From Erinaceus europaeus (lineage: Eukaryota > Chordata > Mammalia > Eulipotyphla > Erinaceidae), in assembly GCF_950295315.1 (NCBI RefSeq), contig NC_080172.1, forward strand, positions 78,883,118 to 78,947,117: DNA of 64,000 bases. Direction: 5' to 3'. The notes below the pieces were generated by a model that saw only the letters and a program-made list of their open reading frames with translations, was not told the origin of the DNA and ran no database searches. A program made the position numbers and the translations under genes. This document shows positions 1-64,000 of this stretch, in pieces; position 1 is the stretch's first letter; each line of letters starts with the position of its first letter.

Positions 1-2174
1 TATTACAGTTATTGTTCCTTTAGATCTATGCCAAAATTACTTATAAGTATTCACTTTAGATTTTGCTGATGTTCTTTAGAAAAGAAATAGTCATGGGATA
101 CTTTTTATATTTAAAATAAATTGATTCACACACAAAGGAATAAATTTTCTTCACAAATATGCAACACTTGGAAAAAAGCTAAGAAAATTAAATGAAGTCT
201 ACTTTCATGCCACTGGGTTTAATATAAAACAGAGTCAAATGGTTTACAGGTGAAAAATGGTTGATTTAAATATGTATCATTTTTATAAACTTACACTATA
301 GCCTTGGGCCAATAGTATTAACAGAAAATTAAGAAAAGGAGCTCTGGTCATACAATTGTAGCACTGACCTGGACTCATATAGGACAGTTAAAAACATATA
401 TACTATAATTTTCCATGATAAATCTCTACTCTTCGCTTTTAATTTGTTTGTTACCAGAGAACTGCTCTATCACATGATGGTTCTGGGGATTAAAATGTTT
501 TTGCTTTCAGTAACTTTCATCTGTTATTTCTTGTGTTCTTTTAATGTTGCAACAAAGATTGAAAAATTAAGCATCAATTTAATGACTTATTATTTCATAT
601 GTCAATTACCAAGAAAACATTTCAACAGTTTGTTTCTATGGTGCTACTGTTCTGATGAGTACTTTATGTAAACATAGCCCAAGTGAAATACAGTAGATTA
701 TAATTATTGATTATAACCATAGTAATAATTTAATAAGGAGTCCTTATGAGATCCAGACTAGCCCTTTAAATAAACCATTGTGATGATTGGATTCAAATGA
801 CTCACTGATTCCTTCCTTTATTCAATAAATGTGGAGCTATTTGCTATACTAGGCATTATACTACAATATGATAAGTTGGCATATAGTTCCTCCAGTTTAT
901 AAAAAAAAAAGTCTATCTTGCTATATTCCTGCCACTTTGCACATAATATCATATTGGCACTAGAGAAATTCTTGCTATTCTTGCTTTCATAGTTAATTTT
1001 TCTGTCACTGCTTCTGCTAATAATAATATATAAAGTAAAAGGACCAAAATAGAATTCATCAAATCTATATATGTTTATGAAACTTGAGAAAACATGTCTC
1101 TGAATGGAGTTCTGTGTTCCAGAAGCTAAAGAAAATGGATATAAGAAAGGTCCTTCAGATGTCAGTACTTCACTGAGAAGAAATATATATGCCACATTCT
1201 GGAAGTACTGCCTACTGTCTTGCTCATTACATCAAATAGTTTCTGGTAATTTTAATCACTACTAAAATGCTAACAGCTCATTTTTAATGTCTAGTCAATA
1301 AGCAGATTAAAACATAAATGCCACTAAATATGTTTTAAATATCAGTTCCATTGAAATATTTCTAAGTTCTGTATCCTCTTAAAATAATCCTCATTCAAAA
1401 TGAGAGGAAATGTCACCCATATGAGCTTCTTCAGAATTTAAGCTCTGATTATACATGGAATTGTGTATTATATCTTTAGAAATTGAAAGTACCAAGACTC
1501 TTTGTTGATAACATTTTTTAAACTAGAATGTTTTTTATCATTGTTACAGTAAAAATTCATTTTTAAATAAAGTTGCACATGCTAAGTACATTTCTAGCCC
1601 TAATTAAAACTATTAAATAACTATTTAAGGATAAAATGAAACAAAAGCAAAAATGCACAACTATACAAGATAGTTAAAGGTTCTGGCTAGAGTCATAAAG
1701 AGATCATATCCTTTGAATACATATAAATAAAGAAAGGAAAAGACGTTTAAAATCATAAAAAAATAACTTTAATGATCAAGAAATTAATACCCTACTACAG
1801 AAATTGAATTGATTCAAATGTGGATTGATTGACTCTAAATATTACTTCTTTTATAACTAGTTTCAAATGTAACATATAAAGAGGACATCTTTCATAGGAC
1901 TTCCATAGAAACCTGATTATTGTCAGATTGAATACAGATAAAAGTGACTCAAATATACTTTCACATCTGATGCAGGATGAAAGTGATTTGTTTTTTCTGT
2001 TATCATAACTTTTATCTTATGAGTACTTACACTGAAAAGATCTACCTTTGACTTATTTTCAGAATAATTACAATACCTGGTTTAAATAAACAAGGATATT
2101 ACTACTAGAAATTCCTAAAATATTCATTTAAATAGACTCTTTCAAATGTATAGCCAGAGGTTGAAGAGACAGAT
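1..2174. other. Unique AT-rich intergenic DNA
   Basis: No coding similarity, RNA gene or young repeat is visible. Open frames here are short and carry no recognisable domain. Around 815-865 there is a weak match in antisense to the L2/MIR 3' end (TTCAATAAATGTGG followed by ACTAGGCATTATACT). Confidence 0.6.
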
Positions 2175-2285
2175 AGTAAACAAAAGACTTTCATGCCTAA
2201 GACTCCTTCTGTAGCCCATGGTTCAATCCGTAATACCACCATAAACAAGATCTGAGAGTGCTCTGGTAAAAATAAATAAATATGT
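2175..2285 (+). repeat. Type B tRNA-derived SINE
   Basis: It shows GACTTTCATGCCTAAGACTCC, a tRNA B-box-like GGTTCAATCC, ACCACCATAAAC and GAGAGTGCTCTGGT, and ends in an AAATAAATAAAT tail. The head is degraded compared with the copy at 2590. Confidence 0.75.
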
Positions 2286-2589
2286 TGACTATCCAATTTC
2301 AGCTTAAAAACCAAACCATTCATATTTGTCAGCCCTTATATCTTACACATATACAACAAACTTATATTCTTCTTAGTATTTCCTTTAATAAAACACATGA
2401 CCTGATAGTCCTATTAGAATCCATAAGCTAATATTTAGATCACCAACATAGCTTTCCTTTGGAGTCATTTTTCTCTCTACTTTCTTTTTCTTTGTTACCT
2501 TATTTTCTCTACAAATACAGAAACTCATTAATCTTTCCTCCCATTAAACTGGTGAAGAGAATTCTCATCAATCTGTCACAGATCACAGT

Positions 2590-2702
2590 GCATATGCAAA
2601 AAGACTTTCATGCCTGAAGCACCAAAGTTCCCAGGTTCGATCTCTTTCACCACCACAAACCAGAGTTGAGCAGTGCACTGGTTAAAAAAAAAAAAAAAAA
2701 AT
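2590..2702 (+). repeat. Type B tRNA-derived SINE
   Basis: It shows AGACTTTCATGCCTGAAGC, then CCCAGGTTCGATCTC (B-box-like), then ACCACAAACCAGAGTTGAGCAG, and ends in an A18 run. The uninterrupted poly(A) suggests a fairly young insertion. Confidence 0.8.
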
Positions 2703-5332
2703 GACAAAACTGAGCCACAGATAGATTCAGTCTTACTTTATGTCAGACACCTAGTCATGACGTGTCAGAATATATAAGAGTAAGTTGCTATTTAGAAGTA
2801 TTTCTAAAAGTGGACAGAGTTTTATTGGAATTGCATCCAAGAAAGCCTATGTAAATTAATAAGAGGAAGCAGAAATTCAGTCCACAGCAATTCACCATGA
2901 TGTTTCCTTGGGAGCTGGGCAGCCCCCAAACAAGCACTTTTTTGCTTAACTTGCACCAAGGCACCATATGGTCTGGCAGTGGCCCTGATCATCATTAAGG
3001 CACCTTTTGGAGTAGCTTGATTGAAAGGATAAGAGGGGCTTTAGAAATCTCCTGAGATCATTGACATCTGGGATTTCTGAAACTGAATTAGTTGAACCTG
3101 AAAGCAACTCAAGAGGAAAGGTCAGGCAGGTTTGGGTGAGAAATTCATGATTTGCAAATGTCAGCTAAGATTTGGATAAGCATCTGGCTTTTGGTTATAT
3201 ATCTGAAAATGAATAAACACTGAAATCTGGAGGATTCATACTCACTGGACCTAATCCACCCAGGATTTAACAGCCAGAAAAGAAATGATGGTTATGGCAT
3301 GAATTTCATAAACTTTTAAATCATTTACACACAAAAACAAAGAAGCACATATGTATATGTCTGCATACATATATAAACATGTCTATACATATTCCGCACA
3401 CACACACAAATGTGTATATGTCTATGCATTTCATGTATATATGCATGTAGGCTTGGGTGTGTGAGTGTGTGTATGTTTAAATATTCTAAAACATTGGGCC
3501 AGTTGGCCATGCATCCAGTTTCTCTTGGAAAAAGATCTGCTTCATATCTAATAGAAATATACAATCTGGTTAAATGTTGCTGGTAAAATGTCTAGCACAT
3601 GGGTGGATTGAGATTGTGAACAAGTAGAGAATACTAAAGCAGCCTGATGGAGATAGACCCTTTGAAGGGAGGCCAGAAAACATTCCATTCCAAAGAGAGA
3701 GGATACGCATTTATTGTTTCTCCAGCTGGCTAAGCAACAGCAGGGATGTTTCCTACTAAACAGCCTCATTAACATAAACATAACTACAGGGTAAGTTTTC
3801 AAGCTCATTCCAAGTGAATTCAAAGGGGTGGGGGAAGAAGGATGCCGTTAATATGCACAACTCATGCAGACAATGATATGAAGCTAATTCATTTCATCAT
3901 ATTATCACCATAGCATATTAACTTAAAAGAAATAATAAGACAACATGGAAATGTTTGCATATTAGAGAGAATTCTCCTTGTACCCTATTAGCACCATATC
4001 CTATTAGTATTGCATTAGACTACCATGCTGCAATGCTAAAATGATGAAATCCCACTGTGAAAACTGATATTGAATTCTTGTAATGTTTCAGAATCATTTT
4101 TAGCACTGCATATAAATAATTCATGTGAGCAGATCTAATGAATTGATGGAAGAAAAAAACATCCCTTGGCATTGTGAGTGTATTTATGAATGTAAAGTCA
4201 CGAGCAAGTCACTTTATCATGGAAGGTGGGCAGGGGCTGAAGTGTGACATCTATTCCAGAGTCAGTTAGTAATATAATGAGAAATTCTAGGTCAAGTCCA
4301 ATTGAAATATTTGTGAAAGTACATTTCCTTCAAGGAAAGGTGGCACAATATTTGTTGGCACTCTCTCACCCTATTTGAATCTAGATTGCAGATTAACTGG
4401 GGTAGGTACTCTCACTTAGATACACTAAACAGAATCAGAATATAAAAAATTATGAACAATAATGTATTTATCTTTTTTTAATCCCAGTGATATTGTTCAA
4501 CCCTTATCAAACTGAAATATGATGATCTAATTCCTCATCTATCACTACCACTGAACTGTACACACATGGATAGCAAGAACCATAATTTGCAGATATTTAT
4601 AACTCCAGCCCACAGCACAAAACATGGTTCTGAGTGGGTACTCAGTAAACACTGAAGGAATAGGTAAATGAGTGAATAAATGTATTTAATTCTAAAGATT
4701 CCAATTAAAAAGTTGAAATTAAACAAAGTGATGGATCATTTGTGATTGCTTCAGTAAATTAATTGTTTTATTTTCAGTGTTGAATTCAGTCAAATCAGCT
4801 ACAGATTAGAACACATTGTAATTGAATGGAGTTCTTCCAGAGTTAGACTCAATTGTTTTAAGTTCTTGCTTTAGATTAATAGTTTTTTAGTTCCTCATGC
4901 CACATATTGCATATTGGTGTCAGTGTGCTTGCAGAGAAGTAATCCTAATGCAATTTTAACTCCCCAGGATGGAGATTTCCTGCAAAGAGAGCTGTCATGT
5001 AAAACGTGTTTCCCTATGTAGAAATATTGCTGGCAGTTACCGTGAATTGCAGGGCATAAGCCAATGACCTGTTTTTGGTTTTCTGTTTAACAGGCTTGTG
5101 GGCACTGTGATTCTTTGCTACTACTCTCTGGAGTTCACTACTCTTGAGCTCCAGATCCCACATGGCCTATTTACCACATTCTACTCAGCAGACAGATCAC
5201 ACATTGCCCTCAGTTCCAGGCTTCTTTCTGCAGTTACTTGTTTCAAAGTTAAAGAAACTGGGAAAGAATAACTAACAGATTTTCCTAGAAGAAAAGCTAA
5301 ATTATTTTTATTATTTGTATGCCAGAGGCAAT
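2703..5332. other. Unique DNA with an L2/MIR trace
   Basis: Mostly unique AT-rich sequence. A CA/TG-rich patch lies at 3330-3480. At about 4580-4690 the plus strand resembles a mammalian L2 3' end (CTCCAGCCCACAGCAC, then GGGTACTCAGTAAACACTGAA, then GAGTGAATAAATG). No gene is recognisable. Confidence 0.55.
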
Positions 5333-6275
5333 TTTCTTTTTTTAATTTTTATTTATAAAAAGGAAACACTGACAAAAACCATAGGATAAGAGTGGTACAA
5401 CTCCACACAATTCTCACCACCAGAACTCCCTGTCACATCCCGTCTCCTAATAGATTTCCTATTCTTTAACCCTCTGGAAGTATGGACCCCTGGTCATTAT
5501 GGGGTACAGAAGGTGGAAAGGTCTGGCTTCTATAATTGCTTCTCCGCTGAACATGGGCATTGGCATACTCCCATGTCGATCCGTACTCCCAGCCTGTCTC
5601 TCTTTCCCCTAGTGGGGGAGGGATCTGGGGAAGCAGGGCTCCAGGACACATTGGTGGGGTTGTCTGTCTAGGGAAGTATGGTCGGCATCATTCTAGCATC
5701 TGGAAACTGGTAGCTAAAAAAAAAAAAAGTTAACATATAAAGCCAAACAAATTGTTGACTAATCATGAACCTAAAGGCTGGAATATTGCAGATAAAGAAT
5801 TAGGGTGTCCGTTTTGAAGATAGTAGGCCTATTTTAGTTATATTCCAAAGGGCCCATGATAATACTAGTTTTTTTTCTGAGCCTGACGTCTGATATGCAG
5901 GCGAATCCAATTTATTGTCTGGGGACATGATGTCATGGCTGGAAAAAGGGCTAGAAAGTTTGAACATGGAAGAGAGTAACTCCCAAATATGGGAAAGGTA
6001 TATAAATATTATTGACTGTAAATCCCATCGATTTGATCTGGGGCCCATATTCAGTTTAGGAGCAAAGTAACATCTGCATCTCTATAGGTTTGAGTTTACA
6101 ATCTGTCGTCATGAGTAGGAACATTCCAAGCTGAGCCAATTTCAGGACTATTTTTCCTAGGATGGTAGACAGAGTATGTTATCCAGCCTCCCTTTGGAGG
6201 ATGGAACATCAGAGAGAATATTCTAATATGAGACTGAGAAGATATCATCTCAACACTCCACACCAAGTCTGATCT
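5333..6275 (-). mobile_element. Family S retroposon copy, antisense
   Basis: On the minus strand this runs 5' to 3' from about 6275 to a T-rich (A-tail) end at 5333. It matches the copy at 52893-54235 along most of its length. Shared landmarks are TGGAATGTTCCTACTCATGA, ATATGGGCCCCAGATCA, CCAGCCTTTAGGTTCATGAT, GCTACCAG before CCAGATGCTAG, AAGCCAGACC, AGAGGGTTAAAGAATAGGAA and TTCTGGTGGTG just before the tail. No open reading frame is conserved between copies. The A-rich 3' end implies LINE-dependent retroposition. The 5' limit is approximate. Confidence 0.75.
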
Positions 6276-7455
6276 GTTTATATACACACTCATGCACGTG
6301 GTACATATGTGCATGCACTTACACGTACACACACATATGCACCCTATTCTTTGGTTATATTTTCATTCAAGTCTAAAATCAATTCTCCCAGAATAATATC
6401 TTTTCACAAATAGAACACTCTATTAGCATTCAAAATGTGAGTCTCAAAAACAACGACTATGTGGATGAAATGTAAACTCTTTTGTCTTTCAGTAGACAAC
6501 TTGCTGCACCAGAATTAAGTAAACATGACACTGGAAAGAGAGCCTGTAAGGGCTTTCTCATGCTTTTCTTGTCTTTCTATTTCCAAAGGTCTCAGTCTCA
6601 AAGTGGGGGCTCTCTAATAGACATTCAGGGTTTGAGTAAATGATGCTTTAGGTAGGGTGACTTGTCATGGAAACAGAGGTCTGGGTAGAACTGTAGTGGT
6701 TATCTATGGGGGCAGGCATGGGGGGACATGGACCTTTGATGTCAGGAGTGATGGGGGAAAATAATAAATAAATAAATAATAAAATAAAATCTAGGCAGTT
6801 GAAAAACTTGAAGAGGGGGAAAAAAAGGAAACAGGTCTGAGCAGAGGACAAGTGTTTTTGTTCCTCTATAAGGTAAGTATGAAGAGCTCCTGTGTTCAAC
6901 TCTCTCATCTCTACTGAGGATTTGCACGCTGTCTGACAGTAGAGTCAGAACATACAGTAATATATAAATGGTTTAGAGATTTGTTGATAGGGTGTAAGAA
7001 ACAAAAAAAAAAAACACAATCTCTGTTTTACCCATTTAAAAGCCATTTTTTAAAGTGTGCACCTCAAAGTGTAACTGCAAAATATGAAGAGTACTTGAAT
7101 TAAAAAATTATAACTAAGACAATGATCATCAAGCAAGATGAGGTGTTATGTCCTTGAGCAGAAATTTGATCTGTTTCTCTGATAAATGGATTTGAGTTAT
7201 TCTGTTGTTTTTTTGTTGTTGTTGTTTGTTTGTTTTTTGTGTGTGATTTATAGATCACTGCAGGTTACCTGCTGAAGTTGCTTATTGGCTATAAAATACA
7301 GGTCAATAAAAAAAATGATGAGGGTGAAAAGACTTGTTTCTCTTTTTGGTTTGGACATATTGTGTTATAAAGTCATTTTCTCCTTATTTATTTTTATCTA
7401 TTTGTTTGATACTTTCTATCTGTACTATGCATTCATTATTTTGTTGCTCATTATT
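6276..7455. other. Unique DNA
   Basis: No gene or firm repeat is recognised. Small low-complexity patches are present: CA/TG-rich at 6285-6340, an AAATAAATAAATAATAAAATAAAA tract near 6765 and T/G-rich sequence at 7200-7245. Confidence 0.5.
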
Positions 7456-7620
7456 TTGTTTCTCATTTTAAAAATTTTCTCATTTTAAAAATTTAATTTC
7501 TCATTTTAAAAAATTCTCATTTAAAAAATTTCTCATTTTAAAAATTTAATTTCACATTTTAAAAATTCTCATTTTAAAAATTTTGTTTCTTATTTTAAAA
7601 ATTTTCTCATTTTAAAAATT
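7456..7620. repeat. AT-rich minisatellite, unit about 16-21 bp
   Basis: The unit TTCTCATTTTAAAAAT is repeated about nine times in tandem with small indels (some units gain TTAAT or TTGT). The core ATTTTAAAAT is self-complementary. A type A SINE has inserted at its right edge and duplicated part of the last unit. Confidence 0.85.
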
Positions 7621-7627
7621 ATGAACC

Positions 7628-7903
7628 GGGAGTTGGGCGGCTGTGCAGCGAGTTAAGAGCAGGTGGATGCAAAGCGCAAGGACCTGCTTAAGGATCCCTG
7701 TTGGAGGCCCCGGCTCCTCACCTGCAGGGGCATCACTTCATGAGCTGTAAAGCAGGTTTGCAGGTGTCTGTCTTTCTCTCCCCCCTCTGTCTTCCCCTCC
7801 TCTCTCCATTTCTTTCTGTCCTATCCAACAATGATGACATCAATAACAACAGTAACTACAACAATAAAAAACAAGGGCAACAAAAGGAAATAAATATAAG
7901 AAA
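7628..7903 (+). repeat. Type A tRNA-derived SINE with 14-bp TSD
   Basis: The head GGGAGTTGGGCGGCTGTGCAG is followed by the GTTAAGAGCAGGTGG tRNA-like region, CACCTGCAGGGGCATCACTTCA, a CT-rich body (CTCTGTCTTCCCCTCC) and the AACAACAG...AAGGGCAACAAAAGG tail. The TSD AAAAATTATGAACC occurs at 7614-7627 and 7904-7917. Confidence 0.92.
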
Positions 7904-8514
7904 AAAAATTATGAACCAAGATTCATTAAGTAATTAAGAGGAAAAGCTCCATGAGTGGAGAATAGAACAGGTCCTTCCACAAAACAACAAATATCTACAA
8001 CTATCAAAATTAGCAAAGCATACCAACTACAACTGAGACATCCTCAGAAGCACTACAGCCTCAAGGAAAAAAATAGATTTAATACTTCAAGTTCTGTAGT
8101 TGCCTAGACCATAGCCCTGAGTATACCTATTTTCTTTAGCCTAAGAATATAACATTTCAGATTTGTAAGATTATCAAATTCTGACAGTAAGCTTAATTTG
8201 TTTAAGCAGCTCTAAATATATATATATATATTTTTTTTTTTATTTCAATATCGAAGTTACCTACAACCTTAAGCCAGATAGATCAAAACTATTTGACCCT
8301 GTTAGTATCTAAGATACTATGACTAGTAGATACCCCTAAAGGACACAAAGCATAGTGAGGTCAAGTATATTATAGTAAATTCTAACTATTGGATTTTAAA
8401 GAAAAACAAGCCTCTAACTAGCTTGGTTATAGTAATAATTAACTATTGCCATTTTAAATTCTTTCTAAGACTACAAATAAATCTTTTCATCCTCTTTAAA
8501 ATCCTTATTTCTCA

Positions 8515-8695
8515 GGGCCAGGTGGTAACGCACCTGGCTGAGTGTACGTTACAGTGCGCAATGACCGGCGTTCGAGCTTCTGTGAGTGGTGATGCAGGGC
8601 TGCAGGTGTCACTCTGTCTCTCTCCCTCTTTATCTCTTTCTTCCTTTTCAATTTCTGACTGTCTCTATCCAATAAATAAAGATTTTAAAAAATCG
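8515..8695 (+). repeat. Type A SINE (short subtype)
   Basis: It reads GGGCCAGGTGGTAACGCACC, then ACGTTACAGTGCGCAATGACC, GGCTGCAGGTGTCACTCTGTC and CTGTCTCTATCCAATAAATA, and ends AAAGATTTTAAAAAA. This subtype lacks the AAGGGCAACAAAAGG tail of the longer copies. Confidence 0.85.
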
Positions 8696-8742
8696 TTTTT
8701 TCTCTTAGTCCTGTAACTTCTATGAATTTGCCCATATTTCTT

Positions 8743-9183
8743 TTCCTTTTTTTTTATTGTTTTGCTTTTGTTTTATTTCAGATAGAGACAAAGAGGTAGA
8801 GAAGCAGAAAGTGAAAGAGGCCACAGTACCAACCTCCTTCAATATGGTGGGGACCAAGCTCAAACTTGAGTTGTGCATATGGCAAAGCAGTACACTACTC
8901 AAGTATTCAAGTGAGCTATTTTAGCAGCCCTGAAGTGTTGTTTGTAATCAAGTTAACTACAACTCTTGCCATCTGAAAATGGCAGCCCTGTCTTTGTTGG
9001 ATACATACAGCTAACTAGTCACCCAATTCAGTCTTCATATTGTTTAATACAACTACTCACACACAAAAAAGAAAAATTAACTTAGCTTCTGCAAAAATAC
9101 TAGAAGGAAATAAAAAAGCACAAAGATATTTTTCTCAACACATATTCACTGCAGTAGTAGGAAAATGATAACATAAAATATGC
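8743..9183 (-). mobile_element. Type C SINE with about 250 bp extra at its 5' end, one TSD pair
   Basis: On the minus strand a type C SINE (about 8932 to 8743) reads GCTCACTTGAATACTTGAG, GCTTTGCCATATGCACAAC, TGGTCCCCACCAT and ends in an A-rich tail. The perfect 16-bp TSD TTTGCCCATATTTCTT lies at 8727-8742 beside the tail, but its partner is at 9184-9199, about 250 bp beyond the SINE head. The inserted unit therefore appears to include non-SINE sequence (8933-9183) upstream of the SINE. Confidence 0.7.
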
Positions 9184-9484
9184 TTTGCCCATATTTCTTG
9201 ATGTTTCTTCTCTTTGATCTCTTATCATTATACTGTCTTTGTTGAATTCCACTAAATCAATGCTACCAGTGCCACCATGCCATATTATGCCACTACTGAC
9301 TTGTTACTGTGAATTATCAACCAAGACTCAAAGCCTGAGATGTCAACCTCCCAACTCCTCTATTCCAGTGAGGTCTTTTGCAACACATGGGACTACCTAA
9401 TTCCATTTCAGATGGCATGTTATCTAACAAAGTGATAGATACTAGATACAGGATAGAGTGTAGGGTACTGGGTACAGGTGTACG

Positions 9485-9493
9485 TGTATCCAT
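9485..9493. repeat. Left TSD of the Jockey-like fragment
   Basis: TGTATCCAT is repeated exactly at 11201-11209. It sits immediately after the tail that follows the stop codon of the reverse-transcriptase gene. Confidence 0.75.
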
Positions 9494-11200
9494 TCTTCTT
9501 CTTCTAGCATTTGCCCTTCTTCCGTAGCCAGTCAACAGCGTCAGGTTGAGCCTGATGTAAAGTCTCGAGACCTCCTTTGAATCTGGAGAGGTGGCAGTGT
9601 TGACTATGTGAGTCATAGTCTGTCTGTAGCCGCAGGGGCAGTTCGGGTCGTCTCTGGCTCCCCAGCGATGGAACATAGCAGCGCACCGGCCATGGCCTGT
9701 TCGATAGCCATTGAGGAGGGCCCAATCATAACGTGCTAGGTCAAAGCCGGGTTGACGCTTGCAGGGGTCTGTGATGAGGTGTTTGTTCTTTACCTCAGCT
9801 GACTGCCAACTCTGTTTCCAAGAGACTGGAACAGAGAAGTTCAGTGTAGGCATAGGAGACCAGATTGGGTGACGAGACGTCAAGCGTTGGACAGGGTGGG
9901 CGAAGATATCCGCGTATATTGGCAGGTCCGGTCGAGCGTAGATGTGGGAAATGAACTTAGATGATGCCACATCCCGACGAATATCTGGCGGGGCCATGTT
10001 GCTAAGAACTGGCAGCCATGGAACCGGGGTGGAACGGATGGTTCCAGAAATTATCCTCATGGAGGAATATAATTTGGAATCGACCAAGTGGACATGGGGG
10101 CTATGGAACCATACTGGGCACAGTATTCTGCAGTGGAATAGCATAATGCCAGAGATGATGATCGCAGTGTGGAAGCACTCGCGCCCCATGAGGAGCTGGC
10201 CAGTCTTGCAATGATGTTATTCCTTGCGCCCACCTTTGCTTCGGTTTTTATGAGATGTTCGTGAAATGACAGGGTGAGATCGAGAGTAACGCCAAGATAG
10301 ACTGGCTGGGCTTCATGCCGGATTCTCGTATCACCAAGCTGCACATTAAGCTCACGCGAGGCCAAGGCATGGTGTAGATGGAAAACAGATGATACCATTT
10401 TTGCAGTGCTAGGGATTAGTCGCCATTTTTTACAGTAATCAGATATCAGAGACATGTCTTTCATGAGTGTTTCCTCGAGGATGTCGAACTTGGATGCCTG
10501 AGTTGCACAGCAGATGTCATTGGCGTAGATGAACTTCCTTGAAGAAGTTTCTGGGAGGTCATTGATGTAAATATTAAATAGCGTAGGAGCCAGAACAGAG
10601 CCCTGGGGGAGGCCACTTGAGACAAGTCTCCATCTGCTAGACTTGTCACCCAGATGCACCCGGAATCTTCTGTTTTGGAGAAGAAACGATATAGTGTTGG
10701 CCACCCATGGAGGCAGGCATCTTGAGATCTTGACTAGGAGACCACGGTGCCAGACCGTGTCATAGGCTGCTGTGAGATCAACAAAGACAGCACCCGTCTT
10801 TAAATTCTTCTGGAATCCATTTTCAATGTAAGTTGAGAGGGCCAGGGCTTGTTCGCAGGTAGATCTTCCTGGGCGGAAACCAGCTTGGGCGGGTGATAGG
10901 AATTTCTCTGTAAGAGGAGAAATTCGTGACAGAAGCAGTCTCTCAAGGAGTTTGTAACACACGGAGAGGAGAGAAATTGGTCTATAGCTGGCAGCCAGTG
11001 TTTTTGTTTCTTTGGTTTCAAAACCGCTATAATCTTCGCACGACGCCAAACTTTGGGCATAGACTCAGATTCCAAGATGTGGGACAGGAATGAATCGAGC
11101 CACTTCTTTGCTGCGGGACCCAGGTTAAGAATGAGTTCTGGGGTGATGTTATCATAGCCAGTAGCTGTTCCCTGTTTAACCCTCTTCAAAGCGTCTTCCA
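9494..11200 (-). mobile_element. 5'-truncated Jockey/CR1-group non-LTR retrotransposon
   Basis: This 1.7-kb fragment on the minus strand carries the reverse-transcriptase and C-terminal part of a non-LTR element unlike mammalian L1. Its 3' end is a TAG stop followed directly by an (AAG)n tail, and both ends abut the 9-bp TSD TGTATCCAT. It is visibly richer in GC and CpG than its surroundings: 9901-9950 alone has six CpG dinucleotides, whereas nearby host DNA has almost none. It lies inside a family S copy and so arrived after it. Family experience places such sequences in arthropod and other invertebrate genomes. L1, L2, L3/CR1 and BovB-RTE are the usual mammalian LINEs, and it does not read like L1 or BovB. 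Confidence 0.8.
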
Positions 11201-11201
11201 T
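9504..11201 (-). pseudogene. Jockey-like reverse transcriptase pseudogene, C-terminal about 565 codons
   Basis: The gene would encode the RT domain and C-terminus of an ORF2-type polyprotein that copies element RNA at a nicked target. Conserved blocks in order are GYDNITPE near the start, YRPISLLS, QAGFRPGRST, FVDLTAAYDTVW (about 10750-10790), GLPQGSVLAPTLFNIY, the catalytic box, YLGVTLD, YSTAEYC, a W-L-P-V-L-S block and a Cys/His end (CPCG...HIVN). The catalytic box at 10516-10527 reads YAND instead of YADD, so a catalytic aspartate is lost. Reading-frame changes near 11005, 10115 and 9595 break the gene into four frames. The N-terminal endonuclease and ORF1 are absent through 5' truncation. 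It cannot make active enzyme. The clade (Jockey rather than a neighbouring CR1-group clade) is inferred from motif style and needs a tree. Confidence 0.82.
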
Positions 11202-11209
11202 GTATCCAT
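11201..11209. repeat. Right TSD of the Jockey-like fragment
   Basis: TGTATCCAT matches 9485-9493 exactly. On the element's strand this copy precedes the truncated 5' end. Confidence 0.75.
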
Positions 11210-12495
11210 AAGCAAGGGTAAATTATATACCTAGAAGTAATAGTGCTTAATAGCACTTATTAGATCTAATAAGCCTGGGATTCTAGTATAATGACCTAAA
11301 CAAGGCATATTTAATTCTTTTACCAACTATACTTAGACCTAATAAGCTTGGAAAACTAGTAGAAAGGCTCAAAGAAGGCACACCATAAACCTAATACCAA
11401 CTTGAATACAATAAATGACACTCAATACTTTAACAGATGGGAGAATATCTGAGCTTATCAGATAAAGGAAGGACTATAAAAACTTGATAAGGGCAATAAA
11501 CTGCTTACTTTAATGATGACCTTTTTGGTCAATACCAGATTAGCCCATCATCTGGGGCCCTAGTTGGGAACACCTTGGGGTCTCACATAGATATGGTGGG
11601 TTTAGATATCTAATAGATTCCTCTTTCCACTATCATTGGTCACTTCCATCAGGAACATCAGCGTAAACCCTCTTGTGGGCCACTCCAGAAACTTATCCTC
11701 ACTACAAAGTAGCAGTGGTAGAAACTGGGTCATCGTAAGTGCCACTCGAGGAACATTGGTCCTGAAATGAGAGCACCTAGAATGTTCCCAGCTGTGACCA
11801 TGGACTGTGAATTCAGTTTGACAGGGACTTGGAGATTACACAGACACCTGTACTCTCTGCCTTAATCCAACCTTCTAGCACTATTACCAACTTTGACAAC
11901 ATCTTCCTGGACATGTTAGCTATCAAACTCAAGAAAAATCTACAAAAGTCATGGGCTTCTAGGAACATGCCCAAAATGGACTTCCTAAATTCTTTCCAGT
12001 CCCAAAACCACTATTCTCATCTATGCAATTCTACTTTTTGGTTCTATTTATTAAAAATTCTGTCCTGCCTTATATTTTACAGTCTTTCAGCTACCAAGTT
12101 GAAGATATTATCATAATTCCATCCATTAGTGGGCAGATGGCCTCACTAATGTGCCCCAGACCCTCACCTCTCCAGAGCCCTACCCCACTAAGGAAAGATA
12201 GAAGCAGGCTGGGAATATTGATCAACCTGCAGTGCTCATATCCAGCAGAGACACAATTGCAGAAGCCAGGCATTCCACCTTCTGCACCCCAAAATTTTGG
12301 TTCATAATCTCAGAGGGGGATAAATGTTAGGGGAAGATGATCAGAAACCTCTGAGCTCCAATTCCACCAGGACCCATAGAGAGAAGAAGAAAAAAGGAAG
12401 GAAATGTGGAAGTAATAATAGTTGTAGGTGTGACTTAGAAAGGACAAGAGAGCAGGACCATAGTAAAAAACAGGCAAATATAGATAGATATATAT

Positions 12496-12532
12496 GGATG
12501 ATAGATAGATAGAGAGATAGATAGAGAGATAT

Positions 12533-12571
<39 letters not shown>
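12496..12571. repeat. (GATA)n microsatellite inside family S
   Basis: An interrupted GATA/GAGA tract (ATAGATAGAGAGATAG) followed by about ten pure GATA units. The copy at 37605-38300 has a GATA tract at the equivalent place, between GGACCATAG and AATTA. Confidence 0.9.
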
Positions 12572-12573
<2 letters not shown>

Positions 12574-13039
12574 TACAAAAATAATAGTAAACACATATCT
12601 GTGATCCTAAGAGAACTACTACAATTTCCAATGGAGGGAACTGGACACAGAACTCTGCTGAAGGGATTGGTGTAGAACTATACACCTATTGTGTCAAAAT
12701 TTTGTAAATAAATATTAAGTAACTAGTAAAATTTAAAAAAGAGCAAGAGAGAGAGTATAGCTACAAATAAAAATGTGTCTGCCTCCAGAGCCTATACCCT
12801 AGCATACTTTCCTCAGAGCACTAACAAACCCAAATACACATCAGCAAATTTAAGTATAAAGTATGCTCACACTAATGAAATAAATATCAATTATCCTTCC
12901 AATCTATAAATGACTGGCCTGGACCTAGGATATTTTCCATTATTCTGTGATTAACTGTTAAATGGATGAAGTTGATGCGTAGGAGGAAATCAGGTAAAGA
13001 TTGGGGATATTACATAGAATCTTATCTATGTATTTACAT

Positions 13040-13400
13040 TTATATTGGGAGATTAATGGCTTTCAGTAAATACACTTTTTAGTACATGTGTAAAATTTCT
13101 CAGTTTTCTGCAAAACACTCTCACCGCCAAACTAGGTCCTCCTCCACCATCATGCATCAGGACCTGAAGACCACTCTCAAAACCACCAACAGAGTCCTTT
13201 ACTTGGCTGCAGTACACCAAACACAGTCTAAATTCTGCTTTGTGTTTCCCTTTTTGTTCTTATTTCTCAACTTCTGTGTATGAGTAAGATCATTCCATAT
13301 TCATCCTTCTCTTTCTAGTGTATCTGATTAAACATAATCCCTTCAAGCGCCATCCAAGATGGGGTGAAGAAGGTGAATTCATCATTTTAATAGCGTTTTA
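13040..13400 (-). mobile_element. L1 3' end fragment, antisense
   Basis: It resembles the antisense L1 at 32380-33100: CTCAGTTTTCTGCAAAACAC, CTCCTCCACCATCATGCATC, TCTGCTTTGTGTTTCC, TCATTCCATATTCATCCTTC and AATCCCTTCAAGC, ending in ATTCATCATTTTAATAGC. This covers the L1 3' UTR and the extreme end of ORF2. Confidence 0.75.
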
Positions 13401-13502
13401 TGCAACAGATATTTATGCCTGAAACACCAGATGTCTCAAATTCAATCCCTGGCACCATAATCCAGAACTGAACAATGTTCTGGTTTAAAAAAAAAATTAA
13501 AT
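13401..13502 (+). repeat. Type B SINE, diverged
   Basis: It reads GATATTTATGCCTGAAACACC, AAATTCAATCCCTGGCACC, CAGAACTGAACAATGTTCTGG and an A-rich tail. It abuts or is inserted into the antisense L1 fragment on its left. Confidence 0.7.
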
Positions 13503-14056
13503 CAATCTAAGCAAATCTACATCCCTTCTTGGAAGCCTACTATGTAAATCTTGGATTTACTAATTCTGACACAGTTCATTCAACTCAAATTTGGTGAATT
13601 TGGTTTTCTAAATATACAAATTTGAACAAATATCATAATTTTCTAAATTCCTGATCTGTAAAATAGACATAATGTCTAATCCATAGAGTTGTCAAAAGTA
13701 AATACATTGTCACAGTGGGTGGCATATAATGGTACTCAACAATTGTTACTTTTCTTTATTTTTAAAGAAATTGGCTAGGGTTCAGGAGAAAAATATTCTT
13801 TTTCCATCATCTCTTCTCTGCACTACCAGCACACAGCCCTACAAATTCTCCATATAGCTATGCGTCTCAAATGTACATTTCTATCCCAAAATTCAGTCAT
13901 TGCTATGATGATGAGATTTTAAGGGAATTCAGAGTCATGCTGAAAGTTGTACACTTCTGCTGTCAAGTGGTATCACAAGCCCAGATATAAAAGCATGATC
14001 TTTGTCATGTTAAACAGTAACATATTTTCAAAATAAGTATTTTGCTAAGATATATA
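13503..14056. other. Unique DNA with a MIR fragment
   Basis: At about 13655-13765 the plus strand resembles the MIR 3' half: CTGATCTGTAAAATAGACAT, then GAGTTGTCAAAAGTAAATAC, then GTACTCAACAATTGTTA. The rest is unrecognised. Confidence 0.55.
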
Positions 14057-14378
14057 TTACCTCCAGGGTTATCACTGGGGCTTGGTGCTTGCACTATGAA
14101 TCCACTGCTCCTGGAGGCCATTGTTTCCCTTTGTGTTTATCATTGTTATTATTATTGTTGTCATTGCTGTCATAATTGTTAGATAGGACAGAGAGAAATC
14201 AAGAGAGGAGGGGAAGACTGAGAGGGGGAGAGAAAGATAGACACCTGCAGACCTGTTTCACCGCTTGTGAAGCGATCCCTCTCAGGTAGGGAGCCAGGGA
14301 CACTAACTGGGATCCTTAAGCCAGTCTTGCACTTCACACCATATGTGCTTAACCCGCTGTGCTAACCCCTAGGATATA
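14057..14378 (-). repeat. Type A SINE, antisense, with extended tail
   Basis: Read antisense it shows CCTCCAGGGTTATCACTGGG and TGAATCCACTGCTCCTGGAG (the 3' extension of the longest copies), then GGACAGAGAGAAATCAAGAG, ACACCTGCAGACCTGTTTCA, TGGGATCCTTAAGCCAGTC and GTGCTTAACCCGCTGTGCTA. Confidence 0.9.
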
Positions 14379-16202
14379 TAAATCTTGATTTTATCTTTCT
14401 CAATATACTAGTTCCATAAAATTCCCGGCTTCTTTCTTACTTACATCTAATTTCAGTTCTTTCAACTAAGAAACAAATATCAATCTGAACAAAATCCACT
14501 AATGCTGAGCCCAAATCATCTTACCAAGATTCCCTAGCTTCCTTAGCTAGTTCTCTCATGGACTAGTCAAAAACAAGTAACCCCAGGTCATTTTAGATCT
14601 GCTCGCCACTGGTTTGATTATAAGAGACTCAGAAAGTATGAGCTAACATGGAAGCTCAAGTGCCACTTTCACAACCAGAAGGGACACACATCCCAACAGA
14701 AAGTCAGCCTAGCCTCTTTTTCTACTGAAAGAACTCTCAGAGAAGGTTCAGTGTGCTCTTCTTTTTCTCATGATGTCAGTTCCACCAGGAAACCACATAC
14801 TAGTTATGTACTCTAATGTAAACACTAGCCTGTCTCCTGATAACTAAAATTCAAAACTCATCTGAGGGACATTCACAGAATCCGTAATGAAGTAGGCAAG
14901 GCAACCTTACCCCCATATTTGTCTCTCACAAAAATTTACTTACTTAGAAGTCATGTACTTGTCCTTAAACTAAGACTTAAGAGTTACCTGTGCCATAATT
15001 TTAGACTATGATGGCAACTTCAATGTTTCCAAATTGTATTTTCAAAAGTTCACTAAATCTGTCATCTTAATTAAGTCTTTCCTCAAAATATTGGTAGCTC
15101 CACTGTTACTCTGAGTTAATAATATACTATTCAGAATACTTTTCTTATGAAAGCAGGACATAGCAGTGTGACTACACATCATCACAACTTCTCAATGTAT
15201 TTCACCTTTCAATTAACCAGGATAGATCTATGTTCATCACAGCAAGAATTTTTTCTTTTAATTGGATGCATGAGTAATATTGTAGCTAAAATGTGAAGTT
15301 ATTGCTATAAATTGTTTACATTTGTAATAATAATTTCAACTTAATGTCTTCATGAAATGCCACATTTCTTTTTGACATAGCAAAAATGCATCCATTGGCT
15401 AAGTATGTACTCATTAATATCTTATATTGCCATCATGTCATTATCAGTTCTAATAATACCTAATTGTAATAACAAATACCTAGTTGGGGGGGATTTGTTT
15501 ATTTTTTAATCAAACATTTTCCATATTTCTATTCTGTAATTATTCATGAGTAATTATTGTTAGTCACAAAATAGAATTATCGTTAAGCCTTCATAAATGG
15601 CAGTCAGCCTCTTATTGAAAAAAGGAATTAAACTTTTCCTGCTTTATGTTCTAATTAACTTTTTTCTCTATTTTGTGGAATTGCTCAAAACAATGTTAAG
15701 GGGAAATGTAAAATAGAGGCTGGTTATTTCAAAACACTTTCATAATTATAAATTTGCTGTAGGGAAGTTTAAAAAATCATATAATTGAGGTTTTATTCCC
15801 ATATACCCACTAGAAGAAAAATGAGATTTTTGTCATGGCTCTTGATTTGTCAGTGACTTGCTAACCAGTGACCTCAAGTCTAGTTTTAGGTACTGAGCAA
15901 ACAGTAACAGCACAAAAGCTTTTTTAAATTTCAAGTCCCTCCTATTGTCCTCAATAGCTATGAAAACATTAAGCCATATGTATACAGGTCTTCAGTTGCT
16001 TCCAATAAGCCTGTTGCCTTGTATTTAAATATCATATTGTTCATTCTTTCTAGAATGGCCTACCTTTTTGTAACTTTCGGGGTCTCATGTTCATCAACTG
16101 AAGCATTGATTTCTCCATGAAATCTTACTGATGTATATGTGTGTGTGTAGATTAACATTAACACTGTTACTAAACTTCCTAGATCTTAAATACAGTAACC
16201 TT
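14379..16202. other. Unique AT-rich DNA
   Basis: No gene, RNA gene or identifiable repeat is seen. Base composition matches the host background. Confidence 0.5.
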
Positions 16203-16362
16203 TTTTTTAAGGTTTTATTTATTGATTCATGAGAAATGATAGGAGAGAGAGAGAGAAAGAACCAGACATTACTCTGGTGCATGTGCTGCCAGGGATTGAA
16301 CCCAGGACCTCATGCTTGAGAATTCAATGCCTCGTCCATTGCCCCTCCTCCTGGACCACAAT
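16203..16362 (-). repeat. Type D SINE, antisense
   Basis: It starts with a T-run and reads GGTTTTATTTATTGATTCATG, GAGAGAGAGAAAGAACCAGA, CATTACTCTGGTGCATGTGC, GGGATTGAACCCAGGACCTC and ATGCTTGAGAATTCAATGCC, ending in a proline-codon-like TCCTGGACCAC. Confidence 0.85.
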
Positions 16363-16807
16363 ATGGTAACTTTTTTAAAGTATATTTTGTGATTTTCTAT
16401 TGGATTAACAGTACTATAAAGTTTCAGAATTAAGATTGGCTTGTCCATAGTAATAACTACTCCTACAAGCCACCTTGGTCTCCCTCTCCATACTTACTTT
16501 TACAACCCTGTATCTTCAATTCCTTTTCTCCAGGTTAAAAACAAATTTATTACCTTCTCAGTCTGGAGGGCAACAGTCCCCGAGTTATCACATTACAGTG
16601 TTAGCAGGATAAGTTTCTTCAGAAGACACTGGGGGAAAATTGATTTCCTTATCATTTCTTGTTTCTGGATGTAACCTGCATTCCTAGTCCAGGTCCCTTC
16701 TTTCATTTCTCCAACTTCTTCCTTCCATCATAATATCTCCTTCTTCCTTTCTTATCTCCTTACCTCACTCTTAAAAGGACCCTGTATTTCTATGCAACAC
16801 CTTCCAT
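16363..16807. other. Unique DNA before the L1
   Basis: Nothing recognisable. The open stretch at 16441-16674 has no domain features. Confidence 0.45.
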
Positions 16808-16822
16808 GAAAATCCAGGATCA
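16808..16822. repeat. Left TSD of the L1 insertion
   Basis: GAAAATCCAGGATCA recurs exactly at 23159-23173 after the A-rich tail. Its first bases follow CAT, giving a TTTT-type nick site on the other strand, which suits L1 endonuclease. Confidence 0.92.
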
Positions 16823-16858
16823 ATAAGCCAGTACTGAGCAGTGCTCTGGTGTTAAAAA
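16823..16858 (+). repeat. Type B SINE 3' fragment at the L1 5' end
   Basis: AATAAGCCAGTACTGAGCAG followed by TGCTCTGGT matches the end of type B SINEs. It lies inside the TSD pair, directly ahead of the pyrimidine block and L1 5' UTR, so it appears to be part of the inserted unit. Confidence 0.6.
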
Positions 16859-16876
16859 ATGAGAGAGATTTGGTTT

Positions 16877-16960
16877 CTCTCCTCTCCTCTCCTCTCCTCT
16901 CCTCTCCTCTCCTCTCCTCTCCTCTCCTCTCCTCTCCTCTCCCCTCCTCTCCTCTCTTCT
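16877..16960. repeat. (CTCTC)n pyrimidine tract at the L1 5' end
   Basis: About 16 units of CTCTC, nearly pure, between the SINE-like leader and the L1 5' UTR. All plus-strand bases here are pyrimidine. Confidence 0.9.
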
Positions 16961-17638
16961 CCTGGATCAACTAGGAATACCAAAGGACACCACCTGGGGC
17001 TGAAACAAGACAGGACTAGAACAACTACAGGAACCCACCAAATAACCGGTGAGTGCAAACACATGTGGCTGGTGACAGAGAGGAGCCTAGGGAGAGACTA
17101 AGTAGCTGGTAACAGTCTGACACTCTGTCAGTTGAGACACCACCTTCAGTCTGTCCCACCAACAAGGGGACAGCTGAAGGGAGGAGAGGACTCCCTGAGA
17201 CTCACCAAATTCAACCCTGAGTTTCCATTGTTACTGCCCTCAGAATCTGGAGCAGCGGCAGGGAGGAACACCGGGGACAGAGATCTAACCAGGAAATTCA
17301 GGAGAAGATCTATACCTCAGTGGCATAGCTGTGGGGCTTTGAAAGTCTCTTTGCATAACCACTGGACTATCTCTGCCACACCCTGCCTTATCTCTTGGTT
17401 ATGAGTCAGTAATTAAGTTAGAAGCCCTCAGGCTCCCTTAGCCTACAAAGAAGAAAAAAAAAAGAGGCTTTTAAATCACTGAGCTCCAACTCAGGGATTA
17501 AAATACTATTGAAACAACTGTTAACTTCCACCACTGTGAACCCTTTAATTACCTTACTTAGACACAAGTCAGTCCAGGAAATAGTGATCAGTAATTTGAA
17601 AAGTACTAAGAGAGGGAACTCATAACATAATATACAAA
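16961..17638 (+). promoter_or_regulatory. L1 5' UTR (internal promoter region)
   Basis: This is moderately GC-rich sequence between the pyrimidine tract and the ORF1 ATG. By position it corresponds to the L1 5' UTR, which carries the internal RNA polymerase II promoter in this family. No individual factor site is claimed. Confidence 0.65.
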
Positions 17639-18609
17639 ATGGGCAAACCAACAAGAAGAAATATTGGAGAAACTAACCAGGACAACAGTCCAGCTAAAAG
17701 CCCCCAAAGGGTGAAGCACAAAATAAGGAGTTCAACATCCAAACATTAGCTAAGGAAATAATCACAGGAGTGAGTAAAGAGTTTGAAAGAATTGTAATCA
17801 TAAATACAGGAACACAAATGAGACTCTGGAAGAAAACACTAACTATCTCAAGGTTACTAGAGAGCTTAAAGCTGAAATAGCTGAGCTAAGAACACAACTA
17901 TCTGAACAAGCGAAAACAGTATCAGAACAGGGTAACAAAACTGATGAACTCCAAAAAACAGTAGAGGGCAGAGAGAATAGAATCAATGAGGCTGAAGAAA
18001 GAATTAGCAAGATAGAGGATGAATTAGGGACAACTAAAAAAGAAGTAAGAGATTTCAAAAAGAGATTAATAGATGCTGAAAACAACAACAGAGATCTATG
18101 GGATGACTTCAAAAGAAACAATATACACATTATTGGCTTACCAGAGGAAGAAAGAGAGGGAGAGGAAGAAAGCATTCTTCAGGCCATAATAGCTGAAAAC
18201 TTCTCTAGTCTAGACAACATCAAAGACATAAAGATTCAAGAAGCCCAGAGGGTCCCAAAAAGAATTAACCCAGACTTAAAGACACTTAGACACATCATAT
18301 TTAGAATGGAAAGGAATAAGGATAAAGAAAGTATCCTGAAGGCTGCAAGAGAAAAACAAAGAGTCACCTACAGAGGAAAACCCATAAGATTAGCAGCAGA
18401 CTACTCCACATAAACACTAAAGGCCAGAAGAGAATGGCAAGAGATCTATCGAGTGCTCAAAGAGAAAGGCTTTCAACCAAGAATACTATATCCTGCTAGA
18501 TGGTTTTTCAAACTAGATGGAGGCATCAAAACCTTCTCAGACAAGCAACAGTTGAAGGAATCAACTATCAAAGCCTGCCCTGAAAGAAGTTCTGAATGGT
18601 CTTCTATAA
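17639..18609 (+). pseudogene. L1 ORF1 pseudogene (RNA-binding chaperone)
   Basis: ORF1p is the trimeric RNA-binding protein that packages L1 RNA. The ATG at 17639 starts MGKPTRRN, like other L1 ORF1 proteins, but a TAG follows within about 40 codons. After a frame change, 17830-18120 encodes a Lys/Glu-rich coiled coil. Then come the RRM core (NIHIIGLPEEE, about 18120-18155) and the C-terminal domain (RVPKRINPDLKTLRHIIF, later LQPRILYPAR-type residues at 18470-18500). A TAA at 18607-18609 ends the frame that reads EVLNGLL. At least two frame breaks and an in-frame TAA near 18411 disable it. The 56-bp gap to ORF2 is normal for L1. Confidence 0.85.
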
Positions 18610-21562
18610 ACAGTCAGACCATCATAAATAGGACATATATCAGAACAATCTAAAACTCTACAAGAATGGCGTTAAAATATCTTCAATCTTTGATATCAAT
18701 AAATGTCAATGGCCTGAATTCACCTAGTAAAAGACACAGAGTAGGAAGATGGATCAGAAAATACAACCCAACAATATGCTGTCTACAGGAAACCCACCTA
18801 ACTCAACAAGACAAACACAGACTTAAAGTGAAAGGATGGAAAACTACCATACAAGCCAATGGCCCACAGAAAAGGGCAGGAACAGCTATTCTCATATCTG
18901 ACACAATAGACTTTAAAATAGATAAGATTAAAAAAGATAGGAATGGACACTACTTAATGCTCAGAGGATCAGTCAATCAAGAGGACTTAACAATTCTTAA
19001 CATCTATGCACCCAATGAGAAGCCATCTAAATATATCAAATGTCTACTGAAAGAGCTACAGCAATATATTAACAGCAACACAGTCATAGTAGGAGACTTC
19101 AACAACCCACTCTCTCAACTTGACAGATCATCCAGGCAGAAAATCAATAAAGACATAAGGGAGCTAAATGAAGAGATAGATAAACTAGAACTATTGGACA
19201 TTTTCAGAGTCATTCATCCCAAGAAACTGGAATACACATTTTACTCAAATCCACATGGGTCATTCTCAAGGATAGACCATATGTTAGGCCACAAAGACAG
19301 CATCAGCAAATTCAAGAGCATTGAAATCATCCCAGGTATCTTCTCAGACCACAATGGAATTAAACTAACACTTAACAATCAACAAAAGATTAGTAATAGT
19401 CCCAAAATGTGGAAGCTCAACAGTATACTTCTTAACAACCTCTGGGTCAAAGAGGAAATCAAAGAAGAAATCAAAATGTTTTGAGACTTCAATGAAAATG
19501 AAGACATAAGCTATCAAAATATTTGGGACACAGCTAAGGCAGTACTGAGAAGGAAGTTCACAGCTATACAAGCACACATTAGAAAAAAAGAAAAAGCACA
19601 AATAAACAGCCTGATTGCACATCTTAAAGACCTAGAAGAAGAACAATAAAGGAACCCTAAAGCAACCAGAGGACAGAAATCACTAAAGTTAGGGCAGAAA
19701 TAAATAACATTGAGAATAAGAAAACCATACAAAAGATCAACGAAAGTAAATGTTGGTTCTTCGAAAGAGTGAACAAAATCGACAAACCTTTAGCCAGACT
19801 CACAAAACAAAAAAGAAAGAAGACCCAAATAAATCGGATAGTAAATGAAAGAGAAGATATCACAACAGACACCGCAGAAATTCAACATATCATGTGAGGC
19901 TTCTATGAACAACTAGTAGACACCAAGCTAGAGAACCTGGAAGAAATGGACGATTTCCTAGATACCTACCAACTTCCAAAACTAAGTAAAGAAGAAGTGG
20001 ATAACATGAACAGGCCCATCACAGCCAATGAAATTGAAAAAGTTATCAAAAAATCTTCACAAAAATAAAAGTCCTAGACCAGATGGTTTTACAAATGAAT
20101 TCTACAAAAGCTTCAAAGAAGAACTAATACCTCTACTTTTAAAAGTCTTCCAGAAGATTGAAGACACTGGAATACTCCCTGCCAGCTTCTATGAAGCTAA
20201 CATCACTCTGATACCAAAAGCAGATAGGGACACAACCAAAAAAGAAAACTACAAATTAATACCTCTGATAAACATAGATGCTAAAATATTGAACAAAATT
20301 CTAGCCAACCGGATACAGCAGTATATTAAAAAGATTGTTCATCATGACCAAGTGGGGTTTATCCCAGGCATGCAAGGTTGGTTTAATATACGTAAATCAA
20401 TGTGATCCACCACAAAAGTAAGACCAAAAACCACATGGTCATATCAATAGATGCAGAGAAAGCCTTTGACAAAATACAACATCCCTTTATGATCAAAACA
20501 CTACAAAAATGGGAATAGATGGAAAATTCCTGAAGACAGTGGAGTCTATATATAGCAAACCTACTGCCAACATCATACTCAATGGTGAAAAACTGGAAGT
20601 ATTTCCACTCAGACCAAGTACCAGACAGGGATGCCCACTATCACCATTACTATTCAACAAAGTGTTGGAAGTTCTTGCCATTGCAATCAGGCAGGAGCAA
20701 GGAATTAAAGGCATACAGACTGGAAGAGAAGAAGTCAAACTCTCCCTATTTGCAGATGACATGATAGTATACACAGAAAAACCTAAGGAATCCAGCAAGA
20801 ACCTTTTGGAAATCATCAGGCAATACAGTAAGGTGTCAGGCTACAAAATTAACATTCAAAAGTCAGTGGCATTCCTCAATGCAAACACTAAGCTAGAAGA
20901 AATTAAAATCCAGAAATCAATTCCTTTTACTATAGCAACAAAAACAATAAAATATCTAGGAGTAAACCTAACCAAAGAAGTGAAAGACTCGTATACTGAA
21001 AATTATGAGTCACTACTCAAGGAAATTGAAAAAGACACAAAGAAGTGGAAAGATATTCCATGTTCATGGGTTGGAAGAATTAACACCACAAAAATGAATA
21101 TACTACCCAGAGCCATCTACAAATTTAATGCTATCTCCATCAAGATCACAACCACATTTTTTAGGAGAATAGAACAAATGCTACAAATGTTTATCTGGAA
21201 CCAGAAAAGACCTAGAATTGCCAAAACAATCTTGAGAAAAAGTACAGAACCGGAGGCATCACACTCCCAGGACTCATATTGTATTATAGGGCCATTGTCA
21301 TCAAAACTGCTTGGTATTGGAACATGAACAGACACACTGACCAGAGGAATAGAATTGAGAGCCCAGAAGTGAGCCCCCACACCTATGGATATCTAATCTT
21401 TGACAAAGGGGCTCAGACTATTAAATGGGGAAACCAGAGTCTCTTCAACAAATGGTGTTGGAAACAATGGGTTGAAACATGCAGAAGAATGAAACTGAAC
21501 CCCTGTATTTCACCAAATACAAAAGTAAATTCCAAGTGGACCAAGGACTTGGATGTTAGACC

Positions 21563-21568
21563 ACAAAC
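21563..21568. repeat. Left TSD of the solo LTR
   Basis: ACAAAC repeats at 21991-21996. Removing one copy and the LTR restores a continuous L1 sequence (GACCACAAAC then TATCAGAT). Confidence 0.85.
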
Positions 21569-21811
21569 TGTTGGGATGCATGAGACCCCTTCTGTTTCAT
21601 TGGCTTAATACCCCCTGCTTAACACTGTATTCTATTTGCATAACCACTGTATTCTATTTACATAACCACTGCAGGGCATTGGTTCAATCCCCACTGGTTC
21701 ATGATATGTTTTTGCTCTGCCCCCTCTCCTTGTCACACTCTGATTTTCACCAGTCACTTTTCTCTCCACCCTCTCTATGTCACATCCTGTTTCCACCCTA
21801 CTTGGCAAGTA

Positions 21812-21819
21812 TATATAAA
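21812..21819 (+). promoter_or_regulatory. LTR TATA box
   Basis: TATATAAA lies about 70 bases ahead of the AATAAA signal, in the expected U3 position. Confidence 0.7.
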
Positions 21820-21889
21820 GACAGCATTGTGAGTTTTATGGTAGAAGAGTTTAGCTTAGCTCAGCTTAGATTGTGCTGCGTCCTGCATG

Positions 21890-21895
21890 AATAAA
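21890..21895 (+). terminator. LTR polyadenylation signal
   Basis: AATAAA lies downstream of the TATA box and about 95 bp before the LTR end, the usual R-region position. Confidence 0.7.
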
Positions 21896-21990
21896 GAGAT
21901 ACTGCCTACAGCCCAGCCATGAGTCCCCGAGTCTCTGTTCACCGCTGCAAAGCTAGCCCAGCCTGCTGGAGCTCCCGAACGAAAACAACA

Positions 21991-21996
21991 ACAAAC
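21991..21996. repeat. Right TSD of the solo LTR
   Basis: ACAAAC matches 21563-21568. L1 sequence resumes at once. Confidence 0.85.
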
Positions 21997-22900
21997 TATC
22001 AGATACTTAGAAGGAAATATTGGCAGAACTCTTTTCCGCATAAATTTTAGACATCTTCCATGAAGCACATCCAATTATAAAGAAGACTAAGGCAAGTATA
22101 AACCTATGGGACTACATCAAATTAAAAAGCTTCTTCACAGCAAAAGAAACCACTACCCAAACCAAGAGACCCCTCACAGAATGGGAGAAGATCTTTACAT
22201 GCCATACATCAGACAAGAGTTTAATAAACAACATATATAAAGAGTTTGCCAAACTCAACAAAAAGACAACAAATAACCCCATCCAAAAATGGGGGGAGGA
22301 CATGGACAGAATATTCACCACAGAAGAGATCCAAAAGGCCGAGAAACACATGAAAAAATGCTCCAAGTCTCTGATTGTCAGAGAAATGCAAATAAAGACA
22401 ACAATGAGATACCACTTCACTCCTGTGAGAATGTCATACATCAGAAAAGCAGCAACATGCTGGAGAGGGTGTGGGGTCAAAGGAACCCTCCTACACTGCT
22501 GGTGGGAATGTCAATTGGTCCAACCTCTGTGGAGAACAGTCTGGAGAACTCTCAGAATGCTAGAAATGGACCTACCCTATGATCCTGCAATTCCTCTCCT
22601 GGGGATGTATCCTAAGGAACCCAACATATCCATCCAAAAAGATCTGTGTACATATATGTTCTTGGCAGCACAATTTGTAATAGCTAAAACCTGGAAGCAA
22701 CCCAGGTGGTGTCCAACAACAGATGAGTGGCTGAGCAAGTGTGGTATATACACACAATGGAATACTGCTCAGCTATTAAAAATGTTGACTTCACCATTTT
22801 CAGCTGATCTTGGATGGACCTTGAAAAAATCATGTTGAGTGAAATAAGTCAGAAACAGAAGGATGAATATGGGATGATCTCACTCTCAGGCAGAAGCTGA

Positions 22901-23158
22901 AAAGCAAGATCGGAAAAGAAAAACACAAGTAGAATCTGAAATGGAATTGAGGTATTGCACCAAAGTAAAAGACTTTGGGGTAGGTGGGTGGGGATAATAC
23001 AGGTCTAAGAAGGATTCAGAGGACCTAGTGGGGGTTGTATTGTTATATGGGAAACTGGGGAATGTTATGCATGTACAAACTATTATACTTACTGTTGAAT
23101 GTAAAACATTAATTCCCCAATTTAAAAAAATCAGAAAGAAAAAAAAAGAGAGAGAAAA
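22901..23158 (+). other. L1 3' UTR and A-rich tail
   Basis: It contains TATTGCACCAAAGTAAAAGA, GTGGGGATAATACAGGT and AACATTAATTCCCCAATT, then an A/GA-rich tail. The same 3' UTR recurs at 49755-49975, in a short form at 33270-33325, and antisense elsewhere. Confidence 0.88.
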
Positions 23159-23173
23159 GAAAATCCAGGATCA
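23159..23173. repeat. Right TSD of the L1 insertion
   Basis: GAAAATCCAGGATCA is identical to 16808-16822. Confidence 0.92.
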
Positions 23174-24204
23174 TCTTCCTACATCATTATCTTTAATTTA
23201 ATCAGATTTGACTGAAGCCTTGTGTCATATCTGAGGGTATGGAGATTAATCTCTTGAGGGAAAATAGGTTTATAGAAAGACACATTTTCAACCTACCATA
23301 CCTGAAAATACTTCAAAAAAACAAATTTCCACAAGCATACTCATACATCAAACTCTGCATTTGGGGAAAAATCCAAGCTAAGATATACTTCAAAGGAAAC
23401 CAGTATGTCAAGATGGAAATAGTTATTATTACTAAAAGCTACAGATCAATAAGACATGACTTAGAAAGATAATGCCTGGTTTGCAATGAGGAGGTCATTG
23501 GTACATTTAGTAAGACAGTTTCAAAGGGTAATTGCTAAATTACAGTGAATTTAGATTAATTTTCAAAGTTACCCAAATATGAAAATGAAAAAGCTTCTAA
23601 TTTCAGCCTACAGAGATTTCATAAGTATGTAAACATATATAGCCAGCTCTATATTTTCACAGCATTCACTAGCTACAAAGCTTAGACTTTGTTTTTCAGG
23701 TAGGTTTTCTCTCTAGTGAACCCATTTGTGAGTGATTTCATAAGTCTTGGAGTTTTCTCTTTTATTTATATACATCATTTTTGTGATGAGTTACTTAGGC
23801 TGTGACTTCCCCAGAAATTAAAGCTTTCATACAGGAGATAGTATTTCTTTCTTGTTTACTTTTCATCACCAAGCCCTCCAGTGATTCCTACCATGAAGTA
23901 AATGCTCAAGAAACAATCTCTAAATGAAGAAAAAGCCAGTAAAGTCTGTGAATATGATTAAGGTGAAATAGCAATTCATATATTTATTGTAAAAAAGATC
24001 TTGAAGATCCATTTTTTGATCTTGAAGAAGAGTCAAGGTTATTTAAGAAAGTTTCTAAAATATAGATTTCATAGTATGTTCATGAGGTTATAGTTGCTGC
24101 ACTTCATTTTAAGCTGCCAAGTGATGTCGGTGTTGCTGGTTCTCAGACAGGTATTTTAGTGAGAATCCAAGTCCAGCGGTTCTAGATCCTGTGTATTAAG
24201 CGTC
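23174..24204. other. Unique DNA
   Basis: No gene is recognised. A short L2-like piece may lie at 23870-23925 (CCAGTGATTCCTACCATGAAGTAAATGCTCAAG). Confidence 0.45.
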
Positions 24205-24352
24205 ACGGAGGAAATAGCATAGTGGTTCCACAAAAGGCTTTCATACCTGAGGCTTAGAAATCCTAGTTTCAATACCCCCACACCACCATAAACCAGAGCT
24301 GAGTAGTGGTTTGGCAAACAAACAAACAAACAAAACAAAACAAACACAAAAT
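24205..24352 (+). repeat. Type B SINE
   Basis: It reads GAGGAAATAGCATAGTGGTT, AAGGCTTTCATACCTGAGGC, TCAATACCCCCACACCACCA and CCAGAGCTGAGTAGTGGTTTG, with an (AAAC)n tail. Confidence 0.82.
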
Positions 24353-25499
24353 ACTTGCTAATGCTGGTGTCCTATACACAGTCCTAAACTGATGTGGGTG
24401 GAGGCTGGAACTCCTTCAATGCTTTGCTTCATTCTGTTTTCATACTGTTTTTGCTTCTTTCCGGTTTTTACAATCTCTGAATTATTGCAATGTGTAGTCA
24501 TGGCTAGGTTTTCATTTAACAAATGATGAAAATGAGATATATTGAGGCCAAAGTCAGCCAGTAAGGACCAGGCAAAACTGGGAGTGAAGGCCCACCTTCT
24601 GTTTCTGTTGCATGGCTCAGTACTGCATAATGAATTCAGGAAATCTTGGGGTGGGGGGAATATGTTTGCATTTAGACACTGCCTCAGTGATCCCAGGGAG
24701 CCGAGTTGGTGAGAGATGACTCAGATGTGAATTCCCTGCTGACTCCTATTTTCATCCCCTTGGGCAGTGTGTAGGAGAGGTATAACTGCATGAAGAGAGC
24801 ACTGTCAAAGAAAATATCCCAGCTGATCTATTTTAGTTAAAACAAGCTTTTCCCCCCCCCCAGGTGCTATGAGATTGCTTGTCTGTCAGGGTGTTGGCCT
24901 TGAGCAGGAGCTGGGCACCAGGGAAGGTGTTTTTAGCAAAGGGAGAAAATAGAAATAAAAAGGAGGGTTGAGCCACGGGCTGCTGGGAGCGGAGGGAGAG
25001 AGTGCTGTCTGCTCAGCAGCTTGTTCTTCATTGCAAATATCACTGGGCTAAAGCAGATCCTCTGCTTTCACAGTCAAGGCTGAAATTAGCATTTCCCACA
25101 TCCCAGGATTTGTCTACTCTTATCTATAGTATCACACTAAATTCATTCAGTCCTTAATTCTGCTATGAATTTATTTCTTCTGAAAATATAGGTAGCTCTC
25201 TGGAAGGAATTGGTGAATTTTGAATAACATATATAGTAATATACATATATAACATATACAGTGCATTGTATAATACAATATAATCACAAATAGTGTTGCA
25301 GTAACCCAAATGAACAGAGTCTAAAATAGTGAACGTTTAAGACCCTCTGCAGCATCAAAGATTACAAAAGGAGAATTCCAGGTATCAACAGTAGCAGATT
25401 AGGGAAGGATGTTCTAATGGCAAAGTCAGAGAATAAATTGGAAAAAGTAAAATTGGGAGCTATCTGTGACAAAGAACATAAAACTCCCCAATTGATTCA
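24353..25499. other. Unique DNA with a MIR trace and a GC-richer patch
   Basis: An antisense MIR-like piece lies at 24520-24600 (ACAAATGATGAAAATGAGAT then GGCCAAAGTCAGCCAGTAAG). The patch 24850-25090 is unusually GC-rich for this window and includes a C-run at 24852 and GCTGCTGGGAGCGGAGGG. No ORF or promoter can be defended there. Confidence 0.45.
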
Positions 25500-25642
25500 A
25501 TTTTTTTAATTAATTATATTATAGAAACAGAGACAGAGAACTGAGCATCACTCTAACATGCATACTCACAGAGACTGAACTCAGGATCTCACATATACTT
25601 GGCCCTCACTCCACCACTGTACCATCTCCCCTGCCACTGGTT
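25500..25642 (-). repeat. Type D SINE, antisense
   Basis: After a T-rich start it reads TAGAAACAGAGACAGAGAAC, GAGCATCACTCTAACATGCA, GAGACTGAACTCAGGATCTC and TTGGCCCTCACTCCACCACT. Confidence 0.75.
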
Positions 25643-25856
25643 CAAAATTTATAATCCAAGGAAGAGAGGTGGTCAAGTCAGTGATCTCTAGGCATAGTTG
25701 TAGCCACCTTGCCCATGGACATTTAGATGAACTTTCTTTTGCTTTAATGCCTCAAGTTTGACAAATATGATACTGTCTGCCAAAAAATCCTCTTTACAAT
25801 ATCCTCTATTACAAAATTTTTATGTGCCTGTGAATTACCTAAACATTTTATTGTAA

Positions 25857-26319
25857 TGTTAACAAACCAAATGCTCACTGCTCACCATTCAAAAGGTCAG
25901 TTAACCAAGAGACAGCAGTTGGTTCAAGAAAAGCAGATTTAATCAGATGCTAGCTAAACCTCAGAAGATGACAGACTAATGTCCAAAGAACTATCTTATT
26001 TTGAGACTGAGTTTCAGGACTTAAAAGAGTAGTGGGTCAGTGGGGCAGAAGTGGTCTAAGTTAGGCAACTGTCTATTGTGCTAGGGGGTGGAATCTTGTA
26101 CAAGGCAGTGTATCCAACTGAAAGGGGTTCTGTCACAAGAAATGAATCACTGGAGCCCAGTAGTTTATAAAATTCAAGATAGAATCATTAAGGAATACTT
26201 TCTCCCCGAGGTGTGCATAACAGCTTCATCTTTTACTGGAGGCCTATGTGACAGGCTTCTGATAAGAATATATGTGTCGAGAGCAAGTTGGAGTCTGTAA
26301 TGCTTACTCACTTACAACA
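25857..26319 (-). mobile_element. Possible antisense solo LTR
   Basis: The 463-bp block starts TGTTAACAAACC and ends CTTACAACA, so both ends carry TGTT/AACA. On the minus strand a TTTATAAAC box lies near 26165-26172 and an ATTAAA signal near 25945, followed by a short U5-like stretch, an LTR-like order. No TSD is visible, and I do not recognise the family. Confidence 0.35.
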
Positions 26320-27076
26320 ATGCTGACTCTGATTCATTGGACCTACACTAAGACCCAAGTTTTTACACTTTCAAAAAATTTCTCCAGTGATACTAATACT
26401 GCAGCCAAAGCAACAAAGTGATGATGTTTTTTCTTCATTCATAGCAGCCTCTTCATGCTAAGTCATCCCCACTGGGAGTGTTCATGGCATGTCTATACTG
26501 GGTGCCTGCAGGGGGAGAGGTGCTGGCGCTGGGGGGCAGAGGTATAAAAAGTGGGGATGAGAGTAGCTCAATGAAACAGCAAGAGGACACCTAAAGGCAC
26601 AGACAAACCTGAGAACTTCCTCCACACACAGGTTTGACTTGGATCATCTTTGCACAAAGGACTCTTCATTTTGCTCACATTAAAGTGCATAAAAGAAATA
26701 CAACTGTCTACAACTTTCCTTTTTCATACTAAGACATGCAACTGGCTAGGTTGGCCTTGATGTTAGCATGACTAAACTTCACATGGGAGTTTTTTGTTTG
26801 CTTGTTTTTTTTACTCTAGGTCCTGTATATTTTAGAAAATTTGTCACTGTAAACTCATTCCCTCTTTGCTCAAGATGTGTAAATCTTTGCAAAGATCTCT
26901 AGTTTCCAATGCAAGGATGCTTGTCTCTAAGACCTAGGAATCATCTCTATGAAGTATGAAATCAAGGGTAATCTGTATAGGTGGCTAAGAGTCTCCTGAC
27001 ATAAAAATTTATGAAAGCTTACTTACTGGAGAAGGCCAGTTTTCATGCACTGGAAGTCTAATATTGCCAGCACTGT
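26320..27076. other. Unique DNA with a TATA-like patch
   Basis: A GC-rich run (CCTGCAGGGGGAGAGGTGCT) is followed by GGTATAAAAAG at 26541-26551. Nothing downstream resembles an exon. Confidence 0.4.
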
Positions 27077-27077
27077 G

Positions 27078-27108
<31 letters not shown>

Positions 27109-27122
27109 ACGCACACATACAC
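27077..27122. repeat. (AC)n microsatellite
   Basis: An AC run with ACGC interruptions between CTGTG and CATACACAG. Confidence 0.9.
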
Positions 27123-27324
27123 AGTTTATCATTTATTTATATGTGTGCCTACAAGTATGTAATTATATATGTATTCATGTGTATATGTACATAGATACCC
27201 ATTTTTGTACTTTCTGAGAAAAAATAAACCTAAGAAACAGTATCTTGTTCACCAGTCCTAGTTCTTAGGGTTTTAGTGACAAAATTTTCACCTAGCATGC
27301 TCTATTGTCCTTGGTCATGTTATT

Positions 27325-27500
27325 TTTTTTAATTGGCATATTTACTGTATAGTTGTTGACACATGGGTACAATTTCTCATCTCCTCATGATAAGATTTGC
27401 AAAGCACTCTCATCCCTAACTTAGGTCCTTTTCCACCATCATGCATCATGTACCAGGACCCCGAAACTTCCTCCACTCCTCTTCTCCTCCCCTAAAGTTC
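27325..27500 (-). mobile_element. L1 3' UTR fragment, antisense
   Basis: It reads GTATAGTTGTTGACACATGG, then GCAAAGCACTCTCATCCCTAA and CCACCATCATGCATCATGTA, then ACCAGGACCC. It matches the antisense L1 3' ends at 13040 and 32345. Confidence 0.65.
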
Positions 27501-28134
27501 AAAGATAAAAAGAGGGAAAATACCAGATAATATCACTAATAGGTGAAATGTAAGAAACAAGGACAAAAGGGAAAAACACAAAGTTACTCCTAGGTCAGGT
27601 TTTCGCCAAGACTTGAGGATAACTAACTCTCTAGACTATTCAATGATAAAAAATTAGGGAAAGAGTATAATTCTTACTGTACTCTAAGCAGTTTATATTA
27701 AAATGTGAAATGCAAATGCTACATAAAAGCATTTTTTTCAAATGAAGAGACCATAAAATTACAAACTCAATTCCTTTAATCATCTTTTTAACCAATGACA
27801 ACTTTACGCATGCTGATATGCATTTGTTGTTGTTGTTTTTTATGCCAGTCTTTGAACTTTGTGCCATATGCACTTAACCTGTTGCAAACTGCCCAGCTCC
27901 CACATTTTTTTTCTGTGCTTTTAGTTGTCTGTTGTCACATACAAGATTCCTTTATCTTGTCTGAAGGGAACTCAGAAAAATTAGTTCTTGGAAGGATAAC
28001 TGAGGAAAGCTGTCAATCTGGAAGATATGTCTTGTGTGGGGAGATATGTAAGAATTTATCATTGGGACACTAGAGGTGAAAAATATTAATTTGGCTTAAA
28101 GAATGAATGTTAAGCATAAATATTAAGATGTTAG
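27501..28134. other. Unique DNA
   Basis: No gene is recognised. A part near 27835-27870 (GTGCCATATGCACTTAACCTG) resembles the tRNA-like part of a type A SINE in antisense but is too short to call. Confidence 0.4.
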
Positions 28135-28300
28135 GAGCAATAGGTCGCAGCTATGTTGCCACTGTACCATCCAAGCAGCACAAGCTCATGTCCCTGCACC
28201 ACGAGATTCTTCATTGTTCTCTTTTTTTCTCTGTCTGGATCTCTATTTGAATATAAAAAATATGAGAAAGACAGAGACAAAGAGAGAAACCCAGAGAAGC
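28135..28300 (+). repeat. Type C SINE, diverged
   Basis: It reads TAGGTCGCAGCTATGTTGCC, then AGCTCATGTCCCTGCACCAC, a CT-rich region (TCTCTTTTTTTCTCTGTCTG) and an A-rich end. Confidence 0.5.
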
Positions 28301-30469
28301 TCAAGTCTTAGGATCTGGATCACCAAAAAAGGATAGATATCAACATACTGACTATGCTAGTCAACTATGTTACATATGATACTTCGAAAATTTTTATTTA
28401 AATATGATTAGGTTAAAAATGGATAAAAATAGCCAGAGCAAATGTGTCCCTGAAGGAAGTAGGTATACTAATACAGGAAGATGTCTCTGTAAATGTATCT
28501 ACCCATGTTAGAATGCGCACATCTTCCTACAACATGCATAGATGACCACTAGCCAAATAGTGAGTGTTGTTTATGCCCCTCAAAACAAAATGCCATCAGA
28601 CTTTCAAAAAACATTTTTAATAATGTAAATTCCAAATTATTTTCCCCCTGACTTACACTAAGCAGAATGAACAAAGCAATAAACTCATTAGGAGGTACTT
28701 GTGAGACATTTAGGTTTTAGGAGTCTTATTCTGATGACTATCAAGATATAAGTAGTTCCCACTTGGAAAAAGCTTTTGTTATTTTGTTCAGTTTAAATCA
28801 CAGCTAACAGTCCTACCGGTGTTGAAAGAATCACAGTAATTTCCTTCTCTCTAGTAGAACCCAAGCACTTCTAAATGAAAACATTTAAATGGTTATCTGC
28901 AAAGGAAGAGATGACTTTATGAAAGGGAGTATGTGTCACTTCAATGCATATCTATGTTCAGTCTTGCTATTAAGTTTCATCTCCTCTCAGCTATCAGACA
29001 TTCAGACAGCAAGAGCACTGTCTCCATTAATATTAACAGTTAATTTTAGTCCTTCTTCCAAGAGTTAGGGAAACAAAGATTTGGATTATTCTGTTCACTT
29101 TGGTATGAAAGTCAAGCAAATTTCCTCTCCCAGCAGTACTAACATACACAGCAACAGGGTTATGGGATTGTTTTCTGCTTCTGAGTTGAGTCAGATATTC
29201 TATGGCCATTATCTTATCAGTAAATGACTCAACCATCCACATAAAAGAAAAGTTTGAATTCATTTGTTGATATTATCAATTGCTTTGGAAAAATTGAATG
29301 TACTATGTAATTACAGGATAGCAGTGATCTGAGTCTCATTATTTATATCTGAAGGAGACCTCACTGAATCACTGTGGGGACAGAATGAAAAGGAAATTAT
29401 AAAGTTCCTAATACGTTACCTAACACATCATAGGTAAGTGCTCAGTAAATGGAAGATATAAGTTTAAAGTGGAATTTCTACCACAACATGTAGGAATAGT
29501 GCCTTTCTGAGTCCTTGCCTCGGCACACTTAAATTAAGTCTAAACTGTGCTGTCCTTTGGCTTTCTGGTTTTACATCCCTTCTTGGATTGACTCGAGCAT
29601 ATCAGTGAGATTCCAGGGTGAAAAGCTTCTAGAAGTTACACACCCTTGAGGGCAAAAAGAGTCAGTTATAATAATCATCCTTGTCAGCACAGCAGGATCC
29701 CTGTCTCACACATCTGCCTAAGTGCAATGCTCAGGACTGCATTAGACAAGTATCATTTTGCCAATTAACCTTTTTCCATTCTTAGTTTATTAGGGCCTAA
29801 GCAAATGCATTTACTAAGCTGAAAGAGGCTTTGATTTTTTTTTTTTTTTTTGACATAGTACTTGCTGTTTTAAACAGCCTACCTGCACTTTCCCCTCACA
29901 ATAGGCTCAGTTTCACCTCCTTGGCAAATTGGATAACCCTGAATCACACTGCATAAAAAGATCATTTTAATTTATGGAAGGTCTTTGTTTATTTAACATA
30001 AAGAGCAGTAAATGTCATGATGCTTAACTCTGCTTTTCATGTCCAGTGAGTATGAGGAAAGAGATATTTAAATGCTGTTCACTCCTCTCCATTTAGAATC
30101 CTCTTGGTCTTCCTCCTGGGTACATGGGGCAGGCAGGTGCCATAATGCACATATGTTGATAAAGTTGCCTGACACAAACGTAAAATAAATCATTTCCTAC
30201 ATAGTTATTTTTTGAGTTATTCTATTATTGTATGCTCCTTGCTCCCACAATCTTCTAAGGCATGTATAATAGCAATTACTAATTTCCTAACCCCTTAAAA
30301 TGTGGCTAGTCATGCTAAATGTTTTCTGTCATTAATATATTTTAATTCCCACAACAACCTAATGAAGTAGGTGTTATTATATACTTAATTTTCAACTGAG
30401 GGGAATATCAAAAGTGCTATAACTCATGAATGATGAAGTTAGTGTTGCAACCATTGCATGTGTGTGCGC
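28301..30469. other. Unique DNA with MIR traces
   Basis: A MIR 3' end appears at 29395-29460 (CCTAATACGTTACCTAACAC then GTAAGTGCTCAGTAAATGGA). An antisense MIR appears at 30295-30425 (TTAATTCCCACAACAACCTA then GAAGTAGGTGTTATTATATA). There is a T18 run at about 29836. No exon is recognised. Confidence 0.5.
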
Positions 30470-30508
30470 GCTCATACACACACACACACACACACAAACA
30501 CACACACT
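30470..30508. repeat. (AC)n microsatellite
   Basis: GTGTGTGCGCGCTC is followed by a CA run to 30508, with one AAAC interruption. Confidence 0.88.
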
Positions 30509-30604
30509 TTATTTTAATGACTTGGGTTATTAATACCAACCTATGGAAATAGAAATAAGAAGGTGTGTGATCCTTCCGCTTGAATAGATGAAAGGAAAGT
30601 GTCT

Positions 30605-30790
30605 TGTTATATTTACAGATATAAGGTGAACCCGTATCTGTGATCTTGGAAGTACTACAGTTTCCAATGGGTGGGATCAGGACACAGAACTCTGGTGGTG
30701 GGAAAATGTGAAATTATACCCTTATTATCTTACAATTTTATAAATCACTAATAAAAATAAATTAAATCAAACAACAACAAAAAAAGAAAC
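30605..30790 (+). mobile_element. Family S 3' end fragment
   Basis: It reads CTGTGATCTTGGAAGTACTAC, AGTTTCCAATGGGTGGGATC, CAGAACTCTGGTGGTGGGAA and TTTTATAAATCACTAATAAA, with an A-rich tail. It matches the last 190 bp of the copies ending at 12735 and 38300. Confidence 0.8.
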
Positions 30791-32344
30791 CATCTTGCTG
30801 TACTATGGGTTCTTCAAATCCAGGAAAGTAGCCAAATAAGCATGAAGTAGAAAAAAGTCAGGAAACATTAATATGTGTACCTCTTGTATATATGGGAGAG
30901 ACCCTGAAAATCTGAGTGACTCACTGTGAGGTCATAGGCACAAATTTACAAGCTTTTAATGCAGAAGACTTTGGGATGAATATAGGAGTGGTCAGTTAAA
31001 GTGACAAAAGTTTCACCTTTTGCAGGAAGAAGAGGAGATAAAATATAAGTTAGTACCAAGCCATGACACTGCCATTATTCCACTTCTGGTTATCTCATTT
31101 CAAGATGTCTCCTGAGATATGAGCCAGATGGCTCTGCAGAGCAGTGATGCTCTGTCCTCTAGGCAATAGAAGTGACTCCTTTGTTTCCCAGATAATCTAT
31201 ATTTTGCTTTCACTCTTCAGTTCTCCCCAATGAAGTTCATTCTTTGTGCCAATGTTATAACTTGAGGAGTGACAGATGCTTGCTTCCCTGAACACCACAT
31301 AACCTAAGTCTCAATCAAGCATGATTACCAATGAAGGGGGTAAAGCCTTGGTTAATAAATTTGGTTTTATAGGACTGTTTGGGAGTAAATGTATTGAACA
31401 CAATAACAAAATGTGAAGAATCACTTAGAGCATAACAAATTTATTCAGGTAAGGAAAATGACATTATTTGATAGGCACTAAAAAACAAATTCACTAAGAA
31501 GCAAAGGTGATTTAAAATCAGCAAATAGCAGCTAATACAGTTGGTTATTTATGAAAGACAGCTTCAGTTTGAAATTTCTTTCTAGACTGGCATGGAAAGT
31601 TCCCTTCTTTCCTATTCTCCCCACCCCGCCTCCCCCGGCACCGCGCACCCAGTTCAGAATTCTCCATCCCACTGAAACTGAACAAGGATGTCTGTTGTCA
31701 AATGTGATGGAAAGCTGAACTATTAATTCTTAATTCACAACCTGAGCCCCCCACCCCTTATCCCAGAAGTATCAGCTTTTATGTAGATGGAGGTGGGAGA
31801 GGGGAGAGTAAGCCAGGTACTAGATTTGGAGACAGTCTGGCAGATCTTGAAAAACTCCAGATTTTTCCTGAATCTCACAAGTTTTCCAGAAGAATTTGCC
31901 AGTAGGCCACGCCAGCAGGCACAAGATATAGGAACTTCAGCCCTCTTTCCTATAAACTGAGCCTCAAGCCCCTGCCTGACCTGAAGGCCATATCAGACAA
32001 TGCAATCTAGTCCTTTGTTATAATAGTTCCTATTTCACCATTACCAAGCTCCAATTTGCTCCACATCTTATTCTTTTTTTTTTTTCTTGGTTGGTACTTA
32101 GACTATCCCTTACTGTGGCTACAGAGGCCTCCTTATTGCCTTCTTCTTCTACTTCTTATCACCTACATGCTCCTTATCACCACAGTCACATTAATCCGGC
32201 ACGGATCCCTCCTATGCAGCTGACATAGAGGTACTTCTCTTGTTCTTTCCTTTGCAAACCACTGTGGAACTAGAGTCTCAATTTAAAATTATTGTTTTTA
32301 TAAAATCTGGGAAGAAAGCACATATTTTTTAAATTTTTCAGTTC
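30791..32344. other. Unique DNA
   Basis: No gene or clear repeat. A C-rich patch at 31620-31650 (CACCCCGCCTCCCCC) has few CpGs and is not a CpG island. Confidence 0.45.
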
Positions 32345-32835
32345 TTAAGTTTTTTGTTGTTGTTGGGATTAATCATTTACAGTCAACAGTAAATACAGTT
32401 GTTGGTATACATGTAAATTTTTCAGTTTTCTGCAAAACAACTCTAACCTCCCCACCCAGGTACTCCTCCACCATCATGCACCAGGACCTGAAACCCCTTC
32501 CCCCATAGTTCTTTCTGTGGTGCAATACATCAAACCCAGTCCAAGTTCTGATTTGTGTTTACTTTCTGTTCCTATTTTTCAACTTTTGTCTATGAGATCA
32601 TCCCATACTCATCCTTCTTTTTCTGGCTTATCTTACTTTTTTTTTTTTTTTTTACCTCCAGACTTATTGCCAGGGCTCTGTGCCTGCACCATGAATCCAC
32701 TGCTCCTGGAGACCATTTTTCCTTTTGTTGCCCTTGTTGTTTTATCATTGTGGTTATTATTATTGTTGTTGTTGTTGCTGTCCTTGGATAGGACAGAGAG
32801 AAATGAAGAGAGGAGGGGAAGACAGAGATGGGGAG

Positions 32836-32884
<49 letters not shown>

Positions 32885-33240
32885 CCAGCACACTTGCTTC
32901 ACTGCTTGTGAAGTGACTTCCCTGCAGGTGGGGAGCTGGGGGCTCGAACCGGGATCCCTATGGGATCCTTAAGCTTCACGCCATGTGTGCTTAACCCTCT
33001 GTGCTACTGCCCAACTCCCCTTTTTCTGGCTTATCTTACTTAACATGATTCCTTCAAGCTCCTTCAAAGGTGAGGTGAAGAAAGGAAATTCATCATTTTT
33101 AATCGCTGAGTAGTATTCCATTGTGTATGTATACCACAACTTTCTCAGCCACTCATCTCTTGTTGGACACCTGGGATGATTCCAGGTAGTTCTTAATTTT
33201 TAAAACAAAGTCATCAATGAAAAATGTTTAATTAATTTCA
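32345..33240 (-). mobile_element. L1 3' end, antisense, split by a SINE
   Basis: The antisense L1 3' UTR (GTTGTTGGGATTAATCATTT, AGTTTTCTGCAAAACAACTC, CCACCATCATGCACCAGGAC) continues after the SINE with TAACATGATTCCTTCAAGCT and GAGTAGTATTCCATTGTGTA. These are the complement of the L1 ORF2 C-terminus and 3' UTR. Confidence 0.85.
32639..33019 (-). repeat. Type A SINE, antisense, inserted in L1, 22-bp TSD
   Basis: The full-length form has a T16 start, CTCCAGACTTATTGCCAGGG, TGAATCCACTGCTCCTGGAG, an internal (GATA)n at 32829-32883, ACTTGCTTCACTGCTTGTGA and GGGCTCGAACCGGGATCCC. The 22-bp TSD (starts CTTTTTCTGG, ends CTTACTT) lies at 32617-32638 and 33020-33041. Removing it restores the L1. Confidence 0.93.
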
Positions 33241-33269
33241 AATAAGCCATAAAGAATAGGTTAGAGATC

Positions 33270-33330
33270 AATAACTGTATTTGCTGTAAACCATTAATCC
33301 CCCAAATAAAAAATATGTAAATAGGTAAAA
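33270..33330 (+). mobile_element. Very short L1 3' end
   Basis: GTATTTGCTGTAAACCATTAATCCCCCAAATAAAAA-type sequence, matching the last 50 bases of the L1 at 23080-23130. It is heavily 5'-truncated. Confidence 0.6.
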
Positions 33331-33516
33331 AAAATTAAGATCAAGAAAGAACACAAAAATGATAACCTGTATGTTTCTGAGCTCCCCTTCTGACTTCTGA
33401 AAAACAGCTGACAAATGAATCTCCCTGTTTAACTGTTTTGACTTCATCAGTGGCTCCAGTAAGACAAACAAGGAATAAAATGGAAAGGCATTTCATTTTA
33501 AGTCCATAAGGAAACA

Positions 33517-33517
<1 letters not shown>

Positions 33518-33569
<52 letters not shown>

Positions 33570-33581
33570 TCACACACACAC

Positions 33582-33614
<33 letters not shown>

Positions 33615-33658
33615 CACACGCACATGCACACGCACACACACACACACGCACACACACT
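33518..33658. repeat. Long (AC)n microsatellite with ACGC interruptions
   Basis: About 140 bp of CA repeats, pure on the left and with GCACACGCACATG interruptions on the right. Confidence 0.95.
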
Positions 33659-34461
33659 CTAAAGCTTGCCAGAAAGACTTGATCAGAAGTGGAACAGGAA
33701 TGCATTTTCAAGATTGAAAGTTGTATAAACCATGGAGAGTAAAATTGGAAACTATAGCAAAGATGTGTTTATAATCCTAGCTTTGGACTTTACTGCAATA
33801 GATTCTAATCATCAAGTTATTGTTATTAGTGTTATTATTGTTATTACTGATAATAAACATATGCTACCTGCCAACAGGATGCCAGGCTCTATCCAAGAGA
33901 GAATTACACTCCATTCCTGCAGTGCCGGCTTACAGAAGATTATAATTGCATTTGAAAATCATATTAATAGCAACTCGATATTTTATTAGAAAACAATATT
34001 GTTTCTCTTCTCTCTCTGGGTTTGCTACCACCAAGTATCATACTGATACTAAGAATGATGGTTTATGGACTGTAAAGCTAATAAATTTTCCACTCAGAAT
34101 TTCTCCACATGAATTTTTTATGTAGTGGGGTCATTCTGCTGTACTTGTATTTTTTTATCTTTTGGATCAAGTAGATCTCTGTTTTAGGACTAGTCAGCTA
34201 ATTTTTATGTCTGTTATCCTAAGTAGTTATTTTCTTTTTTTTTTTACTTTTTCAGCAAAAATTTATGTTTTTCAAATCATAATATTGTTCATATGAGTGA
34301 AGCTGTCTGGTAATTGTCCTTCATAAGAATGTAGGTCATTTGGTAACGGATATAAATAGCAATAAGAGTCCTCAAACACAAACAACTGAAACATAAAACT
34401 CCTGGATTTTACATTTCACAACCTTCCTAATACTGATTTTCCTTTTTGTTTGTTAGTTTTT
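33659..34461. other. Unique DNA
   Basis: Nothing recognised. Confidence 0.4.
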
Positions 34462-34672
34462 GTAATATTCATTTATTTATTTTTGATAGGACAGAGAGAA
34501 ATCAAGAGGGAATGGGGAAATAGGGAGAGAGAAAGAGAGAGCCCTGCAGCATTGTTTCACCATTCATGAAGCTTCCCCCCTGCAATAGGGGACCAGGAAC
34601 TTGAGTTTAGAACCTCGAGCATGGCAACATGTAAGTTTAATCAAGTATGCCACCATTTGACCTCCCAGTAGT
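34462..34672 (-). repeat. Type A SINE (short subtype), antisense
   Basis: It reads TTATTTATTTTTGATAGGAC, AGAGAAATCAAGAGGGAATG, CCTGCAGCATTGTTTCACCA, AAGCTTCCCCCCTGCAATAG and AATCAAGTATGCCACCATTTG. Confidence 0.85.
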
Positions 34673-34838
34673 GGTTTTCTAACTGCTGGTTGTAGTGCAT
34701 TAGTGAGTCTCGGAATTAATTTTGTGACTTACAATAGGACTCTAATAAAAACAACGGAATGCAGGTAATAAACAGAAAAGAATCCAAAAGTGTTACAATG
34801 CACAAGTGTATTTTTTCCCGAAACTTGTTTCACTTACA

Positions 34839-34839
<1 letters not shown>

Positions 34840-34907
<68 letters not shown>
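34840..34907. repeat. (GT)n microsatellite
   Basis: An almost pure run of about 33 GT units after CACACACGT. Confidence 0.95.
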
Positions 34908-34909
<2 letters not shown>

Positions 34910-35017
34910 AAATAATGTGGTTAAAAGTATTTGTTAAAATTGGGAATGGTATTGATGTACAGGTCTATTAACTTGTAGTCACAATATATAATACAATAAG
35001 AAAAAAATTAAAAAGAT

Positions 35018-35212
35018 ATATTTATTGCTGGTTAAGTGCATATGTTACCATGAAAAAGGATCCAGGTTCAAATCCCAGTCTCCACCTGCAAAGGGAAAGC
35101 TTCATGAGTGGTAAAGCAGTACTACACGTGTCTCTCTTTCTCTTTCCTTCTCTACCCCCTTCCTGTCAATTTCTCTCTTTCCTATCAAATAAAATGTTTT
35201 AAAAATACTTTT
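35018..35212 (+). repeat. Type A SINE (short subtype)
   Basis: It reads GCTGGTTAAGTGCATATGTTA, GATCCAGGTTCAAATCCCAG, AAAGCTTCATGAGTGGTAAA and CTTTCCTATCAAATAAAATG. The head is degraded. Confidence 0.75.
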
Positions 35213-35522
35213 TTTTAAAAAATTAGTTATTGCTATTGCCCACAATCAAAACATTTCAAAAAGCACTAAAGTTACCAAAACATACTTGCAACGTAATTTG
35301 AAGTTCTGGCTTTCACCTAGACCTTAAGCATAGCTGATAGTAAGCACAAGTTTAAAGAGAATATAATTATTTATTACATTTCAAATAAAATCAACTAATA
35401 TTTTTATTTAGACTTTACATGGCAGAATTAATGCTAACCTCAAATACTCCCTTTCCTTGCTCTCAAACTACATCCAGACTCAGTAGACTCCAAGTTCTTC
35501 CTCTGGAATATAGTCACCAAGC

Positions 35523-35772
35523 AGGCTGGGCAGTGTGCTGCACCCAGTTGTGTGCACACATCACCATATAAGGATCTAGAAGGGGGGAGCTTCCTAAGTG
35601 GTGGGCCAAGTCTGCAGCTGTTTCTCTGTCACCCTCTCTATGCCCCCTCCCCCAATTTCTCTCTGTGTTATCAAAGAGAAAAGGGAAGGAGGGAAATGGA
35701 CACTAGGAGCAGTGGATTCGTCAGGCACCAGAACTCTGTGATAACACTGCTGGCAATTAAATAATAAAATAT
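35523..35772 (+). repeat. Type A SINE, diverged
   Basis: It reads AGGCTGGGCAGTGTGCTGCA, CACCCAGTTGTGTGCACACA, GAGCTTCCTAAGTGGTGGGC, a CT-rich body and an extended end (GGACACTAGGAGCAGTGGATTCG-type) with an A-rich tail. Confidence 0.75.
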
Positions 35773-37194
35773 GCTGTCGACGCATGATGTTATTTATAAA
35801 ACAATTCATTTATTCTTATTTTCTCTGACTGCCATGCCTGTCTCTCCTACACAACTTTTCAGTGGCATACACTTAAAATGAACAGTTCTGCCTAATATCC
35901 ATTGAATCTATATCAGAGCTTATTCTTCACTCACCTCAAGTCAGTCTGTAAACATGGAAACTGATGTTTCCAACCTCCTCACTAAAAAAGAATTAAAGAT
36001 GATTTGCATAAGATCAACAGGCAGGCCTAGAAGCAAGTGCTTCCAACCCACCCTAGACACCTAGAAAAACAACAGGTAATTCACACTAGAGCAGGGAAAC
36101 TGACACTTGCAACAACAACAACAACAATAATAATAATAATTAAAAGGGTCTCTGATGTGGTAGTTCAAAGTAGGCCAATCTCCACACCTGAGAAAAATGA
36201 GAAGTAATTTGCACAGGGACATGGAATAGACTTGATGCACTTTCAGGACTGTACATAGGAAAGACCTGGAAGACCTTTAAAAGTGGCATAAATAAATAAA
36301 TAGGAGGTAGATTTGGGATAGTCCTACATCCACACTGTATAATGTCTGCTGCTTTCTATTTTTAATTAAACATTTTTTCTAGCCAAATAAGGAGTGGTTT
36401 CTTAAAAGGCATGGACAGACAAACCCAGATATGCCAGTACTTCAGCTCTATTTCACTCCTGCTACCCACAAAATAGAAAGTTTCCAGTATAATTTTGAGA
36501 ACTTAAGCATATAGTGAACATATTACAAGAAGAGTTCCCAACTCTCTCCAATACATAAGGCACGTCTTTTTGTCACATCTTAAGGCTGTTTTGCTTTTCC
36601 TTTGATTTTATTCTAGATGTAATTATTTTGCTTTTATTGTACTTAATGCTATTAGATCATTTTTTTAATTTGTATGGATTAAAGGCTAGATCTATGTTTC
36701 ACAAACTTTTTTCTGATTTCTTTCAATTCAAATAAAAATATTTGACCAGAAGGAGAGAATAGGAAGTATGATTGACTTAGCAAGCAAATATTCCTAGAAA
36801 GACTATAGAAGACAGCAGGAACTAGGGACAGAAAATAAGTAGTAAGTGCAGTAGGCATGAAGAGACTCACCTGGTAGTATTTCAAACAAAGACAAACACA
36901 GTTTAGGGAAGCTTTTACAGATCTACAATTGCAGGGATACTAATTCCTCTTCCTCATAGACAGACATTGTCTATCGTTTACAAAATACCCCCTGAAGTTT
37001 TCATATTCCAACCAAACACAAAAATGTCATCATTCCAGTATTGACCATAGCTATAAAATATAGCATTATATTTATATTTAGGAGTGAATTAAACTAGATC
37101 AATTTATTTATCTTAAATTTTTACTCTCACCAGCATCCAAAAGGTTAGTGAGTTGACAGATGAACACCTTAAAAATTTAATACAAAATAAAAAA
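35773..37194. other. Unique DNA
   Basis: There is no gene. (ACA)n/(ATA)n sequence lies at 36108-36142 and an (AATA)n patch near 36290. Confidence 0.45.
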
Positions 37195-37306
37195 ATTAAT
37201 GGCTGGGGTGGCAGCATAATGGTTTTGCAAAGGACTTTCATAGCTGTGACTTTGAAGTCCCAGGTTCAGTCCTCAGCACCACCACCAGCCAGAGCTGATG
37301 GTGGTG

Positions 37307-37310
<4 letters not shown>
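37195..37310 (+). repeat. Type B SINE
   Basis: It reads GCTGGGGTGGCAGCATAATGG, GACTTTCATAGCTGTGACTT, CAGGTTCAGTCCTCAGCACC and CAGAGCTGATGGTGGTGG. A composite microsatellite follows. Confidence 0.82.
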
Positions 37311-37363
<53 letters not shown>

Positions 37364-37375
37364 ACCAGGGTTCTG

Positions 37376-37426
<51 letters not shown>

Positions 37427-37440
37427 GGAGAGAGAGAGAG
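37309..37440. repeat. Composite (TA)n / (CA)n / (TA)n / (GA)n microsatellite
   Basis: In order there are a TA run (37309-37361), TCCACCAGGGTTCTG, an AC run (37378-37415), ATATATATAT and GAGAGAGAG. It sits where the tail of the type B SINE should be. Confidence 0.93.
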
Positions 37441-37451
37441 GGACAGAACAA

Positions 37452-37598
37452 GGGGCCAGATGGTGGCACACTTGGTAAAGTGCACATATTAAGAAACATA
37501 AGTTTCATACGTAAAACAGTGCTGCAGGCATCTCTGTTTCTCTCTATATCCTCCCTCTCTTTCACTTTCTCTGTCTCTAAAATAAATAAATATACCTA
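37452..37598 (+). repeat. Type A SINE (short subtype)
   Basis: It reads GGGGCCAGATGGTGGCACAC, AAAGTGCACATATTAAGAAA, GTGCTGCAGGCATCTCTGTT and CTCTGTCTCTAAAATAAATA. Confidence 0.78.
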
Positions 37599-37604
37599 AA
37601 AATT

Positions 37605-38300
37605 ATTAGTAGATATCATTAAGTGGCATAAAACATGATAAGGCCAAGTATCGTACAGTAAATCCTATTTATGGGATTTTCAAAGAAAAGCAAACTTCCA
37701 ACTCCAATAATCTGCTACCAAGTTGCAGATGTGAATATGTTTTCATCCTGAACTCCCTTGGGCAGACAAGCTCAGGAATGTGTTCCAGAACCTCACCTCT
37801 CCAGAGCCCTACTCCACTAGGGAGAGATAGAAACAGGCTGGAACTATGAATTAAACTGCCAATGACTATGTCCAGAGGAGAAGCAAGTAAAGAATGCAAA
37901 AAGAACTCCAAACCTTCTCTACCCCCAACAGAATTTTGGTCCAGATTCCCAGAGGGAGAGAAATGTTAGAAGAAGATGACCAGAGGCTTCTGAATACTAA
38001 TTCCATCAGGACCTAATGAGAGAAGAGGGAAAAAGGAAAAACATTCAGAAGTAGTAATCAATGTAGGCATGACTTAGAAGGAAGAGAAGGCAGGACCATA
38101 GAAAAAAAAGAGGGGGGCAGATAAGTAGATAGGTGATAGATAGATAGATAGATAGATAGATAAGGAAATAATTATAGAAATCGATGATCTTGGGAGAATT
38201 ACTGTAGCTTCCAATGGAGGGAATGGGGATACAGAACTCTGGTGGTGGGAACAGTGTCAAATTATAACTCCTGTTATTAAATCACTAACTTATAAAAAGC
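37605..38300 (+). mobile_element. Family S copy lacking the middle segment
   Basis: 37610-37710 matches 8320-8440, and 37715-38290 matches 12090-12735 (CTACCAAGTTG, CCTCACCTCTCCAGAGCCCT, GAATTTTGGTCCAGATTCCC, a GATA tract, TCTGGTGGTGGGAAC). The roughly 1.5 kb lying between these parts in the long copy is missing. The junction is at about 37714/37715, exactly at the site preceded by a 3' splice-site-like CAG in other copies. Confidence 0.75.
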
Positions 38301-38304
38301 AAAA

Positions 38305-38470
38305 TTGAAAGCCTGCAACATCGCTAACCTGGACAATGAGATAATGTGCCTGCTGTGTCACGCATGCAGCACATATATGAGTCTGGCCCCCACTGCACAG
38401 GAAGAAACTTCAGTACTGTGGTATCCTTTCTATTCTTTCTTCTCTCTTTTTTTCTCTCCTCTTTTTCTTT
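38305..38470 (+). repeat. Type C SINE, diverged
   Basis: It reads GAGATAATGTGCCTGCTGTG, CACGCATGCAGCACATATATG, GTCTGGCCCCCACTGCACAG and a CT-rich end. Confidence 0.65.
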
Positions 38471-38479
38471 CATTCTTTT

Positions 38480-38600
38480 TTTTTTTTGACCAGAGCCCTG
38501 GCTTATTTTGCTGCATGGGGTTGAACCTGAGACTTTGGAGCCTCAGGCATGAGAATGTCTTTGCTTAACCATTATGCTTTATACCCCCCACCCCTTTTCT
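38480..38600 (-). repeat. Type D SINE, antisense
   Basis: After a T-run it reads GACCAGAGCCCTGGCTTATTT, GGTTGAACCTGAGACTTTGG, AGCCTCAGGCATGAGAATGT and TTAACCATTATGC. Confidence 0.75.
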
Positions 38601-38680
38601 TTCTCTCCTCTCCTCTCTTCTTTCTCTCCTCTCCTCTCTTCTCCACTCCTCTCTTCTCCTCTTCTCTCTCTCTCTCTTTC
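38596..38680. repeat. (TCTCC/TCTTC)n pyrimidine tract
   Basis: Repeated CTCTCCTCTCCTCTCTTCT units on the plus strand. Confidence 0.85.
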
Positions 38681-39282
38681 TATGTGAAAAGGTCAACCTG
38701 GAGCAGTGAAGCTCAGGTAATGTCAGATAAATATACAGTATAGTTGCTAGCAAAACCAGCAACTAGTACAGAATGATCTTGGTTTCATAATCAGACTATC
38801 TTGGGTTTGAACTCTGACTGTAGCACTAACTAACTCTCTGGATGATCTTGAACAATCAACTTAACTTGTTTGTTCATGAAAAAGACTAGTCAAAACTACA
38901 TGGTTACATTATTATGAGGACCAAATGAGAGAATTCAGTAGTAAATAACAAATAACAATTGTTACAATAGCTATTATTGGTAATTATTAACATTACTACT
39001 GTTATTATTGATTTGTTTCACCTTTGGTTCAATACTGAAAAATATTTGAGAACTACTTCCCTTTGGGTTTGGGATACAAATTTTATTTATGTTTTATTTT
39101 ATAATACAGCCACTACAGACCTTGCTGATAATTTGTTTATGTTTATTTTTTAACCAAAGACATGCTAATAAATTATTTGTTCATGGTGATTCCTTATAGA
39201 GATGACATTGAGCGCAACCCAAAATTTGAAACGCCTCAATAATCCTTAAGTCTCAAAAGTCACTCTCTGGAAGGAATGTGGC
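38681..39282. other. Unique DNA with MIR
   Basis: A plus-strand MIR lies at about 38765-38955: GTTTCATAATCAGACTATCT, GGGTTTGAACTCTGACTGTA, GATGATCTTGAACAATCAAC and GAGGACCAAATGAGAGAATT. Confidence 0.65.
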
Positions 39283-39427
39283 AAGGGCTGGCTCACTTGG
39301 GTGTATGCTGCTTTGCCACATGAGTGACTCAGGTTTAAGCCCAGTCCCCACTGCACTGAAGAAATCTTTGGTCCTGTGGTCTCTTTAACTTTCTCAATCT
39401 CTCTACTTCTCTGTCTCTATTAAACAG
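39283..39427 (+). repeat. Type C SINE
   Basis: It reads GGGCTGGCTCACTTGGGTGT, GCTGCTTTGCCACATGAGTG, AGCCCAGTCCCCACTGCACT, GTCCTGTGGTCTCTTTAACT and CTGTCTCTATTAAAC. Confidence 0.8.
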
Positions 39428-39511
39428 CAGCAATCAGAATGTGACAAGCTAGAAAACAAATCAGCTTCTTTGACTGACTTTCCTAGGGTTGATTCATTAT
39501 TATTTTTTAAT

Positions 39512-39662
39512 TTTTTTAAAGATTTTATTTATTTATGAGAAAGATAGGAGGAGAGAGAGAACCAGACATCACTCTGGTACATGTGCTACTTGGGGATCGA
39601 ACTCAGGACTTCATGCTTGACAGTCCAAAGCTTTATCACTCCGCGCCACCTCCCAAACCACA
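39512..39662 (-). repeat. Type D SINE, antisense
   Basis: It reads AAGATTTTATTTATTTATGAG, GAACCAGACATCACTCTGGT, GGGGATCGAACTCAGGACTT and TTTATCACTCCGCGCCACCT. Confidence 0.85.
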
Positions 39663-41159
39663 GATTAGTTATTGTTATGACTGATGTTGTTATGATTATT
39701 GTTATCCCATATTTTTTTTTTCTGTAAATAGCTGAGAGCCACTAAGGGGATGAGAAAAAGATCCAGTAGGCTCACTAATATGACAATGTATCATTTACAG
39801 CAGGAATCTGCACACTCTCGTTGCCAGCCAGGGTAACAGCTTATGACTTCATCCTGGACAAAGAAAATCATTCTCTTTGATGAACACTTTGGGATGGTTT
39901 TTTGTCTTCTGATATTCTCTTCCTTTTATATAGTTACTGTAACAAAAGCCTGTAGGGAGAGCTAAAGCTTCATCTATTTACAATGCTCACTAGCTGACTC
40001 TCTAATTTAAAAATCAAACTCAGAGCTCCAAATCACTCTCATATTTAATATTTTGTTTTAAAATAGCTCTTTTTATTTTCTTTTTAAAATTAAAGCATTG
40101 TTTTATTTAACAAGCAGTAGGAAAAAAGAGAGGAGAGAAATAATGACAATAGGAGTGGCTTTAACAACAGCAGCTCTTTTCTTCCTCTTCTGAGGCAAAG
40201 AAGGTGGCAATAGCTATGGCATTGTTATTTCTTGTGTGCTAGCTGGAACTCAAAATGATGACATCAATTTCAATAATGTCTGTGTGTATTTGAGGAAACA
40301 CACACATATGAACACACAGCCATGCTTCCACTAAATAAATTCAACAATGAGCCACCTGTCCAGTAAATATGACTACACAAATGTGATTTAAAATGCTTTC
40401 TGAGCATTTCCTTCACTTCCCATTTTATAAACAAATGGGAAGCCACCTGTGGATTTCATACCATGTTGTGACCTCCTTCCTGACTTTTTTTTTTTCCAAA
40501 CTCAAAATCAACAGCATAATTGTCAATCTGAGTTCAAGCCTTTACTACATCCTGAATTGCTAGCTGGCGAAACTGTACACAAAAACCTGAAAAACATATA
40601 ACTTGGTCAACACCTCAAAATCTCTTCCTGTTTTTTGTTTGTTTGTTTTGTTTTGTTTTGCAGGCTGAGATTCATGCTGACTGATGCAACACATAGGTTG
40701 TGTTCAGCTACTGTGCAATGATGGTCTATGATGCAGCAAACCAGGGCTTTCTGCTGCTGCTCAGGATAGCAACTCTATTCAGATTTATTTAATGGATTTT
40801 TAAATCTGCTTGTACAATAATGCTTGATTTCTCCTGAAACTGTGGTTATATCTTTAACTATTGACACTTTGATCACAACCAATCTCTCCATTCCATGCAC
40901 TCTCCATTCCAGCACTGCAGCCTTGTACTCTCTCCTCACTCACTTTGACACATGAACATAATAGAGTGCATGGATGCTGATAAATTGGATTCCTTGCAGC
41001 TTGGTGACTTCAGATTGCCTCCCTTACTGTGCAGCTTCTTCAGGAAGTTGAAGAGTGGTAGAGATTAAGTCTGACAGAAAGTACTGAAAGTGTTCTATAA
41101 TCCATTTGCATCATAAGAGCTGTTTCTTCCCCATTCAAAACTTTATTTTCTGGTTAATC
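39663..41159. other. Unique DNA
   Basis: No gene or young repeat is seen. Around 40640-40665 there is a (GTTTT)n run. Confidence 0.45.
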
Positions 41160-41280
41160 AGGAGTAGCAGTAACACACAGTATTTGTATGAGAGAGATTC
41201 CAGGTTTAAAAGCCAATCCCACCAATAGTCAGAGATGACTGGTGCTCTAGTAAAATAATAATAATAATAATAAAACAAAA
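41160..41280 (+). repeat. Type B SINE, diverged
   Basis: It reads AGTAGCAGTAACACACAGTA, AGATTCCAGGTTTAAAAGCC and AGAGATGACTGGTGCTCTAG, with an (AAT)n tail. Confidence 0.65.
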
Positions 41281-41454
41281 CACATAAAAACGCAGTAGTT
41301 TCTGCCATTACACACCTGGAACACTGTCAAGTTGATGGTGCAATTGAGAGTAAACAAGAGTAAGTAAGTGCAATTGAGAGTAAGCAAGTAAGTAAGAAAA
41401 GGTTCTGTTTCTTTGCAAATTCCAACAGTGTGGGCGTTTGAATATTCAAATGTT

Positions 41455-41615
41455 TATCAACTGAGCCATTAATTATCTGTATGACTCTGAGCAAGTTACT
41501 AAGCTTCCCTGAACTTCTATAAAATGAGGATTTAACCTTCCTCCCAGATTTATTGTGAGACTTAAATGAAAAAAGTGCAAGGTCTGATATGTAGTGGGTT
41601 GTCTGTCAGTTTTAG
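41455..41615 (+). repeat. MIR fragment
   Basis: The conserved MIR core is readable: TATGACTCTGAGCAAGTTAC, TTCCCTGAACTTCTATAAAA, TGAGGATTTAACCTTCC and GTGAGACTTAAATGAAAA. Confidence 0.75.
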
Positions 41616-42499
41616 TTGCATTTCCAGTTTTGCCCTTTGCTGCATCAGGTTCACAAGATCAACTGTTGCTTATGAGAGACTAGACAATCATTCTTCCATA
41701 TCTCTTCACCACGGTGTAAGTCAGATTAAAAAGTCTGATCTTAATTGAGTTAGTCCAACTTGTGTTACCTTTACTGGCCTTCTTTTAGTGTCTGTGACAA
41801 TAGCTTTCACTTATTTTTGTAAAAGTAATGGTGAAATAACGAAGTGAAGTAGTAGGAATTCTATAGTTGATCAAGTAACATCCAGTCCTAACACTTGTTT
41901 ATGCAGGTTTGAAATTGAATTGCTCTAAATAGATCCAGGATCTTTGTAAAGGATTGTAGCAATATTCTTACTGGAGAAATATATAAGTGCTACATATAAA
42001 CCTTTAGCAAAGAAAATCTTACTTAATATAATATGATTTTAAAGAAAAAAAACCAAATGACTGATGGGAGATAATGTAGTTTCATTCCATTCTTGGAGTT
42101 GGATGATCAGATCATCTTTTAGTTTGTGAAGGTCAGCTTAGTAAAGGACAGTTTAGAGGCTATTTGAGAAAGGCTATTATTATTATTTTTTTTTTATTAT
42201 TATTATTATTTTAATCTATCTCTTCTACCTTGCTTGTCCTTGTATAACAGAAGGACAAGAAACTTTTTTAGAAAGAGAAAGAATGTATAGAATCATGCAT
42301 CTGACTTAGTAAACACTGCAGAAACCACCCAATTTATGAATCCCTGTTATTGTCCTAGAAAGGTAACAACAGGTTCTATATGAATACTTCAGTTCAGAGA
42401 GTTCCCCTTGCAAAAATCTCCAATCTAATCTGGAAAGAGCTAGCTATAAAGAAACTATATCTATTTCTTATTGAGAATCATATCCATATCTCTGTTACT
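41616..42499. other. Unique DNA
   Basis: No gene is seen. A (TTA)n patch lies at 42176-42212. Confidence 0.45.
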
Positions 42500-42725
42500 T
42501 CTTTTTTATTATTACCTTTATTTATTTATTGGATAGAGAACAGCCAGAAATCAAGAAAAAAGGCAGGGGTGGGGGGACAGAGAGGAAGAGAAGCAGAGAG
42601 ACACCTGCAGCACTGCATCACCACTCGCAAAGCTTTTCCCCTGCAGGTGAGGAACGGAGGCTCGAACCTAGGTCCCTGTGCATTGTAGCATGTGCGCTCA
42701 ACCAGGTGCGCCATCACCCAGCCCC
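42500..42725 (-). repeat. Type A SINE (short subtype), antisense, well preserved
   Basis: It reads TTTATTTATTTATTGGATAG, CACCTGCAGCACTGCATCAC, AAGCTTTTCCCCTGCAGGTG, GAGGCTCGAACCTAGGTCCC and GCGCTCAACCAGGTGCGCCA, ending CACCCAGCCCC. Confidence 0.92.
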
Positions 42726-43145
42726 ATCTCTGTTACTTCTATTCTTAAGCCCTTATAGAGTAACAAAGATAAAATTTGATTCTTCTCTATCAAAAATTAT
42801 CCTAGTTTCTTTAGCCAGATCAATACACTGATCTCTCACATTAGAATGTTATGACCTTTGAAGATCTTATAAAATATAATACAAGTTGAACTTAATTTTG
42901 TCATATTCTTTTGTGGTCAATTTTTAAAAAGAGAGACTGATAACTTCATTTTTTTCAGCAGTATATTGTAAATATGTGAAAATATTTAAATATAGTTAGC
43001 ATTTTCTATACATGTCAGACCTATTCAACATAGTTAATGCATATTTATTTACACGGCCTCACAGTAATCCTATATAAGGTAGGAACTTGATTGTCCAAGT
43101 TTTAGATGAGCCTATTATGGTATGGTTAAGAAAACTACAGTAAAT
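42726..43145. other. Unique DNA with an antisense MIR trace
   Basis: At 43035-43130 it reads GGCCTCACAGTAATCCTATA, TAAGGTAGGAACTTGATTGT and AGTTTTAGATGAGCC, like an antisense MIR. Confidence 0.5.
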
Positions 43146-45010
43146 CCCACATCTATGGACATCTAGTCTTTGACAAAGATGCCCAGGCTATTAAATGGGG
43201 AAAGGAGAGTTTCTTCAATAAATAGTGTCCTAGAGCCCCACTTCCCCAGAACTCTGCCCTACTAGGAAAAGAGAGAGACAGGTTGGGAGTATGGATTGAA
43301 CTGTAAATGCCCATGTTCAGCGGGGAAGCAATTGCAGAAGCCAGACCTTCCACCTTCTGTACCCCATAATGACCCTGAGTTCATGCTCCCAGAGGGTTAA
43401 GAAATAGGAAAGCTCTCAGTGAAGGGAATGAAATACAGAGTTTTGGTGGTGGGAACTGTGTGGAGTTGTACCCCTCTTATCTTATGGTCTTGTCAGTATT
43501 CCCATTCTATAAATATTAAAAACAAAAAAGGTTAGACTACTTGGGTTGAAACATACAGAAGAATAAAACTGAACCACTATCACCAAACACAAATGCAAAT
43601 TCCAAATGGACCAAGGACTCGAATGCTCAACCAGAAACTTAGAGGAAAATATTGGCAGAACTCTCTTCCATATAAATTTTAAAGGCATCTTCAATGATAT
43701 GAATCCAGTTACAAAGAAGACTAAAACAAAATTAAACCAATGGGACTACATCAAATTGAAAAGATACAGCATAGCAAAAGAAACCACCACCCAAAGAGAC
43801 CCATTACAGAATGGAAGAAGATCTTTACATACATCAGACAGGAAGGTAATAATCCAAAATATATAAAGAGCTCACTAAACTCAGTAACAAAAAAACAAAT
43901 GACTCCATCCAAAAATGCAAGAGGATATGAACAGAATATTCACCAAAAAAGAGATCCAACAAACATGAGGAATTGCTCCAAGTCATTGACTGTCATAGAA
44001 ATGTAAATAGAAGACAACAATGAGATACCACTTCAGTCCTGTGAGAATGTCATACATCAGAAAAGATAGCAGCAACAAATGCTGGAGAGGTTGTGGGAAC
44101 AAAGGAATACTCCTGCACTGCTGATGGAAATTTGTCCAACCCCTATGGAGAGCAGTCTGGAGAACTCTCAGAAGGTTAGAAATGAACCTACCAAGACTAT
44201 ACTTTCAGGGATCATTTCTATAGTATGTTACTAGAAATGTACTTACCCTAGGACCTTGCAATTCCTCTCTTTGCAATATCTTAAGGAACCAAACATGCCC
44301 ATTCAAAAAGATGTGAGTCTTCCTATATTCATAGCAGGATTTGTAATAGCTAAGATCTGGAAGCAACCCAGGTGTCCAACAATAGATTAATAGCTGAGAG
44401 AGTTGTAATATAAATACACAGTGGAATATTACTCAACTATTATAAATAACCATACATCAGAAAGGATAGTAACAACAAATACTGGAGAAGTTGCAGAGTA
44501 AAGACATCCCCCTGCACTATTAGTGGGAATGTAAATTTGTCCATCTCTTGTGGAGAACAGTCTGGAGAACTCTCAGAAGGCTAGAAATGCACCTACTATA
44601 TTACCCTGCAATTCTTCTCTTGTATATTATATCCCTTATGGAGAGCAGTCTAGAGAACTCTCAGAACCCTATGAAGTTGCAATTCTTTTCCTGGGGATGA
44701 TATATCCTAAGAAGCCAAGCACATCCTTCCAAAAAGATCTATATACCCATGTTTATAGCAGCACAATTTATAACAGCCCACACTTAGAAGCAACCCAGGT
44801 ATTCAACAACAGATGAGTGGCTAATAAATTGTGGCATATATATATATATATATATGATACTACTCAGCTATTAAGACTAATGAATTCACCTCCTTTACCT
44901 CATCTTTCATGGAGCTTGAAGGAATCAGAAGCCAGAAAATGAAAGAAGAATATGGGATGAACTCATTCATAGACAGATGTTGGGAAGTAAGAATAAAAAG
45001 GGCAAGTATA
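43146..45010 (+). mobile_element. Old L1 3' fragment with insertion and duplication
   Basis: It matches the end of L1 ORF2 and the 3' UTR as seen at 21380-22920: GGACATCTAGTCTTTGACAA, GGCTATTAAATGGGG, GAACTCTCTTCCATATAAAT, TGGGACTACATCAAATTGAA, CACTTCAGTCCTGTGAGAAT and GAGCAGTCTGGAGAACTCTC. Stop codons are frequent. A family S 3' end sits at 43228-43530. A segment around 44040-44430 is repeated in diverged form at 44445-44830. Confidence 0.85.
43228..43530 (+). mobile_element. 5'-truncated family S copy inserted in L1
   Basis: It begins TCCTAGAGCCCCACTTCCCC and continues with GAGAGAGACAGGTTGGGAGT, AAGCCAGACCTTCCACCTTC, CCCAGAGGGTTAAGAAATAG, TTTTGGTGGTGGGAACTGTG and an A-rich tail. L1 sequence flanks it on both sides. 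No clear TSD was found. Confidence 0.85.
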
Positions 45011-46764
45011 ACTACATGACTATGACCATAAGTGGCAAGTTTAATAACTAATTTTCTACTGGGGGTGGGAATCTACTTACTAGAAATTCCAGATTCCATG
45101 CTTCTATTCATGATTTTGTTTTTCTGGTGACCACCCCCACCCAAGAGTCATTCTGAAACACCCAGCATTGCCTACTAGAACAATGTTCCTAGTATTCTTA
45201 ATATTAAGAATACTACATGAGTTTTAGGAGCCCTGTGTTAAAGATGAGTCAAAGTCCAAATATTGAAACAAGAAAAGATGATTTTACTGTTAAAATATTA
45301 CATGAGTTTTAAAATCTCTGTTCATTAATATGGACAAAGGTCAGTATGTATATATTTCTTCTGCTATTTCAAAGTATGCAGAAAAAGTCAAGTTATTTGA
45401 TACATGAACACAGTATATATCAAACTTTGTAAATTTAAATGATAGCTATTTTGATAAGTTTCCTTCAAACTAAATAAAGGACATTAATTAGGAAACGATG
45501 CATTATATTGTTTTTATCTGATTAAGTTCTGTGAATATTCATATGGTCCCACATGGTAGTCTTTCAGCTAAAAGCAAAAACTATATACTATTCCTTTTCA
45601 TTTGAGACTTGGCAATCCCTCTAGAAACAGTTTGGTAAAAAATGAATCATAAGCAGTTAAAAATGTAAGTAAGAAGCCTCAAGTTATTAGGCAAGGCTTT
45701 GAAAAGATAAATGGTTTGTGAAGGAAAATGTAATTAACAGGTTACACTGTATATGTTTGCAAAATGCCTATGATGCATGAAAATGTTTTTGTCTACTTAA
45801 TTTTCCTAACATTATGTGTTTATATTTAAATTAATTAAAGGGAAACAGCCTTGTACTCTTAAATAACTCTTTAGTAACTGATATGTGCAGCAGCCAAGCC
45901 ACCAGCATGTAATTAAAAATGGCTAACCCAAAAGCCTGTGATCCAAGAAACTATGCTCACTCATCAGGGTCTGAGGACAGTTGCTGAAGAGTAATCTGTT
46001 CATAAAGAAAAAGAATCCTAAATTCTCATTGCACTGCAGACAGAACCTCCCTACACAAAGGGAGAGTTCCAGTTCATTAAGGTATATACAAGAACAGAAC
46101 ATAAGCATCTTGAGAGCAGACAAATTCACCTATTCTGATTGATATAGAACCCAACTAGTTAGAGTAGATTAAGTATGCAATGAGCATCTTAATTCATTAT
46201 TGTCTACCCTAACTCATGAATTTCCTCAGTGGCTTGACAGCATGAAATAAGAGCAATAATTTGGCATCCAAATTACAAGATCCTAGCATAATCCATTTAA
46301 TATTCTGAATTTTAGTTTCCTCATCAACAAAATTAGAATATTTATGAAAATGAGGTCACAAAAGATAGTCTATGTGAAGGCACATTATAAGCACTAGAGG
46401 CCTGATGTGTTCATTTATCTCTTTGAAGGCAAAGATTCTGCTCATACACATTAAACAATTTCCAGTTCTCAGTTCTTATTTTCAATCTTGTGACACACAA
46501 ACAGTCCACAGTAAATCTTCATTAAAATGCCTTGAATTCAACTTGACTGGTATATTTCACATTTGGAAAGTGGAAAAGTAGGCAGGTTGACATGAATGAT
46601 GAGCTCTCATTGCCAAAAAAGTGTCGAGTTGTAGTTTCTAAGATCTGGGTTTCTTTCTAAGTCTGCCAAGTCTCCTTCAATCTGATTTCTAGAATCATTT
46701 TGATCATGACAACTCACTCTCCACTTCCTTGTGGAATTATTACAATGTATGACAGAGTGAGCCT
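45011..46764. other. Unique DNA with a MIR trace
   Basis: A plus-strand MIR-like piece lies at 46280-46405 (TTTTAGTTTCCTCATCAACA, AAAATTAGAATATTTATG, GAAGGCACATTATAAGCACT). No exon is recognised. Confidence 0.5.
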
Positions 46765-47165
46765 TTTCGAAATAAAAGATTTTATTCAATTATCATTACA
46801 CAGCAACATTATATAGATTTTAGGTATGCATTGTTAAAAAAAATCAGTATTTGAGTCTCCTTTGTCCTGATTTAAGTTTTCTGTATTCTCCACTTCTTCC
46901 CCTTTTCCTTGTGATAACCGATAATTGGTTTTATACCCCAAAAGTTTTATTTTGTATTAAATTCATGTTTGCCTTCTGTATACACTATATTTAAAGAAAG
47001 TCACACGGTATTAGTTTATAGTTGGCTTGTTTCACTTAGCATAGTGTCCTCTAGATCCATACATGTTTCAAAAAGCATAATTCCATCCCTTTGTATAGTT
47101 GAATAGTATTCCATCTTTATTCATTCATAAGCTTATGAGTACTTTCTCACCACTTCTTAGGTAAG
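46765..47165 (-). mobile_element. Older L1 3' end, antisense
   Basis: It contains the classic antisense L1 motif GTTGAATAGTATTCCATCTT, with GGCTTGTTTCACTTAGCATA and TCTAGATCCATACATGTTTC before it. It is more diverged from the L1 at 16.8 kb than the other fragments, suggesting an older subfamily. Confidence 0.75.
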
Positions 47166-47190
47166 ATAGATAGATAGATAGATATAGATA
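47164..47190. repeat. (GATA)n microsatellite
   Basis: A short GATA run followed by ATAGATATATC. Confidence 0.8.
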
Positions 47191-47429
47191 TATCAGCTTA
47201 TATATCATTTTGAACTAGTAACTTAATATTTTGTGTGTAAGTGCCTAGAAGATAATTGGAGTACATGGAATCCTTTTTTTTTTCTTTGAGAAATCAGATG
47301 AGCTTTTTGAGTGTTTCTTTATGGTAAAGATCTATATCTAAATAATGGTAACCCATTTGAAAATATCCAGGTCTACAAATACCATATATGGAATGTCAAC
47401 ATGTTACACTGCTGCATCCAGGAACACTT

Positions 47430-47655
47430 TCTTTTTTTATTTTTATACCACTAGCATTATCATCGGGACTCAGTGCCTGAACAATAACTTCCCTTCATAT
47501 ATATATATATATATGGAGAGAGAGGGAGAGAAAAAGGAAAGCCTCTCACTGATTAAACTCCCTCCCCTATGGGTGGGGATAGGAATCTAGAACCCAGGTC
47601 TTCACACATGATAATGTGTGCACTCTGTCAGATGCACCACCACCACTCAACACCC
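47430..47655 (-). repeat. Type A SINE, antisense, diverged
   Basis: It reads ACCACTAGCATTATCATCGG, GACTCAGTGCCTGAACAATA, an (AT)n run, GAGAGAGAGGGAGAGAAAAA, GAACCCAGGTCTTCACACAT and GTCAGATGCACCACCACC. Confidence 0.65.
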
Positions 47656-47984
47656 TAACCCCCCAGAAAACTTCCCTAAATACATCTTACTTATTTAATT
47701 CAGTTCATATTTTATGGATATATTGACTTGCAAACTCTCACTCACAAAAATGTTTCAAGATTTTCTTCAATAAGTATTAGCTGTACTTTTTTCTGGCCTC
47801 TTTGTTAAGTAAGCACTAGAATGTAAAGATGACTAATATGTCACTCCTACCATCTGCAGTTACTTCTTCTCATTTTCTGGAGGCATAATGAAGGGGGAGA
47901 AATGTTGGTAGTATAAGCAAAAAAAAAAAAAAATTGTTGGCTACTCAGATTTAGATACATGCAAGAGAGTTTCTGTTTGTTTTC

Positions 47985-48130
47985 TCTCTTTTTAATTTTT
48001 GTTGCCACCTGTGGTTCACTATCTTAGAGAGGCAAAGACACCTAAGTTTCCCCCAGTGTGTTTGAGGCTGAATTTGAACGTAGGCATGTTAAAATAGGTA
48101 CACTCCCAAGAGAGCTATCTCACCAGCCCT
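47985..48130 (-). repeat. Type C SINE, antisense, diverged
   Basis: It reads CTATCTTAGAGAGGCAAAGA, TTTCCCCCAGTGTGTTTGAG and AGAGAGCTATCTCACCAGCC. The last block corresponds to the SINE head. Confidence 0.65.
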
Positions 48131-48819
48131 AAGAGATGGTTATTTAAAAGGTAGAATTTATAGAAATAGATGATTGTTCACATATGAGAGATGAAGGAGT
48201 GGGCACACTCTAAGGTGGTTCTTTGGACTTTTTCTGTTTCAGTGAGTGGGTAAATACTTCTAATATTTGCCAACAGTGACACACAAGAAATAAGCAGCTT
48301 TTAAACAACAGATATTTTAATGATATACAGTATTTAGCAATTCTCTGGAGTTCAAGCCAAAGCCTCTCCAGTGTTTTGCACATATGAGTCATGTGTTCAA
48401 TTAGTTAACCCCTGCTTTGTTGTATGCTAGGTGTATGGCTGTGGACAAGTTACATAATCTACTAAGTATTTTTTAACTGTAAAGATAATGGTACCTACTT
48501 AATATGATGATTATTTTAAAAAAAAAAAAGGATAAGATGCTACATGTAAAATACTAACCCAGTATCAGTTACATAGTAAACTTTAGTTATGTAATGATTG
48601 GTCATCTTATTACTGTCTCTGAGAAATTATATCTCTCAGCATGAAGAAAATAATTACTAATTTCCTGATAACATGAGACAACTTTTGGTAGTTGTTGACA
48701 GATCATCTCTGTGACCTAGAACACATAGAACACATAACCTTATATTTGATTTTGTGGGAACATGATATCCTGATGTGCTTTATTACTCTTCAACTTAGGT
48801 TCTAGTTTAAATCTCCATT
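48131..48819. other. Unique DNA with MIR
   Basis: A plus-strand MIR lies at 48405-48600 (GTATGGCTGTGGACAAGTTA, CTGTAAAGATAATGGTACCT, GATAAGATGCTACATGTAAA). Confidence 0.6.
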
Positions 48820-48835
48820 AGAAATGGACTCTCTG

Positions 48836-49128
48836 GGAGTCGGGCTGTAGCGCAGCGGGTTAAGCGCAGGTGGCGCAAAGCACAAGGACCGGCATAAGGA
48901 TCCCGGTTCGAACCCCGGCTCCCCACCTGCAGGGGAGTCGCTTCACAGGCGGTGAAGCAGGTCTGCAGGTGTCTATCTTTCTCTCCTCCTCTCTGTCTTC
49001 CCCTCCTCTCTCCATTTCTCTCTGTCCTATCCAACAACGATGACAACAACAATAACTACAACAATAAAACAACAAGGGCAACAAAAGGGAATAAATAAAT
49101 AAAAAGAAAATATTTTTTAAAAAAAGAA
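48836..49128 (+). repeat. Type A SINE, full length, 16-bp TSD
   Basis: This is the best-preserved type A copy: GGAGTCGGGCTGTAGCGCAG, CGGGTTAAGCGCAGGTGGCG, CGGTTCGAACCCCGGCTCCC, CACAGGCGGTGAAGCAGGTC and an AAGGGCAACAAAAGGGAATA tail. The A box, B box (GGTTCGAACCC) and CpGs are intact, indicating youth. The TSD AGAAATGGACTCTCTG is at 48820-48835 and 49129-49144. Confidence 0.95.
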
Positions 49129-49144
49129 AGAAATGGACTCTCTG

Positions 49145-49754
49145 TCCAGCCCATCCTTATTCACCTTGCTTTTTCTTCTCACATGAAATGACTATATCAG
49201 AGGGTGGCAAAATGATAGAAGGTAAATAAACAGGAAGAACGTAAGAAATAATAAGTATTGACTCTCTCTAACCTACAAATTTACAGTTTAGTATGTGTGT
49301 AAGAACAAACCTTATACTAAGTACATAATTATATGCATACTATGTGTGGGTATGCAAAAAAATGTAAATCATACCACTTTAAATGCAAATATATACATGG
49401 TCTTTTTGATTATCTGTGCTACTTTGGATGTGACCCTCAGGATAACCTTAGTTAAACTACTGCCCTAGGAGAAATTTTTTAACTAAATCACTGAGTTTTT
49501 TTTTTTTAAAGCAGTTCAGGAATGGAAAAAAGAAATATGTTTTACTGTTTATATAAGTGTGGGTTAAACCACCCACTGTGGTTCTGTAGATTATATTCCT
49601 TTTACTGCCTAGAACTATTAATTTTTATGTGTACATGTTTTCTTTCTCACCACCCTCAACCTCAGATTGCCTTTTCCTTGAAAGACAGCAATGTGTTTTA
49701 TAATCCCTCATGACACAATTTATAACACTGCAAATTGAGGTTTTTTTGTTTGTT
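49145..49754. other. Unique DNA
   Basis: Nothing recognised. Confidence 0.4.
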
Positions 49755-49978
49755 TTTTTAATGGAGGAAATGTGGTGTACTGCACCAAAGTAAAAGACTA
49801 TGGGGGGCTGGGGGCTGAGGAGTGAGTGTTCAGGTCCTAGAACATGATGGCGGAGGAGGATCTAGGGGGGATGTCAGAGTGTTGTGTGGAAAACTGAGAA
49901 ATACTACACATGTACCAACTACTGTATTTTACTGTCAACTGTAAACTATTAATCCCCCCCCAATAAAGAAAAAAAAGT
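49755..49978 (+). mobile_element. 5'-truncated L1 (3' UTR only)
   Basis: It reads GTACTGCACCAAAGTAAAAG, GAAAACTGAGAAATACTACA, CATGTACCAACTACTGTATT and CTGTAAACTATTAATCCCCC, with an A-rich end. It parallels 22940-23130. Confidence 0.85.
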
Positions 49979-50014
49979 GGACTGTCATGGGATTGATACC
50001 ATCTTATCTGTGTT

Positions 50015-50440
50015 TTTTAAATGTTTTGTTTTTTATGAGTGACTTAATATTGATTTACAAGATTATAACAGTTATAATTGTAATAGGGACATATAATCAC
50101 CATCACCGGAGTTCTGTGTCCTATCCCCTCCTTTGGGAACTTTCTTGTTGCTTATCTCTGTAGGAGTATGGACAAAATTCTTTTTGGAGTGCAGAAGGTG
50201 GATGTTCTGACTTCTGTAATTGCTTCTCCACTGGATATGGGAATTGGCAGGTTGATCCATACTCCAAACCTCTTTTTATCTTTCCCTGATGAGGTAGGGC
50301 TCAGGAGAGGTGAGATTCCAAGAACCACTGGTGAGGTCATCTGCCCAGGAAAGTCATTATGGAATCATAGTAGCATCTGGAACTTGGTGGCTGAAATGCA
50401 TTAAGGTGGGAAACAGAATAAAATGTTAAATAAATAGGAG
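50015..50440 (-). mobile_element. Family S copy, antisense
   Basis: Read on the minus strand: a TTTCAG then CCACCAAGTTCCAGATGCTA, GACCTCACCAGTGGTTCTTG, CCTGATGAGG region complement, GAAGCAATTACAGAAGTCAG and GAACTCCGGTGATGG, then an AATCAATATTAAG tail-like end. Confidence 0.75.
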
Positions 50441-50479
50441 CCACAGAGTGGGGATAGAGAGAATGAAAGTAGAGACTTT

Positions 50480-50675
50480 AGTGTAGAAGGAAGCTAGGAA
50501 CTCTTTTATAGTTCTTTTTGTGGTCTCAGGTGAATTAATGCAGTTTCCAATGGAAAGAACAGGGACAGAGAACTTTGGTGGTGGGAAAGGGGTGAAATTA
50601 TACCTGTTACCTTATAACTTTGTAAATCAATCCTACATAACTAATAAAAATTTTAAAGGAAATTAAAAAAAATAA
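50480..50675 (+). mobile_element. Family S 3' end fragment
   Basis: It reads GCAGTTTCCAATGGAAAGAA, GAACTTTGGTGGTGGGAAAG, CTTATAACTTTGTAAATCAA and TAACTAATAAAAATTTTAAA, in the opposite orientation to its neighbour at 50015-50440. Both include the 3' tail, so they are separate insertions. Confidence 0.75.
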
Positions 50676-50789
50676 GCTTTACTTCAAAACTTGTCTTCAA
50701 GAGTTCCTGCTAATGAAATCAATCATTTTGCTAAAGCATATCTTTTTTTGTTTTCTATCATCACTTGGGCTTCATAGTTCCAGGATAAC

Positions 50790-50935
50790 TTTTTTCAAAT
50801 AAAAATAGAGGGAATGATACCACAGCATTTAAACTTCCTTCAGTGCAGTGGGGACCAGGCTAACACCTTGGTCATATAAGTAACAAAGCAAGCACAGTAT
50901 TCAAGTGAGCTATCACTTGCTATCCAGCAAAAGGC
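50790..50935 (-). repeat. Type C SINE, antisense
   Basis: It reads GGGAATGATACCACAGCATT, AACTTCCTTCAGTGCAGTGG, GGACCAGGCTAACACCTTGG and GTATTCAAGTGAGCTATCAC. Confidence 0.75.
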
Positions 50936-51166
50936 AAATTTTGCAGGTGACAGACTTTTTCCTCCCCTATGAAATCATCCAGATGGTCTTAGCTAATATG
51001 TTCTTTTTGAGATATGATTGTTTTTTTCTTCCACAATGACCAGAAAATGGCTTATCTATACTATAGGTGACCCTTAAATATTGAAAGGTCTTTGCAGTTT
51101 TATCCCATAACCAGTATTCTTTCCGGTAGAAAGATGGGGTATAGGCCTATAGAAAGTAGAAAAATG

Positions 51167-51456
51167 TAGGGAGCCGGGTGGTAGCGCAGCTGGTTAAGTG
51201 CACATGGCGCAAAGTGCAGGGCCTGGCGTAAGGATCCCGCCTGGTTTGAGCCCCCAGCTCCCCACCTGCAGGGGCGTCACTTCACAGGCGGTGAAGCACG
51301 TCTGCAGGTGTCTGTCTTTCTCTCCCCCTCACTGTCTTCCCCTCCTGTCTCCATTTCTCTCTGTCCTATCCAACAACAACATCAATAATAACTACAAAAA
51401 TAAAACAACAAGGGCAACAAAAGGGAATAAATAAAAAAATATTTTTTAAAAAAGAA
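51167..51456 (+). repeat. Type A SINE, full length, 9-bp TSD
   Basis: It reads GGAGCCGGGTGGTAGCGCAG, CTGGTTAAGTGCACATGGCG, CAGGGGCGTCACTTCACAGG and AAGGGCAACAAAAGGGAATA. The TSD AGAAAAATG is at 51158-51166 and 51457-51465. Confidence 0.93.
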
Positions 51457-51465
51457 AGAAAAATG

Positions 51466-52469
51466 CTAAGCTTGATGCATTATGTAAAGGATCTTTGTTA
51501 CTTTGGAAGCACAAATCTTTATCCTCCCCTCTCCTTAGTGCTCTAAAATTCTCATTTCATCCAGAGTGTCAAATTTATCAACTGCCATACTACCTCTTCA
51601 TTCTCACATACAAGCTCAAATTCTAGGTTTGTGTACTAAAACTTGTCATTGGTTTTCGCTAAAACTTGGCATATATCATCTGCTCAAATAGTTTACAAGT
51701 TCCAGTGGGAAATGAGCAATTTACTGTTACTTGTTGTCAACACAACCCTAAAACAGATAGCTTGTACTCATGTAGCTGATTTCCTAAGAAAAGTGTTCTT
51801 TAAAGAACAGATCTGCAGTGTATGCCAAGAAGGTCCAAGGTCTCTGAGATTTGTATTGCTATGAAAATAAAATGCAAGATGATTTGAAGCAATTGTAGAT
51901 ACTTTTTAGTGACTTACAGGCACGTACTCCTGAGTTAGATTTCTGATATTATATATTCCACAGTGTGTTTGTCTATCTGTCTGTCTCTACCTTGTGAACT
52001 AAATAAGCTAAATCAAATTTTTAATTCCCTTTTTTTAAAGACTGTCTATTTCTGTCTTGGTATTTTGAGTCAAAAACCTTTTCTGGAAAAGGGCCTATTT
52101 CGATATTTAGACTTTGATGGCCGTACAGTTTTTGTCACTAATATCCAACTCTGTCATTGCAATAAAAAAGGTAGTCGAGAACTAAATGAATAGGTGTGGT
52201 TGTGTTCAAAGATATGAATGAGGAGTGTGAGAGAACAAAGTAGGAAGACCGGTAAATTTAAAAAGGGAGGTAATCAGTCTTGCTTTCTTCTCTAAACTAC
52301 CAGAGAGCACATAATATAATTTGCAATCTAACCCACAAAGGTGATCCATATTTTCCATCTATGTCCAAATTAGTGTTATGAAGCAGAAGAGCAATGAGTG
52401 GAAGGATTCAACACTTTCTTAGGCCATAATATACTAATAATCTGTTTTTTCATAATTAAGAGCAAATAG
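51466..52469. other. Unique DNA
   Basis: No gene is recognised. Open stretches at 51643-51864 and 51963-52193 have no domain features. Confidence 0.45.
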
Positions 52470-52590
52470 CAAGGTAAAGGTTTAGTTACAGAGAGCAGGA
52501 CTTGCACAAGTAGGGCCCAGAGTGTGATTCTCAGCATTGTATATGTTAAAATAGTTCTCCCCCCTCTCTCATTAAATATATAAATAAATT
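52470..52590 (+). repeat. Type D SINE, sense, diverged
   Basis: It reads GGACTTGCACAAGTAGGGCC, CAGAGTGTGATTCTCAGCAT and TAGTTCTCCCCCCTCTCTCA, with an ATTAAATATATAAATAAA tail. Confidence 0.6.
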
Positions 52591-52591
52591 T

Positions 52592-52887
52592 TTTGTAATT
52601 TTTTTTTTTTTTTGCCACCAGGGCCTTGGATGCCAGCACTACAAACCCAGCTCCTGGCAGCCACTTTTTTTTCTTTTTTAATGTATTTTTAATTGGATAG
52701 AGCAAAGAGAAATTGAGAGAAGAAAGATAGAGAGGAAGAGAGAAAGACAGTCACCTACAGACATGCTTTGCCACTTGTGAAGAGTCCCTCTTGCAGGTGG
52801 GGATGATGAGGCTGGAACCCAAATCCTTACAGGGGTCCTTGCATGTAGTACTATCTGTAAACAGGTGTGCCACCATCCAGTCCCCAA
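52592..52887 (-). repeat. Type A SINE, antisense
   Basis: It reads T15, GCCACCAGGGCCTTGGATGC, AGCTCCTGGCAGCCACTTTT, GATAGAGCAAAGAGAAATTG, ATGCTTTGCCACTTGTGAAG and AACAGGTGTGCCACCATCCA. Confidence 0.85.
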
Positions 52888-52892
52888 AAGAA

Positions 52893-54235
52893 TCTACCTT
52901 CTGGGAGTCCTGAGATTCCCAAACAGACTTGATGAGCCTAGACCTCAAATAATTCCCTCTCTCCATTGTAACCAGTCATCTCTATCAGGAATAACAAAAT
53001 AGACCCCTTTGTGGGCCCCCTAATTCCTAAATTGAGACCTTGCCCTCAACTTGGATCAACAATGGTAGAGAATGATCCATCCTCCGAAGGAAGAATGGAC
53101 AACGTACTCTACACTAAACCTGAGGAAGATGGGTCAATATTGGGGCAGCTTGGAATGTTCCTACTCATGACCACAGAATGTGAGCTCAGATCTACAGGGA
53201 TGCAGAGGTCACAGAGGGCTTCTATGCTGAATATGGGCCCCAGATCACATCAAATCTATGGGGTTTACAGTCAACAATATTTATACCCCTTTCCCATATT
53301 AGAGAGCTACTTTCCTGATTCAGCTTTCTGGTCCTTTTTCAGCCATGATGTCATCTCCCCTGACAATAATTAGGTTCCATCTGCATATCAGATTTCAGGC
53401 TCAGGGAAAAAAAAAAACAAAACAGGTATAGTCACAGGCCCTTTGGAATATAATTAAAACATGCCTACTAGCTATCTACAAAATGGAGGACCCCCCAACT
53501 CTTCGTCTGCACTATTCCAGCCTTTAGGTTCATGATTGGTCAACAACTTATTTGGCTTTATATGTTAATTCTCTTTTCAGCCACCAGGTTCCAGATGCTA
53601 GCATGATGACCAGACTTCCCTGGACAGACAACCACATTGTGTCTGATTCCCCAGAGCCCTTCCTCACTAGGGAAAGAGAGAGGCAGGCTGGGAGGATAGA
53701 TCGACCTGTTAACACCCATGTTCAGCCAGGAAACAATTACAGAAGCCAGACCTTCCACCTTCTGCATTCCACAATGACCTTGAGTCCATACTCCCAGAGG
53801 GTTAAAGAATAGGAAAGCTATCGGGAGTCTAGCAGTAGCACAGTGGGTTAAGTGCATGTGGTGCAAAGTGCAAGGCCCGGCATAAGGATGCATAAGGATC
53901 CCAGTTCTAGCCCCAGGCTCCCCAACTGCAGGGGAGTTGCTTCACAGGTGGTGAAGCAGGTCTGCAGGTGTCTATCTTTCTCTCTCCCTCCCTGTCTTCC
54001 CCTTCTCTCTCCATTTCTCTCTGTCCTATCCAACAACGATGACATTAATAACAATAATAAAACAAGGGCAACAAAAGGGAATAAATAAATAAATATTTAA
54101 AAAAACTAAAAAACATAGGAAAGCTATCAGGGGATGGGATGGGATATGGAGTTCTGGTGGTGGGAACCGTGTGGAGTTGTAACCCTCGTATCCTATGGTT
54201 TAGTCAATGTTTTCTTTTTATGAATTAAAAAAAAT
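52893..54235 (+). mobile_element. Family S copy, about 1.05 kb plus a SINE insertion
   Basis: It runs from about CTACCTTCTGGGAGTCCTGA to TTTTATGAATTAAAAAAAAT. Internal landmarks shared with other copies are CATCTCTATCAGGAATAACA, CTTTGTGGGCC, TGGAATGTTCCTACTCATGA, GGCCCCAGATCACATC, CCAGCCTTTAGGTTCATGAT, TTCTCTTTTCAG then CCACCAGGTTCCAGATGC, AGAGGGTTAAAGAATAGGAA and GAGTTCTGGTGGTGGGAACC. A type A SINE splits it at 53823. No conserved ORF is visible. Confidence 0.85.
53823..54114 (+). repeat. Type A SINE inside family S, 14-bp TSD
   Basis: It reads GGGAGTCTAGCAGTAGCACA, GTGGGTTAAGTGCATGTGGT, GTTGCTTCACAGGTGGTGAA and AAGGGCAACAAAAGGGAATA. The TSD ATAGGAAAGCTATC is at 53809-53822 and 54115-54128, and removing it restores family S. 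Confidence 0.95.
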
Positions 54236-55214
54236 AATCTATTTTATAACCTGCACAATAGGACTGCATTTCTAATGTTAATTAGACAAGCAGGTCATTA
54301 GATGTGACTCTGTTACAGAAAAATCCTTTTTTTACCTTTATTTCATGTCAGTGGAATCAGGTGGTCTCCTACCACACCTGATTACCTCTTTCGCTTTGGT
54401 AAGCAACCTTTAATCTTCTCAAACTGGGCGTGGCTCCCGCTGATTACTTTCAGAGCAAGATGAAAAAGACTGCAGCCTAATTGGTTACAAAACAAACAGA
54501 ATAAAAAAGGTGTTGGCTGATTGGTTACAAAGGCTACTAAGGCTTCCACTGGAATGTAGAAATGAGAGCCCACCACTTTTAATGGTTTTCTTTCCTCTCT
54601 TTTCATTTTTTGCCTGCATATATTTCATTTCAACTCTAATGCAGAAACCAAAAATAAGCTCCCTGCCAAGTACTATAGAAAAATCTTGCCCTGCCTTCAG
54701 AAGGAGCGGGATAGTTTGGTTTTTCTCCATTCAAATGAAATGGAGACAGCAAGCAGCCTTGCTTAAATCTATTTCAAATGTTTGCTTCAGGAGTAGGAAG
54801 AAGGGCTGAAAAGCCATGTGGTGGAGTATCATGACCTTCTGGATTAAAATGGACTTTCTGTGCATTTCCTCTGAAAACAAAGTTTTTCTTGCTCTGAGTA
54901 GCAAGACAAAAGGGCTTTGGAGTTTTATCCTTTGTTATGCACATTGGGCTTGAACATTGTAACTATTCTTCCAAAACCGGTTTTTATAAACATCTCAGGG
55001 CACTATCATCTCTATGCCACAATATGGTTAAGTGTTTGAATCCAGAAATCTCAAAATGTTTCTGAAATCTCAAAATGTTCTCTCCACTGCAATTTCACAT
55101 AGTTACTGCATCACCTTTTGTTTCTCCCTTCTTCAAAACTAAATTTTCTGTGTGTTGAACTATCTCAAGGTATTCCCACAAGTTCACAGTTTATTTTGCC
55201 TTCTCCTGTAAGTT
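54236..55214. other. Unique DNA with a promoter-like patch
   Basis: 54426-54434 is a KLF/Sp-type GGGCGTGGC. ATTGGTTACAAA (an inverted CCAAT box) occurs at 54480-54491 and again at 54520-54531. No exon can be assigned downstream. Confidence 0.45.
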
Positions 55215-55755
55215 TTAAATTTTTTATTATTTTATTTTATTTTAAAGAGAGAGAGAAAGTGAGAATGAGAGAGAAACTAGAGCACTGCTCAGCTCTGGCT
55301 TTGGGTGGGTCTAAAGATTGAATCTGGGCCCTCAGAGCCTCAAGCATAAGAGTCTTTTGCAGGGGTCGGATGGATGGTGGCGCAGTGGGTTAAGCACAAG
55401 TGGCCCAAAGCGCAAGGACCGGTGTAAGCATACCGGTTTGAGTCCCCGACTCCCCACCTGCTGGGGAGTCCCTTCACAGGCGGTGAAGCAGGTCTACAGG
55501 TGTCTGGCTTTCTCTCCCCCTCTCTGTCTTCCCCTTCTCTTTCCATTTCTCTCTGTCCTATCCAACAACGAACAACATCAACAATTGCAATAATAATAAC
55601 CACAACGAGGCTACAACAACAAGGGCAACAAAAGGGGGGAAAATGGCCTCCAGGAGCGGTGGATTCATGGTGCAGGCACCGAGCCCAGCAATAACCCTGG
55701 AGGGGAAAAAAAGTCTTTTGCATAAACACTATGCTATCTCTGCACTCCCTCGTCT
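55215..55755 (-). repeat. Type D SINE, antisense, split by a type A SINE
   Basis: The left part (55215-55361) reads ATTTTATTTTAAAGAGAGAG, ACTAGAGCACTGCTCAGCTC and GCCTCAAGCATAAGAGTC. After the inserted SINE it continues CATAAACACTATGCTATCTC. Confidence 0.8.
55362..55711 (+). repeat. Type A SINE, longest form, 11-bp TSD
   Basis: It reads GGCGCAGTGGGTTAAGCACA, CCGGTTTGAGTCCCCGACTC and AAGGGCAACAAAAGGGGGGA, then an extra 3' domain (GGCCTCCAGGAGCGGTGGAT, GGCACCGAGCCCAGCAATAA). The TSD AGTCTTTTGCA is at 55351-55361 and 55712-55722. Confidence 0.93.
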
Positions 55756-56329
55756 CTCTCTCTCTTTTTTTTTTTTTTCAGTTCTCCTCAATTCATGAAA
55801 GCAAACACCAAAGAGCTGAATTTTCTTAGGGAACAGTTAGGGTAGGAGAGGAACCATCCATCTTCCTTTTTAGTCAGAGGAGAATGGAAGAGGATTGTGT
55901 CCCAAAGCTTCCAGAACTACCTCCCACCTGAAGGACTTTTTAAACAGGTATGGTGTGAAACAGGCAGAATACTTTGTGGGAGGATATCCCCTCCCAATCC
56001 CACCCCCACAAACACACACACACAATATTGCACAGCATATAAAAACAAAAGTAAAACATTTCCCTTCACACACATGTCTGACATGTAGAGATTTTTCTCT
56101 GTGTCATTTAGCAGGTAGTAAGTCTAGACTATTTCATTTGCTGCCATATCTGACTGACTTTTCTTCAGTACTGACTCTGCTTCCAGTGCCTATTCTGGTG
56201 TTCCTATTATATTATTTTCTCATCTTGTTATTTGTATGCCTAAGACCATTTCTATCCTCTCTCATCTTGTTCATTTAATTTTTTATCTCTTCCTTATGAA
56301 TGTTAGGGAGTGGCCAGAGCACTACTTCA
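55756..56329. other. Unique DNA
   Basis: Nothing recognised beyond a short (CA)n at 56013-56024. Confidence 0.4.
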
Positions 56330-56430
56330 CTTATAATGTTTTATTTGTTTTTATTCTTTATGTGAGATACTGATTAAACTCAAGCCCTCACACAAAAGAA
56401 ATATAGCTACCTCCCGAACCTATATGGTAC
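56330..56430 (-). repeat. Type D SINE, antisense, diverged
   Basis: It reads AATGTTTTATTTGTTTTTAT-like sequence, GATTAAACTCAAGCCCTCAC and GCTACCTCCCGAACC. A second fragment of the same type lies at 56612-56685 (GGAGTAAACCAGGTGTTTCA then ACTGAGCTATATCCCT). Confidence 0.55.
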
Positions 56431-56474
56431 TTTTCTCTTTACTTCTTTTTTTTTTCTATTTTTCTTTCCTCCTC

Positions 56475-56495
56475 TCTCTCTCTCTCTCTCTCTCT

Positions 56496-56534
<39 letters not shown>

Positions 56535-56611
56535 TTGGTATTGGTAGTGGTAGTGATAGTGGCAGTGGCAGCAGCAGCAACAGAAGTAATAGTAGTAGTA
56601 ACAGTAGTAGT
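56475..56611. repeat. (CT)n then (AGT)n microsatellite
   Basis: CT run (56475-56495), then about 12 AGT units, then degenerate GGT/AGT/GCA trinucleotides to 56611. It gives rise to artefactual poly-Val and poly-Thr reading frames. Confidence 0.92.
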
Positions 56612-56685
56612 ACCAAGGAGTAAACCAGGTGTTTCATACATCCAAAGCATGCATTACAGCACTGAGCTATATCCCTTTGCTCAAA

Positions 56686-57849
56686 ATGTATGTATTCCAG
56701 AATTTATCTAATCTGCAAAACAAATCTTAAAGTTTACTTCTGCTGCCCCTTAAAAATGTCTTCTTTATAATATTCCTCCTCTTTAAAGTACTATATGGCC
56801 CTTCTTTTATGTTAAATTCATTCTTACTGGTATCTGCCCATATCTACCTTTGAAAAGAAGTCTGTCTCTTCTTACTTCTTGTCTACATACAGAAGAGTGG
56901 TGTGTCTCCCTCTTCTTCTATTCCTATTCTGGGTGAGAAAACTTTACCCAGTGCTCTAAACAGGGAAAAGAGCTACCAATATTCATAAATCTGTTTTATA
57001 ATTGCACTGCCTGTGGTGTGTTCATATGTACAAACTTTGCAACCTTAATGTGTCAGCTTTTAAAGAAAAACAAGTCTACAAAAAAGGCTCCCATATGAAC
57101 CATGGTCTACCACATTTAGATTATGCAAATCAAGGTTTACCTGTGATTTTAGTTTCCCATATTGATGAGGATCGCATAGCTTATTTTGTTGTATATGTTG
57201 TTGGTTATTTCAATGTGTTTGTGAGCTGTGAAGGCAGTTACAAAGAAAGTTCCATGCAAGAACTCAAATTGTTGTAGAGCATAAAAATACAGAGCAAATA
57301 TATACTGTCCATATTGCAAAAGCCTAGACATTTCTGACAACATTCTATAAATTCTATTACTGAAATGCATACCTCTGAATATTCTTACATTCATATACAT
57401 CACCCATGTTTAAAATCAAAAGATGGCACCATCTAAAAATGGTCTTCAGAAAGCTTCCAAATAAAATTTGTAAAAGACATAGCAAGTCTCTCATCTGGTA
57501 TTGAAGAGTTCACCTTGAAATCATGACAGACAAGCCTGGAAATTGGCACTCTTCAAGGACCCATGGGAAGATATTCGAGGATACTGCAGTCTTTTACACA
57601 GAATTAGATAGTGTCCCAAGAGTGCCAGATGGGAGTCAGCACTGACTCTGTTATGTCATTCAGCAAAAACACCAACAGGGGAGATTTTTGCCAAAATGTG
57701 GAGGCCACTGTGCATTTCTTAAGATTTTATCATGACACAGATGGTGTCCCCAGAAGCTGCACACTGAATATACTGCATAAATCCTATTAGAAAGATATCT
57801 TCTGGCAAATGTGAAAGAGACATCAGAAGCCTGTTAGTTAGGAACTAGT
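56686..57849. other. Unique DNA
   Basis: No gene is recognised. The open stretch at 57002-57277 shows no domain or conservation that I can recognise. Confidence 0.45.
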
Positions 57850-58190
57850 TTCCTGGGCCAGTGCTGGAGAGATAGCACCACTGGTAGCTCAACAGACTTT
57901 CATGCCTGAGGCACCACAAATCACAATCTCAATCTTTTTATTTAGGTTTTGTTTGTTTGTTTATGAGGTAGACATGGAGAGAGGGAGAACCAGACATCAC
58001 TCTGGCACATGTACTGCTAGTAATCAAATTTGGGGGCTTATGCTTGAGAGTCAACACTTTATCCACCGTAACATTTCCCAAACTATGTCCCATCCCAGTT
58101 TCCATCTTCAGTCCCCAACACCATAATAAACCAGAACTGAGTAGTTCTCTGGTTAAATAAATAAATAAATAAATAAATTTTAAAAATGGA
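57850..58190 (+). repeat. Type B SINE split by an antisense type D SINE
   Basis: The type B head (GCTGGAGAGATAGCACCACT, GACTTTCATGCCTGAGGCAC) ends near 57928. The antisense type D SINE (GAACCAGACATCACTCTGGC, TTGAGAGTCAACACTTTATC) fills about 57930-58085. The type B tail resumes (CCCCAACACCATAATAAACC, GTTCTCTGGTTAAATAAATA). Confidence 0.8.
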
Positions 58191-58235
58191 AGAAAAGTCT
58201 ATCACAAGAAGCTACATCCTAAGTGTTTATATCAC

Positions 58236-58560
58236 AGGGGCCAGGAGGTAGTGCAGCTGGTTAAGCGCACATGGTGCAAAGCGAAAGGAATCCCAGTTTG
58301 AGCCCTTGGCTTCCCACCTGCAGGGGGTCACTTTACAAGCAGTGAAGCAGGTCTGCAGATGATTTCCTCTTCCCCTGTCTGTCTTCCTCTCTTCTCTCAA
58401 TTGCTCTGTCCTATTCAACAACAACAACAGCAATGGCAACAATAACATTAACAACAACAAGGGTAACCACAAGGGCAACAGAATGGGAAAAAATGGCCTC
58501 CACTGATTCATAGTGCAGAAACCAAGTCCCAGCAATAACCCTGAGGCAAAAAAAAAAAAA
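58236..58560 (+). repeat. Type A SINE, longest form, 12-bp TSD
   Basis: It reads GGGGCCAGGAGGTAGTGCAG, GTTAAGCGCACATGGTGCAA, CAAGGGCAACAGAATGGGAA, AAGTCCCAGCAATAACCCTG and poly(A). The TSD TGTTTATATCAC is at 58224-58235 and 58561-58572. Confidence 0.92.
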
Positions 58561-58572
58561 TGTTTATATCAC

Positions 58573-59486
58573 CAGAACAGCCTAACCATAGGATTTGGTT
58601 AACAAAAATTCTGAGATATTCTCCATAGAACCCATTTTAAAACCAATTTTTCTGAAGATTCTTTGCTCTAAGGAAACTAATTTTAATTTTACATAACCCA
58701 AAGAGAAATTCTCATTACAATTACTAATAGCCTCTTTTAGCTAAGCCTATATTCTCTTGACTATATTAAGCAAAAAAAAAAAAAAAAAAGTGATAACATA
58801 CTCAAGATGTTCTAAAAATTTGCAATCCTTCTCAACAGTGCCTGATCCAGAAAGCACTTTTCTCTTCTGGTAGGAAGAGAAACAACCCAATTATATTTGG
58901 AGCAGGTATAGTGTCTGTTCAAGATACTGAACTGTTGAGTGACCAACAATTCTTTAGCCTTTAGAATTGTGAAGGAAACAAGCTAAACAATAAATGACAC
59001 TGTTCTAAAGAGATCCATAAATCTAATATGCCTAAAGCTGTATATCTCAAATGACCTAGCTCCCATTAGTCAATTGCCCTAGCACCTCAAGTATATTACA
59101 ACAGCACAGTACTTCCAGTGTCATCTATTATCTTACTTATCATTGACATTAAATTACCTTTGCTGAATTCAACATATGAACATCTTAGTTTATTTTCAAG
59201 TGGAATGTGTTTGCCGGATGTGTTATTATATGTGATGCCCACTTTAGACTCTTTTATAATTTAATTTGTTGCATTCAACAAGTTGGATAAGTGGTGGAAT
59301 AATACATAAAGACCTTGGCAAGCTCTCCCATCTGGGTTTAAAAAAAAGAAGAAGAATATAAGTTTGAAGGTTTAATTAGACTGTTGGTATTTTTCCAAAG
59401 ACTAGAGAATAATTCCTTTGCATCCTGCCATGAAGCAGGATACTACACATATTCCAATACCAAACTATGGGTAGACTATAAACAAA
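58573..59486. other. Unique DNA
   Basis: Nothing recognised apart from an A-run at 58773-58789. Confidence 0.4.
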
Positions 59487-59692
59487 GATTCTTACTGATT
59501 GATTGACTAATTGAAACAGAGAGAATTTAAGAGGGAACTGGGAGACAGAGAAGGAGGGAGAGAGAGACACCTACAATACTATTTCACCACTTGTGAAGCT
59601 TTCCCATAGATGGAGACTATGGACTTCAGGTTGGGTCCTTGCACACTAATGTGTATATTCAACCTGGTGCAACACCTCCTGGACTCCAAAGA
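59487..59692 (-). repeat. Type A SINE (short subtype), antisense
   Basis: It reads ACTGATTGATTGACTAATTG, GAGAGAATTTAAGAGGGAAC, ACTTGTGAAGCTTTCCCATA and TCAACCTGGTGCAACACCTC. Confidence 0.82.
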
Positions 59693-60434
59693 GGCCTTTC
59701 ACTTACATACAATAAGTTTATTTATTTATTATCGATAGCGCTTCAGCAATTTGCTGGCACATCTAGAGAAAAAAACATACATCGTTTTTTTCTTTTTGAC
59801 ACACTGCATTTCTCTGATTAGTAGAAACCTCTTTATTACTAAGAGTCCTGCCTCATTTTATCTACACAGAAATCCCAATAAATAAATTATCTTATTTTAC
59901 AGATGAAAAAATAAGACAAGTAAAGATTAAATAATTTGTCCAAGGCTATATATCTCATAAATTAGAGCTTGGGATTTAAACCTAAACCTTGTGATTAAAG
60001 CTTAAGCTCTTAACCTTTCTGTTCTGCTTTACTGCCATTTATTGTAATTCACAAATGTCTTATACATGAGGAACTCTTGAGATTCAATACTGTAACTACA
60101 AGAAACAGTATATAATATTGATTTTGATTTCTCCTATTTTTTTTCAAGGATGAATTTGAATTCAGTCTGTTCTTGATGTATTTCCCTATTGCTTCTCTCT
60201 CATCCACCTACCTCTCCAAAGAATTAATCTTGACTTTTGCTAAGTTTTCCCTGGTATCTATGCCAAGCACCAGTTAAGACTTCTCCAGATATCTGGGCCT
60301 ATGAAGAAAGACACCTTTTCTTTTATGTGCCCAAACCAGTTTCTCTTTGTGAAAGTATATATTAATGATGGTCTGTTTCACATACTTAATTGGAAACCCT
60401 TCTGATTCATTGAGTATTTTCAATTTTGTTTGCT
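59693..60434. other. Unique DNA with antisense MIR
   Basis: 59865-60035 is an antisense MIR: CTTATTTTACAGATGAAAAA, AATAATTTGTCCAAGGCTAT, GGGATTTAAACCTAAACCTT and TTAAGCTCTTAACCTTTCTG. Confidence 0.7.
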
Positions 60435-60680
60435 CATTATTTTATTTTCTTTTTTCCCACCAGGGTTATTACTGGGACTTGGTGTCAACACCATTAGTCC
60501 ACTATACCTAAAGCCCACTTTTTTGTCTGTCTGTCTGTTTGTTTGTTTTTTCTGATAGAAACAAAGAGAAGTATAGAGGAAGCAAGGTGGGAGGGAGAGA
60601 GAGAGATGCCTACAACACTTCATCATCACTTATAAACTTTCCCCTCTGCAGGGGGTTGAGTCCATGTATTTTCATTCATC
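60435..60680 (-). repeat. Type A SINE, antisense, diverged
   Basis: It reads CCCACCAGGGTTATTACTGG, a TGTCTGTCTGTC run, GATGCCTACAACACTTCATC and ACTTTCCCCTCTGCAGGGGG. The tRNA-like head is lost. Confidence 0.75.
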
Positions 60681-61109
60681 TGAAGCCATACTTATTACTT
60701 ACACTCTTTCTAAATGGAATTTCAAAATAATCAACTCTTCCTGGCTTCTGTTGTCTGCCATCCCTGCAACTCACCCTCCTACCCTCACTGTCACCACCTA
60801 ATCATGGTGCTTTTCAGTTTTGTCTCTTCTATCCTTGCTCCTAATTTTCAAATTGCTGTTTCCTCATTTCTTTAATCCAATATGAATTCCTTCAAGTCTC
60901 TTGAGTTTACTGAAGGCTATTTTCTGCTCAGCCTCAGCTTCAGCTTCTTTCTACTCTGTTTCAGCTTCTCCCTTGACACCACTCTGAATAGAGAACCCCA
61001 AACCTTTCTCTCTCTCTCCTCCTAGTAGGGATGATGTCATACTTTATTTCAAGGTTTCCCTGTTACTTAATAAATATCCCTTGTTATGCTGGAATATATC
61101 TACCATCCA
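60681..61109. other. Unique DNA
   Basis: Nothing recognised. Confidence 0.4.
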
Positions 61110-61372
61110 GTTTTCTTTTTTCCATTTTGTTGCCTTTGTTATTATTATTGTTATTGCTATCATTGTTGTTGGATAGGACATAGAGAAACTGAGAGAGGAG
61201 GGGAAGACAGAGAGGGGAGAGAGAAAGATAGACACATGCAGACCTGCTTCACCACTTCACCCTACAGGTGCAGAGCCAGGAGTTCTATCTGGGATCCTTA
61301 AGCTAGTCTTGTGCTTCATGCCACATGTGCTTAACCTGCTGGTCTACCACCCCCACCACCACCACCATCTGG
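61110..61372 (-). repeat. Type A SINE, antisense
   Basis: It reads TCCATTTTGTTGCCTTTGTT, GTTGTTGGATAGGACATAGA, GAGGAGGGGAAGACAGAGAG, TGGGATCCTTAAGCTAGTCT and CATGTGCTTAACCTGCTGGT. Confidence 0.88.
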
Positions 61373-63899
61373 GTCTAATAAAGTCCATAAGCAAACATCC
61401 TTAAACATATTAAGTCATTTAAATTTAAGACATTTCTTTCATCTTCCTAGAATTTTTATTCCACACTCACTTTTGGGATATGAATACTACTCTCTATATT
61501 CTTTTATTCCTATAGGGTAATTGTTTTACAAGATTGAACTTTTTAGACAAACATTTGACCATGTTTCATAAGCAATATGTTTCATGGCCAGGACCTGATA
61601 GAAGACAGGACAAATGTCCTGCTTTTTTGAAAGTTTGTTTAATTCATTGTTGGCAAACTTTGTTCTAATCATGGTTACATACACAGAGATCAGTACACAC
61701 TCCCAGCAGCAAGAAATAGGAGAAAGTTTAGGCAGATGGCAAATGTGCATCAGGGGAGAGTTAGCAGTTAGCAACAGGTGTGCTGGCAGAGAAGGTAAAC
61801 ACAGCATCAGGAGCCTGTTGGCAGCAGGCAGAGTCAATATCAGGGAAATCTGGCAACAGGTAAAAGGTGCCAACTCTAAGCGCTGAAGTTCAAGTCCATA
61901 AAGTGATTCAGGTGGCAGGACAGAACCAGCATAGTGGAGGACTTGAGATTTGAAGTAGGGAGAGACAATACAAAGAGGAAAACCAAGATTTCATTCTAGT
62001 TATTGGTTTCAAGATTCAAGGAAGTGTTTGACTCACAGCCAAAGGCTGAGCCACTGAGTCATTGCTTCCCACTCAAATTCTACCTGTCCCTAGCCAAGAT
62101 TAGCCTTAATGTTGAAAATAGCATCAAATGTCCTGGTGGAAGCCAAGCAGCCCTGCCCTCCAATGCAAGGTAAATGAACCTATTAGGTGACTATGGATTC
62201 AAGATTAGGAAAGGTATAGCAATAACACAGACAAGTACCTAGAGTGCTAAGCAAACAACATTCCTTACTTGTCATGAGTTTTTCTTGGACTGATTCCAGC
62301 CTCTCCCACTGAGATCTGTCTGCTTTGCTATGAGTTCTATCCCAGAAGCATTTACTCTTCCAACTTATAAACCCAAAATGTAAGACTATGAGTTTTGTAT
62401 AAATATTAAAAACAAACTAAAATAGCTTTGGCAGGATTGTCTATCTGCATTTGACAGATAAGACTTGCTAAGTTACACCATAGAGACATGCAAAACAGAG
62501 AAAGTAACCTGACTTTCAGGATGCCCTGTGGTCATCTGATTAATCTTCAGGTTACCAGAGATTCTTACTTGATTCTTACTATGTCCCAGATCAGACTCTA
62601 CTTTATCTAGTGTAGCAAAAATATATGTAATCATGACCTCAATACAGTCTTTTGTGATATTCAGAGTTGTATCAATTTACAAGGGTGGGCTTGTTATAAA
62701 GATTTTCTGACTATAAAACACACACACACACAAAGTAAAATATTTAAATATCTGCTGGAAAGTTTCTTACTTGCTCAGGTAAATACATTTTTTTAAAAAC
62801 AAAGGTTGGTGTGTATAGGTGTATACCATCTTTTGAATATTAGCTGATTCAGAATTAAGTGCACTTTTAATGAATATTATTTTTGTGTTTCTCATTGAAG
62901 TTGGTTTTGCCAAATAAATCATGCCCTAATTGGGCATGGCAGAAACTTGTCCTTTTTGGTGTTGTGAGCAGTTTTGGATACCCTCACTTCCACTGCTGTA
63001 GAGTGAATACTGAGACCACTCTGTCATTCAGGAACACACAGGGTAGCCAATAAATGCCTGAACTGCCTCTTCTTTGACTGTCCAAGCAGGAGGTAAAAAG
63101 TAATCCGTTTCATTTAGAGTTGTGAGTATCATGTTGGCATCAAAATGACAAATGATCCTTCTCCATGTGTGAAGCATGCTGGAGTTAGTGGGCTATGTAC
63201 CAGGGCTATAAAAACTTGGAAATGTCAACGGCATTTCCAAGCATCTGCTCCTTCTAGCCCCACATTTCTGGGCAACTGCAAAAATTCTTCAGGATGTTGC
63301 ATTCAGGCTCCAGTCTTCCAGTATAAACTGTCAGGAGAAATTTTAAATTTATATCAATGAAATTAGGTAAATCATCCCATCCCATTATTGCTTCATGGGG
63401 GTCTCTGGAATGAAATAAAATTGTGACTACATTTCCAAATGGGTTATAAACCCAAGACAACTCTCCTTGGAGACTCACAACTTACACTTTCCTATTTCCT
63501 GACACACTGTTGCATCTCTAAAACTACTCCAGCCACAGACACTGGTATAGCAGTAAACCTTCGGGGAAAGGTGAAATAAGAATGAGAATTTTGGTGATGG
63601 ATGGTTAAGAGCTTAGTGGACTTTATTAAGTACATGTGCATGCTTGAAAACACACACGCTTCCCATCGCTGCATCACTGTTTACTGGGTAACTCTGTCCC
63701 ATTATATGCTGACATAATGGTATACTAGTAAATAACTAAATAACAGCTCTCCATCCCCAACAGGGAATTTACACCCTGTGAAGTCTCCTTTATTCTTGTG
63801 ACTACTAAGATTTCAATGGGGCTTCCCTTTGAAGCTTTTAAAGATAGGAATTATTTTGGGAATGATGTCCTGAATCTTACTAGACTTGTAAATCAAAGT
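61373..63899. other. Unique DNA
   Basis: No exon or firm repeat is recognised over 2.5 kb, which is the longest such stretch near the right end. There is a short (AC)n at 62717-62733 and a small hairpin at 63216-63240. Confidence 0.45.
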
Positions 63900-64000
63900 T
63901 AAAAAAAACTTTTAAAATATTTATTATAATAAAAACATCAAAAATAGGGAGGCAAAGGGGAGAGAGGAAGAGAAAGAGAGATAACCTGTAACACTGTTTT
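63900..64000 (-). repeat. Type A SINE, antisense, cut by the window edge
   Basis: It reads ATATTTATTATAATAAAAAC, GGGAGAGAGGAAGAGAAAGA and ACCTGTAACACTGTTTT, corresponding to the antisense CT-rich body. The head lies beyond 64000. Confidence 0.7.

Follow-up and report, generated by a model that had tools for sequence, protein, structure and literature searches.

A broken, 5'-truncated copy of a LINE in the European hedgehog, very likely Vingi-1_EE, and its likely horizontal origin

Within a 64,000-nucleotide stretch of the Erinaceus europaeus genome (the window) lies a fragment of a reverse transcriptase (RT)-encoding retrotransposon, and this locus raises the question of which LINE it came from and how that element reached a hedgehog. 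The first-pass annotation, made from the letters alone, read the fragment as a Jockey/CR1-group element that had arrived from a parasite or other invertebrate. Its observation is confirmed, and its interpretation is partly supported. Taken as a whole, we consider it probable that the fragment is a copy, broken and truncated at its 5' end, of a 3.1-kb LINE, very likely Vingi-1_EE, which likely would have entered the ancestors of hedgehogs horizontally from what was probably an invertebrate host. The presence of this element in hedgehogs and its likely horizontal transfer are already known, and nothing reported here is new in kind. Few entries of a LINE into placental mammals have been proposed, and Vingi in hedgehogs is among them; a genome search gives the extent of its spread in a chromosome-scale assembly.

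The features of the window copy are collected in Table 1. When read against a long open copy, the window copy is frameshifted, and three frames are needed to cover it. The middle frame (335 aa, minus strand) carries the RT match; Pfam gives no match for the two frames that flank it, one holding the CPCG C-terminal part and the other the upstream part. Translation of the minus-strand frames also recovers the RT blocks quoted in the first-pass annotation, and its distinction of this LINE from L1 is supported. The catalytic box reads YAND. Among nine copies in which the long frame was read, six have YADD and the remaining three have YTND, YTDD, and YAND. Given its YAND box the window copy is likely inactive, and the box together with the need for three frames makes it look dead. 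The CpG richness that had been noticed at the locus is borne out by counting: the copy contains 62 CpGs in 1,707 bases (observed/expected 0.605, six of them between 9901 and 9950), versus 246 in 61,300 bases (0.117) for the rest of the window.

Table 1. Features of the LINE copy in the window. The RVT_1 coordinates are converted from residues 24-260 of the frame at 10057-11064.
Feature	Position	Strand	Basis
LINE copy, 5'-truncated, hedgehog, very likely Vingi type	9493..11200	minus	blastn and own-genome search
RVT_1 reverse transcriptase domain	10285..10995	minus	Pfam, E 8.9e-31; translation
3' tail AAGAAGAAGAA, after TAG	9493..9503	minus	sequence; similar tails in other copies
Target-site duplication, upstream copy ATGGATACA	11201..11209	minus	flank comparison
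Target-site duplication, downstream copy ATGGATACA	9485..9493	minus	flank comparison; first A common to tail

The own-genome search covered the 2.72-Gb E. europaeus assembly. A bitter-taste-receptor frame encoded in it agrees at all 310 of 310 residues with TAS2R10 of E. europaeus, which confirms the host. Of 8,704 first-look candidates 40 were scored, and these agree with the window query at 95-100%, the 100% match being the window itself. A 30-mer from the 3' end, with its CpG sites left open in the pattern, has 28,844 exact matches genome-wide, and a 24-mer from the RT has 6,187; the reversed control gives 0 in each case. Thus, the many dispersed hedgehog copies for which the first-pass annotation had called are present. 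Contamination, such as by the DNA of a parasite, or another assembly artefact is hardly credible as a source of such a family, and nothing was found in its favor: the matches number 28,844 across the genome, target-site duplications are present, and the contig that contains the window copy is 120 Mb long. For comparison of copies, 20 of the 40 scored candidates were fetched with flanks, together with six upstream regions among 40 matches to a 5'-end query. A positional sample was composed of 20 of the first 23 places in the 3'-end 30-mer listing, all on contig C1.

The complete element is about 3.1 kb long and consists of a short leader, one frame encoding an apurinic-type endonuclease (APE) and RT, and a (GAA)n tail. 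One complete genomic copy, L021, has 3,080 nt without its tail and itself carries a frame change; the window copy corresponds to its positions 1373-3080, with 96.9% identity over 1,708 columns (blastn), and also includes the last part of the (GAA)n tail. A 5' end is common, within about 30 nt, to the six upstream regions and to L016, L017, and L021. In L021 the long frame has its first ATG at position 93, and the reading frame ends at the tail. With the common 5' end only about 92 nt before that ATG, there is no ORF1 upstream of the long frame. In L027, a 941-aa frame, of which the first 36 or so residues are flank, contains the APE and RT domains in one protein (Pfam PF14529, PF03372, PF00078). 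RNase H was not found, at E values up to 1 in Pfam, either in this frame or in the 641-aa frame of L025, which extends to the C-terminus of the element.

The copies have a common 3' end and differ in their 5' truncation. The window copy is bounded on either side by a 9-bp target-site duplication. A total of 41 copies were examined for such duplications, and 7 whose 5' end lay beyond the fetched stretch were left out; 23 of the 34 with both flanks available have exact flanking duplications of at least 7 bp (7-14 bp), against 5.4% of mismatched flank pairs used as a control. In two copies (L038 and L050) the register of the match is doubtful. The element is a LINE (non-LTR retrotransposon), having APE and RT in one protein, 5' truncation, a common 3' end, and duplications of variable length. 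By analogy with LINE biology, the element's protein would nick the target and reverse transcription of the element's own RNA would be primed at the tail, while short copies that have lost the interior but retain the two ends would be mobilised in trans.

Which LINE this is can be asked of its anatomy. Jockey elements have an ORF1 with zinc knuckles upstream of ORF2, and the Vingi clade differs from its sister clade, Ingi, by the absence of RNase H. In 2011 Kojima, Kapitonov and Jurka, who published Vingi-1_EE from the hedgehog, reportedly described Vingi as a clade without RNase H that includes internally deleted families and was absent from the other mammals then sequenced; horizontal transfer is said to have been implied in that work and vertical descent not excluded. 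The short, non-autonomous N-families of Vingi-1_EE presumably arose by internal deletion. The element described here has the hedgehog as its host and young copies, both long frames lack an RNase H family, and 2 of the 20 positional copies are short derivatives of the non-autonomous kind, as judged from their structure. The upstream ORF1 of Jockey is absent. Vingi-1_EE and its N-families thus resemble the element in host species and youth and, reportedly, in lacking RNase H and in having internally deleted derivatives, and there is no known difference between the two. Since host, age, anatomy, and derivatives agree, identity with Vingi-1_EE is very likely; the name rests on these traits.

The two derivatives (L035 and L052) keep both ends and miss the middle: L035 retains 129 nt at the 5' end and 67 nt at the 3' end, and L052 retains 140 and 54 nt. 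Each is about 195 nt long and is flanked by a target-site duplication of its own, and the junctions of the two differ. Judged from this structure, they are likely members of the Vingi-1N families. In E. europaeus, Vingi-1N3_EE has 311 copies under 1% divergence (PMC3183009).

The label Jockey/CR1, as given in the first-pass annotation, is probably wrong, given the single APE-RT frame, the missing upstream ORF1 and RNase H, and the internally deleted derivatives, which point to Vingi. It would be retained if the copies belonged to a true Jockey or CR1-group element distinct from Vingi-1_EE, and the annotation of an African hedgehog could be cited in its favor: Table 1 of PMC12026660 has a row "I-Jockey" with 4,476 copies and 2.2 Mb, and no Vingi row. 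However, no ORF1 lies upstream of the common 5' end, and a hedgehog Vingi is in print with N-families (PMC3183009), as the deleted derivatives here would be, so that a distinct Jockey or CR1 element is quite improbable. Both the "I-Jockey" row and the present element are erinaceid LINEs that belong to the I/Jockey group and not to L1, and the row may be the same element, filed by that pipeline under another label. Its 4,476 copies stand against 28,844 exact 3' ends here, numbers obtained by differing methods. An "unknown LINE family" in the same source was considered and set aside, since most of its lengths (up to 6.6 kb) and copy numbers, as described there, are unlike those of the present element; this comparison is by description only.

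The age of the family bears on its origin. Divergence was measured in a 3' part of 466 columns, from which 56 CpG columns were removed. The positional copies and the window copy have a mean non-CpG pairwise divergence of 2.9% there (1.3-5.4%; of 21 rows, 16 had at least 200 shared columns and gave 120 pairs). The 20 best-match copies differ by 2.2% on average in the same analysis (190 pairs). Because the positional sample was picked by an exact 30-mer, it is biased to young copies. A setting used for Neotetracus, 6e-9 with three-year generations, gives 2e-9 per site per year (PMC13052205), at which 2.9% corresponds to about 7 million years; at an assumed 4e-9 per site per year it corresponds to 3.6 million years. 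From these figures we infer a single burst in the recent past, some 4-7 million years ago if rates of 2-4e-9 per site per year are assumed. The claim that the element has not decayed in the way of an old one therefore holds for the copies sampled.

A search for protein relatives began from residues 300-941 of a long open copy and gave 1,510 matches, of which 120 were listed. The best of those listed (P0002) is a 582-aa protein from a 2,072-bp ENA contig that is 96% identical to the hedgehog element; it is likely hedgehog DNA in a metagenome, and its source could be another host. Apart from P0002, no closely similar element in a distant host appears among the 120 listed, the others having at most 62% protein identity. 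A species name is attached to only 11 of the 120, all of them arthropods with 37-46% identity: the pseudoscorpion Cordylochernes scorpioides (6), Uroleucon formosanum (3), Phlebotomus papatasi, and Aphis glycines. A second search, from a Cordylochernes protein, gave 2,562 matches; 23 of the 120 listed are named, again all from arthropods, with Diaphorina citri added. These arthropod proteins share with the hedgehog protein the combination of APE and RT domains. Vertebrates are found in none of the 11 and none of the 23 named rows (120 listed of 1,510 and of 2,562, respectively), which is weak evidence, as only 11 of the first 120 rows carry a name and relatives that lack one could in principle come from any animal.

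A first tree was built from 121 rows of the first search together with the query. In a 54-row maximum-likelihood tree, drawn from 174 LINE-type proteins with 1-3 rows per named species and a long-branched Aphis row left out, the hedgehog pair falls inside a 33-row clade with bootstrap 100, and the other 31 rows of this clade are environmental. The tree does not settle the nearest neighbor of the pair within the clade. The proteins of Cordylochernes, Uroleucon, Diaphorina, and Phlebotomus differ in that they fall outside it. Thus, the impression of arthropod-type relatives holds for every listed relative with a species name, whereas the nearest relatives are environmental and nameless. Since these reach at most 62% identity, no tick or other parasite is implicated as donor. 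The environmental sequences are the place to look for one. Among viral contigs (IMG/VR), P0003 and alignment A1 gave 3 and 32 pattern matches, and among GTDB genome contigs alignment A1 gave 87; no relative was confirmed in either set. Solved structures gave 15 matches, the best being R2 and L1 proteins (3e-13 to 1e-8 over the RT), and these do not help to place the clade. No donor of the hedgehog element is named in the available portions of PMC6542046, PMC7070016, PMC13052205, PMC12026660, PMC5753468, PMC3183009, PMC3747384, PMC7561263, PMC3391268, PMC9004415, or PMC3500645.

A horizontal origin of the hedgehog element is likely, and it has been proposed before: Vingi in hedgehogs is counted among "older likely horizontal transfers in mammals" (PMC3183009). 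The transfer put forward in the first-pass annotation thus finds company in print, but it meets no closely similar element in a distant host, P0002 being the sole relative above 62% protein identity among those listed. Vingi is present in locust transcripts as well (PMC3391268). A comparable case among eulipotyphlans is RTE1_Sar of the common shrew, likewise a LINE for which exchange between a eulipotyphlan and a parasite, in this case a nematode, has been proposed; it differs in being an RTE with nematode relatives, and, according to PMC6542046, it was not detected in the hedgehog. The competing explanation is vertical persistence, in which a Vingi lineage was kept in hedgehog ancestors, lost in other mammals, and then amplified in a recent burst. 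The human genome carries a Vingi fossil, X12_LINE (PMC5753468), and one pre-amniote Vingi protein fossil (PMC9004415), and Anolis carries Vingi elements (PMC3747384, PMC7561263). Mammalian ancestors therefore once carried the clade, and vertical survival is possible. However, the positional sample contains no older copies, its maximum being 5.4% (120 pairs, 16 rows, with sampling that favors young copies), and the named rows of the first search include no vertebrate. We regard vertical persistence as unlikely and prefer horizontal entry. A bolder form of the horizontal account, which we offer tentatively and would not yet expect to hold in full, is that hedgehogs acquired the LINE less than about ten million years ago from an invertebrate with which they still share their surroundings, that the family and its short passengers are still jumping in European hedgehogs today, and that its closest kin are to be found in environmental sequence data.

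One frameshift of the family is found in several copies. At a CCCCA site, residue 787 of the frame, 1 nt is missing in 6 of 28 copies (L011, L014, L015, L016, L017, and the window copy); in five of these the deleted base belongs to the CCCC run, and in the sixth it is the base that follows. A subfamily descended with this frameshift was considered and rejected: divergence is 3.58% within the six, 3.63% within the other 22, and 3.60% between the two sets, and no diagnostic columns for the six occur among the 28 copies. Since the six are no closer to one another and have no such columns, recurrent deletion (slippage) or ascertainment is likelier.

Some copies carry inverted pieces. In L026 (2779-3730, reverse-complemented where needed to the element's sense), an inverted 848-nt piece lies 111 nt inside the 5' end. 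It was considered as a lost ORF1 region and rejected, since its sequence is part of the element's own 3' end in reverse orientation; we read it as a self-insertion or a twin-priming product. In L029 an inverted 3'-end piece lies upstream of the copy, and in L009 an inverted 5' end can be read in the flank.

Elsewhere in the window, SINE-like repeats with CAA/ATAA-rich tails are present at 7670-7908, 48875-49128, 51214-51445, 53874-54099, and 55406-55636. They belong to families D5-D8 and D16, are 60-87% alike, and are, we presume, likely hedgehog tRNA-derived SINEs.
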